The notes beneath the pieces are model-generated. The model made no database searches. It was not told the DNA's origin and saw only the letters and a program-made list of their open reading frames with translations. 64,000 bases of DNA from Planctomycetaceae bacterium. Lineage in GTDB: Bacteria; Planctomycetota; Planctomycetia; Planctomycetales; Planctomycetaceae. Each line of letters opens with the position of its first letter. Positions within the stretch are counted from its first letter, which is position 1. This document shows, in pieces, positions 1 through 64,000 of this stretch. The position numbers and the translations under genes were made by a program. The stretch covers positions 1 to 64,000 of the forward strand of contig JAHBXV010000022.1 of NCBI GenBank assembly GCA_019636285.1. The letters run 5' to 3'.

Positions 1-35
1 GATTCATCAGGCGTTGGCCGATCGTCCACCCCTCA

Positions 36-686
36 ATGGCAAAGTGTGAACCGATGGAACGGAAGTTTGGCCGGCTCGTCAGCCTCGACCCGCGGGACCG
101 CATGTTCCAGGTGCGGCGCTCGCGGTCCACGCGCGTGCGCCGGTACTGGAACGACTCGGCCGTCTGGTACGACCAGGGCGAGACTTCGAGCTGCGTCGGT
201 CATGCCTGGGCTCACTGGGCCGTTAACGCACCCGTGGTGCAGCGGATCGATCCCTTCGGCGTCTACACGCTCGCTCGGTTCCTGGATGAGTGGGACGGCG
301 AGGACTACGACGGCACGTCAGTCCGCGCGGGGGCGAAGGTGATGCTGGCCCTCGGGTACATCGCGGAGTACCGCTGGGCGACGACGTTGCAGCTCGCGAT
401 TAATGCGCTGCTCGAACAGGGTCCGGTCGTCGTCGGCACGACGTGGTACGAGGGGATGTTCGAGCCCGACCGCCGCGGCTTCATTCATCCCACTGGCGAT
501 GCCGTGGGTGGTCATGCCTATCTGTGGACCGGAGTCGACACGAAGGCGGAGAAGATCCGCGTGAAGAACTCATGGGGCCAGCAATGGGGCCAAGACGGCC
601 GGGCCTGGCTCTCGTTTGCCGACGCGAAACGACTGATCGCCGAAGACGGCGAAGTCTGTCTGGCGTTGGAGCAATTGGCGATTTGA
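36..686 (+). CDS. Papain-like (C1 family) cysteine peptidase, phage-associated
   Basis: The 216-residue protein carries the papain catalytic set in order: Gln47 and Cys53 in DQGETSSCVGHAWA, His160 in GGHAYLW and Asn178 in KNSWGQQWG. No signal peptide or propeptide is visible, so it is a bare catalytic domain that probably acts in the cytoplasm or as part of a particle. It is the first gene of the phage tail region, and its partner genes to the left are outside the window. An in-frame ATG at 54 (MERKFG) is an alternative start. The family assignment is firm; a role in particle maturation or host-wall attack is inference. Confidence 0.8.
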   Translation: MAKCEPMERKFGRLVSLDPRDRMFQVRRSRSTRVRRYWNDSAVWYDQGETSSCVGHAWAHWAVNAPVVQRIDPFGVYTLARFLDEWDGEDYDGTSVRAGAKVMLALGYIAEYRWATTLQLAINALLEQGPVVVGTTWYEGMFEPDRRGFIHPTGDAVGGHAYLWTGVDTKAEKIRVKNSWGQQWGQDGRAWLSFADAKRLIAEDGEVCLALEQLAI

Positions 687-733
687 CCGGGGCCGCTGTG
701 GCCCTGGCGAAAGTGGTCTCCTGAAGGAGAACG

Positions 734-1069
734 ATGATGCGAGGTTGGATCGGTTTCGTGTTGTGCGTGGTGTGCGTGGCCTGCCTGGCCGCACCCGTTG
801 TGGCCGAGGCGCAGGACTTCGATGGCCATCGTGCCGAGGCAATCAGCCAGACGGATCAATGCGATCCCGCGTTCTGCCCGTGCGGTCAGTGCCTCCCCGG
901 CATCTGCGTCGGCAACTGTTGCCAATCCTACGCGGCGACGAACGGGGGCTGCATGAAGGGGAGCTGCCAACCGTTGGCCCGGTATCAGCAGTTCCCCATG
1001 TACGCGACCGCCCCGAGGGGCTGGCACACTTCCTCCGTCCCGGCCTGGGGAATGTACCGCAGGTGGTAA
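734..1069 (+). CDS. Small secreted cysteine-rich protein
   Basis: The 111-residue product begins with a clear signal peptide (MMRGWIGFVLCVVCVACLAAPVVAEAQ, probable cleavage after AEA). About nine cysteines follow within residues 42-77, in CPCGQC, CVGNCC and CMKGSC patterns. It then ends in an aromatic- and Arg-rich tail. A good ribosome site (AAGGAG) lies just before the ATGATG start. It sits between two peptidase genes in the phage region. No family is recognised; the cysteine pattern suggests a disulfide-rich or metal-binding exported peptide. Confidence 0.6.
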   Translation: MMRGWIGFVLCVVCVACLAAPVVAEAQDFDGHRAEAISQTDQCDPAFCPCGQCLPGICVGNCCQSYAATNGGCMKGSCQPLARYQQFPMYATAPRGWHTSSVPAWGMYRRW

Positions 1070-1120
1070 CGCCCGCCCGCTGAATGGCGGTCGATCAATC
1101 CTTCCTGCAGGAGCGAAACC

Positions 1121-2488
1121 GTGGAAGTACTCGTTGCGATCCTCGTCTTCATTGGCGTGCCATCGCTGATCGCATTCTTCTTTGGCTATTGCTTTGGTTC
1201 CGCTGCCACCCATAACACGGTGGATGAACTGAAGGATGCCAACGAATACGCTTTCGAGCTCCACGGCGTGCTCCTGCGGAAGGTGAGCACCGCCACCTCG
1301 GCATTGGATGCCGTCGAACTCGCGATCGAAGACGCCCGCCAACGGCTGCGGGAGATCGACCAAGGCGAAGACGACCCCGAAGCTGCTCCGGCCGGAACCA
1401 CGGTCAAACGACTCAAAGATTGTGTTCAGCTGCGCCAGGTGATGGCGCTGCTGATCTGCTGCCTGATGGGATCCGCCGCCGATGCCGACCATACCGTGGC
1501 CATCCGCGCGACGATCACGGAAAACCGCCAGCAGTGCGACCAGGGACGATGCTGGTTTGCTCCGGTGACCTACATCAACCACGGCAACGGTGTGATTCTC
1601 GGCCCGAACGCCAGCGGTGACCATCTCGTCGCCACCGCCGCGCACGTGGTCCAGGCGGAGGATCCAGGACGGCAACAGGCCGCCACGGTCGAAGTGGCGT
1701 TCGGTCACCAATGGTTTCCGGCGCGAGTGCTTCGTGCGGAACTCAACTCCGGGATCGATCTCGCCATCCTCGGGGTCCGGCTGCCGGAAATGACGGACAA
1801 CGTGCTGCCGGGGATCACGTCGGCAGGCCGCCAAGTGTATTTCGCCGGGTATCAACCGGGGCGAGGCTGGAAGAGTCGCACGGGTCAGGTCTCGCACGAT
1901 CCGAGGTTTCTGTCGCTCTCGGAACCGATCGTCGACGGGGAATCCGGAGCACCCGTCTGGGACAAGCAAACCGGTCGGCTGGTGGGGATTGCCAGCGCCT
2001 GCACCGCGAACAAAATGACCTGGATGACGTCGGCCAGCGTCATCTGTGAGTGGCTGCCCAACTGGGCTGCATTCATCCGGGACAATGGCCCACGCGAGCC
2101 ATCGTGCGCGGCTCCCAATACACGCGAACCAACGCCGCTGGTGCCATCCGATCGTTCAAGACCGCAGGGGCCACCAGGTCCACCGGGACCGGTCGGCCCG
2201 CAAGGCCCGGTGGGGCCACGGGGGGAACCAGGCCCCGCCGGGCCGCCGGGGGAAACGAACGACTACCTGGTGCAATCCCTGCGCAACCAGGTGGACCGAT
2301 TGTCGGGTCGGCTGACGCAAGCGGAGCTGGCCAATAAAGCCCTGCGGTACGAGGTCTCGCAACTTCAGGCCAACGCCACGAGGCAAGCGCCAATCGATTA
2401 CGACCAGCTGGCGGGGGAGGTCCAAAAGCGGCTGCCTCCCGTGCCGGCGTTCTTCGAGATTCAGCCGCTCGCAAAGGAGCCCCCATGA
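1121..2488 (+). CDS. Membrane-anchored trypsin-like protease with collagen-like and coiled-coil C-terminus
   Basis: The 455-residue protein starts at GTG. Residues 4-26 form a membrane helix, followed by a helical stretch to about 85. A second hydrophobic, signal-like segment (MALLICCLMGSAADA) begins at residue 108. The chymotrypsin-like domain shows His175 (TAAHVV), Asp213 (GIDLAIL) and Ser275 (GESGAP), a complete triad. Residues 350-377 are nine Gly-X-Y collagen triplets, followed by a coiled coil (about 380-420). The stop overlaps the next start (ATGA at 2485). Collagen triplets plus a coiled coil normally trimerise, as in phage fibres. The internal signal-like segment suggests that a start at 1442, or a fusion of two genes, is possible. 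Confidence 0.75.
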   Translation: MEVLVAILVFIGVPSLIAFFFGYCFGSAATHNTVDELKDANEYAFELHGVLLRKVSTATSALDAVELAIEDARQRLREIDQGEDDPEAAPAGTTVKRLKDCVQLRQVMALLICCLMGSAADADHTVAIRATITENRQQCDQGRCWFAPVTYINHGNGVILGPNASGDHLVATAAHVVQAEDPGRQQAATVEVAFGHQWFPARVLRAELNSGIDLAILGVRLPEMTDNVLPGITSAGRQVYFAGYQPGRGWKSRTGQVSHDPRFLSLSEPIVDGESGAPVWDKQTGRLVGIASACTANKMTWMTSASVICEWLPNWAAFIRDNGPREPSCAAPNTREPTPLVPSDRSRPQGPPGPPGPVGPQGPVGPRGEPGPAGPPGETNDYLVQSLRNQVDRLSGRLTQAELANKALRYEVSQLQANATRQAPIDYDQLAGEVQKRLPPVPAFFEIQPLAKEPP

Positions 2489-2700
2489 ACGCCGACACCG
2501 CCACCGAACAGGCCCAGCACAAGGTCGCAAACGATGCGATCACCGACACGGACTTCAACTCCGCGTTGGCTCGCGAACAGGCCGCTGGCCTTTCAATCGC
2601 CGGTCAGGAATTCAAGGCAGCCGCCGCGCGGCGGACCAACATGTTCGATCACTTCGGGGCCTTGCTGGCCGCGCGGTACACGCCGCCGGTTACGGCGTAA
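2485..2700 (+). CDS. Small hypothetical phage protein
   Basis: The 71-residue protein starts inside the stop of the preceding protease-collagen gene (ATGA overlap), which implies translational coupling. It is Ala-rich and helical with no signal peptide, membrane helix or recognisable motif. The position within a dense one-strand phage cluster supports it as a real gene, but no function can be assigned. Confidence 0.5.
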   Translation: MNADTATEQAQHKVANDAITDTDFNSALAREQAAGLSIAGQEFKAAAARRTNMFDHFGALLAARYTPPVTA

Positions 2701-2713
2701 CACGAGGTAGACC

Positions 2714-2920
2714 GTGATCACCAGACCCAACCGTCTGCTGGAAGCGGTCCAGGCCATTGAAGCGGGCCAGCCGGTCGATTGGGACCGGCTGGCCAAGCTG
2801 CAAACTCTCGATCTGGTCATCGTCGGACGTCAATTCATCGAGCAGGCGGTCATCGAACAGGAACAGGCTGATGAGCGGATCCGGGAACTCCTCGAAGACA
2901 TCACCCCGCCCCCCGCTTGA
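2714..2920 (+). CDS. Small hypothetical phage protein, helical
   Basis: The 68-residue protein begins at GTG, preceded by a GAGG ribosome site 13 bases after the previous gene. It is rich in Glu, Gln, Ile and Leu, predicted almost entirely helical, and ends in a short Pro-rich tail. No family is recognised. The spacing and codon use fit the surrounding phage operon. A second reading frame is open across its 3' part and is probably the start of the next gene. Confidence 0.5.
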   Translation: MITRPNRLLEAVQAIEAGQPVDWDRLAKLQTLDLVIVGRQFIEQAVIEQEQADERIRELLEDITPPPA

Positions 2921-3320
2921 TGGGCTTCCGGTCAGCGGCGGCGTTGAGGGCTGGTGGCACGCTTGGGGGCGAAACCAGCGATGGCGCGACAACCTGCATC
3001 GCAAGGTGACCCACAAGGCTCTCGACATTGTGGACGATGACATGGCGGTCACTGTCACCAAGAGCGGGATCGGAACGCTGGGAGTGATCGGGATCGCGCT
3101 CGCCGCCGGCGTCCCCGGTGCGGGCGTCGGGCTGATGGCCCTGCAGATGCTCTCAAACCTGCCTCAGGCAGCACCGCAGCCGCCCCCGGCACCAGTGTCG
3201 CCCCCGCCGGCGGCAGTAGCGCCAGCGGCCGCTCCGGACGTCGAACGGGCCTTCCGGATCCTGTTCTTCGACAAGGACCGCAACCCGATCGAGGTGAAAC
3301 CGTTCACGCCCGCGGACTGA
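2871..3320 (+). CDS. Hypothetical phage protein with hydrophobic hairpin and Pro-rich linker
   Basis: About 149 residues. After a variable N-terminus comes a Trp-rich stretch (GWWHAWGRNQRWRDN), then a Gly/Ala-rich hydrophobic segment (GTLGVIGIALAAGVPGAGVGL) that could be one or two membrane passes. An Ala/Pro linker and a short folded C-terminus (ERAFRILFFDKDRNPIEV) follow. The start is uncertain: ATG at 2871 overlaps the preceding gene by 50 bases, while GTG at 3006 and ATG at 3042 are later options. A holin-like role would fit the hydrophobic segment and size, but nothing proves it. Confidence 0.45.
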   Translation: MSGSGNSSKTSPRPPLDGLPVSGGVEGWWHAWGRNQRWRDNLHRKVTHKALDIVDDDMAVTVTKSGIGTLGVIGIALAAGVPGAGVGLMALQMLSNLPQAAPQPPPAPVSPPPAAVAPAAAPDVERAFRILFFDKDRNPIEVKPFTPAD

Positions 3321-3338
3321 CGGCAGCCGCTGGGAATT

Positions 3339-3352
3339 ATTTCGGCCGAAAT
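3339..3352. promoter_or_regulatory. Palindrome ATTTCG-GC-CGAAAT, copy 1
   Basis: A perfect 14-bp palindrome lies in the gap between the hypothetical gene ending at 3320 and the tail tube gene starting at 3385. It is followed at 3355-3371 by a small hairpin with GGGG/CCCC arms. The same 12 defined bases recur at 7798, 13986 and 14888. The intergenic position 33 bases before a start codon suggests an operator or promoter element. Confidence 0.5.
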
Positions 3353-3384
3353 GACCAGGGGGCGACCCCGGAAAGGATTGAGCC

Positions 3385-3834
3385 ATGAGCACGCGGCGCA
3401 TGATCGGGATCGCGAACCGGCTGTACTACAACACGGGCACGGTCGACGTCCCAATCTGGGTAGCGATCCCGATCGCCAAAGACATCAAGGTGACCGGGGA
3501 CAAGGAGAAGGTCGAGATCACCAACCGTGGGCATGGCGAAGTGAATCGCTACGGCGGTGGGGGTCGCGACATCGGCTTCACGTTTGACGTGTCCAATAAA
3601 CCCGCTGACGCCACGTTCCTGGCCCTGCAGGCCAGCTATACCGGCAATACGTCGATCGAACTCGCCGCCACGGATGGAGACATCACCGTGGCTGGAACCC
3701 ATGGCGTTCGCGCCGTGTGCGAGGTCTTCAAGTTCGAGAAAACGGCCGGGCTCAAGGGCGAGGCGAAGTGGGACGTCGAGGCGGCTCCGACCGACTCGAC
3801 CGCTGTGCCCAGCTACTTCACGGTTGCGGATTGA
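3385..3834 (+). CDS. Phage tail tube protein
   Basis: The 149-residue protein is rich in beta strand and Gly. It has the look of long-tailed-phage tail tube subunits: an N-terminal strand region with an extended loop (VEITNRGHGEVNRYGGGGRDIGF), then a compact core ending in a conserved-looking strand (VPSYFTVAD). A strong ribosome site (GGAAAGG) precedes the ATG. The order tube, chaperone with frameshift, tape measure is the canonical siphovirus tail module, and this order is the main support. No sheath gene adjoins it, so the tail is probably non-contractile. Confidence 0.65.
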   Translation: MSTRRMIGIANRLYYNTGTVDVPIWVAIPIAKDIKVTGDKEKVEITNRGHGEVNRYGGGGRDIGFTFDVSNKPADATFLALQASYTGNTSIELAATDGDITVAGTHGVRAVCEVFKFEKTAGLKGEAKWDVEAAPTDSTAVPSYFTVAD

Positions 3835-3879
3835 TTCCGCCTCGGCCGTTCTTCGGTTTGTTCCCCTGCGAGAGAGCTC

Positions 3880-4353
3880 ATGCGCACGTTCAAGGACAAT
3901 GCCGAGACCGCGTGGACCCTGACCGTCGATCCGTTCGACGTGAAGCGGATCCAGGCGGCACTCGGCTACAACCTGCTCGATCTGCGGCTCAGTGACGAGG
4001 CGCTAACAGCCTGGATGGCCGATCCGATGCGGATGGTCGACACGCTCTGGCTGCTGGTTTCGGAACAAGCCCAACAGCAGAACGTGACGGAAGCCGAGTT
4101 CGGTCGCCGGCTGCGTGGCCGACTCTTCGAGGCCGGATTGGCGCTGCTGGAGGAGTTGACCGATTTTTTCCCCCTCCAGAGCCAGCGGGACGAGCTGAAG
4201 GCCCGCCTGGCTCTGCAACTGAAGGGGATGGAAGTCGAGCACTCGACGGCGGCCTGGATGGCGGATCGGTTCCGGACCGCCCTCGCGGCGTCGACTTCCT
4301 CCGCCACTGCTTCGAGCTCGCCGGAATCTGCGGAGTCAGTGCCCGCGGGCTGA
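3880..4353 (+). CDS. Tail assembly chaperone, G-like
   Basis: The 157-residue acidic helical protein lies between tail tube and tape measure genes, where lambda-type phages encode the gpG chaperone that coats the tape measure protein before tube polymerisation. It opens with a short beta part (MRTFKDNAETAWTLTVDPFD), then helices including a LLEELTDFF segment, and ends in a low-complexity Ser/Ala/Pro tail. Codons 96-97 (TTT TTC after GAT) form a canonical slippery heptamer, and the -1 frame stays open to 4565. The product is therefore probably made both as this protein and as a longer fusion. Family assignment is by position and composition. Confidence 0.6.
   Translation: MRTFKDNAETAWTLTVDPFDVKRIQAALGYNLLDLRLSDEALTAWMADPMRMVDTLWLLVSEQAQQQNVTEAEFGRRLRGRLFEAGLALLEELTDFFPLQSQRDELKARLALQLKGMEVEHSTAAWMADRFRTALAASTSSATASSSPESAESVPAG
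4164..4215 (+). promoter_or_regulatory. Candidate -1 programmed ribosomal frameshift signal
   Basis: Bases 4164-4170 read T-TTT-TTC in the reading frame of the G-like gene, a canonical X-XXY-YYZ slippery heptamer. After a 6-nt spacer (4171-4176) comes a stem-loop. CAGAGCC (4177-4183) pairs with GGCTCTG (4209-4215), and GCGGG (4185-4189) pairs with CCCGC (4202-4206). The stem has 12 pairs, a small internal loop and a 12-nt apical loop. The -1 frame has no stop from here to 4563. All three parts of a textbook frameshift site are present. The caveat is that the 0-frame peptide here (DFFP then helix) also looks genuinely coding. Confidence 0.6.
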
Positions 4354-4565
4354 CGCTTCGGGAACTGGCCTGGATGGCGGAAGCGCGCCAGCGCTCCGAA
4401 TGGAATCGGACGGCCGATCTGATGGCTCTCACCGCGAACTGTCTGCTGACGGAAGGGGGTTTCACCCGCGAGCACTTTCATCCCTTCGCCCAGTTGGATG
4501 AGTGCCAAGGCCTGAGCGGGTTCGCGGAGTTGTTGCCAGCGTCGACGTTGAAGGCCTCGAAATGA
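4164..4565 (+). CDS. T-like extension of tail chaperone, reached by -1 frameshift
   Basis: The frame one base behind the G-like gene is open from the slippery site to 4565. It encodes a Gly/Pro-rich linker and then a clear folded stretch, VDFLRHCFELAGICGVSARG, followed by LTLRELAWMAEARQRSEWNRT and FTREHFHPFAQ. This resembles the T half of GT chaperones, with its Leu-Arg-Glu-Leu/Trp-Met-Ala core and HPF ending. No ATG, GTG or TTG precedes that core; the first ATG (4374) would cut into it. Frameshifting would give a fusion of about 228 residues. The stop overlaps the tape measure start (ATGA). An indel in the sequence is the alternative explanation. Confidence 0.6.
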   Translation, partial: FFPPPEPAGRAEGPPGSATEGDGSRALDGGLDGGSVPDRPRGVDFLRHCFELAGICGVSARGLTLRELAWMAEARQRSEWNRTADLMALTANCLLTEGGFTREHFHPFAQLDECQGLSGFAELLPASTLKASK

Positions 4566-6520
4566 GCGTGCAGGGAGTTCGCGCGGGACGCGCGTATGTG
4601 GAGATCGGCGGCGATGACTCGTCGCTCGATCGCGTGCTGCGCGAGGACGTCGGCAAACTTCGAAACTTCGCGAGCTCGGTGGCTCGTGTGAGCGGGGCTG
4701 TCCTGGCGGTTGGAGCTGCCGGAGCGACGTCCCTAGTCCCAGCCATTTCGAAGGCCAGCGAATACGAACAGACGATGGCCAAGTTCGACACGATTTTCGG
4801 AGACCTGGCTGACAGCAATCGGGCGTGGGGCGACGAGACTGCGAAGCAGCTCGGCCGGAGCCGTCAGCAGATCGCATCCTTCCTGGCCGACACCCAGACC
4901 CTGCTGTTGCCGATCGGGTTCGAGCCGGGGGCGGCCGAGCAGATGAGCCGCACGCTGACCACCTTGGCCAGCGATATGGGTAGCTTCCACAACAAAGCCG
5001 ATTCCGACGTGATGCGGGATCTCCACGCCGCCCTGACGGGATCTGGCGAGGTCATGAAAAAGTACGGCGTCATCGTCACCGAAGCGGCCGTTAAACAGGA
5101 GCTGCTGAACGCGGGGATGCGGCCGGATCGCGCGACCGAGATGGAGAAGGTCTGGGCGCGCTACAACATCATCATGCGGGGAACGGTCTCGGCCCAGGGC
5201 GACACCCTGCGGTCGATGAACACGTTCGACAACCAGATGAAGTCGTTCACCGCCTCGGTGGACGATCTGCAGGTCGCGTTCGGGACGCATCTGCTTCCGA
5301 TCCTGACGCCACTCGTGACCAAAGCGAGCACTGCGATTCAGGCGACCGCCGAGTGGACCGCGAAGAACGGAGACCTGGCGGAATCGGTGATCGCCCTGGT
5401 GGCGGGTCTGATCAGTACGGGGGGTGCCGGGCTGGCCGTTGCTGGGATCGTCCGGCTGATGGCTGGCGTTTGGAATAGTTACCGGCTCGTCCTGCAGGCC
5501 ACGACACGCGCCAATGTCATCCTGCAGGCGCTTTCCGGTCCGAAGGGCTGGGCGATGATTGCCGCCGGCCTGGGCGTGGCTGCGGTGGCCATCGCCGGCG
5601 TGAACGCCGCCTTGAAGACTGTCGAGCCGGATCTGGCCAAAGCCGAGGAAGGGCTGAAGGGTTTCGCCGAGGCTCAGACGCAAGCCGCGAACGCACCCCC
5701 GGTGCGGCTGAATGTCCCCGCTGGTCCCAACATCGCCGCGCTGCTCGAAAAGTCTCTCACACCCGCGATGAAGCTGCGGAAGGAGCTGGAGGAACTCGCG
5801 AAGGCGCGCCAATGGATGGGTGACTTTGGTCACACCAACGAAGCGGCCGCGATGTTTCAGCGGCTGTCCGATTCGGCGTACGACTCGGCCACCGGCATTC
5901 AATCGGCCATGCAGAAAGCCCGGGAGGAGATCGCCCTCCTGAAGGGGACGATCACCGAAGGCGAACTCGAACTGCACAAGATGGCCGCCAATGGGGCGAG
6001 TCAGCAGATGCTCGATCAGTATCGCCAGTTGATGCAGGAGCGTGACCGGCTCAAGTCGGAGCAGGAGGCGAAAGACCGGGCTCGACAGGAAGCCGAGCAG
6101 CGTCGGCAATCCGTCATCCAGACGGCGCGCAATGAGGCTCAGTCGATCGTCTCCAACACGCGCACCGATGAGGAACGGCGTGATGCCGAGCTGGCGCGGC
6201 TGAAACAGTTGCGGAACACGGTCGACCCGAGCACCGGTCGCGCGTTCCTGGATGAAGACACGTATCAGCGGGCCGTTCAGAAGGTCCTCGAAGGCGCGAA
6301 ACCCGACGCCGTCGCGGTCGATGACCGTCTGCAGCGGGCCACGGCCAGCGATGTTCGCAGCGAGGACGGCGCCCGTGCCCTGCTCGCCGCGTTCGGCGGC
6401 GGGTCGTCTCAGGACAAGCTGCTGAAGTCGTCCCAACTGGCGGCGGCGGAAGCGACCAAGCAGACCGAGCTGCTCGCGAAGATCGAGCGGAAGCCCCAGC
6501 CCGAAACGGAGTCGCTCTGA
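4562..6520 (+). CDS. Phage tail tape measure protein (TP901 type)
   Basis: The 652-residue protein starts at ATG 4562, overlapping the stop of the T-like frame. Residues 20-300 fit the phage tail minor/tape measure domain: an N-terminal helix, a Gly/Ala-rich hydrophobic stretch, and the conserved-looking run from YEQTMAKFDTIFGDL through GSGEVMKKYGVIV to GTHLLPILTPLV. Two hydrophobic segments follow (about 285-345), then long coiled-coil helices to the C-terminus. At roughly 0.15 nm per residue, a rule of thumb for the family, it would set a tail near 100 nm. The stop overlaps the next start (TGATG). Confidence 0.85.
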   Translation: MSVQGVRAGRAYVEIGGDDSSLDRVLREDVGKLRNFASSVARVSGAVLAVGAAGATSLVPAISKASEYEQTMAKFDTIFGDLADSNRAWGDETAKQLGRSRQQIASFLADTQTLLLPIGFEPGAAEQMSRTLTTLASDMGSFHNKADSDVMRDLHAALTGSGEVMKKYGVIVTEAAVKQELLNAGMRPDRATEMEKVWARYNIIMRGTVSAQGDTLRSMNTFDNQMKSFTASVDDLQVAFGTHLLPILTPLVTKASTAIQATAEWTAKNGDLAESVIALVAGLISTGGAGLAVAGIVRLMAGVWNSYRLVLQATTRANVILQALSGPKGWAMIAAGLGVAAVAIAGVNAALKTVEPDLAKAEEGLKGFAEAQTQAANAPPVRLNVPAGPNIAALLEKSLTPAMKLRKELEELAKARQWMGDFGHTNEAAAMFQRLSDSAYDSATGIQSAMQKAREEIALLKGTITEGELELHKMAANGASQQMLDQYRQLMQERDRLKSEQEAKDRARQEAEQRRQSVIQTARNEAQSIVSNTRTDEERRDAELARLKQLRNTVDPSTGRAFLDEDTYQRAVQKVLEGAKPDAVAVDDRLQRATASDVRSEDGARALLAAFGGGSSQDKLLKSSQLAAAEATKQTELLAKIERKPQPETESL

Positions 6521-7371
6521 TGCTGGCCTGGTGCAATATCCGGAATCGGGGCCGATTGAGCAGCGACAACACCCAGACGTCGTTTGTCGATCGCTACGTG
6601 GCGAAGTTCAGCGATCCAGATGTCTCGCCGGTGGCCGTGCGTCGGGCGCTCCCGAGGTTGCAGCGCTGGCAGCCGCACCCCGAGGAGCCTGGTTATTACG
6701 TCGATCGGTTTGAGGCCGAGCAGCACAACAACACCCGCTTCTGGTTCCTGGATGTCACCTACACGGACCAGATGGTGAAGAACCCGCTGGCCGAACGGGC
6801 CTCGGTGACCATGCGTTCGCAAGCGCTGTCGAGCTACACGCTGGTCGACCACAAGGGCCGACTGATGCTCAACACCGCCGGCGACCCGTTCGAGCCACAG
6901 GAAAAGAAGGAGGTGATCTGGGTCCTGTCGGTGAAGAAGAACGTCGCGGACTTCCCGGACTGGCTGCTCGATTACCCGGAGGTCATCAACACCGACGCCG
7001 TGCGGATCCGCAATCGCACGTACCCGCCAAAATCGCTGGCGGTCGCCGGGATCACCATCGACGACTACCAGGAAGAGAACGACGTCGAGTTCCTGCCGCT
7101 GACGCTGGAACTCCACTATCGCAAGGCGACCTGGCAGACGTTCGTGCCCAGTCGCGGGTACCAGGAGCGCTACGAGCTGGAGCGGACCGCCGGGCAGCCT
7201 CCGGAGTTCGCGAAACGCCGCATCGTGCTCCCCGATCAGTCGTTCCCGAACGAGCCGCAGTTGCTCAACAAGGATGGCGCGTGGCTGCCGAGGCCTCGGC
7301 CTCAGGACGTCCACATCCTGAAGTTCCAGATCCCCGAGGATCGGCCGTTCTCAGTTTTGCCCCTCAAGTAG
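6520..7371 (+). CDS. Hypothetical phage protein, probable tail-tip component
   Basis: The 283-residue protein is mostly beta-structured with many Trp, Tyr and Arg residues (RLQRWQPHPEEPGYYVDRF, LTLELHYRKATWQTFVPSRGYQERYELE). It has no signal peptide or membrane segment. It directly follows the tape measure gene and is translationally coupled to it, the slot used for distal tail or tail-tip proteins in siphoviruses. The positional assignment is an inference; no domain signature was recognised. Confidence 0.5.
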   Translation: MLAWCNIRNRGRLSSDNTQTSFVDRYVAKFSDPDVSPVAVRRALPRLQRWQPHPEEPGYYVDRFEAEQHNNTRFWFLDVTYTDQMVKNPLAERASVTMRSQALSSYTLVDHKGRLMLNTAGDPFEPQEKKEVIWVLSVKKNVADFPDWLLDYPEVINTDAVRIRNRTYPPKSLAVAGITIDDYQEENDVEFLPLTLELHYRKATWQTFVPSRGYQERYELERTAGQPPEFAKRRIVLPDQSFPNEPQLLNKDGAWLPRPRPQDVHILKFQIPEDRPFSVLPLK

Positions 7372-7381
7372 CGAGAGCGCC

Positions 7382-7672
7382 ATGACACCCGATGAAGCAA
7401 CAGCGATCCGGGAGCGGATCCAGGAATACGACCAGGCCGATCAGCAGATCCGGTTCCTGGAAAAGCAGATCGCGATGCTCGATCGACTGACCGACTACGC
7501 GCTGAAGGTTGAGCACGTGGGCATCTCGTGCTGCGGCATCCATCTCGACGACGAGCTGCAGCCGTTGTTGCGTGGCTGGTTGAAAGAGCAGCTACAGCGG
7601 AAGGCTGCCGTTCTATCGCAATTTCAGGATTCCCTCGACTGTCCGTCGGGGCACGCAGCCAACGGGGAGTGA
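7382..7672 (+). CDS. Small hypothetical phage protein with coiled coil
   Basis: The 96-residue protein has an N-terminal heptad-like helix (AIRERIQEYDQADQQIRFLEKQIAMLDRL), a short Cys-Cys motif (GISCCGIHLDDEL) and a second helix. It lies between the tail-tip candidate and the large structural gene, with a GAGAG ribosome site. A similar helix-Cys-helix layout occurs in small phage proteins of unknown role; no function is claimed. Confidence 0.5.
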   Translation: MTPDEATAIRERIQEYDQADQQIRFLEKQIAMLDRLTDYALKVEHVGISCCGIHLDDELQPLLRGWLKEQLQRKAAVLSQFQDSLDCPSGHAANGE

Positions 7673-7719
7673 CTGCACGCCGTTGGAGCCGATGACGCAA
7701 CTGATTCAAGGAAGAGACC

Positions 7720-10209
7720 ATGGCAAACCGTCGACTTCGGGGCGACGCCCCCACGCAGGCTCAGATCACGCGGCTGTCGTCCAGCGCGAGCGGGAATATT
7801 TCGCTCGAAATGAACGGCAAGATCGGCGTCCAGGCGGACGAATGGGACGCCACCGCGATCGCCGCGCTGTGGAACGCGTCGACGCTCCCCGAGTTCGCCG
7901 AGGTCACCGCCTCGGTCGACGGCGACGACGTCCTGCTGACAGCCGACGAACCGGGGCGGCCGTTCGAATTGCGCGGCCTGGTGAATGGCGAGCCGCTCGC
8001 CGATGACGAGCAGGCGATCATCTTCGATCCCATGCCAACCGGCGGGACGTTTCCCCTCGGGTTCGATGGTCAGACGGCGGCCGCGATTGCGTGGCCGGCC
8101 AGCCAAGCCACGATCAAAGCGGCGCTGGAAGGGCTCAGCAACCTCGCCGAAGGCGAAGTCATCGTCACTGGCGAGCTGGGGAACTGGCGGGTGCGGTTTG
8201 TCGGTGCGAAGTCCGACACCGATCAGCCGCAGATGACAACCAGCCGCGCGGACCTGACCGGCGGCACGGCTGGCGTGTTGATCGAGACCGTCCAGGACGG
8301 GACGGGCGAAACGAGCCCACTCGTGATCTACGAGGAGCAGGCGGGAGGCGCCGGCGTGAACGAACAGCGCCGGTTTCGCTTCACGGCGGATCCCGGTGTC
8401 GCCCTGTCGGCCATCACGCTCCGGTTCCAGTCGCTGGGCGCGACCGGCGATGCGTATAGCGTGACGTTCCCCGGTGACGCATCGTTGGAAACGATCAAGG
8501 CGGCTCTCGGAGGCCTCCGTGCCAAGTTCACCGGTGCGCAGTCCGGTCTCACGTATGGGGCCGACAATCTGACGCTCTCCGGCACGCTGGCCAATTCCTG
8601 GGTGAACCCCACGGACGGCATCCTCGTCGAATTCGGCGGCATCTGGGCTGGCGAAGATATCACCCGCGACATTGAGCTGGTCCCCTATGCCGGTGCCGCC
8701 GCCACGTTGGGGCGAACGACCGTGCAAGACGGTGACCCCGGCCCAAACGAGGTTCAATCCCTCCGGCTGATCGGTGAGCCGGTGGGCGATGGGTTCCGTC
8801 TCCGCCTGGGCAGCATCATTACCGATCCGATCCAGTGGAACGCGTCAGCGATCACGATCGTCTCAACGATCAACGCCGCCTTGGGAGCGAACAGCGTCCG
8901 CCTTTCGATCGTCGCGCCTTGGGAGCAGTTGGACCACTTCGAGACGTTGCTCAACGCCGGATACACCGGGGACGGGATCATCTACATTGAGTTCTATGGG
9001 AACGGCTACCAGTCGACCGATGTGGATCTCCTGGAAGTCCTGACGGTGGGCGGCTCCGAGATCCAGTCCGTGACGCTGACCAACTCCCCCTGGAAGGGCG
9101 ACGTCACGCTCACGCTGGGCGATCAGACAGCCATCGCTCTCGATTGGGACACAACGGCTGGCGAGCTGGAAGCCGCGCTGGAGGATCTCAGCAACGTCGG
9201 GGAAGGAAACGTCGACTGCTTCGGCGGACCGTGGCCGGCCACGATCTTTGCCGAGTTCGATTCGAGTCTCGGCAACCTCCCCCAGATGACCGCCGTCCAT
9301 ACGCTCACCAATGCCGACGTCGCGGTGTCGACGATCCAGGATGGTGGCGCGGCGGTGATCGTCACCGAGGACCAGCGCAGCCGCGGGCCAGCGCATTGGG
9401 ACGATCCCATCCAGTGGTCCGAGGAAGCGGGAGCCGCCGGCGTCCCCGGCAGCAACGACATCGTGACGGTCGACCTCGACGGGATCGATCTCTTGTACGG
9501 CATCCTCCAGCGGTGCGAATTCACGGTCGATGCCGCAACCAACCGGTTGACGCTCGCAACCGGCCGGGCCACGTTCTGGCCGGAACAGGCCTTGCGCGTG
9601 AAGTCATCTGATGCCCTCCCGGGCGGTTTGGATGCCGACGTTCTCTACTATCCGGTCAACATCGTTGGGGGGACGCTGCAGCTCGCCACCGCCCCCGGAG
9701 GCGATCCCGTCGACATCAGCTCTGCCGGTACCGGGACGCACCTGATCGGCGTGCGGCTGGCAAAGCTGTTCGTCGACGCGCGCTTCAGCGGCGATCTCGG
9801 TCTCCCGCGAACCTCCGATCGCGGGTACGACGAGTACCGCGCCCGCGGGCTCACGCTGTGGGCAGACGAGATCCAGATCGGTTCGGGCGACGGCTCCGGA
9901 TCCGGTCGCACGATCCTCGACACCGGCGACGTGCAGACCTCGATCGAGATCCTGTCGACGGGCGGATCCTCCGAGTCCGGCGTTCCCGCGTGCCTGTGGA
10001 AGGGTCACCACGCTCAAACCTTGATCATCAACGCCGGCGGCGACATCGGCGTGGCGGTGTTTCCGGAAGACTCCGCAACCTTCCGGGAGTTTCGCCAGTA
10101 CAGCGGCGAGGCGACGCTCGGGCGAAACGTCGCGGTCACGAACATTCGCCGATTTGGGGGCACGCTACGCGTTCTGGGAGCCTCCGTCGAAGGGGAGGTC
10201 ATTCAGTAA
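7720..10209 (+). CDS. Large repeat-containing phage structural protein (tail fibre or baseplate type)
   Basis: The 829-residue protein is acidic, Gly/Thr-rich and beta-rich. It contains about four loosely repeated units of roughly 100-120 residues. The units share a VQDG segment, a beta strand with LT/LRLG, and an Ala-rich helix such as TIKAALEGLSNLAEGEV, TIKAALGGLRAKF or ELEAALEDLSNVGEGNV. The C-terminal 250 residues (from about SNDIVTVDLDGIDLLYGI) look like a beta-helix or receptor-binding domain. A strong AAGGAAGAG site precedes the start. A palindrome copy lies inside the 5' coding region at 7798-7811. The function is inferred from size, repeats and position. Confidence 0.6.
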   Translation: MANRRLRGDAPTQAQITRLSSSASGNISLEMNGKIGVQADEWDATAIAALWNASTLPEFAEVTASVDGDDVLLTADEPGRPFELRGLVNGEPLADDEQAIIFDPMPTGGTFPLGFDGQTAAAIAWPASQATIKAALEGLSNLAEGEVIVTGELGNWRVRFVGAKSDTDQPQMTTSRADLTGGTAGVLIETVQDGTGETSPLVIYEEQAGGAGVNEQRRFRFTADPGVALSAITLRFQSLGATGDAYSVTFPGDASLETIKAALGGLRAKFTGAQSGLTYGADNLTLSGTLANSWVNPTDGILVEFGGIWAGEDITRDIELVPYAGAAATLGRTTVQDGDPGPNEVQSLRLIGEPVGDGFRLRLGSIITDPIQWNASAITIVSTINAALGANSVRLSIVAPWEQLDHFETLLNAGYTGDGIIYIEFYGNGYQSTDVDLLEVLTVGGSEIQSVTLTNSPWKGDVTLTLGDQTAIALDWDTTAGELEAALEDLSNVGEGNVDCFGGPWPATIFAEFDSSLGNLPQMTAVHTLTNADVAVSTIQDGGAAVIVTEDQRSRGPAHWDDPIQWSEEAGAAGVPGSNDIVTVDLDGIDLLYGILQRCEFTVDAATNRLTLATGRATFWPEQALRVKSSDALPGGLDADVLYYPVNIVGGTLQLATAPGGDPVDISSAGTGTHLIGVRLAKLFVDARFSGDLGLPRTSDRGYDEYRARGLTLWADEIQIGSGDGSGSGRTILDTGDVQTSIEILSTGGSSESGVPACLWKGHHAQTLIINAGGDIGVAVFPEDSATFREFRQYSGEATLGRNVAVTNIRRFGGTLRVLGASVEGEVIQ
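7798..7811. promoter_or_regulatory. Palindrome ATTTCG-CT-CGAAAT, copy 2 (intragenic)
   Basis: The same 12 defined bases as the other copies, here 78 bases inside the large structural gene, encoding part of NISLEM. It is preceded by GGGAAT, as copy 1 is preceded by GGGAATT. The coding location means this copy could be incidental or could mark a site that also works inside genes. Confidence 0.35.
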
Positions 10210-10868
10210 TGGCCGGCCGCCTGCTCGATTCACGCGACATCGCCCGTTTGCGGCCCATGGTGCGCGCATTCGAGCACGGGCTCCTGAACCCCGGCGAGGC
10301 GGCCGAATGGGCACGGCAGCCGGAACAACGGCCGCCGCTGATGGCCTGGCTCCTGGAGCAGCTCGCCCCGGAGCCGGCATCGGCCCCGGCTGTGATCGCC
10401 CAGCCGACGCGCCAGCAGTCCTACATGCTGCGGGCGCTCAGCGAGGTCGACCCGGACGAGCCGCGTGTGATTCACGCATCATTCAATTTGGTCACCACGA
10501 CATTCCCGGAGCGAGCTACCGCCGAGGAGGTCCAGGAGATCATCGACGATCTGGTCGCCAGCGACGGGATTCCGGAGATCCGTGTGCAAGGTCTGGGCAC
10601 CCGGTACGGAAACTCCGCCTGGTCAGCTCCGTCGTGGTTCTTCGTGTTCCCCCAGACGCCGGGCACGAACTGGAACATGCAGATCAACAACACCGACGAC
10701 TCGGCCCAGGTGCGGCTCCTCCGGACGATCTGGATCCCGTCGACGGAGCCGATCACCGTCTTTCCCGGCTTCCCGATCAGCGAACCCATTCGCGCAGGCC
10801 TGCGGGTCGAATGCCGGCATCAGCCTGGCCTGGGGTTCGTGGCCATCGTTCCGGAGTGGGACGAATAA
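10209..10868 (+). CDS. Hypothetical phage tail protein
   Basis: The 219-residue protein starts at ATG 10209, overlapping the preceding stop (TAATG). The N-terminal 70 residues are helical and Arg/Pro-rich. The C-terminal half is beta-rich with many Trp and Pro residues (NSAWSAPSWFFVFPQTPGTNWNMQINNTDD, PITVFPGFPISEPI). Its stop in turn overlaps the next start, so it belongs to the same translationally coupled run of tail genes. No family is recognised; a small tail-tip or fibre-attachment role is possible. Confidence 0.5.
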   Translation: MAGRLLDSRDIARLRPMVRAFEHGLLNPGEAAEWARQPEQRPPLMAWLLEQLAPEPASAPAVIAQPTRQQSYMLRALSEVDPDEPRVIHASFNLVTTTFPERATAEEVQEIIDDLVASDGIPEIRVQGLGTRYGNSAWSAPSWFFVFPQTPGTNWNMQINNTDDSAQVRLLRTIWIPSTEPITVFPGFPISEPIRAGLRVECRHQPGLGFVAIVPEWDE

Positions 10869-12211
10869 TGATCCTGAACACCCGGTGGGCCGAACGCTGG
10901 GCCACCACACTTCGATTCGATTCCGAGGGGGAGTTCTCCTGGGCAAGGAACTTCGCGCGAGCCGACGGCATCGACCTGTGGGGCTGGGCCCCGCGCCTCG
11001 ACATCGATGCAGACGACCGGATCGTGCTGGCCGGCAATTCGCAGTCCCGCAGCGCTGACGATCCCGCACCGACCCCGAGGCGTCACAACTTCGAAGTGCG
11101 CGGCGCGAACGGAACTCGGCGAACCCGATACTTCCTCACGCTGGACGGGCTCAGTGACCCGACCGATCTGCCAGACGACCTCGACGAGTACGGTGGATGG
11201 GCACCGGTCGGGTTTCTGCCGACTCCGCAGGAACCGTTGTGGCCGATTCGCTGGGCGCCGGATCGAGGGCTCCTGTTCACAAGGCGACTCGGTGCTGGGT
11301 ATGTCTCGATCGGAGGCAGCGTCCAGTTCTATCGCACGCCCTGTATCATGCGGCTGCGCAGCAATTTCACGCTGGATCCGGTTCCGGTCTACTTCGACAG
11401 CGGATACCCGGTCGACTATGTGAAGCTGCCGTCCGGTGACCTGATCGTTCTCTGGAACAATCCGACCTCTCAAGGCTTCAACGGGATCGGTGGCACGGCC
11501 GTCCGTTCCATGATGCGCCGCGTGACCAGTGACGAGGTGCTCTGGTCGGAATCGGGAGGGGGAACCGATACGTGGTTTCAGTTCCTCGCCGCCGGCGACG
11601 GCTTCATGGCCGCGACCGGGCACAACTGGGGCATCTCGGACGATGACGTTGTGCCCGTCCTCCTGGTGGATCCTGAAACGGGTGATTCGCTGTGGACGTC
11701 GAATCACTTTTCGTTCCCCAACCTGGATGACGCAGACGCCGGTCTCGGTATGGCCACCGGGCTGGCAGCGCGCGGCAGCAAGGTCGCGGTCGCGTGGGAC
11801 CGTACCGGGTTCACGACATTGGAGATCTTCGGCCTGGCACGCGGCGGGAACGGGCGAGTCGCGCTGATCGACGTCGAATCGGGAGCAGTCGAGTGGGCCT
11901 GGGCGACGACGAGACCAGTCGGGCGGGTCGCGATCGACAGCCAGAATCGCGTTTGGGCGAGCGTCGGGCGTGACCTGATTCGATTCACCAGCGCCGGCGA
12001 AATCGACCAGGTTTGCAACGTGCAACGGGCCACCAGGCCGCTGGTGCGAGTCACGAGTCCGTGGATCTATGAGCGACCGCCCTACACGGTCCTACCCGAA
12101 GCTGTCGACCCGGAGCCGTCGGATTATGTCACCGATCTGGCTGTCGACTCGGCAGACGGGGTGATCGCTGCCCTGTGGACGCAATTTTGGAAGGCTCCCG
12201 AATGGCTTTGA
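10868..12211 (+). CDS. Beta-propeller-like phage structural protein
   Basis: The 447-residue protein starts at ATG 10868 (TAATG overlap). It contains several short strand-turn-strand repeats typical of propeller blades: RLDIDADDRIVLAGN, LLVDPETGDSLWTSN, ALIDVESGAVEWAWATT, VAIDSQNRVWASVG and LAVDSADGVIAALW. Most have an Asp-x-x/Asp-Gly turn, as in PQQ/NHL-type blades. There is no signal peptide, which argues against an exported host enzyme and for a virion component such as a receptor-binding protein. Its stop lies nine bases inside the next gene's start. The fold is inferred from the repeats; the role is inferred from location. Confidence 0.55.
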   Translation: MILNTRWAERWATTLRFDSEGEFSWARNFARADGIDLWGWAPRLDIDADDRIVLAGNSQSRSADDPAPTPRRHNFEVRGANGTRRTRYFLTLDGLSDPTDLPDDLDEYGGWAPVGFLPTPQEPLWPIRWAPDRGLLFTRRLGAGYVSIGGSVQFYRTPCIMRLRSNFTLDPVPVYFDSGYPVDYVKLPSGDLIVLWNNPTSQGFNGIGGTAVRSMMRRVTSDEVLWSESGGGTDTWFQFLAAGDGFMAATGHNWGISDDDVVPVLLVDPETGDSLWTSNHFSFPNLDDADAGLGMATGLAARGSKVAVAWDRTGFTTLEIFGLARGGNGRVALIDVESGAVEWAWATTRPVGRVAIDSQNRVWASVGRDLIRFTSAGEIDQVCNVQRATRPLVRVTSPWIYERPPYTVLPEAVDPEPSDYVTDLAVDSADGVIAALWTQFWKAPEWL

Positions 12212-14031
12212 CGATTGGGGCTGTTGTCCCCTGCCACAACTATGGTCGCTTCCTCGCGGAGTGCCTCGATTCGCTTCTGGCACAGTCGTTCGCGCTTTCG
12301 CAGATCGTCGTCGTGCTCGACGGCTGCACGGACGACTCGTCCGAGATCGCCGCCCGATACCGGAACGCCGGCGTCGAGATCCTGACGGTCAACGTGCGGC
12401 ATCCGTACCTGGCCCGCCGCGCCGGCCTGCAGGCGATCGAGACCGACCTGGTGTTCTTCCTGGATGCCGACGATCGGGTCAGCGAGGACTTCGCGGGCGC
12501 TGCCGCCGCGATCTTTGAGAGACGTCCCGAGGTCGGCATCGTCACGCCGGTCCTGCGCACGTTCGGCGAGACCTCGGGAAGCTGGCGGCCGGATCCGGAC
12601 GGCGACATCGAAGCCGAAAATCGGGCGACGTCGGCGTCAGTGGTCCGGCGCATCGCGCTGGAGCGCACGCAGGCCTTTGAGCAACTGGAGTTCGTGAGGC
12701 TCGCCAACGAGGATTACTTCGTCTGGCGCCACCTGGTGCGGCACGGCTGGAAGATCGCTCGCAGCGAGGCACTCCACGAGTACCGCCGCCACCGCGCGAA
12801 TTACTCGCTCAACTATTCCGCCGAGACCCATCCCTGGGCGGAAGAGATCCGCCGTTCCATGCCGGGATACCGTCCGGCCAAACAACTGACGGTCGGCTGG
12901 GTCACCCCGAACCTGTGCGGCGGTGGCGTGGTGGTCAACACGATGATGAAGATGCGGTGGGCCAAAACGGTCCACTGGGCGGGAGCAATGCTGACCGATG
13001 GCGGTGCGTCCGACCAGCCGGCCTACTTGGCAATTCGATCCCGTTGCCCCGTCGTCGCCGGCACGCCACATCCCACCACGAATGCCGACATCCCCGATCG
13101 ACGCTCAGGCGTCGCAGCGGCCGTCCAGCTCGCCGAACGGTGCGACGTCGTCTACAGCTGGGGCCATCGTTCCGCCGAGATCCTGGAAGCGATCTCGGCG
13201 GTTTGTCCGGTCGTGTTCGGCCTGCATGGGCAAGGCCCCTGGACCGAGCAGACGGCCGTGATCGCCGCGCCGTACGCCTCGGGGTTCTACTGCGTGTCTC
13301 AGGCCGCGGCCCGATGCGTTCCGGTCAACCGGCGGCGGATGGCCGTCGTAATCGATAATGGGGTCGACCTCGACCGGATCGCCCCGGTGTTCGGCCGCGA
13401 GGACATTCGGCGGCGATGGGGTTTGTCGCCCGACGACATCGCGGTCGGATTCGTGGGCCGGATCAGCCCGGAGAAACGCCCCGAGGCAATGGTCGATGCC
13501 GTCCGTCTGCTGCCCCCGTCGTTTCGGCCGGTCTACATCACCCCGCAGGCGAATCCCGAGGCCTGCATGGGTTCCCGGTCGACGCGCGATCTGATCGCCG
13601 CGAAGGTGGCCGCGCGAGGCGGTGTGTTTGAAGTCGGCGATCTGCTGGGCGACGTCTACGCCGGCCTCGACGTGCTGGTGGTCACGAGCACCGAGGAAGG
13701 GGGGCCGCTCGTGATGCTCGAGGCGTTCGCCGCCGGCGTCCCGGTCGTCTCGACACCCGTGGGGCTGCTCCCGTCTCTGGAGCGGCAGCACGGGCCGCTG
13801 GCGATCGGCGTTCCGCACCAGGCGTCGCGCGAGACTCTGGCCGAGGCGATTCTCGAGGCAACCGATCGGACGCGCGAGAACCAGCGGATCCGGGCGGCGC
13901 GGGAACTCGCCTGGCGGCAGCTTTCGGCCACGCGAATGGTGGCGGAGTTCGAGGATCTCCTCTGGGACGTTGCCGGCGTCCCGAGATTTCGTCCGAAATA
14001 TTCCGGCGGAAAGGGAGTCGCAACGTGTTGA
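12202..14031 (+). CDS. Two-domain glycosyltransferase (GT2 fused to GT4/GT1-like), phage-encoded
   Basis: The 609-residue protein combines two glycosyltransferase folds. Residues 1-220 are a GT-A family 2 domain: AVVPCHNYGRFLAECLDSLLAQ, VVLDGCTDD and the DxD-type metal/nucleotide motif FFLDADDR near 88-91. From about 230 comes a GT-B domain: LHGQGPWTEQ, GFVGRISPEKRPEAM near 418 and the donor-binding EEGGPLVMLEAFAAGVPVVS near 496. ATG 12202, preceded by GGAAGG, is preferred over GTG 12175. It lies between tail genes and DNA methyltransferases, so sugar modification of virion proteins, phage DNA or the host surface is likely. The substrate is unknown. Confidence 0.75.
   Translation: MALTIGAVVPCHNYGRFLAECLDSLLAQSFALSQIVVVLDGCTDDSSEIAARYRNAGVEILTVNVRHPYLARRAGLQAIETDLVFFLDADDRVSEDFAGAAAAIFERRPEVGIVTPVLRTFGETSGSWRPDPDGDIEAENRATSASVVRRIALERTQAFEQLEFVRLANEDYFVWRHLVRHGWKIARSEALHEYRRHRANYSLNYSAETHPWAEEIRRSMPGYRPAKQLTVGWVTPNLCGGGVVVNTMMKMRWAKTVHWAGAMLTDGGASDQPAYLAIRSRCPVVAGTPHPTTNADIPDRRSGVAAAVQLAERCDVVYSWGHRSAEILEAISAVCPVVFGLHGQGPWTEQTAVIAAPYASGFYCVSQAAARCVPVNRRRMAVVIDNGVDLDRIAPVFGREDIRRRWGLSPDDIAVGFVGRISPEKRPEAMVDAVRLLPPSFRPVYITPQANPEACMGSRSTRDLIAAKVAARGGVFEVGDLLGDVYAGLDVLVVTSTEEGGPLVMLEAFAAGVPVVSTPVGLLPSLERQHGPLAIGVPHQASRETLAEAILEATDRTRENQRIRAARELAWRQLSATRMVAEFEDLLWDVAGVPRFRPKYSGGKGVATC
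13986..13999. promoter_or_regulatory. Palindrome ATTTCG-TC-CGAAAT, copy 3
   Basis: A perfect 14-bp palindrome at the 3' end of the glycosyltransferase gene, 26 bases before the start of the adenine methyltransferase gene. A short TTCC/GGAA inverted repeat follows immediately. It is identical to copy 4 at 14888. The spacing to the downstream start is similar to copy 1. Confidence 0.5.
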
Positions 14032-14888
14032 ACCAGATCGTCCCCTGGTACGGCGGGAAAGCCGCCCTGGCCCGGCTGATCGTCCACGAATTCGGTCCGC
14101 ACCGGGCCTACTTCGAGCCGTTCGCGGGCGGGTTCGGGATCATCTTCCGCAAGCCCGTGACGCCGCACGAGACGCTGAACGATCTACACGAGGACGTGAC
14201 CAACCTGGCGCGCGTCGTCGCCGACTCGATCGACAGCGCGGCGCTGGTGCGGCGTCTCGGTCGACGGCTCAACTGCGAGGCGCTTCACAACGAGGCCCGG
14301 GCACGCCTCCGCGAACCCTTCGCGCCGGGCCCCGAACGCGCGGCCGATTTCTTCTTCGTCAGCTGGCTGGCCATGAACGGCTTCACCGGGTCGACGTCGA
14401 CTCAGACCTACACGGCGAAGTACCAGCAGGTGAACAGTTCCAAGTGCCAGAAGCTGCGGAGCGCGATCGATTCCATTCGGCATTGGCATGAACGTCTCCG
14501 ATCTGTCGCCATTCTGAACCGGGATGGGTTCGAGCTGCTGGCCCGGCTGCCGGACGAACACGGCGCGGTGATCTATTGCGACCCGCCCTACGTCAAGAAA
14601 GGGGGCACCTATCGGTTCGACTTCGCTGCCGGCGACCACGACCGCCTGGCGAAAGCTCTCGGTCGGTTCCGCAAGTCGCGGGTGATCGTCAGCTATTACG
14701 ACGATCCGCTGCTCGATCGGCTCTATGCCGGGTGGCACAAGCGGATCATGGTCGAGTGGAAGCATCGCCCGCAGAACGGCGTCAGCAAGCCCAAGCCGCC
14801 CGAGATCCTGCTCATGAACGGGCCATCGCTGGTCACGCCGAAGGCGACCCGGATCCGCGGTCGCGTGGACCAAGTTCTCGCCGTCTGA
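14025..14888 (+). CDS. DNA adenine methyltransferase, D12 (Dam-like) class
   Basis: The 287-residue protein has the alpha-class N6-adenine methyltransferase order. It begins WYGGKAALARLI, typical of the family, then the SAM-binding FEPFAGG (residues 30-36) and later the catalytic YCDPPY (DPPY 186-189). Length matches the D12 family (about 260-300). The start is GTG 14025 or TTG 14028 and overlaps the glycosyltransferase stop. No restriction gene adjoins, so this is an orphan enzyme that probably protects phage DNA or controls phage genes. Recognition of GATC is typical of the class but not shown by the sequence. Confidence 0.85.
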   Translation: MLNQIVPWYGGKAALARLIVHEFGPHRAYFEPFAGGFGIIFRKPVTPHETLNDLHEDVTNLARVVADSIDSAALVRRLGRRLNCEALHNEARARLREPFAPGPERAADFFFVSWLAMNGFTGSTSTQTYTAKYQQVNSSKCQKLRSAIDSIRHWHERLRSVAILNRDGFELLARLPDEHGAVIYCDPPYVKKGGTYRFDFAAGDHDRLAKALGRFRKSRVIVSYYDDPLLDRLYAGWHKRIMVEWKHRPQNGVSKPKPPEILLMNGPSLVTPKATRIRGRVDQVLAV

Positions 14889-14901
14889 TTTCGTCCGAAA
14901 T
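14888..14901. promoter_or_regulatory. Palindrome ATTTCG-TC-CGAAAT, copy 4
   Basis: A 14-bp palindrome identical to copy 3, starting at the last base of the methyltransferase stop codon. It is the first in a run of inverted repeats that fills the gap before the next methyltransferase gene. Confidence 0.5.
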
Positions 14902-14903
14902 GT

Positions 14904-15044
14904 GGCCGGTCGGCTGTTAGAGCAGCCGACCGGCCCGCACATCGAGCCTGACCGACAGGCCGACATGCGTTTCCGCAAAGGAAACCCGCATGCGTCCTGT
15001 CGTTGATCTAGATCAGCCTCGCAGCGGCCGCCGCCGGCGGCCGC
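14904..15044. other. Stack of inverted repeats between two methyltransferase genes
   Basis: Five further inverted repeats follow copy 4 of the palindrome. First, 14904-14935 is a perfect 13-bp stem (GGCCGGTCGGCTG) with loop TTAGAG. Next, 14946-14960 has arms GCCTG/CAGGC. Then 14964-14992 has CATGCG-TTTCC arms, loop GCAAA and a two-base bulge. The palindrome TGATCTAGATCA lies at 15004-15015. Finally, 15024-15044 has a 9-bp GC stem (GCGGCCGCC). None is followed by a T-run, so simple termination is unlikely for all of them. The arrangement could be a structured RNA, a complex regulator-binding region or a replication or recombination site. No open reading frame is credible here. Confidence 0.55.
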
Positions 15045-15139
15045 CGTGTTCGATCCGAATTCGCGGTCCGCCAGTTCTCGAACAGTCTTTTCCCTCGCGT
15101 CTCAACTGACCCGAAAGACCCACGTTCGAGGAACCAAGG

Positions 15140-15931
15140 ATGGAACCGTTTTTTGCCACACAGGATGTCGAACTTTTCCAGGGCGATTCGCTCGATCTGC
15201 TCCCCCGGCTGCCAGCCGCGAGCTATGACGCGATCATCGCGGATCCGCCGTACTGTTCCGGCGGCACGACCGCAGGGGAACGCCGCCGCGCGCCGGAGGA
15301 GAAGTACTCCCAAGGCGGTCTGCTCTACGGCCGCCCCAGCTTCGGGGGCGACCTCAAAGACCAGCGCTCATTCACCTGGTGGGTGATGGCCTGGCTGACG
15401 ATCTGCCGCGAGCTGCTTCGAGAAGGCGGGTACTGCCTCGTCTTCACCGACTGGCGGCAATTGCCCGCGGTGACCGATGCGTTTCAGGCGGCCGATCTCA
15501 CGTGGCGGGGCATCATCGCCTGGGACAAGGGGGCCGGTGCTCGGGCTCCGCACCGGGGCTACGTGCGCCACCAGTGCGAATACCTGGTCTGGGGAACGCG
15601 CGGTGCCTGTCACTCGGCGACGCACGCCGGACCGCATCCCGGCTGCCATCAGATTCCGGTCAACCGTCGCGACAAGCACCACCTGACCGGCAAGCCGACG
15701 GCGTTGTTGCGCCAGCTCGTCCAGATCGTCCCGCCTGGCGGCCGCATCCTGGATCCGTTCGCGGGCTCAGGGACAACCCTCGTCGCCGCCCAGGCCGAGG
15801 GCCGGAAGGCCACGGGGATCGAGCGGGAGGCAGCATACTGTGCCATCACCCGCGACCGTCTGCGGGGCCCCACTGTGGCTCAGGGTGCGGCCAGAAAAGC
15901 TCCTGCCGTACCGCCTGACCTGGCGGTCTGA
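15140..15931 (+). CDS. DNA N4-cytosine/N6-adenine methyltransferase, beta class
   Basis: The 263-residue protein has catalytic DPPY at residues 35-38 and the SAM-binding DPFAGSGTT at 205-213, the permuted beta-class order of the N6_N4 family. The middle contains a variable region (residues 40-80 and 130-185) rich in Arg, His and Cys, likely for DNA recognition. Length is typical. There is no cognate restriction gene, so like the upstream Dam-type gene it is an orphan phage enzyme. A hairpin-rich 250-bp leader precedes it. The target base and sequence cannot be read from the protein. Confidence 0.85.
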   Translation: MEPFFATQDVELFQGDSLDLLPRLPAASYDAIIADPPYCSGGTTAGERRRAPEEKYSQGGLLYGRPSFGGDLKDQRSFTWWVMAWLTICRELLREGGYCLVFTDWRQLPAVTDAFQAADLTWRGIIAWDKGAGARAPHRGYVRHQCEYLVWGTRGACHSATHAGPHPGCHQIPVNRRDKHHLTGKPTALLRQLVQIVPPGGRILDPFAGSGTTLVAAQAEGRKATGIEREAAYCAITRDRLRGPTVAQGAARKAPAVPPDLAV

Positions 15932-15945
15932 GGTTTAGGAACCCG

Positions 15946-15967
15946 GCCCCGGTGGCGACACCGGGGC
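15946..15967. terminator. Hairpin terminator between convergent genes
   Basis: A perfect 9-bp stem GCCCCGGTG/CACCGGGGC is closed by a GCGA tetraloop (GNRA type). It sits in the 43-bp gap between the + strand methyltransferase and the - strand gene ending at 15975. The short ATTT after it is a weak T-tract. The convergent location fits a bidirectional terminator at the edge of the phage region. Confidence 0.65.
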
Positions 15968-15974
15968 ATTTCCA

Positions 15975-16778
15975 TCATCCAATCAGCTTCTGCTTCGCCG
16001 CGAGGAACTCTTCATCGCTCAAAACGCCCGACGACTTGAGGGCAGCGAGCCGTTCCAACTGCGAAACGATGTCGACGCTTACAGTTGGAGTTTGGGGCTG
16101 AGCCTTCGCCTCCCGACCCGTGGCGATGTGCTGCCTGAGGAAAGAGACGAGCTTGTCCGCCAGATCCTTCTGCACGCTGCCAAAGCATTCGACGCGACCG
16201 ATGTTGAAGACGATCGCGGCTGTGAGAATGGACTTCTGAACTTCGACGCTGCGGATCTCGTCGTGGAAGAAGGCATCGGTCGACTGGCGCAGCATTCCTC
16301 GCGCCCACAGGATGACCCGGCGATCGGTGACGATCAGATAGTGCGTGTGAAAGAGCCCGCCTTTGTTGGTATCCGTCTGCAGCATGCCGAAACTGCCGTT
16401 GCTGCGTTCACTCTTCTCGTGAACGGTTCCGGTTGCGACGGCGAGCATGACCTCGCCCTCCAACAGCAACGCCTTTGCCTGGTTGGCATGCTTCGCATCG
16501 GAGAAACGACCGATGCGAAGTGGCGAGTTGGGTTGCTGGATGATGAGCGGAGGTTCTGGCTCGACCGGATCTGGAAGCGTTCGACTGGCTGGCACGGAGA
16601 TCGAAACAGCCGGGGAACCCATCATCAGTTCCAGGGCCTCATCCTCGTCGATTTCCGGCCCTCTCAGCGGTGCCTCGACGATCACAAAAGTGTTCGCGCA
16701 CTTCGGGCACTGAGCCTTCTTCCCCGCCAACTCATCCTTGACCTGTTTCTCCCATCCGCACGCACACCGAATCAGCAT
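15975..16778 (-). CDS. Zinc-ribbon, bacterial PH-like and SHOCT domain protein
   Basis: The 267-residue protein has a short N-terminal zinc ribbon (Cys5, Cys7, Cys24, Cys27) and an acidic/Pro linker. A central region (about 100-215) has the strand pattern of bacterial PH-like domains: LLEGEVMLAVATGTVH, HYLIVTDRRVILWARG, FFHDEIRSVEV and FLRQHI. The C-terminal SHOCT motif is QLERLAALKSSGVLSDEEFLAAKQKLI. SHOCT domains typically promote oligomerisation. It is transcribed towards the phage genes and may be host or cargo. A membrane-stress or phage-sensing role is speculation. Confidence 0.65.
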   Translation of the reverse strand: MLIRCACGWEKQVKDELAGKKAQCPKCANTFVIVEAPLRGPEIDEDEALELMMGSPAVSISVPASRTLPDPVEPEPPLIIQQPNSPLRIGRFSDAKHANQAKALLLEGEVMLAVATGTVHEKSERSNGSFGMLQTDTNKGGLFHTHYLIVTDRRVILWARGMLRQSTDAFFHDEIRSVEVQKSILTAAIVFNIGRVECFGSVQKDLADKLVSFLRQHIATGREAKAQPQTPTVSVDIVSQLERLAALKSSGVLSDEEFLAAKQKLIG

Positions 16779-16948
16779 GGATGGCCCTCATTTGCAGTGT
16801 CCGCCTGAACAGAGCGCTGAAAGATAAGCCATGGTTGGACGAGAAGCCACCCTGTCCTTGACGGCGGTCCGGTAATCGATCATTCTCTCCCCCATCGGTG
16901 CCCGCCGGGTTCGCCCGGCCGCCTTCTCCGCACTGGTGTCATCCACTG

Positions 16949-17021
16949 GGACAGGTAGCTCAGTTGGTAGAGCACAGGACTGAAAATCCTGGTGTCGTGG
17001 GTTCGATTCCCACCCTGTCCA
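16949..17021 (+). tRNA. tRNA-Phe (anticodon GAA)
   Basis: A full cloverleaf folds by eye. Acceptor GGACAGG (16949-16955) pairs with CCTGTCC (17014-17020), with discriminator A17021. The D arm is GCTC/GAGC, the anticodon stem CAGGA/TCCTG holds loop CTGAAAA (anticodon 16982-16984), and the T arm is GTGGG/CCCAC around TTCGATT. The 3' CCA is not encoded. A strong terminator follows 12 bases later. The phage genes lie on its 5' side. Confidence 0.95.
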
Positions 17022-17032
17022 CTGGTTGTTTG

Positions 17033-17066
17033 ATCGCCGCGAAGCCAATTCGCGGCGATTTTTTTT
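17033..17066 (+). terminator. Rho-independent terminator after tRNA-Phe
   Basis: A perfect 11-bp stem ATCGCCGCGAA/TTCGCGGCGAT with loop GCCAA is followed by a run of eight T residues. It ends transcription of the tRNA gene. Confidence 0.9.
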
Positions 17067-17101
17067 ACGAAGGCCCTTCGTTGGTGCTCCGCTCCCCATC
17101 T

Positions 17102-17127
17102 GGTCTGCCGGCCGCTGCCGGCAGACC
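17102..17127. repeat. Perfect 10-bp inverted repeat upstream of toxin-antitoxin promoter
   Basis: GGTCTGCCGG and CCGGCAGACC flank a 6-nt spacer (CCGCTG). It ends six bases before the predicted -35 of the toxin-antitoxin operon. It could be a second regulator site, or a transcriptional barrier between the tRNA and the operon; no T-run follows. Confidence 0.45.
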
Positions 17128-17132
17128 GAGGA

Positions 17133-17167
17133 TTGCGGAAGACCCATTTCGGGTGTACACTGTGTAC
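17133..17167 (+). promoter_or_regulatory. Promoter with overlapping operator for toxin-antitoxin operon
   Basis: A -35-like TTGCGG (17133-17138) is followed after 17 bases by a -10-like TACACT (17156-17161). The -10 lies inside a perfect palindrome GTACAC-T-GTGTAC (17155-17167). The antitoxin start is at 17186, after a GGAGG ribosome site. DUF1778 antitoxins carry a ribbon-helix-helix DNA-binding N-terminus and repress their own operons, so this palindrome is the obvious operator. Confidence 0.65.
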
Positions 17168-17185
17168 CCAAGATGGAGGAGTGCG

Positions 17186-17479
17186 ATGGCACGAAGTGGC
17201 AAAGCCGATTCCGGCCAGGAAAACCGTCTCAGCATCCGCGTCGATGCGGCTCGAAAAGCCGTGATCGCGCGAGCCGCCAAGTTACGCGGCGAGACATTGA
17301 GCGATTTCGTGCTGGAAAACGCTTACCAGATCGCCACCGAACTGCTGGTCGACGAAGACCCGGTCTCCCTGAGCCGGAAACAACTGGCCCACATCTTCGA
17401 AACGCTCGACAATCCCCCTCCCCAAAACGTCGAGGCAGTCCGCAAACTCCTCACGGAACGGTCCATCCTGGATGGCTGA
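17186..17479 (+). CDS. DUF1778 (ribbon-helix-helix) antitoxin
   Basis: The 97-residue protein has the DUF1778 signature: ENRLSIRVDAARKAVIARAAKLRGETLSDFVLENA, a ribbon-helix-helix DNA-binding fold. A C-terminal helix (RKQLAHIFETLDNPPPQNVEAVRKLLTE) would wrap and inhibit the toxin. ATG 17186 is chosen because of the GGAGG site at 17176 and the typical N-terminus; the frame is open further upstream through the tRNA but without meaning. It overlaps the toxin gene by eight bases, as in TacA-TacT pairs. Expected to repress the operon through the palindrome at 17155-17167. Confidence 0.85.
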   Translation: MARSGKADSGQENRLSIRVDAARKAVIARAAKLRGETLSDFVLENAYQIATELLVDEDPVSLSRKQLAHIFETLDNPPPQNVEAVRKLLTERSILDG

Positions 17480-17972
17480 CGTTCCCTATTCGCCGCTCGC
17501 CCCACTCGATGGCGGACATGACCGCTCGGTATTCGATTGCGGCGTTTCGGCACTCAACCTTTATCTGCGCAACTATGCCCTGCAAAACCAAAAGCGAGGG
17601 ATCGTGCGCAACTACGTGACGACCCAGAAAGACAGCAAGATCGTCGTCGGCTACTACTCGCTCGTTTACGCCGCCCTCGATCAGAAACTCCTTCCGCCCA
17701 AACTGGTCAAGGGGTTGGGAAAGTACGACATCCCCGTGATGCTGCTCGCCCGCCTCGCGATCGATCGCCGCGAGCAGGGGCGAGGGCTGGGAAAGGCACT
17801 GCTCAAGGACGCCATCCTGCGAACCATTCAGGCGGCGGAGATCGCCGGACTCAAATTACTCCTCGTCCATGCCAAGGATGAAGACGCCGCGAATTTCTAC
17901 TCCAAACACGGCTTCGTGCCGATCCTTGACGATCCCTTCAAACTCTTCCTGCCGGTGCCGCTTTCCACATGA
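17472..17972 (+). CDS. GNAT-family acetyltransferase toxin (TacT/AtaT-like)
   Basis: The 166-residue protein has the GNAT toxin layout. The N-terminus is YSPLAPLDGGHDRSVFDCGVSALNLYLRNYALQNQKR, where FDCG plus LNLYL is typical of the family. The acetyl-CoA-binding motif is ARLAIDRREQGRGLGKALL (R-x-x-G-x-G), and the C-terminus is AANFYSKHGFVP. Family members acetylate the amino group of charged tRNAs and stop translation. It is coupled to the DUF1778 antitoxin gene by overlap. A tRNA gene lies 450 bases upstream, probably by chance. Confidence 0.85.
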   Translation: MADVPYSPLAPLDGGHDRSVFDCGVSALNLYLRNYALQNQKRGIVRNYVTTQKDSKIVVGYYSLVYAALDQKLLPPKLVKGLGKYDIPVMLLARLAIDRREQGRGLGKALLKDAILRTIQAAEIAGLKLLLVHAKDEDAANFYSKHGFVPILDDPFKLFLPVPLST

Positions 17973-18138
17973 CGAGCCGTCAGCCACTAGCCGCCGGCTG
18001 CTTCTGCTGGCCGCTGGTCGCTGGCGGCTGGCGGCTCCCCTGCCCTTCTCCCCGAACGCCCTCCCCATCCCGCGTGTCATTCGGCGAACCGGGTGAGTAC
18101 CATATCGCCCGAGTTTTCTTCCGCCGGACGCCGAACCC

Positions 18139-19629
18139 ATGAACATTCATCCCTCACTACCTGACTTTACGGCCATGGCCGACGGTCAGGATCTTGTTCC
18201 CGTCTACCGCCAACTGGTGAGCGATACGCTGACGCCGGTCCTGGCGTACGAGCGGCTTCCCGATTCGGCGACGTCGTTTTTGTTTGAAAGCGTCATCGGC
18301 GGGGAGCGCGTCGGCCGCTACAGCTTCGTCGGCTCGTGCCCACTGGTGCAGTTCAAGGCGTACGGAAACAATCTCCGAATCGAGCGCGACGGCAAGGTCG
18401 AGGAACGAACGGTTGCCGACCCGCTTCACGAGTTGGCCGAACTGGTAAAGGGTTTTCGGGCCTATCACTCGCCGGATCTGCCGCGATTTTGTGGGGGAGC
18501 CGTCGGCTACGCCGGTTACGACACCATCCGCTATTCCGAGAATCTCCCGAATGCCCCCACCGATGATCGGAATCTGCCCGATCTTTCGTTCGGCATCTAT
18601 GACCAGATGGCCGTCTTCGACAACATTCGCAAGACGATGATCGTCGTGGTCCATGCGGACGTCCGAACGGACGCCCCCGAGGTCGCGTACCAGAAGGCGT
18701 GCGATCGACTCAACAAGCTGTGCGACGCCCTCACCCGGCCGACGACCACGCTGCGGCCGCTCGACATCGATCTGAACGTCCCGACCACGCGCTCCTACAA
18801 ATCAAATTTCCAGCAGCACGAATTCGAATCCGCCGTCGAAAAGTGTCGCCAGTACATCCGCGCGGGCGACATCTTCCAGGTCGTCATCAGCCAGCGTTTG
18901 CAGCTCGATACCTCGGCGACCGCGCTTCAGATCTATCGGGCACTGCGAGTCGTCAATCCGAGCCCGTTCATGTTTCTGTTGCGGACTCCGGAAGTCGAAC
19001 TGATTGGAAGCTCGCCCGAAATCATGGTCCGCGTGGTGGGCGACGAAGTCACCATTCGTCCGTTGGCCGGAACCCGCAAGCGCGGAGCCACGCCAGCCGA
19101 TGACATCGCGCTCGAAAAGGAACTGCTCGCCGACGAAAAGGAACGAGCCGAACATGTGATGCTGGTCGACCTGGCCCGCAACGACGTCGGCCGTGTGGCG
19201 CGTTACGGCACGATTCAGCTCAGCGACGTCATGCGGGTCGAACGATACAGCCACGTCATGCACATCACCTCGAACGTCACCGGCCGAATGCTGCCGGGTC
19301 TAACGGCCCTCGATGCCTTGCGCGCAGGATTGCCGGCCGGAACCGTCTCCGGCGCGCCAAAAGTTCGTGCGATGGAGATCATTGACGAAATCGAGCCGCA
19401 TCGCCGCGGCCCGTACGCCGGCGCGGTGGGCTACCTCGATTTCTCGGGCGAAATGGATACCTGCATCGCCTTGCGCACACTGGTCCTTCAGGGCTCGAAA
19501 GCCTACGTCCAGGCGGGAGCGGGAATCGTCGCCGACAGCGTGCCAGCGAGCGAGTACGAGGAAACTCTCAACAAGGCTCGTGGCATGCTCCGGGCCATCG
19601 AAATCGCCGAAACGCAGTTGGACGGTTGA
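18139..19629 (+). CDS. trpE: Anthranilate synthase component I
   Basis: The 496-residue protein converts chorismate and ammonia/glutamine-derived nitrogen to anthranilate, the first step of tryptophan synthesis. The N-terminal domain contains [18 protein letters not shown] and GRYSFVG (60-65), part of the family's regulatory site. The C-terminal chorismate-binding domain has PLAGTRKRG (about 307-315), [10 protein letters not shown] and [19 protein letters not shown] (about 400). Length is typical. The amidotransferase partner trpG is not next to it, and trpC lies 30 kb away on the other strand, so the pathway is scattered. No leader peptide or attenuator is evident upstream. Confidence 0.93.
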
Positions 19630-19733
19630 GTGAATTCCCGCCCGCTCATCGGGCGCGACAATGCCTCGCCGGGCGACTTTCGACGAGCCGACGCGCGATT
19701 GTCGGCTCCCCTCGAACCCCCTATGATCCCCCC

Positions 19734-20477
19734 ATGTCCAGCCCTATTCGTGTCCACCTGCTGCCCGGTCTGATGGAGCCCGCTGCTCTCCGCGGTGGCG
19801 TGGCGATCATCCTGGACATCCTGCGGGCATCCACCACGATCGTTCACGCCCTCGCGAACGGCGCGCGAGCCGTCGTTCCCGTCGGCGAAATCAACGACGC
19901 ACTGTCGGTTCGCGACAGGTTCCCCGCTGGTGAAGTTCTACTGGGGGGCGAACGCGAAGGGCTGTGCATCGACGGGTTCGACCTCGACAACAACCCGTTT
20001 GCCTACACCCGGGCCGCCGTCGCCGGCAAGACCATTGCGTTCACCACCACTAACGGCACCCGCGCGCTATTGCGGTCGCGCGAAGCCGAATCGATCCTCA
20101 TCGGTGCGTTCGTCAATTTGCGAGCTCTGTTGAAAGGTCTCCAGGACGACCCACGCGAGATTCATCTCGTGTGTGCGGGAACACGGGGCGAAATCAGCAC
20201 GGAAGATGTCCTCGCCGCCGGTGCGATCGCCGAGAAACTGGCCGAATCGCGCAGCCTTTCCGTCCATGAAATCCCCGACGACCAGACACAACTCGCAATT
20301 GCCGCCTGGCGGCAGGCCTCGTGGTCGCAGACCGCCCTGCTGCATGCGATGCGAGCCAGCTTCGGCGGCCGCAATTGTGTGCGGCTGGGTTTCGATGAAC
20401 AGATCGAACGAGCCGCGACGCGCGACGTCTTCGACATCGTCCCAAGATACGACAGCAGCACGGGCGAAATTCAGTAA
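19734..20477 (+). CDS. comB: 2-phosphosulfolactate phosphatase family protein
   Basis: The 247-residue protein matches the ComB family: VAIILDILRASTTIVHALANGA, LLGGEREGLCIDGFDLDNNPF, TTTNGTRAL and CAGTRGEISTEDVLAAGAI. In methanogens ComB dephosphorylates 2-phosphosulfolactate on the way to coenzyme M. Homologues occur in many bacteria without coenzyme M, where the product may be sulfolactate or the role is unknown. ATG 19734 gives the conserved N-terminus MSSPIRVHLLPG; the frame is open further upstream but not conserved-looking. It sits 100 bases after trpE and could be cotranscribed. Confidence 0.85.
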   Translation: MSSPIRVHLLPGLMEPAALRGGVAIILDILRASTTIVHALANGARAVVPVGEINDALSVRDRFPAGEVLLGGEREGLCIDGFDLDNNPFAYTRAAVAGKTIAFTTTNGTRALLRSREAESILIGAFVNLRALLKGLQDDPREIHLVCAGTRGEISTEDVLAAGAIAEKLAESRSLSVHEIPDDQTQLAIAAWRQASWSQTALLHAMRASFGGRNCVRLGFDEQIERAATRDVFDIVPRYDSSTGEIQ

Positions 20478-20537
20478 CAACATCTTTTCACGGGATCGGT
20501 TAATCCCGCGACCGAATCATTCCACGGAGAGACTCTC

Positions 20538-22193
20538 ATGGCTGAAAACCGCATGGACAAAATCGTCGCTCTCGCCAAGCGGCGGGGATTTATCTTTCAA
20601 AGCTCCGAAATCTACGGCGGCATCAACGGCTTCTGGGATTACGGGCCGCTGGGGGTCGAACTGAAGCGGAACGTCCGCAATGCCTGGTGGGCGGACATGA
20701 TCACCGAGCACGACGAGCTCTTCACGCCCGCCGGCGCGCCGTCGTCGTTCGACATGGTCGGCGTCGAAACGTCGATCATCATGCACCCGCAGGTCTGGAA
20801 GGTCTCGGGCCACTTCGACCTGTTCGTCGACAAAATGGTCGACTGCCGCGAAACCCGCTCGCGCTATCGGCTCGACCACGTGAAGGGTCGCTGGATCGAA
20901 GGCAAGCTGGCCGATGCGGCTGCCGACGCCAGTCCGGAAACACTGTTTGTCTGCGCGGTGGGAGACGGCCCGGAGCTTCTGGACGAACTGACGAAGCGCG
21001 CCCTCAAACTCTTCGGCATGCGGTCGAATCAGGCCGACAAGCTCAACTGGAAGAGCGAACCGGCCAGCCTCGCAACGCTGCCGGTTGAACAATTCGCATC
21101 AGTCATCGCACCAGAGGCGAAATCCAAAGGGACGCTAACCGATCCCCGCGACTTCAACCTGATGTTCAAGACCACGCTCGGCGCCCTCGGCACCGACGCT
21201 GACGCGGCTTATCTGCGCCCGGAAACCGCCCAGGGGATGTTCGTCAATTTCAAGAACGTCTGCGACAGCTCGCGCGTGAAGATTCCCTTTGGGATCGGCC
21301 AGATCGGCAAGAGCTTCCGCAACGAGATTACGCCGCGCAACTTCACCTTCCGCTCGCGCGAGTTCGAGCAGATGGAGATGGAATTCTTCTGTCCGCCGTC
21401 GCAGTCGCTGGACTGGTACACCTACTGGCGCGACCGCCGTTACAACTGGTACATCAACCTGGGTGTCTCGAAAGAGAACCTCATCCTCCGCGAGCACGCG
21501 AAAGATGAACTGTCACACTACTCGGTCGGCACCGCCGACGTCGAATACGCGTTCCCCTTCCTCGCGCCAGGCGAATACGGCGAACTCGAAGGAATTGCCC
21601 ACCGCGGCAACTTCGACCTGCGTTCGCACATGGAAGGAAAGCTCTGCAAGAAAGATGGCGAACTCGTCGTCGAGACTGGTCCCGATGGAAAGCCGAAGTA
21701 TGCTGGCAGCGGCAAGGATCTCAGCTACTTCGACGATCAGACGCGCGAGCGGTATCTCCCCCACGTCATCGAACCGGCCGCCGGCTGCGACCGCGCGACG
21801 CTGGCCTTCCTCTGCGAAGCCTATCACGAAGACGAGGCCCCAGATGACAAGGGAGCCATGCAGACTCGCGTGCTGCTGAAGTTCCACCCCCGGCTGGCCC
21901 CGATCAAGGTGGCGGTCTTTCCGCTCATCAAGAAAGACGGCATGCCCGAGAAGGCAGCCGAGATCTACCGCGAGTTCAAGCGCGCGGGAATCGCCGCAAC
22001 GTTCGACCAGCAAGCCGCCATCGGCCGCCGCTACCGCCGCATGGACGAAATCGGCACCCCATTCTGCGTGACCGTCGATGGCGACACGTTGTCCAACGAC
22101 ACCGTCACCATCCGCGACCGCGACACGCTGGAACAGATTCGAGTGTCCGTGAAGGAGCTGGTCAACCACGTTCAGGAACGGCTTCGCGGGTAG
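20538..22193 (+). CDS. glyS: Glycyl-tRNA synthetase, alpha2 (single-chain) type
   Basis: The 551-residue protein charges tRNA-Gly with glycine. It has the alpha2-type hallmarks: GFIFQSSEIYGGINGFWDYGPLGVELK at the N-terminus, YLRPETAQGMFVNF, the class II motif 2 FGIGQIGKSFRNEITPRNF, then EFEQMEMEFF, and the C-terminal anticodon domain (HPRLAPIKVAVFPL, GRRYRRMDEIGTPFCVTVD). A Lys/Glu-rich insertion around residues 100-185 makes it longer than the roughly 460-residue bacterial forms. This is the archaeal/eukaryotic-like form rather than the alpha2beta2 form of most proteobacteria. A small GGGAT/ATCCC hairpin precedes the gene, but no T-box features were seen. Confidence 0.95.
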   Translation: MAENRMDKIVALAKRRGFIFQSSEIYGGINGFWDYGPLGVELKRNVRNAWWADMITEHDELFTPAGAPSSFDMVGVETSIIMHPQVWKVSGHFDLFVDKMVDCRETRSRYRLDHVKGRWIEGKLADAAADASPETLFVCAVGDGPELLDELTKRALKLFGMRSNQADKLNWKSEPASLATLPVEQFASVIAPEAKSKGTLTDPRDFNLMFKTTLGALGTDADAAYLRPETAQGMFVNFKNVCDSSRVKIPFGIGQIGKSFRNEITPRNFTFRSREFEQMEMEFFCPPSQSLDWYTYWRDRRYNWYINLGVSKENLILREHAKDELSHYSVGTADVEYAFPFLAPGEYGELEGIAHRGNFDLRSHMEGKLCKKDGELVVETGPDGKPKYAGSGKDLSYFDDQTRERYLPHVIEPAAGCDRATLAFLCEAYHEDEAPDDKGAMQTRVLLKFHPRLAPIKVAVFPLIKKDGMPEKAAEIYREFKRAGIAATFDQQAAIGRRYRRMDEIGTPFCVTVDGDTLSNDTVTIRDRDTLEQIRVSVKELVNHVQERLRG

Positions 22194-22247
22194 AACGACG
22201 TCGTTGCCGATTCCACCAGCCCCAGCGTTCACCTCCGGAAGCAATCT

Positions 22248-23138
22248 ATGACCAACGCATCGCCCATCGGACGTCGTGCGTTTCTGGAGCAGGGGGCGCT
22301 GGTGCTCGCCGCGACGTCTCTCGCGTCAGCGAACCTGTTCGCTAGCGATGACAGCCCCGTCCTGCACGTTGGGCTGGTGACGGACCTGCACTATGCCGAC
22401 AAACCACCAGCGGGAACTCGGCATTACCGGGAGACCCCCAAGAAACTGGAAGAAGCCAGATCGCGATTCGAGCAGGAGAAACTTTCGTTTCTGGTCGAGC
22501 TTGGCGACTTCATCGATGCCGCCGACTCCGTGGACGTGGAGCAGGGCTACCTCAAGACGATCAACGACCAGTTTTCAACGCTCTGCAAAGACCGGCACTA
22601 CGTTCTCGGGAACCACTGCGTCGACACATTGACGAAAGAAGAATTCCTCGGCGGGATTGGCCAGGAGAAGTCGTATTACTCATTTGATCGGGATGGTTTT
22701 CACTTCGTAGTGCTCGATGCCTGCTTCCGCGGCGATGGTCAGCCCTATGGGCGAAAAAACTCCCACTGGACCGACGCCAACATTCCGCCTTCCGAACTGG
22801 AATGGCTGGAAGCCGACTTGAAGGGAACAGGAAAGAAAACGATCGTCTTCGCCCATCAGCGCCTGGACGTCAGCAACAATCACGGCGTCAAAAACAACGC
22901 CGACGTTCGGAAGATTCTCGAATCCTCTGGCAATGTGCTCGCCGTCTTTCAGGGCCACAGCCACCAGAACGATCTCAAGACCATCGACGGCATCCACTAC
23001 TGCACGCTGGTCGCGATGATCGAAGGCTCCGGCGTCGACAGCAATGGTTATTCGGTGATGAACATCTTCGCCGACGGGACCATTCAGTTGACCGGCTTTC
23101 GCAACCAGGCCAGCCATCGCTGGGCTGCCAGCGCCTAG
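22248..23138 (+). CDS. Tat-exported calcineurin-like metallophosphoesterase
   Basis: The 296-residue protein starts with a Tat-like signal (GRRAFLEQGALVLAATSLASANLFA). Metallophosphoesterase motifs follow in order: TDLHYAD (D-x-H), LGDFID (G-D), GNHC (G-N-H) and FQGHSHQND (G-H-x-H). These residues bind the two-metal centre. It probably hydrolyses a phosphate ester outside the cytoplasmic membrane. It follows glyS by about 50 bases. Export through Tat suggests folding and metal loading before transport. The substrate cannot be predicted. Confidence 0.82.
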   Translation: MTNASPIGRRAFLEQGALVLAATSLASANLFASDDSPVLHVGLVTDLHYADKPPAGTRHYRETPKKLEEARSRFEQEKLSFLVELGDFIDAADSVDVEQGYLKTINDQFSTLCKDRHYVLGNHCVDTLTKEEFLGGIGQEKSYYSFDRDGFHFVVLDACFRGDGQPYGRKNSHWTDANIPPSELEWLEADLKGTGKKTIVFAHQRLDVSNNHGVKNNADVRKILESSGNVLAVFQGHSHQNDLKTIDGIHYCTLVAMIEGSGVDSNGYSVMNIFADGTIQLTGFRNQASHRWAASA

Positions 23139-23160
23139 CCGCGACCCAACGGGGAGCGCT
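23136..23160. repeat. Dispersed repeat, copy at the metallophosphoesterase stop
   Basis: Starting at TAGCCGCGA and ending GGAGCGCT, this 25-base segment recurs nearly unchanged at 53950-53973, with one substitution and one base fewer. It overlaps the stop codon of the preceding gene. Only two copies are visible in the window. Confidence 0.5.
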
Positions 23161-23168
23161 CTTTTCCT

Positions 23169-24497
23169 CTACCCCACCAGTTCCCGGATCGGCCGATTAT
23201 CCTCCGGCAAGAGCGCCACCGGGCGATCGGTCTGATCGCGATAGAACTCGTGCGGATCAATTCCCAGGTTGTGGTAAATCGTCGCCAGCACGTCCCGATA
23301 GTGAATCGGACGGTCGGTCGCGTAACCCGCGTCTTTGTCGGTTCCGCCAATCACCTGCCCCATCCGCATGCCGCCCCCAGCGAATAGAGCAGTCTGCACC
23401 GGAGCCCAATGGTCGCGACCGGCGTTGTTGTTGATCTTGGGAGTCCGGCCGAACTCGCCCCAGACGATCACCGAGACATCCTGATCGAGACCACTGTCCG
23501 ATAGATCCTGAATCAGTGCCGACAAGCCTGCATCGACGGTGGGCAGGTGCTGCTTCATGTGGCCAAAGTTGTTGCCGTGCGTATCCCAGAACCCATACGC
23601 GACGGTCACCACGCGCACGCCGACTTCCACCAGCCGTCGCGCGATGAGGAGTTGATCGTTCCAAAGCGGTGCGCCGTCGCCCAGATGCTTTGACGAGCCA
23701 AGACCGTAAAGTTCGCGCAGTCGGGGATCGGCTTTGGACACATCGAGTGCATCGACAATTTTGGACGACGTCAGCACGTCAAACGCCTGACGGTAACTCT
23801 CGTTCACATCGCCGATGGTCTCTACGCTATCACCGCGTCGGAACGAATCGAGACGCGTCAACAACTGTCGACGATTCTGGAACTGCGGCGACTCGATATA
23901 CCGCAGCTTCATGCTGGCCAGGTCTTCGCCATCGGCTCGCACCTGGTTGAATGCACTCCCGAAGTAGCCCGCCCCCGTGCTGTTGTAGGGGCGATGCTGC
24001 ATCGTCGGAAAAAGGTCGACGAACGGCGGTGTGATGGGATCGACCGGCCCCTGGACGCGCGCGACCGCGGAACCAAAGTTTGGATACTGGTTCTGCTGCG
24101 TCTCCCCCATCGAGTAGCCGGTCAAGCTCTGAAAACTCGAGTGCTCGTCACGCTGGCCGACTATCGACCGGACGATGCTGCACTTGTCCATCACCCGCGC
24201 CAGCCGTGGCAGATGTTCGCAGATTTCGATGCCCGGCACTTTGGTGGGAATCGGGCTGAATTCACCCCGAATCTCTTTCGGCGCATTCGGCTTCAGATCG
24301 AACGTGTCCTGGTGGGGCAGCCCGCCGGACAGATAGACCATGATGACCGATTGATGCCGTCGCGTCCGGGCAACGGTGTCCGCCCGCAAAACGTCAGCCA
24401 GCGTGAGCCCTCCAACGGCCAGCGCTCCCGCTTGCACGAACGAACGCCGCGAGAGGCCGTCACAGTAGCGGTGGGCAGGACCAGGGCAGGTCAACAT
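23169..24497 (-). CDS. DUF1501 family exported protein (sulfatase/phosphatase-like fold)
   Basis: The 442-residue protein has an N-terminal twin-Arg signal (LSRRSFVQAGALAVGGLTLADVLRAD). The DUF1501 landmarks follow: VIMVYLSGGLPHQDTFDLKPNAP, FSPIPTKVPGIEICEHLPRLA, FWDTHGNNFGHMKQHLP, VIVWGEFGRTPKINNNAGRDHWAP and YRDVLATIYHNLGID. The fold is alkaline-phosphatase-like, with conserved Asp/His residues. Planctomycetes carry many copies, usually beside DUF1549/DUF1553 cytochrome-like genes; none adjoins here. The molecular function of the family is not established. Confidence 0.85.
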   Translation of the reverse strand: MLTCPGPAHRYCDGLSRRSFVQAGALAVGGLTLADVLRADTVARTRRHQSVIMVYLSGGLPHQDTFDLKPNAPKEIRGEFSPIPTKVPGIEICEHLPRLARVMDKCSIVRSIVGQRDEHSSFQSLTGYSMGETQQNQYPNFGSAVARVQGPVDPITPPFVDLFPTMQHRPYNSTGAGYFGSAFNQVRADGEDLASMKLRYIESPQFQNRRQLLTRLDSFRRGDSVETIGDVNESYRQAFDVLTSSKIVDALDVSKADPRLRELYGLGSSKHLGDGAPLWNDQLLIARRLVEVGVRVVTVAYGFWDTHGNNFGHMKQHLPTVDAGLSALIQDLSDSGLDQDVSVIVWGEFGRTPKINNNAGRDHWAPVQTALFAGGGMRMGQVIGGTDKDAGYATDRPIHYRDVLATIYHNLGIDPHEFYRDQTDRPVALLPEDNRPIRELVG

Positions 24498-24724
24498 CGG
24501 AAATACCTGACGGCGGGAAATCGAGCGGACGACGCAGAATCACATCCAAATTATCGGCGAAGCGGCTGGGGAAACGCCAGCGTCCGCCACGGTCGAGAGA
24601 CGATCTTCCCGGCCCAAACTCCGGCTTTTTCGGAGAGAACGGCTCGATCTGAGTCGATCCCGCCGCTGACGCGTTATGCTGTTAAGTCGCGTCCGTACAC
24701 CAGACTTCTGGCGGAGTCACCGCG

Positions 24725-26539
24725 ATGTTCCCGAGCCAGTCCGCAACAACCGACGACTCGTCGCCAGTGCCGCCGCTCCGTCGCCGACGATGGCTACGGT
24801 GGGCCATTGCAGCCCTCGCTGGCGTATTTCTTTACATCCTGTTCCTGCCCAGCCCTCCAATTGCCAACAGCGTCCTGTCGACGACGACCGACGACAACGG
24901 CAACGTGGTGACAACGGGGGACGTCTCATCGACAGGCGGCCCTGTCGCTCATGCAGTCGCCATCAAGTCGAATGTCTCGACGTTCACCACGTCATCAACC
25001 GCGCGAAGCGGCGGGGCCATGTGGCCAAAAGCAACGCTCGCGATCTTTTGCGAGTCCGATCACATGTTGATGCAGCGGATCGGGCTGGCCCTCTTCGACG
25101 GTCTGAAAGAGGCAAACCAGTTTGACAAGGTTCATTATGTCCCCCGAGGAAAATCACTCCCCGCTGGTGAAGAGGTTCCGGACGTCCTGGTCACCATCGA
25201 GATGCCCTCGCTCAAGGAAACCGGCATCCAGCCAATCGTCAGTTACGATGCCAGGTTTACCGCCATCGTGGGTCGTCATCTGCTCCGTTCAAACTCGTAT
25301 TCGAGTTCCAATGGCGACCCGCCCATCGTCCAATATCAGGCGGAAATGACACTGGAATACAAGGCCGATCAAAGAGGCGTGGAAACGTCGGGCGCTCGTT
25401 ACTCATCCGTTAGCACGGATGTTGCCAAGCACCTGCAAAAGCACCTGCTCGACTTCTTAGAGAAGGCCGATGGCGAGCCGCAGCCCGCCAGGGACGTGCT
25501 CCGCGACTTCTATCCCGCCTTCAAACCGGCCCCGCGCCTGGCAGCCCTTGACACTCTCAAAGCGACCCCGAAGTTCGAGGGACCGCGTTTCATGTTGGCG
25601 ACCGATGCGGCATGGCGACTCGAAACCCATGCCGGGCCAGAAGAAATCCAACAACTCTTCGAGAAAGATCTGCCGGAGCCGGGCTGGAAACTGAAGGGCT
25701 ACGACCCCAACGCCGCGACGTTCTCCGGTTCGTGGATCAACGGTGAAGAACTTTGGACCATTATCCCGGTCAAAGACAACGGCGTCGTTAACGCGGAAGA
25801 GCCTCGCGCGGTCGATCAGCCGGCATCTCCAAAGTCTTATGTGCTAACCTACATGCACAAGATGAGCCGCCAAGCCGTGGCAACGGCGTTTCGAGACCTT
25901 CTAGATCGGCAGCCCACGGAGGGAGCCCTGCTCCTGTTTCGCGACTCGTGGCACGATGAACGAGCCCGATTGACTCAACACTTCGCGGACCATCCGCCGC
26001 GGTCCGCTGCCACGCTCGAAGTTCTTGCCCGCTGGAAGCTGAACGGTGGCGACCAGGAAGGGGCGCGCGAACTCGTGCTGCGAGCCTGGGCAATCGACCG
26101 GTTGGTGAGCAACGGGCAGAACAAATCAGCCCTCGAAAAACTCGCCAAAGATTGCGGCATCGAGCAGCTTCCCAAAGAATTCGATGTCGCCATTTTCGCG
26201 GAACTGGGTCTGCCGGACTTTCGATCGGGGGGCGAAATGTCGCTCACGGCTTCAGCCGGAGACGACCTGTTGATCCTGTTGGCCGGCGACAAAGACATGT
26301 TCCGCATGCTGGTGTTGAAAGTTCGCCGCTCGGCGAATGGTCAATGGCTGTTGGGGCATGAAGTGAGCGAAATTCGACAGGGATCTTCGAGCCGTGGATC
26401 ATCTGGCCCCATGCCAATCGACCCGACAAAGCCGAATTCGCAATGGATTGGCCACTGGTCCGCGAACGTCTCCGTCACGCCCTTCGCGACCGATAATCCC
26501 GAGACCCTCGGCTTGCGGCTCGGACGCAGCCCTCAATGA
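24725..26539 (+). CDS. Large membrane-anchored hypothetical protein
   Basis: The 604-residue protein has a basic N-terminus (PPLRRRRWLRW) followed by one membrane helix (about residues 22-41) and a long soluble, presumably extracytoplasmic part. The soluble part mixes beta strands (VPDVLVTIEMPSL, IVQYQAEMTLEYKAD) and helical segments including a TPR-like stretch (LARWKLNGGDQEGARELVLRAWAIDRL). It is divergent from the DUF1501 gene with a 227-bp gap. No known domain was recognised. Length, codon use and an ATG near the intergenic boundary support it as a real gene. Confidence 0.65.
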   Translation: MFPSQSATTDDSSPVPPLRRRRWLRWAIAALAGVFLYILFLPSPPIANSVLSTTTDDNGNVVTTGDVSSTGGPVAHAVAIKSNVSTFTTSSTARSGGAMWPKATLAIFCESDHMLMQRIGLALFDGLKEANQFDKVHYVPRGKSLPAGEEVPDVLVTIEMPSLKETGIQPIVSYDARFTAIVGRHLLRSNSYSSSNGDPPIVQYQAEMTLEYKADQRGVETSGARYSSVSTDVAKHLQKHLLDFLEKADGEPQPARDVLRDFYPAFKPAPRLAALDTLKATPKFEGPRFMLATDAAWRLETHAGPEEIQQLFEKDLPEPGWKLKGYDPNAATFSGSWINGEELWTIIPVKDNGVVNAEEPRAVDQPASPKSYVLTYMHKMSRQAVATAFRDLLDRQPTEGALLLFRDSWHDERARLTQHFADHPPRSAATLEVLARWKLNGGDQEGARELVLRAWAIDRLVSNGQNKSALEKLAKDCGIEQLPKEFDVAIFAELGLPDFRSGGEMSLTASAGDDLLILLAGDKDMFRMLVLKVRRSANGQWLLGHEVSEIRQGSSSRGSSGPMPIDPTKPNSQWIGHWSANVSVTPFATDNPETLGLRLGRSPQ

Positions 26540-26689
26540 GTTGCGATAAGAATTTTTCACGCCCGACCAGGGGCAAGTCGTTAACGATGATCGCCAACGG
26601 CCTCTCCAAGAACAACAAAGCCAGTGGGCGACAATCCCTCTACGGCGGCAGCATTTACTTCGGTTGCCAAGCTGGCACCACCCCCTACG

Positions 26690-26953
26690 GCTGCGGCCCC
26701 CCCCTACATCTTCGGCAAGGATGGGTTGACCGCCGCGCTAAAGGCGGGACCGGAGTATGAAGTCGTCGCGGAGAACCGGCTCTAGGCTTCTGACGATACC
26801 TACGCCGATCCCGATTTGACGCCTGAAACCGAAGGCCAGCGACAACGCTCCGCAGCCATGTTCGGCGGGCGCTCGCTCTATGACTACTCGGCGATTCCCG
26901 GATTTTTGCTCATCCGCATGGGCGATCGCCTGTCCGGTCCGCGCAAGGAATAA
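26690..26953 (+). pseudogene. 3' remnant of a PQQ-like beta-propeller gene
   Basis: In one frame this reads YIFGKDGLTAALKAGPEYEVVAENRL, then an in-frame TAG, then a stretch ending MFGGRSLYDYSAIPGFLLIRMGDRLSGPRKE and a stop. The pattern (a final blade with KAGPEYEVVAEN, then a last strand with LLIR-x-GDRL and a basic end) is that of the C-terminus of planctomycete PQQ-binding-like beta-propeller proteins. The 5' part is missing and the frame is broken, so this is a decayed gene tail. Nothing recognisable lies in 26540-26689. Confidence 0.6.
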
Positions 26954-26982
26954 ATTCGCGGGAGCCTGCTCGCCGAATGGCT

Positions 26983-27762
26983 TCAGGCAGCGCTCGCCGA
27001 GACATCGGCATTCAGGGGTTTACGGGCAACCACCTGAATTTCGGTGCAGAGCCCTGGAACCGTCGCGCCCAGCCGACGATTGAAGCGATACCACCACTCC
27101 TGGTTTTCCAGAGAACGCAGCATGCCCCCCGAGACCATGCGGAAGCCCCGCGTCTCGACGATCTCCAGCCCGGCATGGTGCATGATGAGGTTCATGATGC
27201 TGCCCCGCGTGAAGGCCTGCACATGCCCGCGCGTCTTCGCCCACGGGTTCATCCGGTCTACCGCCGGCACGACATACTTGCGAACGAGCTGAATGCCAGG
27301 GGGAAAAATCGGCACTCCCAGGAACAGCGTCCCGCCGGGCTTCAACACCCGGCCAAGCGTGGCAATCGCAACCTCCAGATGCGGCAGATGCTCCAGCACC
27401 TGTTCGCAAATCACGACGTCATAGGCACCGCCGCCGATTTGAGGATACCCCTCCATGAGGTTCCCCTCGAACAGGTTCCGCCAGTCGTTCTGGCGGTGGA
27501 TCCGCTCCCGCAGCTTCAAATCAGCCCCTGAGAATCGCAGAACGTCGCCGTTCGGCTGCGCTTCCAGATAACGCCGCGAAACCCCCCAATTCACGCCGAC
27601 GTCCAGAACCTCCAGGTTCCGACCGCTCTGGCGAGCCTCGCCCGCCAACCGGCTGACATCTTCGGCGATCGCGAAATATCGGCTCTGCCGCAGGCTGAAC
27701 CGCTCTTTTCGAGTGGGATCGACCCCAAACGCCATCGGCGGCGGAAGTACGGCGATCGACAT
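26983..27762 (-). CDS. SAM-dependent class I methyltransferase
   Basis: The 259-residue protein shows the Methyltransf_11 pattern: motif I in LEVLDVGVNWGVSRRYL (a variant of D-x-G-x-x-x-G), SGADLKLRERI, motif post-I, YDVVICEQVLEHLPHLEVAIATLGRVLKPGGTLFLGVP. The C-terminus contains a basic helix and an RVLKPGG step as in cyclopropane/arsenite-type families. ATG 27762 (MSIAVLPPP) is preferred over TTG 27780. The acceptor is unknown; the EHL/RVLKPGG type often acts on small molecules, lipids or sugars. It stands alone between a pseudogene and xylA. Confidence 0.8.
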   Translation of the reverse strand: MSIAVLPPPMAFGVDPTRKERFSLRQSRYFAIAEDVSRLAGEARQSGRNLEVLDVGVNWGVSRRYLEAQPNGDVLRFSGADLKLRERIHRQNDWRNLFEGNLMEGYPQIGGGAYDVVICEQVLEHLPHLEVAIATLGRVLKPGGTLFLGVPIFPPGIQLVRKYVVPAVDRMNPWAKTRGHVQAFTRGSIMNLIMHHAGLEIVETRGFRMVSGGMLRSLENQEWWYRFNRRLGATVPGLCTEIQVVARKPLNADVSASAA

Positions 27763-27869
27763 GGAATGCCCCCAGAACAACCAACGGTCACTGAATTCGC
27801 GCGGGGCGAATCCTAGAAACCGTCGGCATCTGGGGCAAGAGGAGGTTTTAGGAGAGTCTTGCGTTCGCC

Positions 27870-29180
<1,311 letters not shown>

Positions 29181-29299
29181 GGTGTTGCTCGAATGGGTGC
29201 GGAGAGGTTGTCAGAACGTGTCCGATTCGCGATGAGTGTAGCAGTCCCCGCGCGCACCGGGCAACCGGCGCCCGGCCCGCGAACCAGCGGAGTTCGTCC

Positions 29300-29761
29300 A
29301 TGGATGTCGAAGCGGAACGATTTCGAGCGTTTCTGTGCTTCCTGGCCGTCGTCGCGGTGTGCATCTCCGGCTATCACACGGTTCGCGACGCCCGGTACTT
29401 CCTCGTCGGCAAAACCGCGGTCGGCCGCGTGACGAATGTCCGCGAAACGATCGACGCGAGCAGCCGGCGACCCCGGCGAATGCTTCGCGCCGACTATGAA
29501 TTCGCGGACTCGACGGGTAAGGCGGTCGCCGCGCACGAACAACTGCCGCTGGGCTTCCCCATCACGATCGACGAGCGCGTCACCCTGGAATACCTTTCCG
29601 GCGTCAACAACTCGGCCCGACTGACTGGCCGCCAAAACTGGCTGGCAATCATCGTCTTCGTCGGTTCCTTGCTCGCAATCGCCGGTGGACTCACCTGGCT
29701 GATTCGCGAAGCGAATCGACCGATCACAGCACGCAGCCGGTTCGATGATGACGATCCGTAA
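29300..29761 (+). CDS. DUF3592-type small membrane protein
   Basis: The 153-residue protein has a membrane helix at each end (about 8-25 and 112-133), with an intervening extracytoplasmic beta domain. That domain contains GKTAVGRVTNVRE, ADYEFADSTGK and PITIDERVTLEYL. This layout (TM, a domain with VGRVT...Y-x-Y/F, VxVxYxxxNP-like, TM) is that of DUF3592. The family function is unknown. A strong hairpin terminator lies just after the stop, shared with the convergent gene. Confidence 0.65.
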   Translation: MDVEAERFRAFLCFLAVVAVCISGYHTVRDARYFLVGKTAVGRVTNVRETIDASSRRPRRMLRADYEFADSTGKAVAAHEQLPLGFPITIDERVTLEYLSGVNNSARLTGRQNWLAIIVFVGSLLAIAGGLTWLIREANRPITARSRFDDDDP

Positions 29762-29768
29762 GATCGAT

Positions 29769-29802
29769 AAAAAATTAGCCCCCGGCGAGTCGCCGGGGGC
29801 TA
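29769..29802. terminator. Bidirectional-type terminator
   Basis: A 13-bp perfect stem TAGCCCCCGGCGA/TCGCCGGGGGCTA with a one-base centre is preceded by a run of A residues (29769-29774). Read on the minus strand this is a GC-rich hairpin followed by a T-run. It is thus a rho-independent terminator for the minus-strand gene ending at 29915, and also a hairpin just after the + strand DUF3592 gene. Confidence 0.85.
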
Positions 29803-29914
29803 TGAGCGGTTCAAACGCTTTACATCCTCTTCGTGCGAATTCCGGTTGCGCCTGTCAGTGACCTCGCAGGCGCTTCACGAAACCACATCCGCGGAGGAAT
29901 TCGCACAGACGAAC

Positions 29915-31354
29915 TCAGTGCGCCGGGGGCGGGCTGTCCTGGAAGGCGCGGTTGCGGTACAGGAACTCGACGATGTTCCCTTCGTGCGGTTGCAGCCAGT
30001 TGATCTGCATCGTCCGCACCGGTCCCAGATTTAGCCGGTCAATGTGAATCGCGTCGAGCAGTTGCTGACGGAAGACTTCGTTGTCGGTAATCGCCGTGCA
30101 GACCAGCGTCTGTCCGATGCTCGCCAGCATGCGATCTTCCGGACACTCGACGACTGAAGCGAACGGGAACATATACTCGGTGTTCGCCATCGGCGCGTCG
30201 GGCGATTCGCAGAAGACGATCGTCGGCCGCAGGTACGCATAGCGTTCCGCTGAAACGAGCCGACTTCCCTCGCGATACTTCGCCGTCATCTCGGTGACGC
30301 CGTCCCCCTTGAGGAGTTCCTCGATCTGATCGTGGACCGCTTCCGCCATTTGCGGATTGGTGAAGGCCGCGATCGATGCCTTTGGATCGGTCGGCGGCAG
30401 CGGAGCGACCGGTCCCAACCGCTTGGCGAGCGCGTCGGCAATCTCCCGCCCATGCCGCGAAACATAAATGCTTGAACAATTGATGCAACTGCGTCCGCCG
30501 TTGGCGAACACACTGTCGGTCATCAGATCCAGGTAATCTTCCCAGTTGTCGACCACGTCGTCGCCGAGAATGATCTTGCTGAATCCCGGACCGTGTACCG
30601 AGACCCGGGGGTTGCCGTGATGCTGCTCGACGGTCTGCTGGCCGCCGAACATCATGACGCGCGGACAGTCAGAAACGAGCGCCCCGCCCACTTCGTGGCT
30701 TCCGAGGTAGAGCGCGATCGACTCCTTCGGCAACCCCGCCTGGAAGAACGCTTCCGCGATGCGGTATGGCGTCCACGGCTCCTGCGAACCGGGCTTGAGC
30801 ATCAGGCCAATCTGCATGGGAATTGCCGGCAGCCACAGCGTATGAACTCCGGGCGAGTTGTTCGGCAGTACGGCCCCCAGCACCGGCGTGTTGGCCTGGT
30901 AACTGACCATCACGTCGCGGCCCGCTTCCTTGCCGTACCCCTTCGCCAGAATGTCAAACGGCAGCCCGCGCATCAGGCTGCCCAGCACATCTCCCATGTG
31001 GCCCAGCACGAATGCGTTCTTCCGCATGTTCCCGGCACACATGTGCTCCGGCAGACCCGTTGTCGCCGACTGAATCCGGCAGAACTCGGCGGGCGTCAGC
31101 GTCCCCGTTCCCATGGGTAGGGTGGCGTTCAGGTAGAGATCGGCCGCCTTGGTGCAGATCTCAAGCAACTGCGGAATGCTGAACTGCCGCAGCGCGTCAC
31201 GAGCCTTCTGGGCCTTCCGCAGGTCCATTTTGACCATGGACCCGGTGGCCTGGTGCGTGAAGGCCATCGGCTCGCCGGTGTCGAAATGGACAACCGGCTG
31301 CTTCTCCATGCTCTCGTAAACCTTGCCCCAACGAAGAACCGGTACTTCCAGCAT
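29915..31354 (-). CDS. Aldehyde dehydrogenase superfamily / acyl reductase
   Basis: About 479 residues from ATG 31354 (TTG 31369 is an alternative). The aldehyde dehydrogenase fold shows in SPGVHTLWLPAIPMQIGLMLKPGSQEPWTPYRIAEAFFQAG and the catalytic NGGRSCINCSS (Cys290 or Cys293). The C-terminus is unusual, with IGQTLVCTAITDN and GPVRTMQINWLQPHEGNI. It lies 160 bases downstream of an acyl-adenylating enzyme gene in the same direction. The arrangement recalls the LuxE-LuxC logic, in which an activated acyl group is reduced to an aldehyde. The acyl-CoA reductase reading is an inference; a plain aldehyde dehydrogenase is the alternative. Confidence 0.7.
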   Translation of the reverse strand: MLEVPVLRWGKVYESMEKQPVVHFDTGEPMAFTHQATGSMVKMDLRKAQKARDALRQFSIPQLLEICTKAADLYLNATLPMGTGTLTPAEFCRIQSATTGLPEHMCAGNMRKNAFVLGHMGDVLGSLMRGLPFDILAKGYGKEAGRDVMVSYQANTPVLGAVLPNNSPGVHTLWLPAIPMQIGLMLKPGSQEPWTPYRIAEAFFQAGLPKESIALYLGSHEVGGALVSDCPRVMMFGGQQTVEQHHGNPRVSVHGPGFSKIILGDDVVDNWEDYLDLMTDSVFANGGRSCINCSSIYVSRHGREIADALAKRLGPVAPLPPTDPKASIAAFTNPQMAEAVHDQIEELLKGDGVTEMTAKYREGSRLVSAERYAYLRPTIVFCESPDAPMANTEYMFPFASVVECPEDRMLASIGQTLVCTAITDNEVFRQQLLDAIHIDRLNLGPVRTMQINWLQPHEGNIVEFLYRNRAFQDSPPPAH

Positions 31355-31397
31355 GGGATGTCCTCGCAATCCTCTCGAACCCCAGGGGCCCGATCGG

Positions 31398-31490
31398 CGT
31401 AGGCTGGGTTAGCCAAAGGAGTAACCCAGCAGGAATTTCCATTTGTGCCAAAAACTAGCTGGGATACGCCGTCGGCTATCTCAGCCTACG
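31398..31490. repeat. Short element with 9-bp terminal inverted repeats
   Basis: A 93-bp intergenic segment is bounded by CGTAGGCTG (31398-31406) and its complement CAGCCTACG (31482-31490). Inside are a second pair, TGGGTTA and TAACCCA, and a third CTGGGAT-type segment. It has no coding capacity. It resembles small non-autonomous palindromic units that spread in many bacterial genomes. Confidence 0.55.
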
Positions 31491-31514
31491 AATCAAGAAC
31501 CCGCGATGTGGCGA

Positions 31515-32609
31515 CTAATACACGCCGACGGTCGTCGACTTGGCGATTTCGTGCCACGGCCGCGTACCGCTGATGCCGTCCCACGGATACTGCGGACACG
31601 GATGTTCCCGCTCCCCTTCGTCCCGCTCCATGAAGCCGGGGATGAACAGTTCTTTGGTCAGCGTGTACAACTTCACGCGGCCTGTCTGGCCGTAGTCGAC
31701 CACCTTGTTGTAATCCTTGAAGTCGACCACTTCGATGATCGCCCGCGGCTCCGGGGCATGGTACGTGATCTTGTAGTTGTCAGCCGGATCGAACGGCTTG
31801 CTGCACGCCAGGCCCATCAGCGTGTTGCCGTAAGTGGGGGTGATATAAACATCCGGCCCCAGCAGTTCTTCGCGGCAGAAGCGATACCACTGCGGCGAAA
31901 ACTCCGTCCCGCCGCCGAAGATGCCCGTGATTCCCGCTTCCGCGATGCTGCTTCCCTTGTCGATCAGCTTCATCGCCAGCGCTTCGAGCAGCTTGGGCGT
32001 CATGAACGCGCACTTGATGTCGTGCCCGGCTGACAGGATCGTCAGCACCTGGTCGATGACGTGGTCCTTGTACTCCTCGGCTTCCTTGATCTTCCCCTTC
32101 TTCAACAGCTTGATGACATACCGGGGATCGAGGTCGACGCAGAAGCAGATCCCACCGCGATATTGCGCCAGGTGTTCGACGGCGAGCCGCAATCGTCGCG
32201 GACCCGATGGTCCCAGCATCAGCCAGTTCGAGCCCTTCGGGAAGTACTGGTCTGGCAGGGTGTGACTGAAAACTTCGTAGTCGATCCAGTGGTCTTCGTA
32301 GACGAGACGACTCTTGGGAATCCCCGTCGTGCCGCCGGTTTCGAAGACATATGCCGGCTTGCCCTCCAATCCCTTGGGAGCCCACCGAGTGACCGGTCCG
32401 CCGCGCAGCCATTCATCTTCAAACAGCGGGAACTTCTTCAGATCCTCGAAGCACTGGACATCCTTCAGCGGATCGAAGTCGTACGTCTTGGCCTTGTCGA
32501 GCCAGAACGGCGAACCCGTTTCGGGGCTGAAATGCCACTGGACGGTCTCGCGGGTGTGGGCATCCAGCGCCTCGCGGGCTTCTTTCACGGCTGCGTCAAG
32601 ATTACTCAC
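31515..32609 (-). CDS. Acyl-adenylating enzyme, phenylacetate-CoA ligase / LuxE-like
   Basis: The 364-residue protein (GTG start) has the adenylate-forming signature FETGGTTGIPKS at residues 89-100. Later features are LTILSAGHDIKCAFMTPKLLEALA, GIFGGGTEFSPQW, YITPTYGNTLMGLAC and a GQTGRVKLYTLTKELFIPGF segment near the C-terminus. It is short for a full ligase (about 430 residues for PaaK) and close to LuxE-type acyl-protein synthetases. It is the upstream partner of an aldehyde dehydrogenase-type gene, suggesting a two-enzyme route from a carboxylic acid to an aldehyde. The substrate is unknown. Confidence 0.7.
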   Translation of the reverse strand: MSNLDAAVKEAREALDAHTRETVQWHFSPETGSPFWLDKAKTYDFDPLKDVQCFEDLKKFPLFEDEWLRGGPVTRWAPKGLEGKPAYVFETGGTTGIPKSRLVYEDHWIDYEVFSHTLPDQYFPKGSNWLMLGPSGPRRLRLAVEHLAQYRGGICFCVDLDPRYVIKLLKKGKIKEAEEYKDHVIDQVLTILSAGHDIKCAFMTPKLLEALAMKLIDKGSSIAEAGITGIFGGGTEFSPQWYRFCREELLGPDVYITPTYGNTLMGLACSKPFDPADNYKITYHAPEPRAIIEVVDFKDYNKVVDYGQTGRVKLYTLTKELFIPGFMERDEGEREHPCPQYPWDGISGTRPWHEIAKSTTVGVY

Positions 32610-32929
32610 AATGGATTCCTGGCGAAGTGTAAATATCGACCGCGTACTCGCGTCGATGTTCCGAAAAATCAGTGTTCCTGGTTCGATGGCAGCTCAAAGC
32701 CCCCGAACGGCAACCATCCCCAATCAATTATATCCAGGCCGCCAACGAGCCGTGAACGTAGGCGAAGCACAGACGGAATCCCGCTGTCAACCGTCATGGG
32801 CCAGACAGCGGGTCATCCGTCTCGTTCGAGAAGTCTTGTTACTCCTCAGCGCCGCCTGCCTCATGGGAACCGCTCGACGGAACGCGATCGGTCGATTTCC
32901 AGGGCAGGCTGCGAGCGACGAACGCCTCG
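32610..32929. other. Intergenic region without a gene; contains a hairpin
   Basis: A 320-bp gap between two minus-strand genes. No credible coding frame was found. A 9-bp inverted repeat CCCGCTGTC (32780-32788) and GACAGCGGG (32804-32812) with a 15-nt loop lies downstream of the oxidoreductase gene and may aid termination. The left part should hold the promoter of the acyl-activating gene. Confidence 0.5.
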
Positions 32930-34387
32930 TTACAGATCTTCCGTCGCCGGAACGATGAACGGGGCGCGATAGTCGCGACTCAGGTGCTTGTTAGCCTCCT
33001 CGGCTTGCGGGCCGGAGAAGACTTCCTTCCCGGCCAGGGTCAATTTCGGACCCAAGGTAATCTTGGTGGTCTGCGGATCGACGTTGTTATCCCGCAGGTG
33101 TTGTAGCGTTCGATCCAGCGTCTCGGAGGCGTCCTTGTCATTCGCCAGCGCCTTGGCGACTTCGTCAGCCGACACTTTGTTGCCGAGCCGGTACGAGATG
33201 TTGCCGACATGGCACAGCGCGCTCGACAGGTGGCCTTCCAGGATGTCGGCGTTCAGATCCTCGTGCTTGCGGCTGCGAACGGCCTCGACGAAGTTGGCGA
33301 AGTGGTTCGAATCGCCGCCTCCCGCGAACGTCTTGACCTGCTTGCCATCCATGTCGAACACGGTTCCGCCGTTGTAGCTGGGCGAGACCAGGTAACCGTT
33401 CGAGCCGTAGAAGATCACGCCGACCTTGGCATCCTGATAGGCATCGGTCTTCAGCCCGCGGACTTCGAATGTCAGCCGCTTCCCGCTCTGGAACTGGTGG
33501 ATGCAGACCTGCGTATTGGCCGTCTCGCCAGCGTCTTCGTAGCCGAACCGTCCACCATAGCTGAGGACCGTATCTCCCAGGTCCATTTCATCCAATCCCC
33601 AACGGCCGATATCCATCTGATGAATCCCCTGGTTCCCCAGGTCGCCATTGCCGTAGGCCCACTGCCAGTGCCAATCGTAGTGCAGCTTCGGCCGCGTCAG
33701 CGTCTCGACCGGCGCGGGCCCCGACCACAGGTCGTAATCGATGCTCGCCGGCACGTCATAGTTGCCGCGGGCTCCGATCGAACCCCGCGGCTTGTAGCAC
33801 AGGCCGCGGGCGTGATTCATCTCGCCAATGCCCCCTTCGTGAATGAAGGCGATGGCTTCCCGCATGCCGGGGTTCGACCGGCTTTGCGTGCCGCACTGGC
33901 AGATCTTCTGATACTTACGGGCCGCTTCGACGATCCGCCGGCCTTCGCTCACGTTGTGGCTGACGGGTTTTTCGACATAGACGTCCTTGCCCGCCTGAAT
34001 GGCCCAGATCGACGCGAGCGCGTGCCAATGATTCGGCGTCGCGATACTGACGATGTCGATCGTCTTGTCTTCCAGCATCTTGCGCATGTCGGTGTAAAGC
34101 ACCGGCTTGTAGCCGTACGACTTCTCGATCCCTTCGATCTTCTTGCCGCCGACTTCCTCGTCGACATCCACGATCGCCGCGATCTCGCAATCCTTGCGAC
34201 CACCAAACCCGGCGATGTGCGATCCGCCGCGGCCATTCACCCCCACGACCGCGACTCGCAGCTTCTCATTCGGGCTCGACGACCCCGCCGCGTCCTGCGC
34301 CTGCCCCTGGCGGGAATATTGCATCGCGGCCACCGCGGCTGCGGAGAACAGACTGTTTTCGAGAAATTCACGTCGTGACTGAGCCAT
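32930..34387 (-). CDS. Tat-exported Gfo/Idh/MocA family oxidoreductase
   Basis: The 485-residue protein starts at ATG 34387, giving a Tat signal (QSRREFLENSLFSAAAVAAM). The upstream in-frame extension is not signal-like and is left out. The Rossmann motif is RVAVVGVNGRGGSHI, and the conserved substrate-site motif is YVEKPVSHNVSEGRRIVEAARK. The C-terminal domain (LWSGPAPVETLTRPKLHYDWHWQW) is typical of the planctomycete subgroup. These enzymes use a tightly held nicotinamide cofactor to oxidise or deglycosylate sugars. No operon partner is evident. Confidence 0.88.
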   Translation of the reverse strand: MAQSRREFLENSLFSAAAVAAMQYSRQGQAQDAAGSSSPNEKLRVAVVGVNGRGGSHIAGFGGRKDCEIAAIVDVDEEVGGKKIEGIEKSYGYKPVLYTDMRKMLEDKTIDIVSIATPNHWHALASIWAIQAGKDVYVEKPVSHNVSEGRRIVEAARKYQKICQCGTQSRSNPGMREAIAFIHEGGIGEMNHARGLCYKPRGSIGARGNYDVPASIDYDLWSGPAPVETLTRPKLHYDWHWQWAYGNGDLGNQGIHQMDIGRWGLDEMDLGDTVLSYGGRFGYEDAGETANTQVCIHQFQSGKRLTFEVRGLKTDAYQDAKVGVIFYGSNGYLVSPSYNGGTVFDMDGKQVKTFAGGGDSNHFANFVEAVRSRKHEDLNADILEGHLSSALCHVGNISYRLGNKVSADEVAKALANDKDASETLDRTLQHLRDNNVDPQTTKITLGPKLTLAGKEVFSGPQAEEANKHLSRDYRAPFIVPATEDL

Positions 34388-34596
34388 GATGATCGCCTCG
34401 TCGATGAAGGATGTCCGTTGGCAGGGGCCGACCCACTCGAATTGTCGTTTCAACAAGCATTGCTGTGTGCCTGACCGTAGTCTAAGTCCGGCAGGTCACG
34501 AATCGCAAGGATTCAGCCGCGAATCCGCTGCCCCCGTCAGGTTCCCCATTCTGCCCGCCGTCAGGAACTCGCTGGACGGTGCAATCCCGCCAAGGG

Positions 34597-35613
34597 TCAG
34601 CCTTCCGTTCCGGCCATTCCCCGAAATAACCGCCGCTTCAGAGGGTTGTCGACGCCCGTGAATTCCTCGCCCGGATTGCCGGGAGGCACCTCCAGGGCCG
34701 ACACCATCATCTGGAATTTTGCGTCCACGTCGTCGGCGTAGTGAACCAGCAGTGCCTCGGGCGTGCTCGGCGGAATCGGGCTGCCCCAGATCGGCTGTCC
34801 CTGGTGCGACACCAGAATATGTTCCAGCCGCAGCAACATTTCCGGATCGAATCCGGCAATCCGGGCGGCGCGATCGCGGATCAGGTCACGCCCCAGCAGA
34901 ATGTGGCCTACCAGCCGCCCTGCCGCCGTGTATTCGCTGGGAATTTGCCCCGGCGTCAGTTCCAGCAGTTTGCCAATGTCATGCAGGATCGCCCCGGCAA
35001 TCACCAGCGACCGCGACAACGGCGGATCGAGCTTCGGGTAAAGCGCCCGGTACTTGTCCGCGAAATAGGTCGCCGTTCGCGTGACCGAGACCACATGTTC
35101 CAGAAAGCCACCGCGCCACGCATGATGGTTGCGTGAGGCCGCCGGCAGTTGTTTCAGCGCCTCGATGTGTTCGTCGAGCAGCCCCAGCGTCAATTCGCGA
35201 AGACCCGGCTCCTCGATCTCGCGCTCGGCATGGCCCCGCAATTCATCGAACAGGCCGTCGATGTCGAACCGCGTCGTCGGCTCAAAATCGGCCGGATCGA
35301 ATCCCGCCTCCCGATCCGCCGGTTCGACGGGTCGCCAGCGTTCAATCTCAATCCCCGGCCCATACTGATTCTGAAAGTACCGCACCCGCAGCTTGAAATG
35401 GTCCCCAACCCGCCAGTGCTGCTCGCAGTCCTCGAACCAGCCCCCATCCAGCCAGATCATGCAACTCGCCGACCGATGGCGATCCCGAAAGACCGTCCGG
35501 AAATACGGCTTGCCGTCCCGCGTCGTCCCCGGTTCGCGCTGGGCAAGCTGCGCGAAAATATCTGCCGACTCGAGCGGTTCGAGCTCCGAAAGTCGACGTG
35601 GTTCGGCCCGCAT
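34597..35613 (-). CDS. HD-domain 3'-5' exoribonuclease, YhaM-like
   Basis: The 338-residue protein has an N-terminal OB-fold (about 15-95: DIFAQLAQREPGTTRDGKPYFRTVFRDR...) and a C-terminal HD domain. The HD domain shows His173 in FLEHVVSV, the metal pair in AGAILHDIGKLLEL (His211-Asp212), and SHQGQP plus VHYADDVDAKFQ near the end. This OB-HD order is that of YhaM/CBF1 exonucleases, which degrade single-stranded RNA or DNA from the 3' end. It appears monocistronic. Confidence 0.85.
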   Translation of the reverse strand: MRAEPRRLSELEPLESADIFAQLAQREPGTTRDGKPYFRTVFRDRHRSASCMIWLDGGWFEDCEQHWRVGDHFKLRVRYFQNQYGPGIEIERWRPVEPADREAGFDPADFEPTTRFDIDGLFDELRGHAEREIEEPGLRELTLGLLDEHIEALKQLPAASRNHHAWRGGFLEHVVSVTRTATYFADKYRALYPKLDPPLSRSLVIAGAILHDIGKLLELTPGQIPSEYTAAGRLVGHILLGRDLIRDRAARIAGFDPEMLLRLEHILVSHQGQPIWGSPIPPSTPEALLVHYADDVDAKFQMMVSALEVPPGNPGEEFTGVDNPLKRRLFRGMAGTEG

Positions 35614-35671
35614 CGTGGAATCTCGCCGTGATGAAGACCTGGTGTTTGGTCACAGCTTGATCTTCGTGTGC

Positions 35672-35688
35672 CACTGGCTCCGCCAGTG
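35672..35688. repeat. CACTGGC/GCCAGTG hairpin repeat, copy 1
   Basis: Perfect 7-bp arms with a TCC centre, preceded by GTGC. Near-identical copies are at 45176-45192 and 54012-54028. All three lie in intergenic DNA close to gene ends. Confidence 0.6.
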
Positions 35689-35847
35689 TATCTGGGAAGT
35701 TGTTTTCAAAAGCGGCGGCTCGGAAGCGGAAAGCGAACAGTCAGAGATTTTCTCGCAGGGGGCGGGTCTGGCTTTCCGCTTTTTGGCTTTTCGCCTTCCG
35801 CTCCTGACATTTTGAAAACAGCTTCTGAAACGCGATGACCAACCGAC

Positions 35848-36834
35848 TCACTTCGCCGCGAACGGATGATACCCCGTCGCCGATGTCTTGATGCGATACA
35901 ACCCCGAGCCAGCCGTGATGTACAGCGTCGAGCGATCCGGCTTCAGGCTGAACGTGCAGTTCGTCGGCAGCACGTCCATCTTCAGAAAGTCGAGTTCTTT
36001 CCCCTCTGGCGAATAGACGGCGATGCCATGACGGTCATCCGAACGGACCGCCGCGTAAATGCGGCCTTCGGTATCCATCGTCATGCCGTCGATCCCCAGC
36101 TTCTCGCCAAACGAGACAATCGTCTTGGCTTCCCCGAGCGCGCCAGTTTCCAGATCAATTGCAACGGCCTTCAGGTTCATCTTGACCGGACCCGGCGCCG
36201 TTCCTTCCGGCTCGACCCCGGTCGCGCCGTTGTCGGTCTCCGCGACGTACAGGGATTTGCCGTCGGGAGAAATAATCAAACCGTTCGGCTTGCTCGCGGC
36301 CTTCGTGGCCAGCACGACGTCACCGTCGGAATCGACGCGGTAAACCGCCTGCACATCGAGCTCCAGTGGCTCGAAACCGACATAGCGCGGATCGCTGAAA
36401 TAGATCCAGCCCTTCGGATGGATCACCAGGTCGTTCGGAGCGTTGAAGCGTTTGCCGTCATACCGATTCGCGAGCGGCGTCATGCTTCCATCAGCCGCGA
36501 ACATGACGAGCGCGCGATGGCCATGGTTTGCCCCACAGGCGGCAATCAACCGACCCGCATTGTCGAAGAACAGGCCATTGCTCTGGCCGCTGTCCTCGAC
36601 GAAAACCGCCGATTTCCCCGTCGACGGGTCGAATCGAATGACCTTTCCTTCGCGGGTTCCGCCGATGCCGATATCGCTGAAGTAAATCTGCCCGTCGGGC
36701 CCTGCCGCGACACCTTCCGTGAACTCACCCGAGTTCCAGAGTTCTTCGGGGGGGGTACCCGCGGGAAATATCGGCTCGGCGAGCGCCGGTCCGGCAACCA
36801 GAAGCAGACTGGCAAACAACGCGGTCAGCCGCAT
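35848..36834 (-). CDS. Exported SMP-30/gluconolactonase-type beta-propeller
   Basis: The 328-residue protein has a Sec signal peptide (MRLTALFASLLLVAGPALAE). SMP-30 landmarks are GVAAGPDGQIYFSDIG, NGLFFDNAGRLIAAC, APNDLVIHPKGWIYFSDPRYVG, KPNGLIISPDGKSLYVAETDNG and GIDGMTMDTEGRIYAAV. The Glu, Asn and Asp metal ligands of the family fall in these blades. It probably opens a sugar lactone in the periplasm. No sugar dehydrogenase gene adjoins it. Confidence 0.85.
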   Translation of the reverse strand: MRLTALFASLLLVAGPALAEPIFPAGTPPEELWNSGEFTEGVAAGPDGQIYFSDIGIGGTREGKVIRFDPSTGKSAVFVEDSGQSNGLFFDNAGRLIAACGANHGHRALVMFAADGSMTPLANRYDGKRFNAPNDLVIHPKGWIYFSDPRYVGFEPLELDVQAVYRVDSDGDVVLATKAASKPNGLIISPDGKSLYVAETDNGATGVEPEGTAPGPVKMNLKAVAIDLETGALGEAKTIVSFGEKLGIDGMTMDTEGRIYAAVRSDDRHGIAVYSPEGKELDFLKMDVLPTNCTFSLKPDRSTLYITAGSGLYRIKTSATGYHPFAAK

Positions 36835-36945
36835 GAGTGGGCTCCTCGGGGTACCGTCACGTTCTTGAGAGTTCGTAGAACATGATCGGATGCATCTTAG
36901 ACAACCGCAAGTCTCGCCCCGTGATGCATCCCCCTGATCCCAGAA

Positions 36946-37665
36946 CTACCACCGCCGCCACGACTCGCGAAACTCCTGCAAGCCGCGCTGACGAAGCGTC
37001 ACTTCGAGTTCTGTCGCCAGTTGCTGAGCCGTGTCGATTCGATTGGAGAGCGATCGAACAACCTGCGGGGCGTCGGCCCGAGCGGGGGACAGGGAAACGG
37101 TCGACGTGCCCCAGTGGTAACCGTTCGTCGGTGCATGAAACACGGCCGAGACGGACGCACGACCGGTACGATGTTCCCATGCCGTCTGTTCGAGGGGCCA
37201 GCGCTCCGCTTGAACCCTCAACTTGTCCAGATCGACCTGGATCTGTTCCGCCTGCCGCCGCGCCTGCCAGATCGCGTCCGGATTCCGCGCGTCTCTGTGC
37301 AGCCGTTCCGCCTGAACTCTCAGGGAACGGGCCGTCTGACGCAACGACTGGCTCTCGGGCTGCTGTTCGAACGTCGCGCCGATCGCTCGCTCCAGATGAG
37401 CGATCTCCTCGCGAAGGTCGCCCGCGATCCGCGCGGGATCCTGCTGACGGGAAAATGGCATTCGCCGCCAGTCCGCGTCGGGCAGCGGGACGAATCGATC
37501 TTCGGAATGAACTCCTGGCGGCTGCGCCCGGACTTCCTGAAACAACGCCAGGCTCGTGAGAATGACGAGAATCGTCAGCAAAGCCAGCCGCCCATTCCAC
37601 CGGGGCGACGCATCGCGCACCGTGGAATCCGTTGGCAAGGTAGTCGCTCCGAAACCGTGCATCAT
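36946..37665 (-). CDS. Membrane-anchored coiled-coil protein of unknown function
   Basis: From ATG 37665 the product is 239 residues. It has one membrane helix (RLALLTILVILTSLALFQEVRAQ, about residues 26-48), then a long helical, Arg/Gln-rich region with heptad character (DLREEIAHLERAIGATFEQQPESQSLRQTARSLRVQAERL, ARRQAEQIQVDLDKLRVQAERW). The frame is open upstream to 37869, but that part lacks protein-like features. No family is recognised. Confidence 0.5.
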   Translation of the reverse strand: MMHGFGATTLPTDSTVRDASPRWNGRLALLTILVILTSLALFQEVRAQPPGVHSEDRFVPLPDADWRRMPFSRQQDPARIAGDLREEIAHLERAIGATFEQQPESQSLRQTARSLRVQAERLHRDARNPDAIWQARRQAEQIQVDLDKLRVQAERWPLEQTAWEHRTGRASVSAVFHAPTNGYHWGTSTVSLSPARADAPQVVRSLSNRIDTAQQLATELEVTLRQRGLQEFRESWRRW

Positions 37666-37931
37666 GCGAACTCCGGGGGTGAACTCAACATTGAGACCTG
37701 CGATTCCCCCACAGCACAAACGGCATGCCGCCCCGGAAATTTGTCTTCCCGCCATCTCACCGAGCAACGCAACCAATTTCTGAAAAACATCTTGCGCCTC
37801 ACGCTCCCTAAAGCCCCGTGACGATCCGTGATATCCTTTTGACGACATTCCGCGTCTGAGTGGCGACACTCCTCGCGTTGTTTGGAGTGCCGTTCGCTGA
37901 CAAAATCTGATTCACCACGGAGACTCCGCCT

Positions 37932-38762
37932 TTGTGTCTGGCGAAGTTCCGGCGTATCGCGGATATCGAAACATCCAAGCGGCAAACGATCGATCTGGGC
38001 GGAAGCGAGGCAGATGTGCGACAGCGGCGAGCGGAGTGGGCAGAATTGTCAGGGCTGGTCTGCGAGCCGGACGAACCCGACAAAGTCGACGGAATCGTCA
38101 TGCTTTGCCACGGCTATGGCGCGCCGGGGACGGATCTGGTTGGCCTCGCCGGTTACTTCGACGCCACATTTCCCGAACTGAGCCGCCGAACCGCATTCGT
38201 TTTCCCGGCGGCTCCCGTCGACCTTTCCGATTACGGTCTCTTTGGCGGGCGCGCGTGGTGGCTGCTCAATATGCAGCGTTTGCAGGAACAGGTCGCGGCG
38301 TCCCGCTTTGAAGACCTGATCGACGAGCAACCTGACGGGATGATCGACGCCAGCGTCGTCCTGACCGCCGCCATCGACCAATGCCTCGCCGAATTCGGCC
38401 TCGCCCACGATCGGCTGATTCTGGGAGGGTTTTCCCAAGGGGCCATGATTTCCACGCAAACCGCCCTGAGCTTGAAGTCGCCTCCCGCCGGATTGGCACT
38501 CTTCTCGGGCATGCTCATCAATGCCGCCGAGTGGGACCAAAAGCTCGATCGGCCCGATAGATTTCCGGTCTGCCAATCGCACGGCGTGGGCGACCCCATT
38601 CTGCCGATCAGCACGGCCCGTATGCTCCAGCAGCGATTTGAGGCGAAGGGCTGGCAAGTTGACTACACCGAGTTTCGCGGCAGTCATGAAATCCCCGCCG
38701 TCGCCCTGAAACGATGCGGAGAATTTCTCGCGCGGCAGCTTCCTCCTCTCGCCACCTCATGA
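37932..38762 (+). CDS. Alpha/beta hydrolase, phospholipase/carboxylesterase type
   Basis: The 276-residue protein (probably TTG start, with CGGAGA 10 bases before) has the carboxylesterase 2 family pattern. The oxyanion region is GIVMLCHGYGAPGTDLVGLAGYF, the nucleophile elbow is LILGGFSQGAMIS (G-F-S-Q-G), an Asp lies in HGVGDPILP and the final His in RGSHEIP. It likely hydrolyses short acyl or phospholipid esters in the cytoplasm, since no signal peptide is present. The N-terminal 45 residues are an uncommon extension, and the start is therefore uncertain. Confidence 0.78.
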   Translation: MCLAKFRRIADIETSKRQTIDLGGSEADVRQRRAEWAELSGLVCEPDEPDKVDGIVMLCHGYGAPGTDLVGLAGYFDATFPELSRRTAFVFPAAPVDLSDYGLFGGRAWWLLNMQRLQEQVAASRFEDLIDEQPDGMIDASVVLTAAIDQCLAEFGLAHDRLILGGFSQGAMISTQTALSLKSPPAGLALFSGMLINAAEWDQKLDRPDRFPVCQSHGVGDPILPISTARMLQQRFEAKGWQVDYTEFRGSHEIPAVALKRCGEFLARQLPPLATS

Positions 38763-38890
38763 CGCGAGGACGCGCCAGCTCACCTTTCCGACGAAGTTGT
38801 TGGTTTCACCTCCCGCAGGCTCGGATTTCGCCCCGGTCACAACCTACAATCTTCGCGGATACTTGCGTTCTTTGTCGGACCCGTCCCGCA

Positions 38891-41146
38891 ATGCTTCGAT
38901 CCCCCTCGGTTTTCACCGCGTCCCGAACGTCGTCTCCCCCGCCGGGATTCGCGTCCCGTCGCCTTCTGGCCGCGATGTTCTTGCTCGCCGTCTTCGTCCG
39001 CGGCGCGATCCCGCCGTCGACATTCGCCCAGGAGGCTCCCGCCGGATCCGCCGACGTCGCCACCGTGGGATGGCAAGGAAAGTATCGTCTCGGCTACTGG
39101 TCGTTCGTTCGGCTTGGGAACAGTGCCGAGCTCGCCGACGCAACGGCCGTCGAGATCACTGTCCCCGATCCCGAAGGCCATGAGGTTCACTATCGGTCCG
39201 ATTTGACCCCGACGTCTCGCCTCGCCTGGTTTCGCTGCGGACAGCTCACCGACCGCGCGACGCTCACGATCTTTCGAAACGACGAGGTTCTCAACCGGAT
39301 TGCTTTGCGTGACACCGCATCTCCCGTCTGGCCAGCAGCGCTTCCGGCCGATCGCGAAATTCTGCTGACGATCGGGTCGCCGGGCGGTTTTGATCAGGAT
39401 TCCTTCGATGCCAGCGGCATCGACGTCGTCGCGCTTTCGGACATCGCCGAACTTCCCGACGACGCTCGCGCGCTGGACGCCGTCACCTGGCTTGTCGTAA
39501 ATGGTCCGCCCGATGGCTTTTCCCCGACGCAGATAGAGGCCATTCAAACGTGGGTCCAGAATGGCGGACGTTTGCTAATCGCGCTGGGCCGTCCGCAGTC
39601 CGAATTGCCCGCGCATCCCTTGCTCGACTGGTTGCCGGTCACTTGGGGCGAATCGTCCACCGAAGCGATCGAACTGGCTGGTCTTGAAGCCATTTCCGGA
39701 CGCAACACCCGCATTCCCATGCGTTCCCGACCGGTCATTCCCCGCTTCCAGCCCACCGCCGGCGTGGTCCAGGCAAAGAGTCAGCGGGATCCCCTGCTCG
39801 CGCGACTCCCTGTCGGGTTTGGCGAAGTCACCCTGCTCGCGTTTGATCTTTCAAAACCTCCCCTCACCCAGTGGGTCGCATTCAGCGATTTCACGCGTCG
39901 GCTGACGCCCCGAGCCGACGCCCGAGCCGAACCCAGCCGACCTGGCAGCCGCGAACAGATCGCTTCGACCGGAGTAACCGATCTCGGCACGCAGGTCTTT
40001 GAAACCGTCACGCACGACCCGCGTGTCTCGCGGCCCACCCCCTGGTTGATTCTCGTTCTCATCCTGGGCTACGCGGCCATCATTGGTCCGCTCGATTACC
40101 TCCTCGTTCAGAAGGGGTTGAAACGCCCGCTCTGGGCTTGGGTCACGCTGCCCGCCATCGTCGCGGCCATCGCCTGGCTTTCCGCGAGCGCCGCGGTTCA
40201 CATGAATGGTTCCGAGCAACGCGCCCGTCAATTATCCGTCGCCGACTACGACGCCGCCTCGGGACTCCGCCGCGAAACCACCTGGTGGTCGGTCATGTCG
40301 CCCGAATCGCGCCGCGCCGATCTCGCGGTCTCGCCGGACCAACCGAGTGGGTCGACCTTGTCGAGAACTTGGGACTGGTTCGGGCCGGCCGAATCCACGT
40401 TTGGCGGACTGTATCGCAAACCCGGCATGCGGATCGGACTGTCGGAATACTGGCACGAAGGCGGAGAACTGCGGCAGGTTCCCCTGCTCAAGTGGGGAAC
40501 CAAGGCATTCTTCAATGCCTCGTTGTCGCGAGTCGAATCCCCCATCACGGTGAAGTTGTCCAGCAATTCTCTTGGACGGCTTTCCGGAACTGTTGAACAC
40601 CGCCTGGACGGAGTTCTGGAAGACTGGATGCTCGCCTACGCCAATCGAATCTACCTCATTGGCGGAGACGAATTTGGCGCGACCGCGCCTCCCTGGAATC
40701 CCGGCGAACCGCTGGACCTCAACGGTCCGCGCATCGTCCAGCGCGAGCTGCGCGCGGTTCTCATGCGCACGAGCGCCAGAAGCGAGCGTGCAACCGGGAA
40801 GCTCCATTCCGACATCGTCCTGGAACGGGAACCCTACGATGCCCAGTCCCGCGATCCCTACGACGTCGCGAGAATGCTGACGTTTCATGGCCATGTCGCC
40901 GACAGTGGCTACACCGGTCTGACCAATCGCCTGCTGACCGATCTCGACCTTTCGCGGCAGCTCAGCCTGGGCCGGGCGGTCCTGTTTGCACGGCTGCGGA
41001 GGAATTCCGATGGCGAAAAAGATGGCCGGGTCGCGCTGGACGGAAAGCCGCTCGCTCCTTCGCCTGATGACGCGTTTGTCCGGCTGATTCTTCCGGTCGA
41101 GTCGACTGGCGAAATCCCGCTGGTGCTCCCCAAGTTGACTGAATAG
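38891..41146 (+). CDS. Large membrane protein with glutamine-amidotransferase-like domain
   Basis: From ATG 38891 about 751 residues. There is an N-terminal signal/anchor (RRLLAAMFLLAVFVRGAIPP) and an extracytoplasmic beta region. A GATase1-like part follows (VTWLVVNGPPDGFSPTQIEAIQTWVQNGGRLLIALG, then LLARLPVGFGEVTLLAFDLS). Two membrane helices come near residues 383-435 (PWLILVLILGYAAIIGPLDYLL, WVTLPAIVAAIAWLSASAAV), and then a long C-terminal domain. This layout occurs in planctomycete membrane proteins near ABC ATPases. The next gene, 29 bases on, is an ABC ATPase, so they may form one export or membrane-remodelling system. Confidence 0.6.
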   Translation: MLRSPSVFTASRTSSPPPGFASRRLLAAMFLLAVFVRGAIPPSTFAQEAPAGSADVATVGWQGKYRLGYWSFVRLGNSAELADATAVEITVPDPEGHEVHYRSDLTPTSRLAWFRCGQLTDRATLTIFRNDEVLNRIALRDTASPVWPAALPADREILLTIGSPGGFDQDSFDASGIDVVALSDIAELPDDARALDAVTWLVVNGPPDGFSPTQIEAIQTWVQNGGRLLIALGRPQSELPAHPLLDWLPVTWGESSTEAIELAGLEAISGRNTRIPMRSRPVIPRFQPTAGVVQAKSQRDPLLARLPVGFGEVTLLAFDLSKPPLTQWVAFSDFTRRLTPRADARAEPSRPGSREQIASTGVTDLGTQVFETVTHDPRVSRPTPWLILVLILGYAAIIGPLDYLLVQKGLKRPLWAWVTLPAIVAAIAWLSASAAVHMNGSEQRARQLSVADYDAASGLRRETTWWSVMSPESRRADLAVSPDQPSGSTLSRTWDWFGPAESTFGGLYRKPGMRIGLSEYWHEGGELRQVPLLKWGTKAFFNASLSRVESPITVKLSSNSLGRLSGTVEHRLDGVLEDWMLAYANRIYLIGGDEFGATAPPWNPGEPLDLNGPRIVQRELRAVLMRTSARSERATGKLHSDIVLEREPYDAQSRDPYDVARMLTFHGHVADSGYTGLTNRLLTDLDLSRQLSLGRAVLFARLRRNSDGEKDGRVALDGKPLAPSPDDAFVRLILPVESTGEIPLVLPKLTE

Positions 41147-41175
41147 CTTACATCCTGACTGCGGATACCCTTCTC

Positions 41176-42108
41176 GTGATCGAGACGCGACAACTCACCA
41201 AGCGCTACGGCTCGCTCATCGCCGCCAACGAGATCACTCTCAGTCTGGCGCCCGGCGATGTCTTCGGCTTCATCGGGCCCAACGGGTCGGGCAAGACGAC
41301 CACGATGCGCATGATCGCCACGCTGCTGCAGCCCGACTACGGCGAAGCCTACGTGTGCGGCCAGTCGATCTATACCAACCCGACGGAAATCCGCCGCCTG
41401 GTCGGTTACATGCCCGACTTCTTCGGTGTGTACGACGATATGACCGTCATCGAATATCTCGAATTCTTCGCGGCCGCCTACCGCATCAACGGTCCCGGCC
41501 GCCGCAAGGTCTGTGAGGAAAAGCTCGAACTCGTCGACATGGCCTTCAAGCGCGACGCCATGGTCAACCAACTTTCGCGCGGCCAGACTCAGCGAATCGG
41601 TCTGGCCCGCACGCTGCTCCACGATCCGCAGGTTCTGTTGCTCGACGAACCGGCGAGCGGCCTCGATCCGCGAGCCCGTATCGAAATTCGCAACCTGCTC
41701 CGACGGCTGGGACAGATGAAGAAGACGGTCATCGTCTCCAGCCACATCTTGCCCGAACTCGCCGATGTCTGTACTCGCGTCGGGATGATCGAAAAGGGAA
41801 TCCTGATCGTCGATGGCGACGTCGACGAAGTGATGAAGAAGGCCCGGCAGCAGCAGCTCCTGCATGTGCGCGTCAAAGAGAACCTGGCCGGCGCCGCGGA
41901 AATCGTGGCCGCCCATCCCATGGTCGACAAGGTGACCGATTCGCTGCAGAAAGGAACGCTGGACGTCACGCTCAAACCCGGTGTTGACGACTACAGCTTC
42001 CTGCCATCGCTGCTCATTGAAAATGGCTTCCAGTTGACGTTGTTCCGCGAGGAAGAAGTTAATCTCGAAACGGCCTTCCTCGCGTTGACCAAGGGCCTCG
42101 TGCAGTAA
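41176..42108 (+). CDS. ABC transporter ATP-binding protein
   Basis: The 310-residue protein (GTG start) has Walker A GPNGSGKT (34-41), signature LSRGQ (133-137, a variant of LSGGQ), Walker B VLLLDEP (153-159) and an H-loop in VSSHILPEL. It resembles the CcmA/GldA-type exporters (YMPDFFGVYDDMTVIEYLEFFAAAY). A C-terminal 80-residue extension follows the NBD. No permease gene with six helices adjoins; the upstream membrane protein has only a few helices. It could therefore energise that protein or a permease elsewhere. Confidence 0.88.
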   Translation: MIETRQLTKRYGSLIAANEITLSLAPGDVFGFIGPNGSGKTTTMRMIATLLQPDYGEAYVCGQSIYTNPTEIRRLVGYMPDFFGVYDDMTVIEYLEFFAAAYRINGPGRRKVCEEKLELVDMAFKRDAMVNQLSRGQTQRIGLARTLLHDPQVLLLDEPASGLDPRARIEIRNLLRRLGQMKKTVIVSSHILPELADVCTRVGMIEKGILIVDGDVDEVMKKARQQQLLHVRVKENLAGAAEIVAAHPMVDKVTDSLQKGTLDVTLKPGVDDYSFLPSLLIENGFQLTLFREEEVNLETAFLALTKGLVQ

Positions 42109-42224
42109 CCGCTCTTCAATTGCAGGCACGCTTTTTTCGCATTGGCCCGGCGTTTTGCGGTAGCATGAAGGTTCAGGGTCGCAAGGATCCGAGTCGTTCG
42201 CCTGTCGTCCGAAAAGAGTTTGAA

Positions 42225-43607
42225 ATGGTTTCCGCCGGAGTGGTCGATCATCCCCAGACCGCGGCGAAGTTCGTCGCCAATGCCGGTCGTGCCTCGTGGC
42301 ACGATCAGGCACTGTGGTTCGTGCGTGCCCGCCGCGACAAAGCCGTCCAGACGCTCCCCGAATGGGAAGAACTCCGCGTGACGGCCGCGCAGATCAAAAC
42401 GCACACGATGTCGCGGCTGGCCGACTATCTCGAAGAGTTCGAGCGGCAGGCCACCAGGCTCGGCGCGACGGTTCACTGGGCCCGCACGCCTGTTGAACAC
42501 AACGAGATCGTCCTGTCGATTCTCCAAAAGCACAATGCGACCCGCGTTGTCAAAAGTAAGTCGATGCTGACCGAGGAATGCCACCTCAATCCGTTCCTCG
42601 AACGGCATGGCGTGCGCGTCACGGATACCGACCTTGGCGAATGGATCGTCCAGCTTCGCGAAGAGCCCCCCAGCCACATCGTGATGCCCGCCATTCACAT
42701 CAAGAAAGAAGAAGTCGGCGAGCTGTTCCATCAGCATCTCGGCACCACGGCTGGCGCGACCGATCCGCCCTACCTTGTAAACGCCGCCCGTCAGCGTTTG
42801 CGGCAGGAGTTTCTCGAAGCTGAAGTTGGCATCACCGGCGTCAATTTCGCCATCGCCGAGACCGGCGGCTTCGTCGTCTGCACCAACGAAGGAAATGCCG
42901 ACCTCGGCGTTTCACTCCCCAAGGTTCACATCGCCTGCATGGGGATCGAAAAACTCATCCCGCGAGCCAAAGACCTCGGAATTTTTCTGCGGATTTTGGG
43001 CCGGTCTGCCACGGGGCAGCCCATCACGACCTACTCCTCACACTTCCACGGCCCGCAGCCCGGCGGGGAGCTTCACATCGTGCTGGTCGACAACGGTCGC
43101 AGCGCGATCTTGGGCAGCCCCGAGTTCCGACGATCGCTGCATTGCATTCGCTGCGGGGCCTGTATGAATACCTGCCCGGTCTACAGACGTAGCGGAGGGC
43201 ACAGCTATCAGACCACCATCCCCGGCCCCATCGGTTCGATTCTCGCCCCCTCGCGCGATGCGAAGACTTACTCCAGCCTGCCGTATGCGTGCAGCCTGTG
43301 CGGTTCCTGCACCGACGTCTGCCCCGTGAAAATCGACTTGCACACGCAACTTCTGACTTGGCGCAAAGAAATCGCCCTCCGGAAGTTGCTCCCCCTCTCC
43401 AAGAAGTGGGGCATGTCTGCGACCGCATTCATCCTGCGGAATCCGGCGATCTACCGGATGGCAGGCTGGATGGGCCGAAACATTCTCCCCCGGCTCCCTC
43501 GCTTTATGGTGTACCATCGTTTCAATGATTGGGGCCGCCAGCGCGAACTCCCGCCAATGCCGCGCCAAAGTTTTCAGCAGTGGTATCGCGAGAATCGGAA
43601 GAAGTAG
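42225..43607 (+). CDS. lutB: LutB/LldF-type iron-sulfur lactate oxidation protein
   Basis: From ATG 42225 the protein is 460 residues. The N-terminal LUD domain contains VVKSKSMLTEECHLNPFLERHG, PAIHIKKEEVGELF, and ITGVNFAIAETGGFVVCTNEGNADL. Two 4Fe-4S motifs follow: CIRCGACMNTCPVY (about 307-318) and CSLCGSCTDVCPVKI (about 356-368). LutB is the iron-sulfur subunit of the LutABC L-lactate dehydrogenase. Neither LutA nor LutC is adjacent, so either they are elsewhere or this paralog works with other partners. An upstream in-frame extension (from 42120) lacks typical features. Confidence 0.88.
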   Translation: MVSAGVVDHPQTAAKFVANAGRASWHDQALWFVRARRDKAVQTLPEWEELRVTAAQIKTHTMSRLADYLEEFERQATRLGATVHWARTPVEHNEIVLSILQKHNATRVVKSKSMLTEECHLNPFLERHGVRVTDTDLGEWIVQLREEPPSHIVMPAIHIKKEEVGELFHQHLGTTAGATDPPYLVNAARQRLRQEFLEAEVGITGVNFAIAETGGFVVCTNEGNADLGVSLPKVHIACMGIEKLIPRAKDLGIFLRILGRSATGQPITTYSSHFHGPQPGGELHIVLVDNGRSAILGSPEFRRSLHCIRCGACMNTCPVYRRSGGHSYQTTIPGPIGSILAPSRDAKTYSSLPYACSLCGSCTDVCPVKIDLHTQLLTWRKEIALRKLLPLSKKWGMSATAFILRNPAIYRMAGWMGRNILPRLPRFMVYHRFNDWGRQRELPPMPRQSFQQWYRENRKK

Positions 43608-43673
43608 GGCGGAGCTTTCAGGCGTCAGCTATCAGGTATCAGCAAGAATCTTGAGATCCACTTGGAGATGGCC

Positions 43674-45131
43674 ATGACGTTCGATCGTCGTGAAATGCTC
43701 GCCCGGACGGGATGTGGATTCGGACTGCTGGGCCTTGCGGGACTTTTGCAGGACGACGGACTGCTGCGGACAGCCGCCGCCGACTCGCTGGGGAAGCGTG
43801 CCCTTCAACCCCTGGCGCCGCAGCAGCCACACTTCCCGGCGAAGGCCACGCGCGTCATCTGGATCTTCGTCAACGGTGGCCCCAGCCATGTTGACACCTG
43901 GGACTACAAGCCGGCCCTCGAAAAGTGGGACGGCAAGTCGATGACGGAGTTCGACAGCGGCTTCGAAAACACCACGGGGTTCTTCAAGAACGCCGTCGGC
44001 AACCTGATGAAGTCACCCTTCGAATTTCGGCCGCGCGGCGAATGCGGGAAGATGGTCTCGTCGATCTTTCCCCATCTGGGCGAACACGTCGACAAGATGG
44101 CCTTCATCCACTCGGGCTTTACCGAGTCGAACAATCACTCTCCCGCCCTGTTCGCCATGAACACCGGCCTGCCCCGCATGGGTTTTCCCTGCGTCGGGTC
44201 GTGGGTGACTTACGGGTTGGGGAGCGAAAGCAGCGACCTGCCCGGCTTCGTCGTGATGAGCGACCCGAAGGGACGCGGACTTCCCAAAGGCCATGCCGCC
44301 AACTGGAGCGCGGGATTCCTCCCCGGCGTCTTCCAGGGAACCCATCTGCGTCCGACGGGCGACCCCATCGACAATCTCGGACGTCTCCCTTCAACCTCGG
44401 AAACGACACAGCGGAACCAGCTCGATCTTCTCAAACGGCTGAACGGCGAACATCTGGCTGAGCATCCCGGCGAATCGGAACTGGCGGCCCGCATCGAAAG
44501 TTTTGAACTCGCCTTTCGCATGCAGGCCGGTGCCCCGGAAGCCCTCGACTTCGCCAGCGAAACGCGCGCGACGCAGGATCGTTACGGCATCGACCGCCCC
44601 GAGTGCGACCACTTCGCCCGCCAATGCCTGATGGCTCGCCGACTGGTGGAACGCGGCGTGCGATTCATTCAGATCTACTCGGGCGGTATGGAAAATCAGC
44701 GGTCATGGGATGGCCACAACGACATTCATGGCAACCACTCCCAGTTCGCTGGAGAGACCGATCAGCCGGTCGCCGCCCTCCTCGGCGATCTCGCAGAACG
44801 CGGCTTGCTCGACGAAACACTCGTCATCTGGTGCGGAGAATTCGGCCGCCTCCCCATCGCCCAGATTTCCGCGAAACCCGGTCGCGATCACAACCCCCAT
44901 TGCTTCACGGCCTGGCTCGCCGGGGGCGGCGTCAAGGGAGGCGTCTCGTACGGCGAGTCCGACGACGTCGGCTACAAGGCAGCCGTCAACCGCGTCCACC
45001 TCAACGACCTGCACGCCACGATCCTCAAGCTCCTGGGCATGGATCACACCCGCCTGACCTACCGCTACAACGGCCGCGACTTCCGCCTCACGGACGTCGC
45101 CGGCGAAGTGATTCAAGACATCCTCGCCTGA
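43674..45131 (+). CDS. DUF1501 family exported protein, second copy
   Basis: From ATG 43674 (or 43662) about 485 residues. The N-terminus is a Tat-type signal (FDRREMLARTGCGFGLLGLAGLL). DUF1501 motifs are RVIWIFVNGGPSHVDTWDYKPALEKWDGK, FPHLGEHVDKMAFIHSGFTESNNHSPALFAMNTG, SWDGHNDIHGNHSQFAGETDQP, VIWCGEFGRLPIAQ and GRDHNPHCFTAWLAGGGVKGG. It belongs to a different subgroup from the copy at 23.2-24.5 kb, with the SNNHSPAL and HNPHCFT variants. The usual DUF1553/DUF1549 partner is absent here too. Confidence 0.88.
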   Translation: MTFDRREMLARTGCGFGLLGLAGLLQDDGLLRTAAADSLGKRALQPLAPQQPHFPAKATRVIWIFVNGGPSHVDTWDYKPALEKWDGKSMTEFDSGFENTTGFFKNAVGNLMKSPFEFRPRGECGKMVSSIFPHLGEHVDKMAFIHSGFTESNNHSPALFAMNTGLPRMGFPCVGSWVTYGLGSESSDLPGFVVMSDPKGRGLPKGHAANWSAGFLPGVFQGTHLRPTGDPIDNLGRLPSTSETTQRNQLDLLKRLNGEHLAEHPGESELAARIESFELAFRMQAGAPEALDFASETRATQDRYGIDRPECDHFARQCLMARRLVERGVRFIQIYSGGMENQRSWDGHNDIHGNHSQFAGETDQPVAALLGDLAERGLLDETLVIWCGEFGRLPIAQISAKPGRDHNPHCFTAWLAGGGVKGGVSYGESDDVGYKAAVNRVHLNDLHATILKLLGMDHTRLTYRYNGRDFRLTDVAGEVIQDILA

Positions 45132-45175
45132 CGCGAAGATGTTTCAGTCCACCATCATGCATTCCTAACGTGTGC

Positions 45176-45290
45176 CACTGGCTCCGCCAGTGCGATTTCT
45201 CGTTACGACTACTCGATACCAGGCTCCGCCTGGGATCGCCTCTTCCTGAGGCTCCGCCTCACTCAACCATGAACGAGGCAGAGCCTGGGT
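45176..45290. repeat. Cluster of GGCTCCGCC-centred hairpin repeats
   Basis: Three hairpins share a GGCTCCGCC core: CACTGGC/GCCAGTG (45176-45192), CCAGG/CCTGG (about 45219-45233) and TGAGG/CCTCA (about 45248-45262). A fourth segment (GAGGCAGAGCCTGGGTACC, ending about 45291) matches the complement of the second. They fill the gap between convergent genes ending at 45131 and 45308. The relation to the copies at 35672 and 54012 is clear only for the first unit. Confidence 0.6.
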
Positions 45291-45307
45291 ACCAATGCAT
45301 TTGGCTG

Positions 45308-46801
45308 TCACGTATCCGCCGGCAGCGCTGTGTATGAATACATGTTGGCGATCGCCGGTTCGAGCAATCTGGCCGTATTCCACGGCCGAATAGCCGAGCG
45401 CACCATGGCAACAAGTTCATCGGCTTCCGCTCGCGTCCTGGGGCGGGCCTCAATGATGCGACTCGCAGCCTCCGTAAGCGTCCCAGTCAATTCCCGGTCA
45501 TCGGTCGCCAGAAACGTCGTCGGTTCATCCCGTAAACGGCGTCTCTCGCAGGTGGTCACCGCCGCGAAGTACAGCATGACTGCCGCCACGAACGCCGGCA
45601 TCTGCTGCCGTGCCGCATAACACGCAGCCACATACCCGTCGATCGCCCGAATCTCCGCAGGCACGCGTTGCGAATAGGCAACGAGCCCCGCTTGCCGCTC
45701 GGAGGGGGACATCTCCCGTCCCAACAACTCGGCAAGACTTTCGACGCCAAACAGCGATTGCCCGATCCCCGTGCTGTGCATCGGATCGATGAATCCAGCC
45801 GTGTGCGGTAACAGCGCCCAGTCTTCACCGGCCGCCGTCGACCAGAGCCGCTGCAAGCGTCCCGTCGATAGCCATCGACCAGGCGGATCAACCACTTCCG
45901 TATCCGCGAACTGCCATTTGAGAGTCGGATATCGATCCAGAAACCAGGCCGCCTGCTCCTCGGGACTGCCAGTCGGCTGGTCCGGCGATTCGATTACGAA
46001 CCCGACGCTCGTCACGCCGTGATCGAACCGCAATTGCCACATCCAGCCCTCGTCCAGCAGTTGATGGAGCGCCGCATGGTCGCAATCAAACGTGTGCTCG
46101 GCGCGACTCACGCCCTGGCTGTCGAACCAGTCCCCCATCCGCCGTAGCCCGCGCACATGCGTGAAGACCGATCGCGAATGAGTCTTGAGACGCTCGGTCT
46201 CGTCGCCCAGACCAAGCAGCTTCGGAATGACGGCTGCGGGCCCGGTCCCGTCGACGACAAAGTCCGCCGTCACCGTGACCGCTCTTTCGCCCCCGTTGAT
46301 CGTCCCGCTCCAGACCCAGGGAGATCGACCCGTCACGTGAAGGTCGGCCGCTTCCCACACCTGCGTCCCTGCCTCGGCGGCCTTCCCCGCGAACCACTGA
46401 TCGACGTCAGCCCGCAGCCAGTGCGTGTCTCCAATGGCGTCATTCAAGCTGGCCGCGACAAGCAGTTCTTGGCCGTGATCGTCGCCCGGATGAAACTCCT
46501 CACCGACAGGCTGCCGAAAGTAGCTGAACCCCCGCTTGAGCCCGCAACGAAGATTCTGGAACGATTCCTTCCAAGATCCATAATGCGAGAGCGCGGCGAG
46601 TTCCGGCAATTCATACTTCTCGGCAAGCAGCCTCAAGGCCAGATCGGCGAGCGGCGTTGACGACTCACCAATCGCGAACCGCGGATGACGTAGACGATCG
46701 GCGATGACCACTTGCCGGCCCGACTTCGCCAGCAGCCATCCCAACAGACTCCCCGAGAATCCCGCCCCCAGGATCAGCACATCGGCTCGCACGGTCTTCA
46801 T
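45308..46801 (-). CDS. FAD-dependent halogenase-like oxidoreductase
   Basis: The 497-residue protein starts at ATG 46801, overlapping the preceding radical SAM stop (ATGA). It has the FAD-binding GAGFSG (12-17), RFAIGESSTPLADL (the halogenase/geranylgeranyl-reductase-type GESS motif), a WMWQLR at about 253-258 in place of the WxWxIP halogenase signature, and GEDWALLPHTAGFIDPMHSTGIGQSL near the FAD ribityl site. It belongs with the tryptophan-halogenase superfamily. The Lys used for chlorination in that family could not be placed with confidence, so monooxygenation or dehydrogenation is equally possible. Confidence 0.72.
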   Translation of the reverse strand: MKTVRADVLILGAGFSGSLLGWLLAKSGRQVVIADRLRHPRFAIGESSTPLADLALRLLAEKYELPELAALSHYGSWKESFQNLRCGLKRGFSYFRQPVGEEFHPGDDHGQELLVAASLNDAIGDTHWLRADVDQWFAGKAAEAGTQVWEAADLHVTGRSPWVWSGTINGGERAVTVTADFVVDGTGPAAVIPKLLGLGDETERLKTHSRSVFTHVRGLRRMGDWFDSQGVSRAEHTFDCDHAALHQLLDEGWMWQLRFDHGVTSVGFVIESPDQPTGSPEEQAAWFLDRYPTLKWQFADTEVVDPPGRWLSTGRLQRLWSTAAGEDWALLPHTAGFIDPMHSTGIGQSLFGVESLAELLGREMSPSERQAGLVAYSQRVPAEIRAIDGYVAACYAARQQMPAFVAAVMLYFAAVTTCERRRLRDEPTTFLATDDRELTGTLTEAASRIIEARPRTRAEADELVAMVRSAIRPWNTARLLEPAIANMYSYTALPADT

Positions 46802-47730
46802 CGCAATGGCATCCATCTTTCAAAGACCTGTGTCATGTTGGCCTGTGCCAGTCGTTCCACCCGCTGCCGCGTTTCGCCGTCTTCGCCAAATAGCCGCCCG
46901 GCGTCCCACACGTCGACAAATACCCGGGCCCGATTCCACCCCAGCGCCGTCTCCATCACCTCTTCGAGCATCTCCAGCCGCGGCGGGAACCACTCTCCCC
47001 GCTGCGCGAGCAGTTCCATGGCGCCATTCCCCGCACGAACCGGAATCACCGTGCAGACACGCGACCCGGCATCGATTGCCGTCTCCAGCCCGCGAAGCGC
47101 CCACTCGACCCACGAATCTGGCTCCAGCCAAGGTGGATTCAGTAACAGAAAGGTCCGCACGTGAATGTCGACTTCGCGAAGTTCACCAGCCGCACGGCGA
47201 AAGTCGTCCACCGTCATCCGCTTATTGAGACGCGGGAGCACATCCGGATGGACAGACTCCAGACCCATGGCAATTTCGAACTCACCCGACAATCGCTGGC
47301 GAAAGTCGCGACAGGCACTGCCGCACAGCCGGGGGTGATTCTCGACGATGACTGTTTTGTATGTACGGACGCGCTCCGCGATCGCCGGGTGGTCTTCCGG
47401 CGGAATGGCCTGAGCATCGAAGAAGTTGCCGCTGTTATACAGCTTGATGTGCCGGGCCTGCGGGAGCCGGGACAGAGCCGCGTCGATCTGACGGGGTATC
47501 GCGCCGACGGGAACCCGATCGGTCGTCGTGTGTTTCCAGAGGTCGCAATAGACGCACCGGAACGGGCATTCACGATTTGTCAGGAATAGCGTAGCGACCG
47601 GTTCAACGGTTCCCGCCGCCGTCCGTTCGTCTTCGACCAGCGCGGCATACGGCTCGTCAATGGAAACGATCTCACGCGGCGGCCGGGCCGCGAGCACGTC
47701 ACGATCGGTCCACGAAACGGAGGCGCTCAC
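46798..47730 (-). CDS. Radical SAM enzyme
   Basis: The 310-residue protein (GTG start) has the radical SAM cluster motif CPFRCVYC (Cys55, Cys59, Cys62). It then shows HIKLYNSGNFFD, VIVENHPRL and a GLESVHPDVLPRLNKRMTVDDFRRA segment typical of the Elp3/MiaB-like branch. No SPASM or extra iron-sulfur cysteine set is obvious, and there is no B12 domain. It lies 14 bases after the asparagine-synthetase-like gene and overlaps the halogenase-like gene, so all three are one operon. The substrate is unknown. Confidence 0.82.
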   Translation of the reverse strand: MSASVSWTDRDVLAARPPREIVSIDEPYAALVEDERTAAGTVEPVATLFLTNRECPFRCVYCDLWKHTTTDRVPVGAIPRQIDAALSRLPQARHIKLYNSGNFFDAQAIPPEDHPAIAERVRTYKTVIVENHPRLCGSACRDFRQRLSGEFEIAMGLESVHPDVLPRLNKRMTVDDFRRAAGELREVDIHVRTFLLLNPPWLEPDSWVEWALRGLETAIDAGSRVCTVIPVRAGNGAMELLAQRGEWFPPRLEMLEEVMETALGWNRARVFVDVWDAGRLFGEDGETRQRVERLAQANMTQVFERWMPLR

Positions 47731-47744
47731 GCGATGGCTTTCCG

Positions 47745-49082
47745 TTATCGGGCACAGTCCGCGTAGAGGTTCGCGAACAGGTGACGATAGCCGCGTTCGT
47801 CCGGCGGGAATCGCGTCGCCAGGACGTCATCCGACGCAGCACCTCGCTGGAACCGGCGCTTCTCAAACACGGGCATCGCCAGTCCCGTCACGGCTTCGAC
47901 GCCACGACGAACGATCTCTCCCTTGAGGGCATAGAGCCGCTCTTCCTGCCAGTCGGTCAGTTCAATGAATGGGATGCCTTCCGAAACTTCGATGACATTC
48001 GGCAACGCGAGCGGACTGAACCCACGAAAACCGAGCTGCCGGGCCGGCGCGTAACTGCGGACGTGCCCGCGACTTTGCCCGCCGCTGTAGGTCAGCGAAT
48101 GCTTGACCGCGTCCACTCCCCAGCCTTCGTGATAGAGCAGCGGATTGTTGAGCACGCTGCGGATTGTCAGCTCCGGGTTTTCGTGAATCGGGTAGTCCTT
48201 GAAGTTTTCGTCCCCGCCATCGCCATCGACCAGGTACACCCAGTCCGGATAGCGTTCCCGAATCCCCCGGCAGAGCGCCAGTCCCATCGTCGCGGCTTGT
48301 ATATCGAGCGGCTTGTAGTCTTCCACGGCTCGCACCGCCGCCGCCGGGTCGATTGCGGAAACGTCGACGTCGATCGTTTCCAGCAGGTAGCCCAGGTCGA
48401 GCCGCTCCAGAAACTCACGGGCCTGCGCGGCATCCTGGCCTTCACCGGCGACCGTCAGCGTGAACGCTTTCAGCCGTTGCGGGGCTTCGCCACGCTTGAG
48501 CAGGCGGTCGTACAGAGTCAGCAAAACCGCGCCACTGTCGACGCCGCCGGAAAACAGCATCCCGAGCGGTTCTTTCTTCGGAACCATATCAAGCCAGCGA
48601 TCGAGTTCCTTCGAAACGGCTTCGATGTACCGCCGGCCGATATCTGTCAGATCGGTCGACCAGCGATTCCGCTCGGGCGTGAAGAAACGGTTGAGTCGCG
48701 GGTTCGGATCCGGGCAGCCGAGAAGCTGCAATTCCAGGAGATAATGAGCGGGAACCATCCGCGTGTAGGACGGATGAAACTGCTCCGCCAGCCCCTCGTT
48801 GCGCAGCCATTCGGCGATTTCGTCGATCCGTTCCGCGACAACTAGGCACGGGCCTTCCGCCCGCTTCGCCAGAAAGTAACGCATCGGCCGACCGATCGAC
48901 CGGGCCATCCGAACGAACTTGCCCACCTTCGCGACAATCGCGAACTGCCCATCGATCGCCCGTATCGCCTCTTCATCACCCGTAGCGACCGCAGCCTCGG
49001 CTTCTTCGAAAGTGCCGCTCAGCAGCAGATTGGCCGCCGGGTCCAGCAGATTGACCAGTCGCTCGACATATTCCGCATGCAT
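47745..49082 (-). CDS. Asparagine-synthetase-like amide ligase without glutaminase cysteine
   Basis: The 445-residue protein has the PP-loop SGGVDSG (178-184), LVDGDGGDENF and the synthetase core of the asparagine synthase family. Its N-terminal part (AIDGQFAIVAKVGK..., residues 43-92) is a shortened relic of the class II amidotransferase domain. The protein begins MHAEY, not Met-Cys, so the nucleophile Cys2 is missing. Such enzymes (beta-lactam synthetase, lasso-peptide cyclase) adenylate a carboxylate and join it to an amine other than glutamine-derived ammonia. It leads the three-gene operon with the radical SAM and halogenase-like genes. Confidence 0.78.
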   Translation of the reverse strand: MHAEYVERLVNLLDPAANLLLSGTFEEAEAAVATGDEEAIRAIDGQFAIVAKVGKFVRMARSIGRPMRYFLAKRAEGPCLVVAERIDEIAEWLRNEGLAEQFHPSYTRMVPAHYLLELQLLGCPDPNPRLNRFFTPERNRWSTDLTDIGRRYIEAVSKELDRWLDMVPKKEPLGMLFSGGVDSGAVLLTLYDRLLKRGEAPQRLKAFTLTVAGEGQDAAQAREFLERLDLGYLLETIDVDVSAIDPAAAVRAVEDYKPLDIQAATMGLALCRGIRERYPDWVYLVDGDGGDENFKDYPIHENPELTIRSVLNNPLLYHEGWGVDAVKHSLTYSGGQSRGHVRSYAPARQLGFRGFSPLALPNVIEVSEGIPFIELTDWQEERLYALKGEIVRRGVEAVTGLAMPVFEKRRFQRGAASDDVLATRFPPDERGYRHLFANLYADCAR

Positions 49083-49205
49083 CGCTGCCGTCCATCACGA
49101 AAGAATTGGAACTCGTGGAATTGTCGAGGATACCAGCTCGGCGTTCAAACCCAGCCGATCCCAATCTTGCCGGGGACGCAATTTCGGAATTGAACCGAGT
49201 ACGGC

Positions 49206-50045
49206 TTATCGAACTTGGCTGAGAAGCGTGTCGATAGCCGCCCCCACATCGGGCTGCCGCATCAGGCTTTCGCCCACCAGAATCGCGTTCACGCCATGAT
49301 CGGCGAGCAGCGCCACGTCGGCGGGAGTCCGGATGCCGCTCTCGCTCACGAAGACGGCCTGCTCTGGAACTTGCGGGCGGATCGTCAGCGAATGATTGAG
49401 GTCCACGACAAACGAACGCAGATCGCGATTGTTCACACCGACGAGCGGCGGCGCGAGGCGCAGAACACGCGGCAGGTTTTCCGGATCATAGAGCTCGATC
49501 AGGCAGGCCATACCCAAGTCAGCGGCGGTTTCAAACAGGAGCGACATATCCGCGTCGCTCAGACATTCCGCGATGAGCAGCACGCAGTCGGCTCCCGCCA
49601 CCCGCGCTTCGATCACCTGGTACGGGTCGATGAGAAAGTCCTTCCGAATGACCGGAATGGAAACCGCCCGCCGAACCGCGATCAGGTCGTCCAGCTTTCC
49701 CTGAAAGAACGGCTCATCCGTCAGCACGCTGATGCAATTGGCCCCATGTGCTTCATACGCCCGAGCGATCTGCACCGGGTCAAAGTCTTCGCGAATCACG
49801 CCGGCCGAGGGAGACGCCTTCTTGACTTCCGCAATCAGCCCCATGTGGCTGGCACGTCTCAGAGCCCCCACGAAGTCGCGGGGCGGCGCCGCATCGGCCA
49901 GACGCTCACGCAGGGCGTCAAGCGGCAGTCGCTGCTGGCAGGCCGCCAGATCCTGCCGCTTTCGCTCAATGATCCGCTCAAGAATATCCGCAGGCATGTT
50001 TTCAGGCAGTTGAGATGTGAGTCGTACAGCCGGGCGGTCGGTCAC
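49206..50045 (-). CDS. trpC: Indole-3-glycerol phosphate synthase
   Basis: The 279-residue enzyme closes the indole ring from CdRP in tryptophan synthesis. Family motifs are ILERIIERKRQDL, GLIAEVKKASPSAGVIREDFDPVQIARAYE, AISVLTDEPFFQG-type ISVLTDEPFFQGK, PVIRKDFLIDPYQ, VGVNNRDLRSF and VSESGIRTPADV. These include the catalytic Lys and Glu residues. GTG 50045 overlaps the cupin gene stop (GTGA) and suggests coupling; ATG 49997 gives the more conserved N-terminus. It stands apart from other trp genes but next to a halogenase-containing operon. Confidence 0.93.
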   Translation of the reverse strand: MTDRPAVRLTSQLPENMPADILERIIERKRQDLAACQQRLPLDALRERLADAAPPRDFVGALRRASHMGLIAEVKKASPSAGVIREDFDPVQIARAYEAHGANCISVLTDEPFFQGKLDDLIAVRRAVSIPVIRKDFLIDPYQVIEARVAGADCVLLIAECLSDADMSLLFETAADLGMACLIELYDPENLPRVLRLAPPLVGVNNRDLRSFVVDLNHSLTIRPQVPEQAVFVSESGIRTPADVALLADHGVNAILVGESLMRQPDVGAAIDTLLSQVR

Positions 50046-50401
50046 TCGTCACGGTGCACCGTCCCTGGCGAGAAAGCGGGAAGGCAGATCGCCACGTATT
50101 CCGCCCCTTCCTCGGGAGTACTGTAACGAATCCACTCGCCCGCTGCCGTCATCACGGCCTCTCCCGCCGCGACATCCCGCTCTCCGCCCTCGAACTCAAC
50201 CCGCAACCGCCCTTTGAGCACCACGGTGTACTCGGCGAACTCGGGCCGTTGACCCGGTTCCTCCCAGCCCGCGGGACTGACCATGCGGGCGATGCTCAGT
50301 CCCGCATCTCCCGAGTTCACGCGCCCAAAGTATTCTTCAATGATTTTGGGCTTCGTCCCAACAGCCGCGATACGCGTCGGCTGCTCGATGAATTGCGGCA
50401 T
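50042..50401 (-). CDS. Small cupin-domain protein
   Basis: The 119-residue protein is a single cupin barrel (RMVSPAGWEEPGQRPEFAEYTVVLKGRLRVEFEGGERDVAAGEAVMTAAGEWIRYSTPEEGAEYVAICLPAF). The usual metal-binding His/Glu set is reduced: the first motif has EFAEY where G(X)5HXH is expected. It may therefore be a non-metal or altered-site cupin. It overlaps trpC by the GTGA junction, so the two are probably cotranscribed. Confidence 0.72.
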   Translation of the reverse strand: MPQFIEQPTRIAAVGTKPKIIEEYFGRVNSGDAGLSIARMVSPAGWEEPGQRPEFAEYTVVLKGRLRVEFEGGERDVAAGEAVMTAAGEWIRYSTPEEGAEYVAICLPAFSPGTVHRDE

Positions 50402-50442
50402 GATGCTTGTCTCGGATTTCGCAACCGGGAACTTCCGCCCGG

Positions 50443-52530
50443 CTATTCCGTCAAAAAGTCGGCGGAAAGCACGACCGGGGCGTTCTTGCCATCAGCCTTC
50501 ACGACGACGGGCAGCCGATACGTCCGTTGGCCAAGGCGGCACAACCCGCCGACCCCTTCGCGGCAATACGGGACCACCAGCTTCACTTCGAACTCGCCCT
50601 GTCCGGCAGCCGCCGCCAACGGAATCTTCACCTGCAAACGTCCGTCCGCCTCGGCCGCTTCATGCCGCACCCCCAGGTTGTCGGCCGCAATCAGAGTCTG
50701 ATCGGCAACGGGCTTCAACCGAACCGTCACCGGGGTCGCCATGTTCACCTTGTGCTCGGCAGGCAGGCTCAACCGCAGTTCGATCGTCAGCATGTCGCCG
50801 CCAATGGTCACCGGGTTCAGGGAAATCGCGGCTTCCCCGGCCGGTTCGTCGGCAGCCGTCGTGGGCATGGCGGTCGGCGGTTCCAGCCCCGGGATTTCGA
50901 ACAGCGTTACCGCCTTCGTCTTGAGATCCGCCTTCAGAATGCGGTGATTGTTCGTGTCGGCGATCAACAGGGAATTGCCGACGACGACCAGGCCGGCCGG
51001 TTCGGACATTTGCACCGGGTCGAGTCCGGCCCCTTCCCCCCCCCCCAGCCACGTCGTGCATTCGCGAGTCTTGAGGTCGACGGCTTTCACTTTGTGGTTG
51101 TACGCATCCGCCACGAAGAGAGTGTCTCCGGAGAGCGCCAGCCCCAGGGGATGCTGCAACCGCACCTCGCCCCCCACGCCGTCAACATCGCCAAATTCAA
51201 ACAGGCAGCGCCCCATCGGCAGGTCGGAGGTTCCCACCACGGTCGAAACCTCGCCCTTGGGCATCTCCAGGTCATTGTCGGCCTGGGTGCTGATCGCTCG
51301 GACCGACGAGCCCTCGCTGTCGACGACATACAATGTCGTGCCCTTCGCAATCAGATCCGATGGCTGCGCGAGCGCCGCTTCGTCCAGCCGTCCATTGCGA
51401 ATGTCTTCTCGCCCCGAACCGGCATAGTTTTGAACCGAGTCCGATCCCAGTCGATGCGACCAGATCTGGTGAGGCCCCGCCATCGCGATGTACATCACCC
51501 CATCCACGACTTCCAGATCCCACGGGCTGTTGAGCGGCGTCTCGCCGAGCTTCCCGCCCACCGATCGCCCTCGTGCCTGTTCGCCCGTTCCTGCCAGCGT
51601 CTTCACCGTTTGTTTGGTGAGATCAACCTGGCGAATCAGATGGTTCTCGGTATCGGCGACGTAAAGTTGATCTCCCACGAGGCACATTCCTTGCGGATGA
51701 TCGAACTGGGCCTCCGCGAACGTACCGTCGGCGTCGCCAATCTGGCCGCCGCCAATGGTCGCCAGCAGCTTGCCATCAAGAGTGGTGACCACGATGCGGT
51801 TGTTGTTGCTGTCCGAGATGAACAGACGGTCGTTCTCGGCATCGGCCAGCAGCTTGCCCGGAAACTTCAGCGGCGTCGGCTTCTGATTGTTGCGTTCCAG
51901 GTCAAAGCGAACGGGCGTTTCGTCCAGCGTCCCCTTGGCGCGGTGGTAGTCGATCACCTTGCCAATCACGACGTCCAGAATTTCGCGGTTGCCTTCGCCC
52001 GAAACGTAGCCGCAGTAAAAACCTTCGGGGTCGAGCATTACCAGCGTGGGCCACGCCCGGACCCCGAACTTCCGCCAGATCGTCATGTTGGCGTCGTTGA
52101 CCACCGGATGCTCGATCTCGTATCGCAGAATGGCCTTGCGAATATTCCCCGTTTCCTTTTCATTGTCGAACTTCGCGGAATGAACGCCGATCACGACAAT
52201 CTGCTTGTCGTACTTCTTTTCCAGGTACGCCAGGTCCGGCAGGACGTGCATGCAGTTGATGCAGCAGAACGTCCAGAAGTCGAGCAGCACGATCTTGCCG
52301 CGCAAATCCTTCAGAGAGATCGGCCCCGAAGTATTCAGCCACTCGACGCCCCCATCCAGATCGGCTGCTGGAACCCGATTTGGAAATGGGTTGTCCGGCA
52401 CTTTGGCCGCGCCGGCCGCTTGGGGAGCAACATCGTCGGCTGCTCGCGCCTTTATTGGCTGAATGGCAACGAGGGTAAGTAGAAGTCCGACGAGGATCGG
52501 ACGAAAACAGCGGGACAGCGAGGATTTCAT
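50443..52530 (-). CDS. Exported thioredoxin-like/NHL-repeat protein (NHLRC2-like)
   Basis: The 695-residue protein has a signal peptide (about 1-30) and a thioredoxin-like domain (about 55-190) with the redox-site variant WTFCCINCMHVLPDL. At least five NHL/propeller blades follow, each with a phrase such as LFISDSNNNRIVVTT, LYVADTENHLIRQVDL, LFVADAYNHKVKAVDL or LLIADTNNHRILKADL. A C-terminal beta domain (about 570-695) completes it. This Trx-propeller-beta order is that of NHLRC2. It probably acts in the periplasm as a disulfide- or protein-binding platform; the substrate is unknown. Confidence 0.85.
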   Translation of the reverse strand: MKSSLSRCFRPILVGLLLTLVAIQPIKARAADDVAPQAAGAAKVPDNPFPNRVPAADLDGGVEWLNTSGPISLKDLRGKIVLLDFWTFCCINCMHVLPDLAYLEKKYDKQIVVIGVHSAKFDNEKETGNIRKAILRYEIEHPVVNDANMTIWRKFGVRAWPTLVMLDPEGFYCGYVSGEGNREILDVVIGKVIDYHRAKGTLDETPVRFDLERNNQKPTPLKFPGKLLADAENDRLFISDSNNNRIVVTTLDGKLLATIGGGQIGDADGTFAEAQFDHPQGMCLVGDQLYVADTENHLIRQVDLTKQTVKTLAGTGEQARGRSVGGKLGETPLNSPWDLEVVDGVMYIAMAGPHQIWSHRLGSDSVQNYAGSGREDIRNGRLDEAALAQPSDLIAKGTTLYVVDSEGSSVRAISTQADNDLEMPKGEVSTVVGTSDLPMGRCLFEFGDVDGVGGEVRLQHPLGLALSGDTLFVADAYNHKVKAVDLKTRECTTWLGGGEGAGLDPVQMSEPAGLVVVGNSLLIADTNNHRILKADLKTKAVTLFEIPGLEPPTAMPTTAADEPAGEAAISLNPVTIGGDMLTIELRLSLPAEHKVNMATPVTVRLKPVADQTLIAADNLGVRHEAAEADGRLQVKIPLAAAAGQGEFEVKLVVPYCREGVGGLCRLGQRTYRLPVVVKADGKNAPVVLSADFLTE

Positions 52531-52851
52531 GGGCGGGTCTTTCGAACCGAAACGAGGTTGGTCGGTCCAGGCGGACCTCTATCATATCAGGCGGCTCCGA
52601 TCCTGACACCTGTAACGGTCGTTCAGCTCTCCGTGAGAATTTTCCAAACGCAAGTTTTGCGCCGAAGAAACCGGCCTACATACGTTAAGTCATTGCCAGA
52701 TTGACAATTCGGACGGGCGCCATTAACTTCGCGCTAGCGACAGCCGATCTTCGGAAGGATTCGTGACGAGCTTGTTTGGCGGCAACCGGTTAGCGAAGCG
52801 ACAAGGCTCGCGGCTTTGAAACCGGTCGATCGCCACGAGGGAATTGTCTCC
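52531..52851. other. Intergenic region with candidate promoter
   Basis: A 321-bp gap between divergent genes. No gene was found. A perfect -35 hexamer TTGACA (52701-52706) is followed after 17 bases by TAACTT (52724-52729), a weak -10. Both point towards the DUF1573 gene starting at 52852. The 120-base leader after it is unstructured by eye. Confidence 0.5.
52701..52729 (+). promoter_or_regulatory. Candidate sigma70-type promoter for the DUF1573 gene
   Basis: TTGACA, a 17-bp spacer and TAACTT lie about 120 bases upstream of the DUF1573 start. The -35 is perfect and the spacer ideal, but the -10 matches only three of six consensus positions. Confidence 0.4.
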
Positions 52852-53895
52852 ATGGCTGGACTGACGTACGCCGTTTTGCCTTTGCGCCTGGTGTTCGCGA
52901 TCGCCCTCATTGTGTCGATCAACGCGACAGACGTCTCTGCCCAGCAACTCAACTGGGCCCAAAAGATGCTCGAAAAGCAGAGCATCGATTTCGGCGTGGT
53001 CGCTCGCGGAGCCGATTGCAGCACAAAGCTCAAGGTCCGCAACCTTTACCGCGAAGACATTCAAATCACGAACGTCCGCACGTCGTGCGGCTGTTCCAAG
53101 GCCCAGAAGACGGTCGACGTCATTCCCAGCGGCCAGGAAGCCTTCATCGAAATTTCGATGGACACCGTCCGCTTCATGCGTCGCAAAGATTCGGCCGCCC
53201 TGGTCACGTTTTATGAACCCTCCAAGGGGCTGTCCCAGGAAGTTCGCATTCCACTGACGGTCTACATTCGAACCGACGTCGTCCTCACCCCCGGCAATGT
53301 CAACTTCGGCATCGTCGAAGTCGGCCAGCCCGCCAAACAGTCGATCGAAGTCGCCTATGCCGGCAGTGCCGACTGGCGGATCAACGAGGTCAAGGTCTCC
53401 AACCAATTGTTTCAGGCCGAAGCCGTCGAGGTCGAACGGCTTGGCGGCACCGTCAAGTACCGCCTGAATGTCGCCATGGCAGCCGCGCCCACGGCCGGCA
53501 TGGTGACTGATACCCTGCAACTGGTCACCACCGATGCCAACAATCCGCTGGTTCCGGTCCCCGTCGAAGCACGGGTGGAAGCCGACATCATGGTGACCCC
53601 CGCCGAATTGCAATACGGTGCCGTCCGCATCGGTCAGTCGAAAGTGATGAACGTCGTGATTCGCGGCCGCAAACCGTTCAGCATCGAAAAGCTGGAGCGG
53701 GAGAAAGGGGACGAGGCATTCAAGGTTCGTCTCCCCAGCGAGGCGCGGCCAGTGCATGTCCTGCCGTTGACCTTCGCCCCTACCGAAGGAGCCGGCGACT
53801 ACGATGACGTTTTCACCATCACGATCGCTGATCGCCCTGAACCCGTCACCTTCCGCGTCAAGGCGTTCATCGAAGCCGTGACCCCCGGTTCGTAA
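52852..53895 (+). CDS. DUF1573 exported protein
   Basis: From ATG 52852 (TTG 52816 is an alternative) 347 residues. It has a signal peptide ending near VSAQ. The DUF1573 core is IDFGVVARGADCSTKLKVRNLYREDIQITNVRTSCGCSKAQK. Two further Ig-like beta domains follow (VVLTPGNVNFGIVEVGQPAKQSIEV and IMVTPAELQYGAVRIGQSKVMNV). The TSCGCS motif is characteristic. The family is thought to be a set of secreted Ig-like adhesion or scaffold proteins in Bacteroidetes and Planctomycetes; the role is not established. Confidence 0.85.
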   Translation: MAGLTYAVLPLRLVFAIALIVSINATDVSAQQLNWAQKMLEKQSIDFGVVARGADCSTKLKVRNLYREDIQITNVRTSCGCSKAQKTVDVIPSGQEAFIEISMDTVRFMRRKDSAALVTFYEPSKGLSQEVRIPLTVYIRTDVVLTPGNVNFGIVEVGQPAKQSIEVAYAGSADWRINEVKVSNQLFQAEAVEVERLGGTVKYRLNVAMAAAPTAGMVTDTLQLVTTDANNPLVPVPVEARVEADIMVTPAELQYGAVRIGQSKVMNVVIRGRKPFSIEKLEREKGDEAFKVRLPSEARPVHVLPLTFAPTEGAGDYDDVFTITIADRPEPVTFRVKAFIEAVTPGS

Positions 53896-53949
53896 CTCGG
53901 ATCGGGATGGCTTTCGATTCGGGTGCCACTGGCACGCGCCCGCCGAATT

Positions 53950-53973
53950 TAGCCGCGATCCAACGGGAGCGCT
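53950..53973. repeat. Dispersed repeat, second copy
   Basis: A 24-base match to the segment at 23136-23160 (TAGCCGCGA...GGAGCGCT), here 55 bases after the DUF1573 stop. The half-unit GTGCCACTGGCA of another repeat family lies just upstream. Confidence 0.5.
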
Positions 53974-54011
53974 GCCCTGCTTCGTCTGCGGACGGCTTCC
54001 TGCTCGTGTAT

Positions 54012-54028
54012 CACTGGCTTCGCCAGTG
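54012..54028. repeat. CACTGGC/GCCAGTG hairpin repeat, copy 3
   Basis: Perfect 7-bp arms with centre TTC; only the centre differs from the copies at 35672 and 45176. It lies in the 170-bp gap between convergent genes. Confidence 0.6.
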
Positions 54029-54064
54029 TGCTTTTGGCCTGCTCAGCCTGCATGGCTGCACATC

Positions 54065-55909
54065 CTAAAACAACCCGTACAGCGGCCCGCCCGGTGCCGC
54101 CAGTTCCTCGACGCGGCGAGTCACCGTTGGATCTTCAACCAGCGGCGGAGCGTGATGCGGTTTGATCCGCGCGTCGATCACGAGCGATCCCCGCGCTCCC
54201 CAATGCTTCTGGTGCGTGAACCGGCCGATTCCATCCAGATCCGCCGCCGGATTGGACCGCGTAAACGTCACCCACAGCCAGTTGTTCAAAGACCGGCTGG
54301 CGAACTCGCTGTCGTCAACGACAAGAACCAGCGGGATCGCGTTGATCGGGTGATTGACCGGGTAATAGTCGCAGAACCGAGTGATGTCGCGCGAGTAATC
54401 CTCCACCGTTCGTCCCGACGTCGACGGACCGGTGACCGCGAGAATCCCCGCTTCGCAAAATTTCGGCGTCTCGAAGCCTTCCGGCATCGTCAGGCCAGCC
54501 GGCAATTCGGTTGGCAACTCCCGTCTCACCGGCCCCGCCGCCGCGATCACCAGTTTCGAACCTTCATTAAATCCGCTGCCCGAGTAGTCCAGAGTGTCGA
54601 TCGTGGTGCGCGTCTGAAAATGGAGGTCGCGTTCCCAGTCAACCCGCGACAGCAAATGTCGGAAGAAAGCCGGAATGTCGTGCAGATCGAGCGAGGGGTC
54701 GTCCTCGTGCGCGACGATCAAGAGGTACTTCGCCAGGCTGAGCTGCCCTTGCCCCAGAATCGCATTGGCGATGGTCAGCAGTTCCTGCGGCCGCCGAGTG
54801 GTCGCATAGGGAACATAGCGCTCGCTGCCGATCGCCATCAGCAGCGGATGCACCCCGGCCGCGTCGCAGGCGTGGACTCCCTTCACTCCCGGCAAGACCG
54901 TCGGAATGATTGGCCCGGTCAGGTCGTGAATGATCTCGCCGAACGATGTGTCTTCCTGGGGCGGACGGCCGACCACGGTAAACGGCCAGATCGCGTCGCG
55001 GCGATGATAGACCTTCTCGACCTCCAGGCACGGAAAGTCATGGACCAGGCTGTAGTACCCCAGATGATCCCCAAACGGTCCTTCGGGTTTTGAACGCTTC
55101 GGATCGATCGACCCGCAAATCACAAAGTCGGCGTCTCCCCAATACGGCAGCCGGCCCGGCTGACACACCATCCGGATGGGACGCCCCCCAAGGGCTCCGG
55201 CGAACGTCAATTCCGACAGTCCTTCCGGCAACGGCATCACCGCGGCCAATGTCATCGCTGGCGGACCGCCGACAAAGATGTTGACCTTCAGGCGCTCTCC
55301 TCGCGCGATCGCCGCCGCATGATGCACGCCGATACTGCGATGGATCTGGTAGTGCAGCCCCACTTCGCGATTGGGCACATACTCGTTCCCCGCCAATTGA
55401 ACCCGGTACATCCCCAGGTTCGATCTCGTGAAGCCCGGCCGGGACGGATCCTCCGAATAGACCTGCGGCAGCGTGATGAACGGCCCGCCGTCGCGGGGCC
55501 AGCTCTGCATCATCGGCAACTGATCGAGCGTCGTCTCGCATGCGCTGACCGGCCCCGACCGCGCCTTGCGGACCCACATGTTCCACAGCGACAACGGAAC
55601 ACCGACATACTGCCAGGGCCGCCGCGCCGCGAGCGACGGATCAATCTTCAGTTCGACGAGCCGCCTGACCCGTTCCAGCGCATCGCGAAAGAGGAACCGC
55701 GTCCGCTCTTTGGTTCCAAACAGATTCGAAACCATTGGAAAGCGGCAGCCGCGCACCCGCGTGAACAATAGCGCCGGACCGCCAGCCTGATAAACGCGCC
55801 GCTGAATCTCGGCGGCTTCAAGATGCGCGTCGATCTCCACATCGATACGACGCAGTTGCCCCGTCCGTTCCAGATCGGCCACACAGGCCTGCAAACTCGC
55901 GTATCCCAT
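54065..55909 (-). CDS. UbiD family decarboxylase
   Basis: From ATG 55909 (MGYASLQACVADLERTGQL) the protein is 614 residues. UbiD hallmarks are VSNLFGTKERTRFLF, GFTRSNLGMYRVQL, HYQIHRSIGVHHAAAIARGE, GGPPAMTLAAVMPLPEGLSE, LPYWGDADFVICGSI, EGPFGDHLGYYS and QLSLAKYLLIVAHEDD. The enzyme uses prenylated FMN made by a UbiX partner, which is not nearby. The long form (about 600 residues) resembles the menaquinone-route decarboxylases more than the E. coli ubiquinone enzyme. The precise pathway is an inference. Confidence 0.88.
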   Translation of the reverse strand: MGYASLQACVADLERTGQLRRIDVEIDAHLEAAEIQRRVYQAGGPALLFTRVRGCRFPMVSNLFGTKERTRFLFRDALERVRRLVELKIDPSLAARRPWQYVGVPLSLWNMWVRKARSGPVSACETTLDQLPMMQSWPRDGGPFITLPQVYSEDPSRPGFTRSNLGMYRVQLAGNEYVPNREVGLHYQIHRSIGVHHAAAIARGERLKVNIFVGGPPAMTLAAVMPLPEGLSELTFAGALGGRPIRMVCQPGRLPYWGDADFVICGSIDPKRSKPEGPFGDHLGYYSLVHDFPCLEVEKVYHRRDAIWPFTVVGRPPQEDTSFGEIIHDLTGPIIPTVLPGVKGVHACDAAGVHPLLMAIGSERYVPYATTRRPQELLTIANAILGQGQLSLAKYLLIVAHEDDPSLDLHDIPAFFRHLLSRVDWERDLHFQTRTTIDTLDYSGSGFNEGSKLVIAAAGPVRRELPTELPAGLTMPEGFETPKFCEAGILAVTGPSTSGRTVEDYSRDITRFCDYYPVNHPINAIPLVLVVDDSEFASRSLNNWLWVTFTRSNPAADLDGIGRFTHQKHWGARGSLVIDARIKPHHAPPLVEDPTVTRRVEELAAPGGPLYGLF

Positions 55910-56174
55910 AATTCCCTGGAGATCGGCTGGAAGAAGAGCGCGTGTCATGGACCGCGGGAATTCCGCAGACCACCGTTCACTCAGTCCTGCGGATTGTAGT
56001 CGCCCCGCCGCCAATCGGCTCGCCAGCAAGATGAGTTCACCTCCGAGATCGCTGAGTACGCAGAGGAATCCCGTGGCGAGAATGCGGCTGAGTCCATATT
56101 CTCCGTCGCATCGGGAGCCTCGGTCATTCGGTTCGCCGGGGTGCTATCGCACGATGCCATTCCCTGCGCGATTG

Positions 56175-56441
56175 TCACGACCAGTTGGCGATCACTTCCG
56201 GCTCGATCTCGCATTTCACGACTTGCAGACCAGCCTGTTGTACCGTGTCACGGGCCGATCGGATGGCCGCCTCCAGCGACTCGGCCCGGCGATGGACGCC
56301 AACGTAGGGCTTCCCCGCCAGCACGCCGACCAGCATGTCGTCCCCGCCAGCTTCGTACAGCGCCTCGGACCACTCAGCGTGATCCCGCGCATCATCCGCC
56401 AGCCACAGGGTGAACTCGAACACTCGCGATTCGTGGCTCAT
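56175..56441 (-). CDS. Small hypothetical protein
   Basis: The 88-residue acidic protein (SHESRVFEFTLWLADDARDHAEWSEALYEAGGDDMLVGVLAGKPYVGVHRRAESLEAAI...) looks like a compact alpha/beta domain, possibly a small protein with a repeated beta-alpha unit. It lies 38 bases after rsgA in the same direction. A plain ribosome site is present and no motif is recognised. Confidence 0.5.
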   Translation of the reverse strand: MSHESRVFEFTLWLADDARDHAEWSEALYEAGGDDMLVGVLAGKPYVGVHRRAESLEAAIRSARDTVQQAGLQVVKCEIEPEVIANWS

Positions 56442-56479
56442 GTTTCCTCTCCTTCGGCGCGAGGGCAGGCCGAAGCCGC

Positions 56480-57604
56480 CTAATCGTCCCCCACCACCAT
56501 CCGTACGTAGCTCTCGTAGCGGATCTGGGATATCAGGCCATGCCGCACCGCCTGGCGGATGGCGCAGCCGTCTTCCTCAAGGTGGAGACAACTGTTGAAG
56601 CGGCAGTGCGACACGAACGGGCGGAACTCGCGAAAGAATCCCTCCACCTCGCCCCCGGCCACGTCCCAGATTTCCATCTGGCGAATCCCCGGCGTGTCAA
56701 CCACCCAGCCACCCGTTTCCAGCCGCAAAAGCTGCGAGTGCCGCGTTGTATGCCGCCCCTTCCCGGTGTCCTGGCTGACCTCTCCGATCCCCAGTTGCAG
56801 CCCCGGACACAACAGGTTCAGCAATGACGATTTGCCAACCCCTGATTGGCCGGAGAAGACGGTTTGTTCTCCGGCGAGCAGATGCCGCAACAGGTCGACA
56901 TTCTGCCCCGTCCGCGAACTGGTCGGCACCACGCGATAACCCAGTCGGGCATAGAGGCCGATGATCTGCTGCAAATCCGCCAGATCGACGAGGTCGGATT
57001 TGTTCAAACAGATGAGCGCCTTGACTCCACCCTTTTCCGCGCTCACCAGGAACCGATCGATCAAAGCCGGTTTCAGATGGGGCTCTTCCAGCGAACCGAT
57101 AATGGCAACCTGTGAGATGTTCGCGACCAGGATATGCTGCTGACGCTGGTGACCGCGTGCCAGAATTCCCGATCGCGGCTCGACGCGTTCGATGATGCCC
57201 GACTCCTTGTCGAGCGGCCTGAACAGCACCCGGTCTCCGGTCACCACGGCGTTGCGCGCTTCGCGCGTCAGCGTACGAACGACACGTCGGACCGAGCAGT
57301 CGTAAACCACCTGGTCCGGCCCCTCGACCCGGCAGTGCAGCCCGCCGATGGCCGACAGCACCCGGCCCGTCAGGCAGCCCGCTTCATCCACATCGCGAAT
57401 AATCTGGTCGCCCTCGACCGTCACCCCAACGATCGTACGCCTGCGCGAGAGTTTCCCTTTCCCGGAGAGCCGCTCTCCCGAAGCCAGTTTGTCGTCGGCG
57501 ACATCCCCCTTCTGAACATCGCGCGTGAGGTCATTGTTCCGCGCCACTCGGCCGCGGTTCTTGCGGAAATCGATGCGGACCTTCTTGCCCGATTTTTTCG
57601 GCAC
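56480..57604 (-). CDS. rsgA: Ribosome small-subunit-dependent GTPase A
   Basis: The 374-residue protein (GTG start) is a circularly permuted GTPase that acts in late 30S maturation. G motifs occur in permuted order: NKSD (201-204), GQSGVGKSS (252-260) and DTPG (303-306). An N-terminal OB-fold (about 75-150) precedes them, and a zinc knuckle follows (Cys334, Cys339, His341, Cys347). The first 60 residues are a Lys/Arg-rich extension longer than in E. coli RsgA and may contact rRNA. Confidence 0.92.
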   Translation of the reverse strand: MPKKSGKKVRIDFRKNRGRVARNNDLTRDVQKGDVADDKLASGERLSGKGKLSRRRTIVGVTVEGDQIIRDVDEAGCLTGRVLSAIGGLHCRVEGPDQVVYDCSVRRVVRTLTREARNAVVTGDRVLFRPLDKESGIIERVEPRSGILARGHQRQQHILVANISQVAIIGSLEEPHLKPALIDRFLVSAEKGGVKALICLNKSDLVDLADLQQIIGLYARLGYRVVPTSSRTGQNVDLLRHLLAGEQTVFSGQSGVGKSSLLNLLCPGLQLGIGEVSQDTGKGRHTTRHSQLLRLETGGWVVDTPGIRQMEIWDVAGGEVEGFFREFRPFVSHCRFNSCLHLEEDGCAIRQAVRHGLISQIRYESYVRMVVGDD

Positions 57605-57616
57605 GGTCGTTACTCG

Positions 57617-58537
57617 TTACTTGGATTGCGGTGCGTCAGCGATCGGCACTGTCATTGGTGATGTCCTCGGCGAAAGCCCTGCTTCCCGGCGCAGGCTCTG
57701 GGCCGTGCGGGACCACAGATCCTGATTCCATCGGTCGAGAATGGTTCGCCGCGCATCTTCCGGACTCAGTTCGCCCGGTTGCTTCTCCTCGACCAGAACC
57801 AGGTGAACGCCAAACGGCGTCACAATCGGCTCGGTCATCTCGCCGGGATTCAATCGTACGGCCGCCGCCGCAATCGCGAGGGGCATCCGGCCATCGGCTC
57901 CAAACCAGCCGACATCTCCGCCATCGACCTTGCTCGGCGCGTCGGAGAATTGTTTCGCGGCTTGTTCAAACGTCAATTCCTTCGCCGCAATCTTCCCCCG
58001 CAGGGCCGTCAGTTCTTCGACCAGCGTTTTCAGATCTTCGTCTCGTGCCATTTTCGGGCGCTTGCGGAAAATCTGTCGCCCCCGAACCTGCGTCCCGTCC
58101 AGTTCCGGACGATGAGCCGCGAAATACTCGGCGATCTGTTTCTCGGAGACCGAGTCCTTGACGAACCGAATCCAGGCCAGCGTCAGCGACAGTTCCCGGT
58201 CGATCCGTTCCGGGCTGACCCCCATCCGCTTCCAGAACTCCGCCGGCATTTCCCCGCGCCGCGTCAGCAGGCCGTTCAATTGCTCGCGCTGCCAGGCCAG
58301 GTCGTCTGCGTCGGCTGTCACCTTTCGCGATGCCAGAAAACTGCGAATCAGTTCCCGGTCGACCCACTCATCAACCAGAGCCGATCGGTCGGTCTCAGGA
58401 TCGGCGTTCCGCAGGAGCGCGAGCAGTTTGAGGTCGCCCTCCGTCATCCGAACTTTGTTGACGCTCGGCAGTTCCTGCGCAACCGCCAGTACAGACGTGG
58501 CGCAGAGAATGAGAGAAACGAATCCCACGACTTTCAT
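57617..58537 (-). CDS. Exported parvulin-type peptidyl-prolyl isomerase
   Basis: From ATG 58537 the protein has 306 residues with a signal peptide (MKVVGFVSLILCATSVLAVAQ). A SurA-like N-terminal helical region follows (VDEWVDRELIRSFLASRKVT, LAWQREQLNGLLTRRGEMP). The PpiC domain contains RGRQIFRKRPKM, FEQAAKQFSDAPSKVDGGDVGWFG, MPLAIAAAAVRLNPGEMTEPIVTPFGVHLVLVEEK. It probably chaperones proteins in the periplasm. It lies 12 bases downstream of nothing else in its strand and is followed by rsgA, so it may head an operon with it. Confidence 0.85.
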   Translation of the reverse strand: MKVVGFVSLILCATSVLAVAQELPSVNKVRMTEGDLKLLALLRNADPETDRSALVDEWVDRELIRSFLASRKVTADADDLAWQREQLNGLLTRRGEMPAEFWKRMGVSPERIDRELSLTLAWIRFVKDSVSEKQIAEYFAAHRPELDGTQVRGRQIFRKRPKMARDEDLKTLVEELTALRGKIAAKELTFEQAAKQFSDAPSKVDGGDVGWFGADGRMPLAIAAAAVRLNPGEMTEPIVTPFGVHLVLVEEKQPGELSPEDARRTILDRWNQDLWSRTAQSLRREAGLSPRTSPMTVPIADAPQSK

Positions 58538-58681
58538 CGAAGCCTCCGTGCGGCAAGAATCTATTGCGACTTTCAAAACCCGGTTGGCGTCTCGAAAATC
58601 TCGACAATCCGGTGAGGGGTGCCGTCGTCCAGAGGGTTTTGAAGCCCCATCCAGAATCAGGAAGTTTATCAGGTTAGCCTA

Positions 58682-58707
58682 GGAACGGCACCCGCGGGTG
58701 CCGTTCC
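58682..58707. repeat. Perfect 26-bp palindrome before nadE
   Basis: GGAACGGCACCC is followed at once by GC and the exact complement, giving a 26-bp palindrome with no spacer. It ends 20 bases before the nadE start. As RNA it would be a very stable hairpin next to the ribosome site. Confidence 0.6.
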
Positions 58708-58727
58708 GGACCGTGCAGGATTCGCGA

Positions 58728-60416
58728 ATGAAGGTGGCCCTCGCCCAGTTGAACCCGACCGTTGGCGACGTCGTCGGAAACACCGATCTCATCGAAGGGG
58801 CCGCCCGCACCGCTGCCGCCGCCGGGGCCGATCTATTTGTCTGCTCGGAACTGGCTGTCTGCGGGTATCCCCCCAAAGACCTGCTGCTCCGGGAAGGATT
58901 CACCGCCGCCTGCGATCGCGCGGTCCAGCGGCTGGCCAAGTTGTCAGGCGAACTCGGGGTCGGCCTGCTGGTCGGCCATCCCACGTCCTGGAACGTCCCC
59001 AACGGCCGGATCGCCAACGCGTGCAGCCTGCTGGCCGATGGCATGGTTCGCGGAACGGTTCACAAGCTTCTGCTCCCGAATTACGACGTCTTCGACGAAG
59101 AACGCTATTTTCGGCCCGCCGCCACCGAAGACATTCGCCCGCTCGAATTTCGCGGTCGCCGCCTGGGTGTGCATATCTGCGAAGACGCCTGGTGGGGCGA
59201 ACCCGACACGTTCTATCACACCGAACCGCGCCAGCTTCCCGACCCGGTCTCGCTGCTCATGCAGGCCGGGGCCGACATCCTCATCAATGTCTCCGCGAGC
59301 CCGTTCGAGGCCCGTAAGCCGTTGCGCCGCGAAGGAATTCTCAAGCGACACGTCGCCCGGCATCGCGTTCCGTTCCTGTTCGTCAACCAGGTGGGAGGAA
59401 ATGACGACCTTGTCTTTGATGGCCACAGCGTCGTTTTGAACCAGCATGGCGAAACCGTTCGCGCGCTAGATGGCTTTCGCCAGATGCTGGACATCATCGA
59501 CCTGGATCACCTCCCGCCAGCCGTCAGCGCGCCAGCTCCCGCCGACGAAGCGCAACTCCTCGACGCCCTGATCCTGGGGCTCCACGACTACATGGCCAAG
59601 AGCGGATTTACCGGCTGCGTACTCGGTCTCTCAGGCGGCGTCGACAGCGCTTTGGCCGCCTATATCGCCGCGAAAGCCATCGGCCCGGAAAACGTCCACG
59701 GCATCCTCATGCCCAGCCGCTACAGTTCGCCGCACAGCGTTAGCGATGCCTTGGCTTTGGCCGAGCGACTGGGCATTGATGCCGAGGAAGTCGCGATCGA
59801 TGCCGTTCATCAGGCCTACGAATCGCTGGCGGTCGTCGGTCCCGAACTTCTCTCGAAACCAACCGGTCTCCCTGAACAGAATCTCCAGGCGCGGATACGC
59901 GGGGCGATCGTGATGCTGCGCAGCAACCATCATGGCTGGATCGCTCTCGCCACCGGCAATAAGAGCGAACTGGCCGTTGGCTACTGCACCCTGTATGGCG
60001 ACATGGCCGGAGGATTCGCGGTTCTCAGCGATCTGTTCAAGCGAGATGTCTACGCCCTGTGCCGCTACATCAACGAAGTCCGCGAAGGTCGCGAAGTCAT
60101 TCCGGCCGGTATTGTCGACAAGGCCCCCAGCGCCGAACTGGCTCCCGATCAGTTCGATCAGGACAGCCTGCCGCCCTATCCCATCCTCGATGGCATCCTC
60201 GACGGCCTGATCGAAGAGGAACGCTCGATCAGTACGCTCTGCCAGTCGTACCCGCGCGAAACCGTGGAGTGGGTCGCCCGCAAGCTTGACCAGAACGAGT
60301 ACAAGCGCCGCCAGATGCCCCCCGGCATCAAGCTCTCCCCCCGCGCGTTCGGCACCGGCCGCCGCATGCCGATGGCTGCCCGCTATCGCATCAACGAACT
60401 CGAAGCCGAGAGCTGA
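58728..60416 (+). CDS. nadE: Glutamine-dependent NAD+ synthetase
   Basis: The 562-residue enzyme amidates nicotinic acid adenine dinucleotide to NAD+. The N-terminal nitrilase-type glutaminase has the triad Glu41 ([12 protein letters not shown]), Lys113 (HKLLLPNYD) and Cys151 (HICEDAWW). The C-terminal synthetase has the PP-loop SGGVDSA (302-308), [21 protein letters not shown] and [18 protein letters not shown] 58728 gives the family N-terminus [14 protein letters not shown]; an upstream in-frame extension is ignored. A perfect palindrome lies just before the ribosome site. Confidence 0.95.
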
Positions 60417-60636
60417 TGAGACCCGGTAACCCCGCGTTGGCAACCAATGCGTCAGGCATGGTGCTTGAACGATCTCTCCGGGATACCGATTAGGCAAGCC
60501 GCAACGATTACGGCGAATGGAACCGTCGGTTCCTCCGGCGGGTGATGTCAGAAGATTCTTCACGGACCGGCCGAATGATAAGCCTTGCCGACTGGGAAGC
60601 CGTCACCCGTGATGTCGAAAACTCCGAGGATCGCCG

Positions 60637-60918
60637 ATGAGCTTTGCAACCGATGCCATCCGCACTTTGGACCAACTCCGCGAATATGTGCTGCGGATTC
60701 TGTGTGAAAAAGAAAATCTGCTGGCCGAGCAGTTCCGACTTCAGGAAATCCCCATTCGCCGGGGTGACCAGACCTGCGGCCTCCAATTTCTCCTGCGGGG
60801 CCCCCGACAGGTCCAACTGGCCGCGGTCTACGCCAGCGAGGCCCGCCAGGTCTACTTCTACGATGCCCGCGGCGAACGCTTCGCAAAGCAACCGCTCATG
60901 CATTCGCTGAATGATTGA
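60637..60918 (+). CDS. Small conserved-looking hypothetical protein
   Basis: The 93-residue protein begins with a helix (TLDQLREYVLRILCEKENLLAEQF). A beta-rich part follows (IPIRRGDQTCGLQFLLRGPRQVQLAAVYASEARQVYFYDARGERF). A ribosome site (GAGGA) precedes the ATG. The compact alpha-beta layout and position 220 bases after nadE suggest a real gene. No function is known. Confidence 0.55.
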   Translation: MSFATDAIRTLDQLREYVLRILCEKENLLAEQFRLQEIPIRRGDQTCGLQFLLRGPRQVQLAAVYASEARQVYFYDARGERFAKQPLMHSLND

Positions 60919-60929
60919 GGGGCCGGAGA

Positions 60930-60962
60930 GTGGTTGGTGGTTAGTGGGAGGTGGTTAGAGTA
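60930..60962. repeat. Degenerate GTGGTTAG-type tandem tract
   Basis: Copies of GTGGTTGG, GTGGTTAG, GTGGGAGG and GTGGTTAG lie head to tail immediately after the small hypothetical gene. Similar slippage-like tracts occur at 43619-43642 (CAGGCGTCAG, CAGGTATCAG) and 17983-18037 (GCCGGCTG/GCTGGCGG variants). Confidence 0.5.
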
Positions 60963-61009
60963 GACGTGCTCGGTGGACGACGAGCATTTGATAGCCTGCT
61001 CACACCACC

Positions 61010-61549
61010 TCAGCGGTTGCTGCCCAGACGCTTTTGAGCGGTCTGCGAACCGTACTTGGCCGCCATCTGCCAGTGCATCTCGGCGACGACGTTCCGACCG
61101 GCTTGTTCGGCCTTGAGCGCCAGTTGCTCGAACCGCTCGGCGTCGGCGCGTTGGAATCGCTGTGAGGGCGATGGGACAGTTTGAAGTGTCCGTCTCATCG
61201 TGCCCCTGTTGTCGGTCATTGAACGTTCGTCATAGCCCGCCTCGCGCAGCAGGGCTTCATCCATGGCCCGCAGGTCGTGAATGAACACGTGGGCAGAAAC
61301 GGAACTGGACGAGCGTTCGACACCGATGGACGATCCCCGCCACGCCGGCCCATATGACGATCGCCCGGATGCCGCCCGATCGACACCGCCGAGCAGCACG
61401 CCACCGCGATCGGGAACTGAGACCGAGGTATTCACGCCGAATTGGCGAACGACAGGCTGCTGAACAGCAATTCCCTGCGCCAACACAGTCCCGCGTTCAC
61501 TGGCGAAACTTGCCGTAAGAACAAACAGAACCGCGCCGGCATGTCTCAT
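61010..61549 (-). CDS. Exported hypothetical protein
   Basis: From ATG 61549 the product is 179 residues with a signal peptide (MRHAGAVLFVLTASFASERGTVLAQ). The mature part has a Ser/Gly/Arg-rich region and a C-terminal helical stretch (ADAERFEQLALKAEQAGRNVVAEMHWQMAAKYGSQTAQKRL) with a Sel1/TPR-like look. No family is recognised; the signal peptide indicates a periplasmic or surface location. Confidence 0.55.
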   Translation of the reverse strand: MRHAGAVLFVLTASFASERGTVLAQGIAVQQPVVRQFGVNTSVSVPDRGGVLLGGVDRAASGRSSYGPAWRGSSIGVERSSSSVSAHVFIHDLRAMDEALLREAGYDERSMTDNRGTMRRTLQTVPSPSQRFQRADAERFEQLALKAEQAGRNVVAEMHWQMAAKYGSQTAQKRLGSNR

Positions 61550-61683
61550 GATCTCGGTCCTCCCCAGGATAGCCCACTCTTCAACCGATACGGCAATTGG
61601 CACTCGGATTCAAGAACTTTTCAATCGGGTGGCTGATGTGGGACGTCTTCGTCCGCACCCGGAAGAGAAAGCAAATCCTGGTT

Positions 61684-61786
61684 TCTCACCAAGCCACGAA
61701 GGCACGGAGAAAACCAATGGCACAATTCAGATCGCCCGCTCGAAACTCATTTTGTCTTTCTTCGTGCCTCCGTGCCTTGGTGAGAG
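61684..61786. mobile_element. MITE-like element with about 30-bp imperfect terminal inverted repeats
   Basis: The ends are TCTCACCAAG (61684-61693) and CTTGGTGAGA (61777-61786). The inverted match continues inward for about 20 further bases with three or four mismatches, around the phrase CACGAAGG/CCTCCGTG. The 103-bp unit has no coding capacity. It lies between two minus-strand genes. This is the form of a small non-autonomous repeat; flanking target duplications were not established. Confidence 0.6.
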
Positions 61787-61867
61787 ACCCTGACTTAAGA
61801 CGAATAACGAAGATGGTGAATCGGGCCACTTTGCCGTCTCGACTCTAGACCCTCGACACTTGACTCC

Positions 61868-63292
61868 CTACGCCTGCCGCTTCGCTTCCACTTCTTTCCA
61901 CAGTGGGCCGTAGACTTCTTTGTCGAAGGGTGGACAACCCGTCGCGTATTGTCCCAGCGGATGGTCCTTGGTCCGCATCAGGTTTGTGCAATACGAAAAC
62001 GTCCGGCAGACTCGTTTCCGGTCCATCCGCCCCGTTTCCTGAAGCTGTCGGGCAAAATCCGGCTGAGACAGCGATGCCCGCCCCATCCCCACAAACGCGC
62101 ACCGCCCCTCGGCAATATTCGCGGCTCCGGCGTGCATCGCGAAGTCCTGCAACCAACTGTAGCCGCTCCCGACGACCGGCGTCTCGGGAACCGCGTGTTG
62201 AATGGCAGCCGTCGCCTCGAAATGCCGGAGCACTCCCAGCAGCGGATGTTCCGGGGCGTGATAACCATCAACTGGGGGAAACTCGGCCGGGCGCACATGG
62301 TGAGGGTTGGCGTAGGGGTTCCCCATCGTCACGTTGAGAAGTGAGACTCCCCACTCCGCCAGCGATTTCGCGAGCTGAATCGGCTCGGCGAGGTCCATTC
62401 TCCCCGGATTCTCGGGATCGAACCCGAATCCGTCCCTCACCGGCGTCGAATAATCCACGGGAACACCGACAAAGTCCTCTCCCTGCCCGACGTGCGGTAT
62501 TCCATCGTACGCATTGAAACGGCTGGCCAGGATCAGGGACGGACATTCCGCACGCAGTCGCAGAACCAGGGTCCGGATGAAACGGGTCCGATTTTCAAAC
62601 GATCCCCCATAATTCCCCGGCCGCGTGCGTGCTCCCAGCAGTTCGCAAAGCAGGTAGTGGTGGCACTGTTTCAGGTCGACGAAGTCACAGCCGATTTCCA
62701 CCGACAGTTTTGCCGCGATCACGTACTGTTCCATCAGCTCTTCGAGTTGGCCGTCCGTGAGCAGTGGATCGGCAGAACTGACGGGCCGACCAACGGACTT
62801 GTCGATCGTCCGAGGGTCGAGCAGCGGATCGGCGACGGCCCGCATGGGCTTCCGAAAGCTGTAACGGCCGGAGTGCGTGAGCTGCAGACCAAGCAGCAAG
62901 TCGTCGTCATTGCCAAAGACTTCGCGATGGGCGGCACGACAGTCGGCCAGCATGGTTTCAATCGCGGACGCGGTCGATGAATTCAGGCAAAGCTGTCGCG
63001 GATTCATCCGGCCCGCGTCGGAGACCGCCGTCGCTTCGCCCCAGAGCAACTTCGCCCCGCCTGCCCCAAAGCGACGATAGCGACGAAACGTCAGTTCGTC
63101 GGGCGCTCCATCAAGCGTGCCGTCGCAGCCTTCCATGGGTTGAATGCAGCATCGATTCCCCACCGTCCGGTCGCCGACCTGGCAGGTTCGCCACAGGCTG
63201 GACCAGTCGTCGGACATTGGCAGGTCGGAGCCAAGCCGTCGCGCGTCGTCGACGAGATCGGCAGGAGACTTGTACTTGAAGTAGCGCGCCAT
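61868..63292 (-). CDS. NADH:flavin oxidoreductase / Old Yellow Enzyme family
   Basis: The 474-residue protein (ATG 63292; TTG 63295 is in frame) has the OYE TIM-barrel motifs. These are NRCCIQPMEGCDG at the FMN site, GAKLLWGEATAVSDAGRMNP, LQLTHSGRYS, an HHYLLCELLGARTRPGNYGGSFENRTRFI segment (the family YLL-x-x-F/x-NxRxDxYGGSxENR motif) and VGMGRASLSQPDF. There is no C-terminal iron-sulfur/FAD extension of the dienoyl-CoA reductase type, so it is the shorter form. It likely reduces activated alkenes. Confidence 0.82.
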   Translation of the reverse strand: MARYFKYKSPADLVDDARRLGSDLPMSDDWSSLWRTCQVGDRTVGNRCCIQPMEGCDGTLDGAPDELTFRRYRRFGAGGAKLLWGEATAVSDAGRMNPRQLCLNSSTASAIETMLADCRAAHREVFGNDDDLLLGLQLTHSGRYSFRKPMRAVADPLLDPRTIDKSVGRPVSSADPLLTDGQLEELMEQYVIAAKLSVEIGCDFVDLKQCHHYLLCELLGARTRPGNYGGSFENRTRFIRTLVLRLRAECPSLILASRFNAYDGIPHVGQGEDFVGVPVDYSTPVRDGFGFDPENPGRMDLAEPIQLAKSLAEWGVSLLNVTMGNPYANPHHVRPAEFPPVDGYHAPEHPLLGVLRHFEATAAIQHAVPETPVVGSGYSWLQDFAMHAGAANIAEGRCAFVGMGRASLSQPDFARQLQETGRMDRKRVCRTFSYCTNLMRTKDHPLGQYATGCPPFDKEVYGPLWKEVEAKRQA

Positions 63293-63568
63293 CAAGCCCT
63301 CATCAGCAAGAACTCTTCGCAGGAAACGGTCGATTTTGCCGTTTCACCCGCTCCGCGCCGACCCTTCGCAGGTGAAACTCTGACGATTGGGCGAAGTCGT
63401 CCGGCCATGCGGTTCCGCCGGGCGCTGGAACCCGTTTGACCGTGGACTTGGTCGACCGAGGATGTCGATTGTTCTGCCAGAGGGCAATGGGCTCCGTCAG
63501 GAAGCGATCGCGGCGCGCTCGATCCGCTTCTCCGAGCCGCGGGACCGTTCTTCGTACAGGTCAGGACG

Positions 63569-63946
63569 ATGGATTCAGCACACCTGATGGCCGTGGCCGA
63601 GCAGGCCGCCCATGAAATCCTGCTGTGGGTCGGCTTCGGCACGCTGGTGGGTCTCGCCGCCAAAGCCATCATGCCGGGCCGCGATCCCGGCGGCGCAATC
63701 GGCACGCTTCTGATGGGCATCGGCGGCAGCCTGATCGGTTGCGGCGTCGTCCTGCTGTTCGACACCGGATACAAGATCACGCCGATCAGCCCGATGGGCT
63801 TCGCGGCAGGAACCGGCGGCGCGTTCGTGCTGCTGCTCTTCTACCGAATTCTCTCGAACAGCTACATCGTCGAAGCGGTCGACGGAAACATCCCGCGCGA
63901 CGGCGCGACCGAATACTACCGTCGCCGCCGTCGCCGCGCGGCGTGA
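63569..63946 (+). CDS. GlsB/YeaQ/YmgE (transglycosylase-associated) membrane protein
   Basis: The 125-residue protein has three predicted membrane helices (LLWVGFGTLVGLAAKAIM, AIGTLLMGIGGSLIGCGVVLLF, GFAAGTGGAFVLLLFYRIL) and the family's central GGAIGTLLMGIGGSLIG. A short basic C-terminus (YYRRRRRRAA) extends beyond the usual 80-90 residues. These small proteins are often stress-induced; the mechanism is unclear. The 276-bp gap before it holds no gene. Confidence 0.8.
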   Translation: MDSAHLMAVAEQAAHEILLWVGFGTLVGLAAKAIMPGRDPGGAIGTLLMGIGGSLIGCGVVLLFDTGYKITPISPMGFAAGTGGAFVLLLFYRILSNSYIVEAVDGNIPRDGATEYYRRRRRRAA

Positions 63947-64000
63947 TGATCTGAAAGCCGGCGATGGTATCGCCGATCTCAGACGGAATCCGCCAGGTCA

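Follow-up and report, generated by a model that had tools for sequence, protein, structure and literature searches.

A putative mid-gene −1 frameshift in the tail-chaperone gene of planctomycete phages

How is a tail protein translated when its reading frame offers no usable start codon? The question is raised by a stretch of 64,000 nucleotides of a Planctomycetaceae bacterium (assembly GCA_019636285.1, contig JAHBXV010000022.1, positions 1 to 64,000 of the forward strand; hereafter the window), in which a T-like segment lies in the −1 frame relative to a G-like tail assembly chaperone gene. The original prediction was that ribosomes reach this segment by −1 slippage, as siphoviruses do when they make the G and GT chaperones, and that a phage of a planctomycete uses the same device. 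We consider this reading, i.e. that a tailed phage or prophage of a planctomycete has a G/GT tail-chaperone gene with a predicted −1 slip at positions 4164-4170, to be very probable (about 0.93) on the strength of sequence comparisons: the frame relation, the heptamer, the gene order from chaperone to tape measure and the conservation of the arrangement all agree with the G/GT device.

The proposed slippery site, T TTT TTC, is indeed in frame, being read as GAT TTT TTC within the 157-codon ORF (Table 1). The −1 frame, which had been described as open to 4563, is free of stops from 3996 up to the TGA at 4563-4565, and this stop overlaps the ATG of the next gene (4562). In the window's −1 frame no ATG, GTG or TTG precedes the T-like motif; the first such codon, ATG 4374, is situated inside the motif LTLRELAWM, in agreement with the claim that the T-like segment lacks a usable start. 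The ORF that follows, at 4562-6520, has matches among the PHROG tape measure families (2.2e-12 being the best tail-annotated E value), and the chaperone pair is located directly 5' of it, as expected of G/GT genes. The ORF preceding the chaperone gene has neither PHROG nor Pfam matches at E≤1, and is therefore named by its position only.

Table 1. Features of the putative G/GT locus (positions in the window)
Feature	Position	Strand	Basis
Probable major tail tube protein (lambda V position), 149-aa ORF	3385..3834	+	position only, inferred
G-like tail assembly chaperone, 157 codons, 0 frame	3880..4353	+	ORF, homologs, fold
Shine-Dalgarno-like GGAGG, putative stimulator, 10 nt before the heptamer	4149..4153	+	spacing kept in loci
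Slippery heptamer T TTT TTC, codons 95-97 (GAT TTT TTC)	4164..4170	+	frame, conservation
−1 frame, 40-codon putative GT linker overlapping the G 0 frame	4170..4289	+	−1 reading, pLDDT 61-68
Downstream stem-loop; core 4177-4189/4202-4215, outer 4171-4175/4223-4227	4171..4227	+	folding
Predicted C-terminal helix of G (residues 100-142), 0 frame; in G, not in GT	4177..4305	+	model
T-like domain, −1 frame, stop TGA 4563-4565	4290..4565	+	−1 reading, Pfam in relatives
Tape measure protein, ATG overlaps the T stop (ATGA)	4562..6520	+	PHROG tape measure families

Several other genes are found in the vicinity. A papain-family cysteine protease ORF is located at the start of the contig (36-686), beside the phage tail genes, and an ORF encoding both a trypsin-like peptidase domain and a collagen-like Gly-Pro-Pro repeat lies just 5' of them (1121-2488). 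On the 3' side of the tail genes, a two-domain glycosyltransferase gene and two DNA methylase genes (D12 class; N6/N4 type) occupy positions 12199-15931, and the anthranilate synthase gene further on (18139-19629) probably belongs to the host.

Relatives of the locus were collected in two ways. Homologs of G were found in 19 of 99 genomes and in 36 of 392 Planctomycetota genomes (the window's own counted in both), and are present in the same family, class and phylum as the window. Together with further genome copies and five viral contigs they gave 90 loci, reduced to 60 non-redundant ones by dropping 30 at ≥85% identity over the G domain (among them L059, from the same place as L031; L001, from the same place as L002, was dropped separately). 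T was found in 55 of these 60 loci: 54 have it in the −1 frame, and in L020 it is joined to G in a single frame. Of the remaining five, L024 and L090 are truncated by contig ends, while L018, L019 and L022 have no T that we could find, the tape measure gene following G directly. A search with T through named genome contigs, independent of the G search, found 129 relatives, of which 80 were kept; 72 of the 80 contigs bear Planctomycetota names, six those of other phyla and two none (counted by eye). The attribution to planctomycete phages is thus supported by both searches. In 79 of the 80 loci G lies upstream and T in the −1 frame. The exception, L111, has a T domain at about nt 4057 with no G found upstream, an ATG in frame before T and upstream DNA that looks unrelated; either T stands alone here or the contig has been misjoined.

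After 46 of these 79 loci had been dropped as redundant, 33 were added to the 54 G-found ones (the six of the 60 without T in the −1 frame, and L111, being left out), which resulted in a set of 87 loci. As all of them were chosen for T in the −1 frame (and the T-found ones for T itself), the counts given below test the site and the frame and not the frequency of T; moreover, loci related to one another cannot be counted as independent events, and the P values are not corrected for phylogeny. Alignment A1 comprises 54 rows and A2 53, L043 having been left out of the latter (its −1 reading is 380 codons long). Among viral contigs, the T search gave at least 403 T matches in 600 candidate stretches; of the best 80, which were kept, four were already in our sets and 76 were new, and T is in the −1 frame in 76 of the 76. 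A search of 50,697 phage records with the G proteins of two members as queries returned no match.

At the aligned site the 87 loci carry TTTTTTC (62), TTTTTCC (9), TTTCTGC (8), TTTTACC (3), TTTTTTT (2) and, in one locus each, TTTCTTC, GTACTGC (L038) and GTTTTTC (L144). The T TTY core is therefore kept in 85 of the 87, and in the two exceptions (G TAC TGC and G TTT TTC) T is still in the −1 frame; the base after the heptamer is C in 87/87. When the loci are grouped at 50% identity, T TTY occurs in 20 of 21 clusters and T TTT TTC in 16. Codon choice points the same way: among 44 relatives with two Phe codons at the site, 41 use T TTT TTC, although about 7% would be expected from the codon use of each locus. 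The viral T-found set is similar, with T TTT TTC in 68 of the 76 loci, T TTT TCC in five and T TTT ACC in two; with the simpler search applied there, a T TTY site was not found in one. Four homologs whose DNA is intact and which have no T in the −1 frame also lack the site (L020 and L022 with G TTC TTC, L018 and L019 with other codons). In L020 itself, G and T form one continuous frame, with AAFF (G TTC TTC codons) at the expected slip site.

In 21 of the 87 loci the core is kept but the heptamer is not T TTT TTY, the core being followed by other second codons (T TTT TCC 9, T TTC TGC 8, T TTT ACC 3) or having the form T TTC TTC (1), and tandem re-pairing is poor at these sites. Since T TTY is nearly constant among the slip sites, it is the re-pairing of one Phe tRNA that would be conserved.

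A second element lies upstream. GGAGG occurs exactly 10 nt 5' of the heptamer in 42 of the 87 loci, compared with 21.8 expected from synonymous permutation that keeps the Leu-Glu-Glu motif, and in the upstream region examined it is never found at any other spacing. The energies of this Shine-Dalgarno-like (SD-like) element give p 5e-11. A scan of viral contigs for the combined SD and heptamer pattern GAGGARNTNRYNGATTTTTTCC gave at least 120 loci, of which 115 have an in-phase G with T in the −1 frame, four are cut by contig ends and one is unrelated; as GAGGARNTNRYNGATTTTTTCC also encodes a protein motif, this result is tied to homology and is not independent.

These two elements bear on an explanation in which the polymerase, and not the ribosome, slips. 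The window has a homopolymer run of six T followed by five C, and transcriptional slippage on the T run could yield a mixed mRNA population, from which GT would arise by ordinary translation. Runs of six, however, are short for slippage by bacterial RNA polymerase. T is also kept in the −1 frame where the T run is shorter (T TTT TCC, T TTT ACC, T TTC TGC), and an SD-like element at fixed spacing suits ribosomes and not RNA polymerase, for which reasons we regard transcriptional slippage as very improbable.

The position of the slip was the feature that had seemed odd, as it would lie about 60 codons before the 0-frame stop and leave a long dual-coded stretch, and a true site at some point 3' of the heptamer had been raised as a possibility. 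On that view the ribosome would slip close to the G stop, as it does in lambda, and the run of T would be coincidental. There is precedent for this: the heptamers of lambda, P2 and TP901-1 are situated 5-8 codons before the G stop, and the account of PRFect gives a mean slip-to-stop distance of 26 nt in SEA-PHAGES genes (PMC10885494). The distribution of stops in the −1 frame argues strongly against it. Between the site and T there are no −1 stops in 4305 codons of the 87 loci, as opposed to 187 in 7830 codons upstream (90 codons per locus), and in seven loci a −1 stop falls in the codon immediately 5' of the heptamer, after which the frame stays open as far as T. When the codons of each G are permuted synonymously, 75.5 stops are expected in the doubly coded stretch, as opposed to zero observed; in the viral T-found set, too, there are none in 3531 codons. 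A later slip would not keep the −1 frame open, but it is stop-free from heptamer to T in 87/87. The −1 stops cease precisely at the heptamer, which places the entry of the ribosome into the −1 frame there or in the immediate vicinity. Furthermore, the T domain begins before the G stop in 86 of the 87 loci, about 45 codons past the site. A downstream slip is therefore refuted, and we give it very little credence. The long doubly coded stretch is conserved, and far from being odd, the predicted position of the slip is the rule among the relatives: the distance from heptamer to G stop has a median of 64 codons and ranges from 40 to 89 in the 87 loci and from 39 to 109 in the viral set.

Another possibility is that T is translated alone, from a non-canonical start or by coupling, so that no GT fusion is made. 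Eight of the 87 loci do have an ATG, GTG or TTG in the −1 frame between the site and T (ATG in one), and L111 has T with an upstream ATG and no G. The other 79 loci have no such start. Independent translation of T would also leave unexplained why the heptamer is conserved and why the stop-free linker reaches exactly to it; in L020, moreover, a single ORF covers both G and T. A T made without fusion is thus very doubtful. That an assembly indel or gene decay has split one fused ORF, as the natural in-frame fusion of L020 might suggest, can be practically dismissed, as 87 non-redundant loci have the same split at the same site. They come from many assemblies, among which are several single-contig genomes, and the same arrangement is seen in viral contigs.

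Ribosomal slippage at the heptamer being the preferred reading, the downstream structure can be considered. The original prediction described a 6-nt spacer and a 12-pair stem-loop at 4177-4215. The spacer (4171-4176) and the stem are present, although the stem has 13 pairs and a bulge: 4177-4185 pairs with 4207-4215 and 4186-4189 with 4202-4205, and the structure can be extended by 4171-4175 with 4223-4227. The segment 4171-4230 has a minimum free energy of −32.2 kcal/mol (z −3.7), and 0 of 200 shuffles were as good. Mean local structure peaks directly after the heptamer (54 loci), and the first 54 nt past it are more stable than in synonymous permutations (mean z −1.05, Wilcoxon 9e-9, 87 loci). 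The stem is individually significant in only 30 of the 87 loci by synonymous permutation; it is less certain than the heptamer, because its rank among permutations is 0.05 in the window and 0.33 in the closest relative, L003.

Across homologs, the heptamer is conserved, while covariation in the stem amounts to one compensatory pair in two sequences: the window and L003 share the stem, and a G-C to C-G change is the sole covariation support. Synonymous identity between these two is 13/17 in the stem codons, 31/56 in singly coded ones and 3/7 in the next 20 codons, all of which are small numbers. In groups C, D and E, consensus folding yielded at most a few pairs, none of them convincing; the loci therefore do not share a single conserved stem. 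On the other hand, a CCCGAGG/CCTCGGG stem is found in 8 of 9 distinct sequences with the poorer site T TTC TGC as opposed to 4 of 21 with the better site T TTT TCC (Fisher 6e-4, relatedness uncorrected, within one related subgroup). Judging from these sequences, weaker slip sites may be compensated by a stronger hairpin.

With regard to the proteins, 37 of 53 relatives have −1 products that match Pfam Phage_tail_T (PF06223) at E≤0.1 (the lowest E value being 2.2e-6); for the product of the window itself there is no match, and the four members shown score 18.2-25.4, compared with the curated cut-off of 25.9. No match was obtained when the −1 products were compared with lambda T by hhalign. In the case of G, at most 3 of the 54 members match any one Pfam or PHROG family, and hhalign gave no match with G of lambda, HK97 or TP901-1. 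A search of a viral fold library with G listed 50 matches, ten of which are named tail assembly chaperone; all ten are weak (best E 0.035), as is the top match (E 0.0035), named tail tube protein. With G the PDB fold search yielded nothing (best E 0.91), with the −1 product the viral fold library yielded nothing useful (best 0.064, unnamed), and a sequence search of solved structures nothing relevant.

The AlphaFold model of G has a pLDDT of 90.9 and ends in a helix (residues 100-142) that is wholly within the doubly coded stretch, whereas the −1 reading of the same stretch is predicted to be disordered (pLDDT 61-68). Read in the 0 frame, this DNA would thus specify a helix that belongs to G, and read in the −1 frame a disordered linker that belongs to GT; in GT, linker plus T would take the place of the tail of G. 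Because the slip occurs in mid-gene, unlike that of lambda, GT would be devoid of the C-terminal helix of G and would not be G with an extension. According to these models, about 40-60 codons would serve both frames, providing a long helix to G only and a flexible linker to GT only. Taken jointly, the claims that GT arises by domain swap and not by extension, that the conserved requirement is T TTY with a single Phe tRNA, and that weak sites are perhaps compensated by hairpins are offered tentatively, at somewhat less than even odds.

The hydrophobicity of the linker was also considered as a sign of selection. Hydrophobic residues make up 5% of it in the −1 frame, as opposed to 25% in the 0 frame (87 loci). 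This interpretation was rejected, as synonymous permutation alone gives 6.7%, compared with 5.3% observed and 15.6% in the unused −1 reading upstream; the low hydrophobicity is mostly a passive effect of the 0 frame. There is a small extra depletion beyond permutation (p 1.6e-6).

From the features established in the sequence, i.e. the heptamer, its frame and conserved position, the open −1 frame, the absence of a start for T, the SD-like element and the excess of local structure, we infer slippage itself, its rate, the roles of the SD-like element and the stem, and the functions of the proteins. Most ribosomes would read 3880-4353 and produce G (157 aa). A minority would be paused by the stem ahead, while GGAGG behind would pair with 16S rRNA, probably adding to the pause. 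The paused ribosomes would slip back one base on T TTT TTC and continue in the −1 frame to 4562, giving a GT protein of 228 aa in all, composed of the first 97 residues of G, a disordered linker of about 40 residues and the T domain. By analogy with lambda, G may coat the tape measure protein and GT may recruit the tail tube subunit.

Lambda (NC_001416) shows the same order of a tail protein, G, T in the −1 frame and tape measure, with T overlapping the tape measure gene and the slip within G. Its heptamer, GGGAAAG, lies 5 codons before the G stop, so that GT consists of nearly all of G plus T, whereas about 60 G codons would be replaced in the window, whose G has no detectable sequence similarity to that of lambda. 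P2 (E/E+E', AF063097) has an annotated −1 slip at a heptamer of Phe codons (T TTT TTG), like the window, but 6 codons before the stop. In TP901-1 the heptamer, assigned here from the sequence, ends 8 codons before the G stop. HK97 lacks an X XXY YYZ heptamer close to the G stop, and its −1 frame is free of stops for no more than the last 17 or so G codons; it was therefore not counted among the cases with 5-8 codons.

A slip near the 3' end of G, the usual trait of G/GT systems, is absent here (64 codons as opposed to 5-8 in lambda, P2 and TP901-1). A mid-gene slip has one predicted precedent that we found. For SPP1 17.5/17.5*, a putative −1 slip at UUUUUUC in gene 17.5 is described, with 112 of 173 residues shared (PMC6316719). 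By this description, the likeness extends to a chaperone pair before the tape measure gene, the UUUUUUC site, a mid-gene slip and long dual coding, and the slip would lie about 61 codons before the stop, next to the median of 64 in the planctomycete-phage family; the host of SPP1, unlike that of the present phage, is Bacillus. Given this precedent, a slip at the 3' end is a common trait of the device and not a defining one. The signal had been called textbook, which holds for its being a −1 shift of the G/GT type; on the other hand, the slip occurs far earlier than in lambda, P2 or TP901-1, and the SD-like element had gone unmentioned.

Such an element, together with a heptamer and, in the window, a downstream stem-loop, makes the signal resemble that of Escherichia coli dnaX. 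In dnaX, a host gene, the heptamer is A AAA AAG, as opposed to T TTT TTC here, and the −1 shift leads to early termination. A review that sets out what G and GT do in lambda (PMC5009743) also lists dnaX and IS elements as cases with SD stimulators.

The device is therefore known. As far as our searches go, the group of phages and the protein family are new, and so are an SD-like element kept at a constant distance, the range of natural slip sites and the swap of helix for linker; no tail-chaperone frameshift in planctomycete phages was seen, by title or start of abstract, among the matches listed in the open-licence literature. The G/GT recoding device is hereby extended to a large family of planctomycete phages. 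Gene finders that rely on start codons would tend to miss T, and predictors that weigh the proximity of a stop, as PRFect is described to do (PMC10885494), may disfavour mid-gene slips. The series of slip sites, SD-like elements and stems over 87 diverged loci constitutes a ready set for probing the requirements of −1 slippage, and the helix confined to G raises the question of how G and GT share the work on the tape measure.

Some genomes contain more than one copy of the module. In the window's own genome there are two further G homologs: L021 (G000:C34), with T TTT TTT and T in the −1 frame, and L024 (G000:C90), in which the contig end precedes the site. The single-contig genome G430, from the same phylum, contains nine G/T modules (L028, L055-L058, L060-L062 and L065) whose G domains are at least 85% identical. 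Eight lie within about 1 Mb of one another, pointing to several related prophages on one chromosome. In L019, two consecutive G-sized stretches (stop to stop, nt 836-1484 and 1383-1881) precede the tape measure gene, with no T; judged by eye, this is possibly a duplicated chaperone in place of the frameshift.
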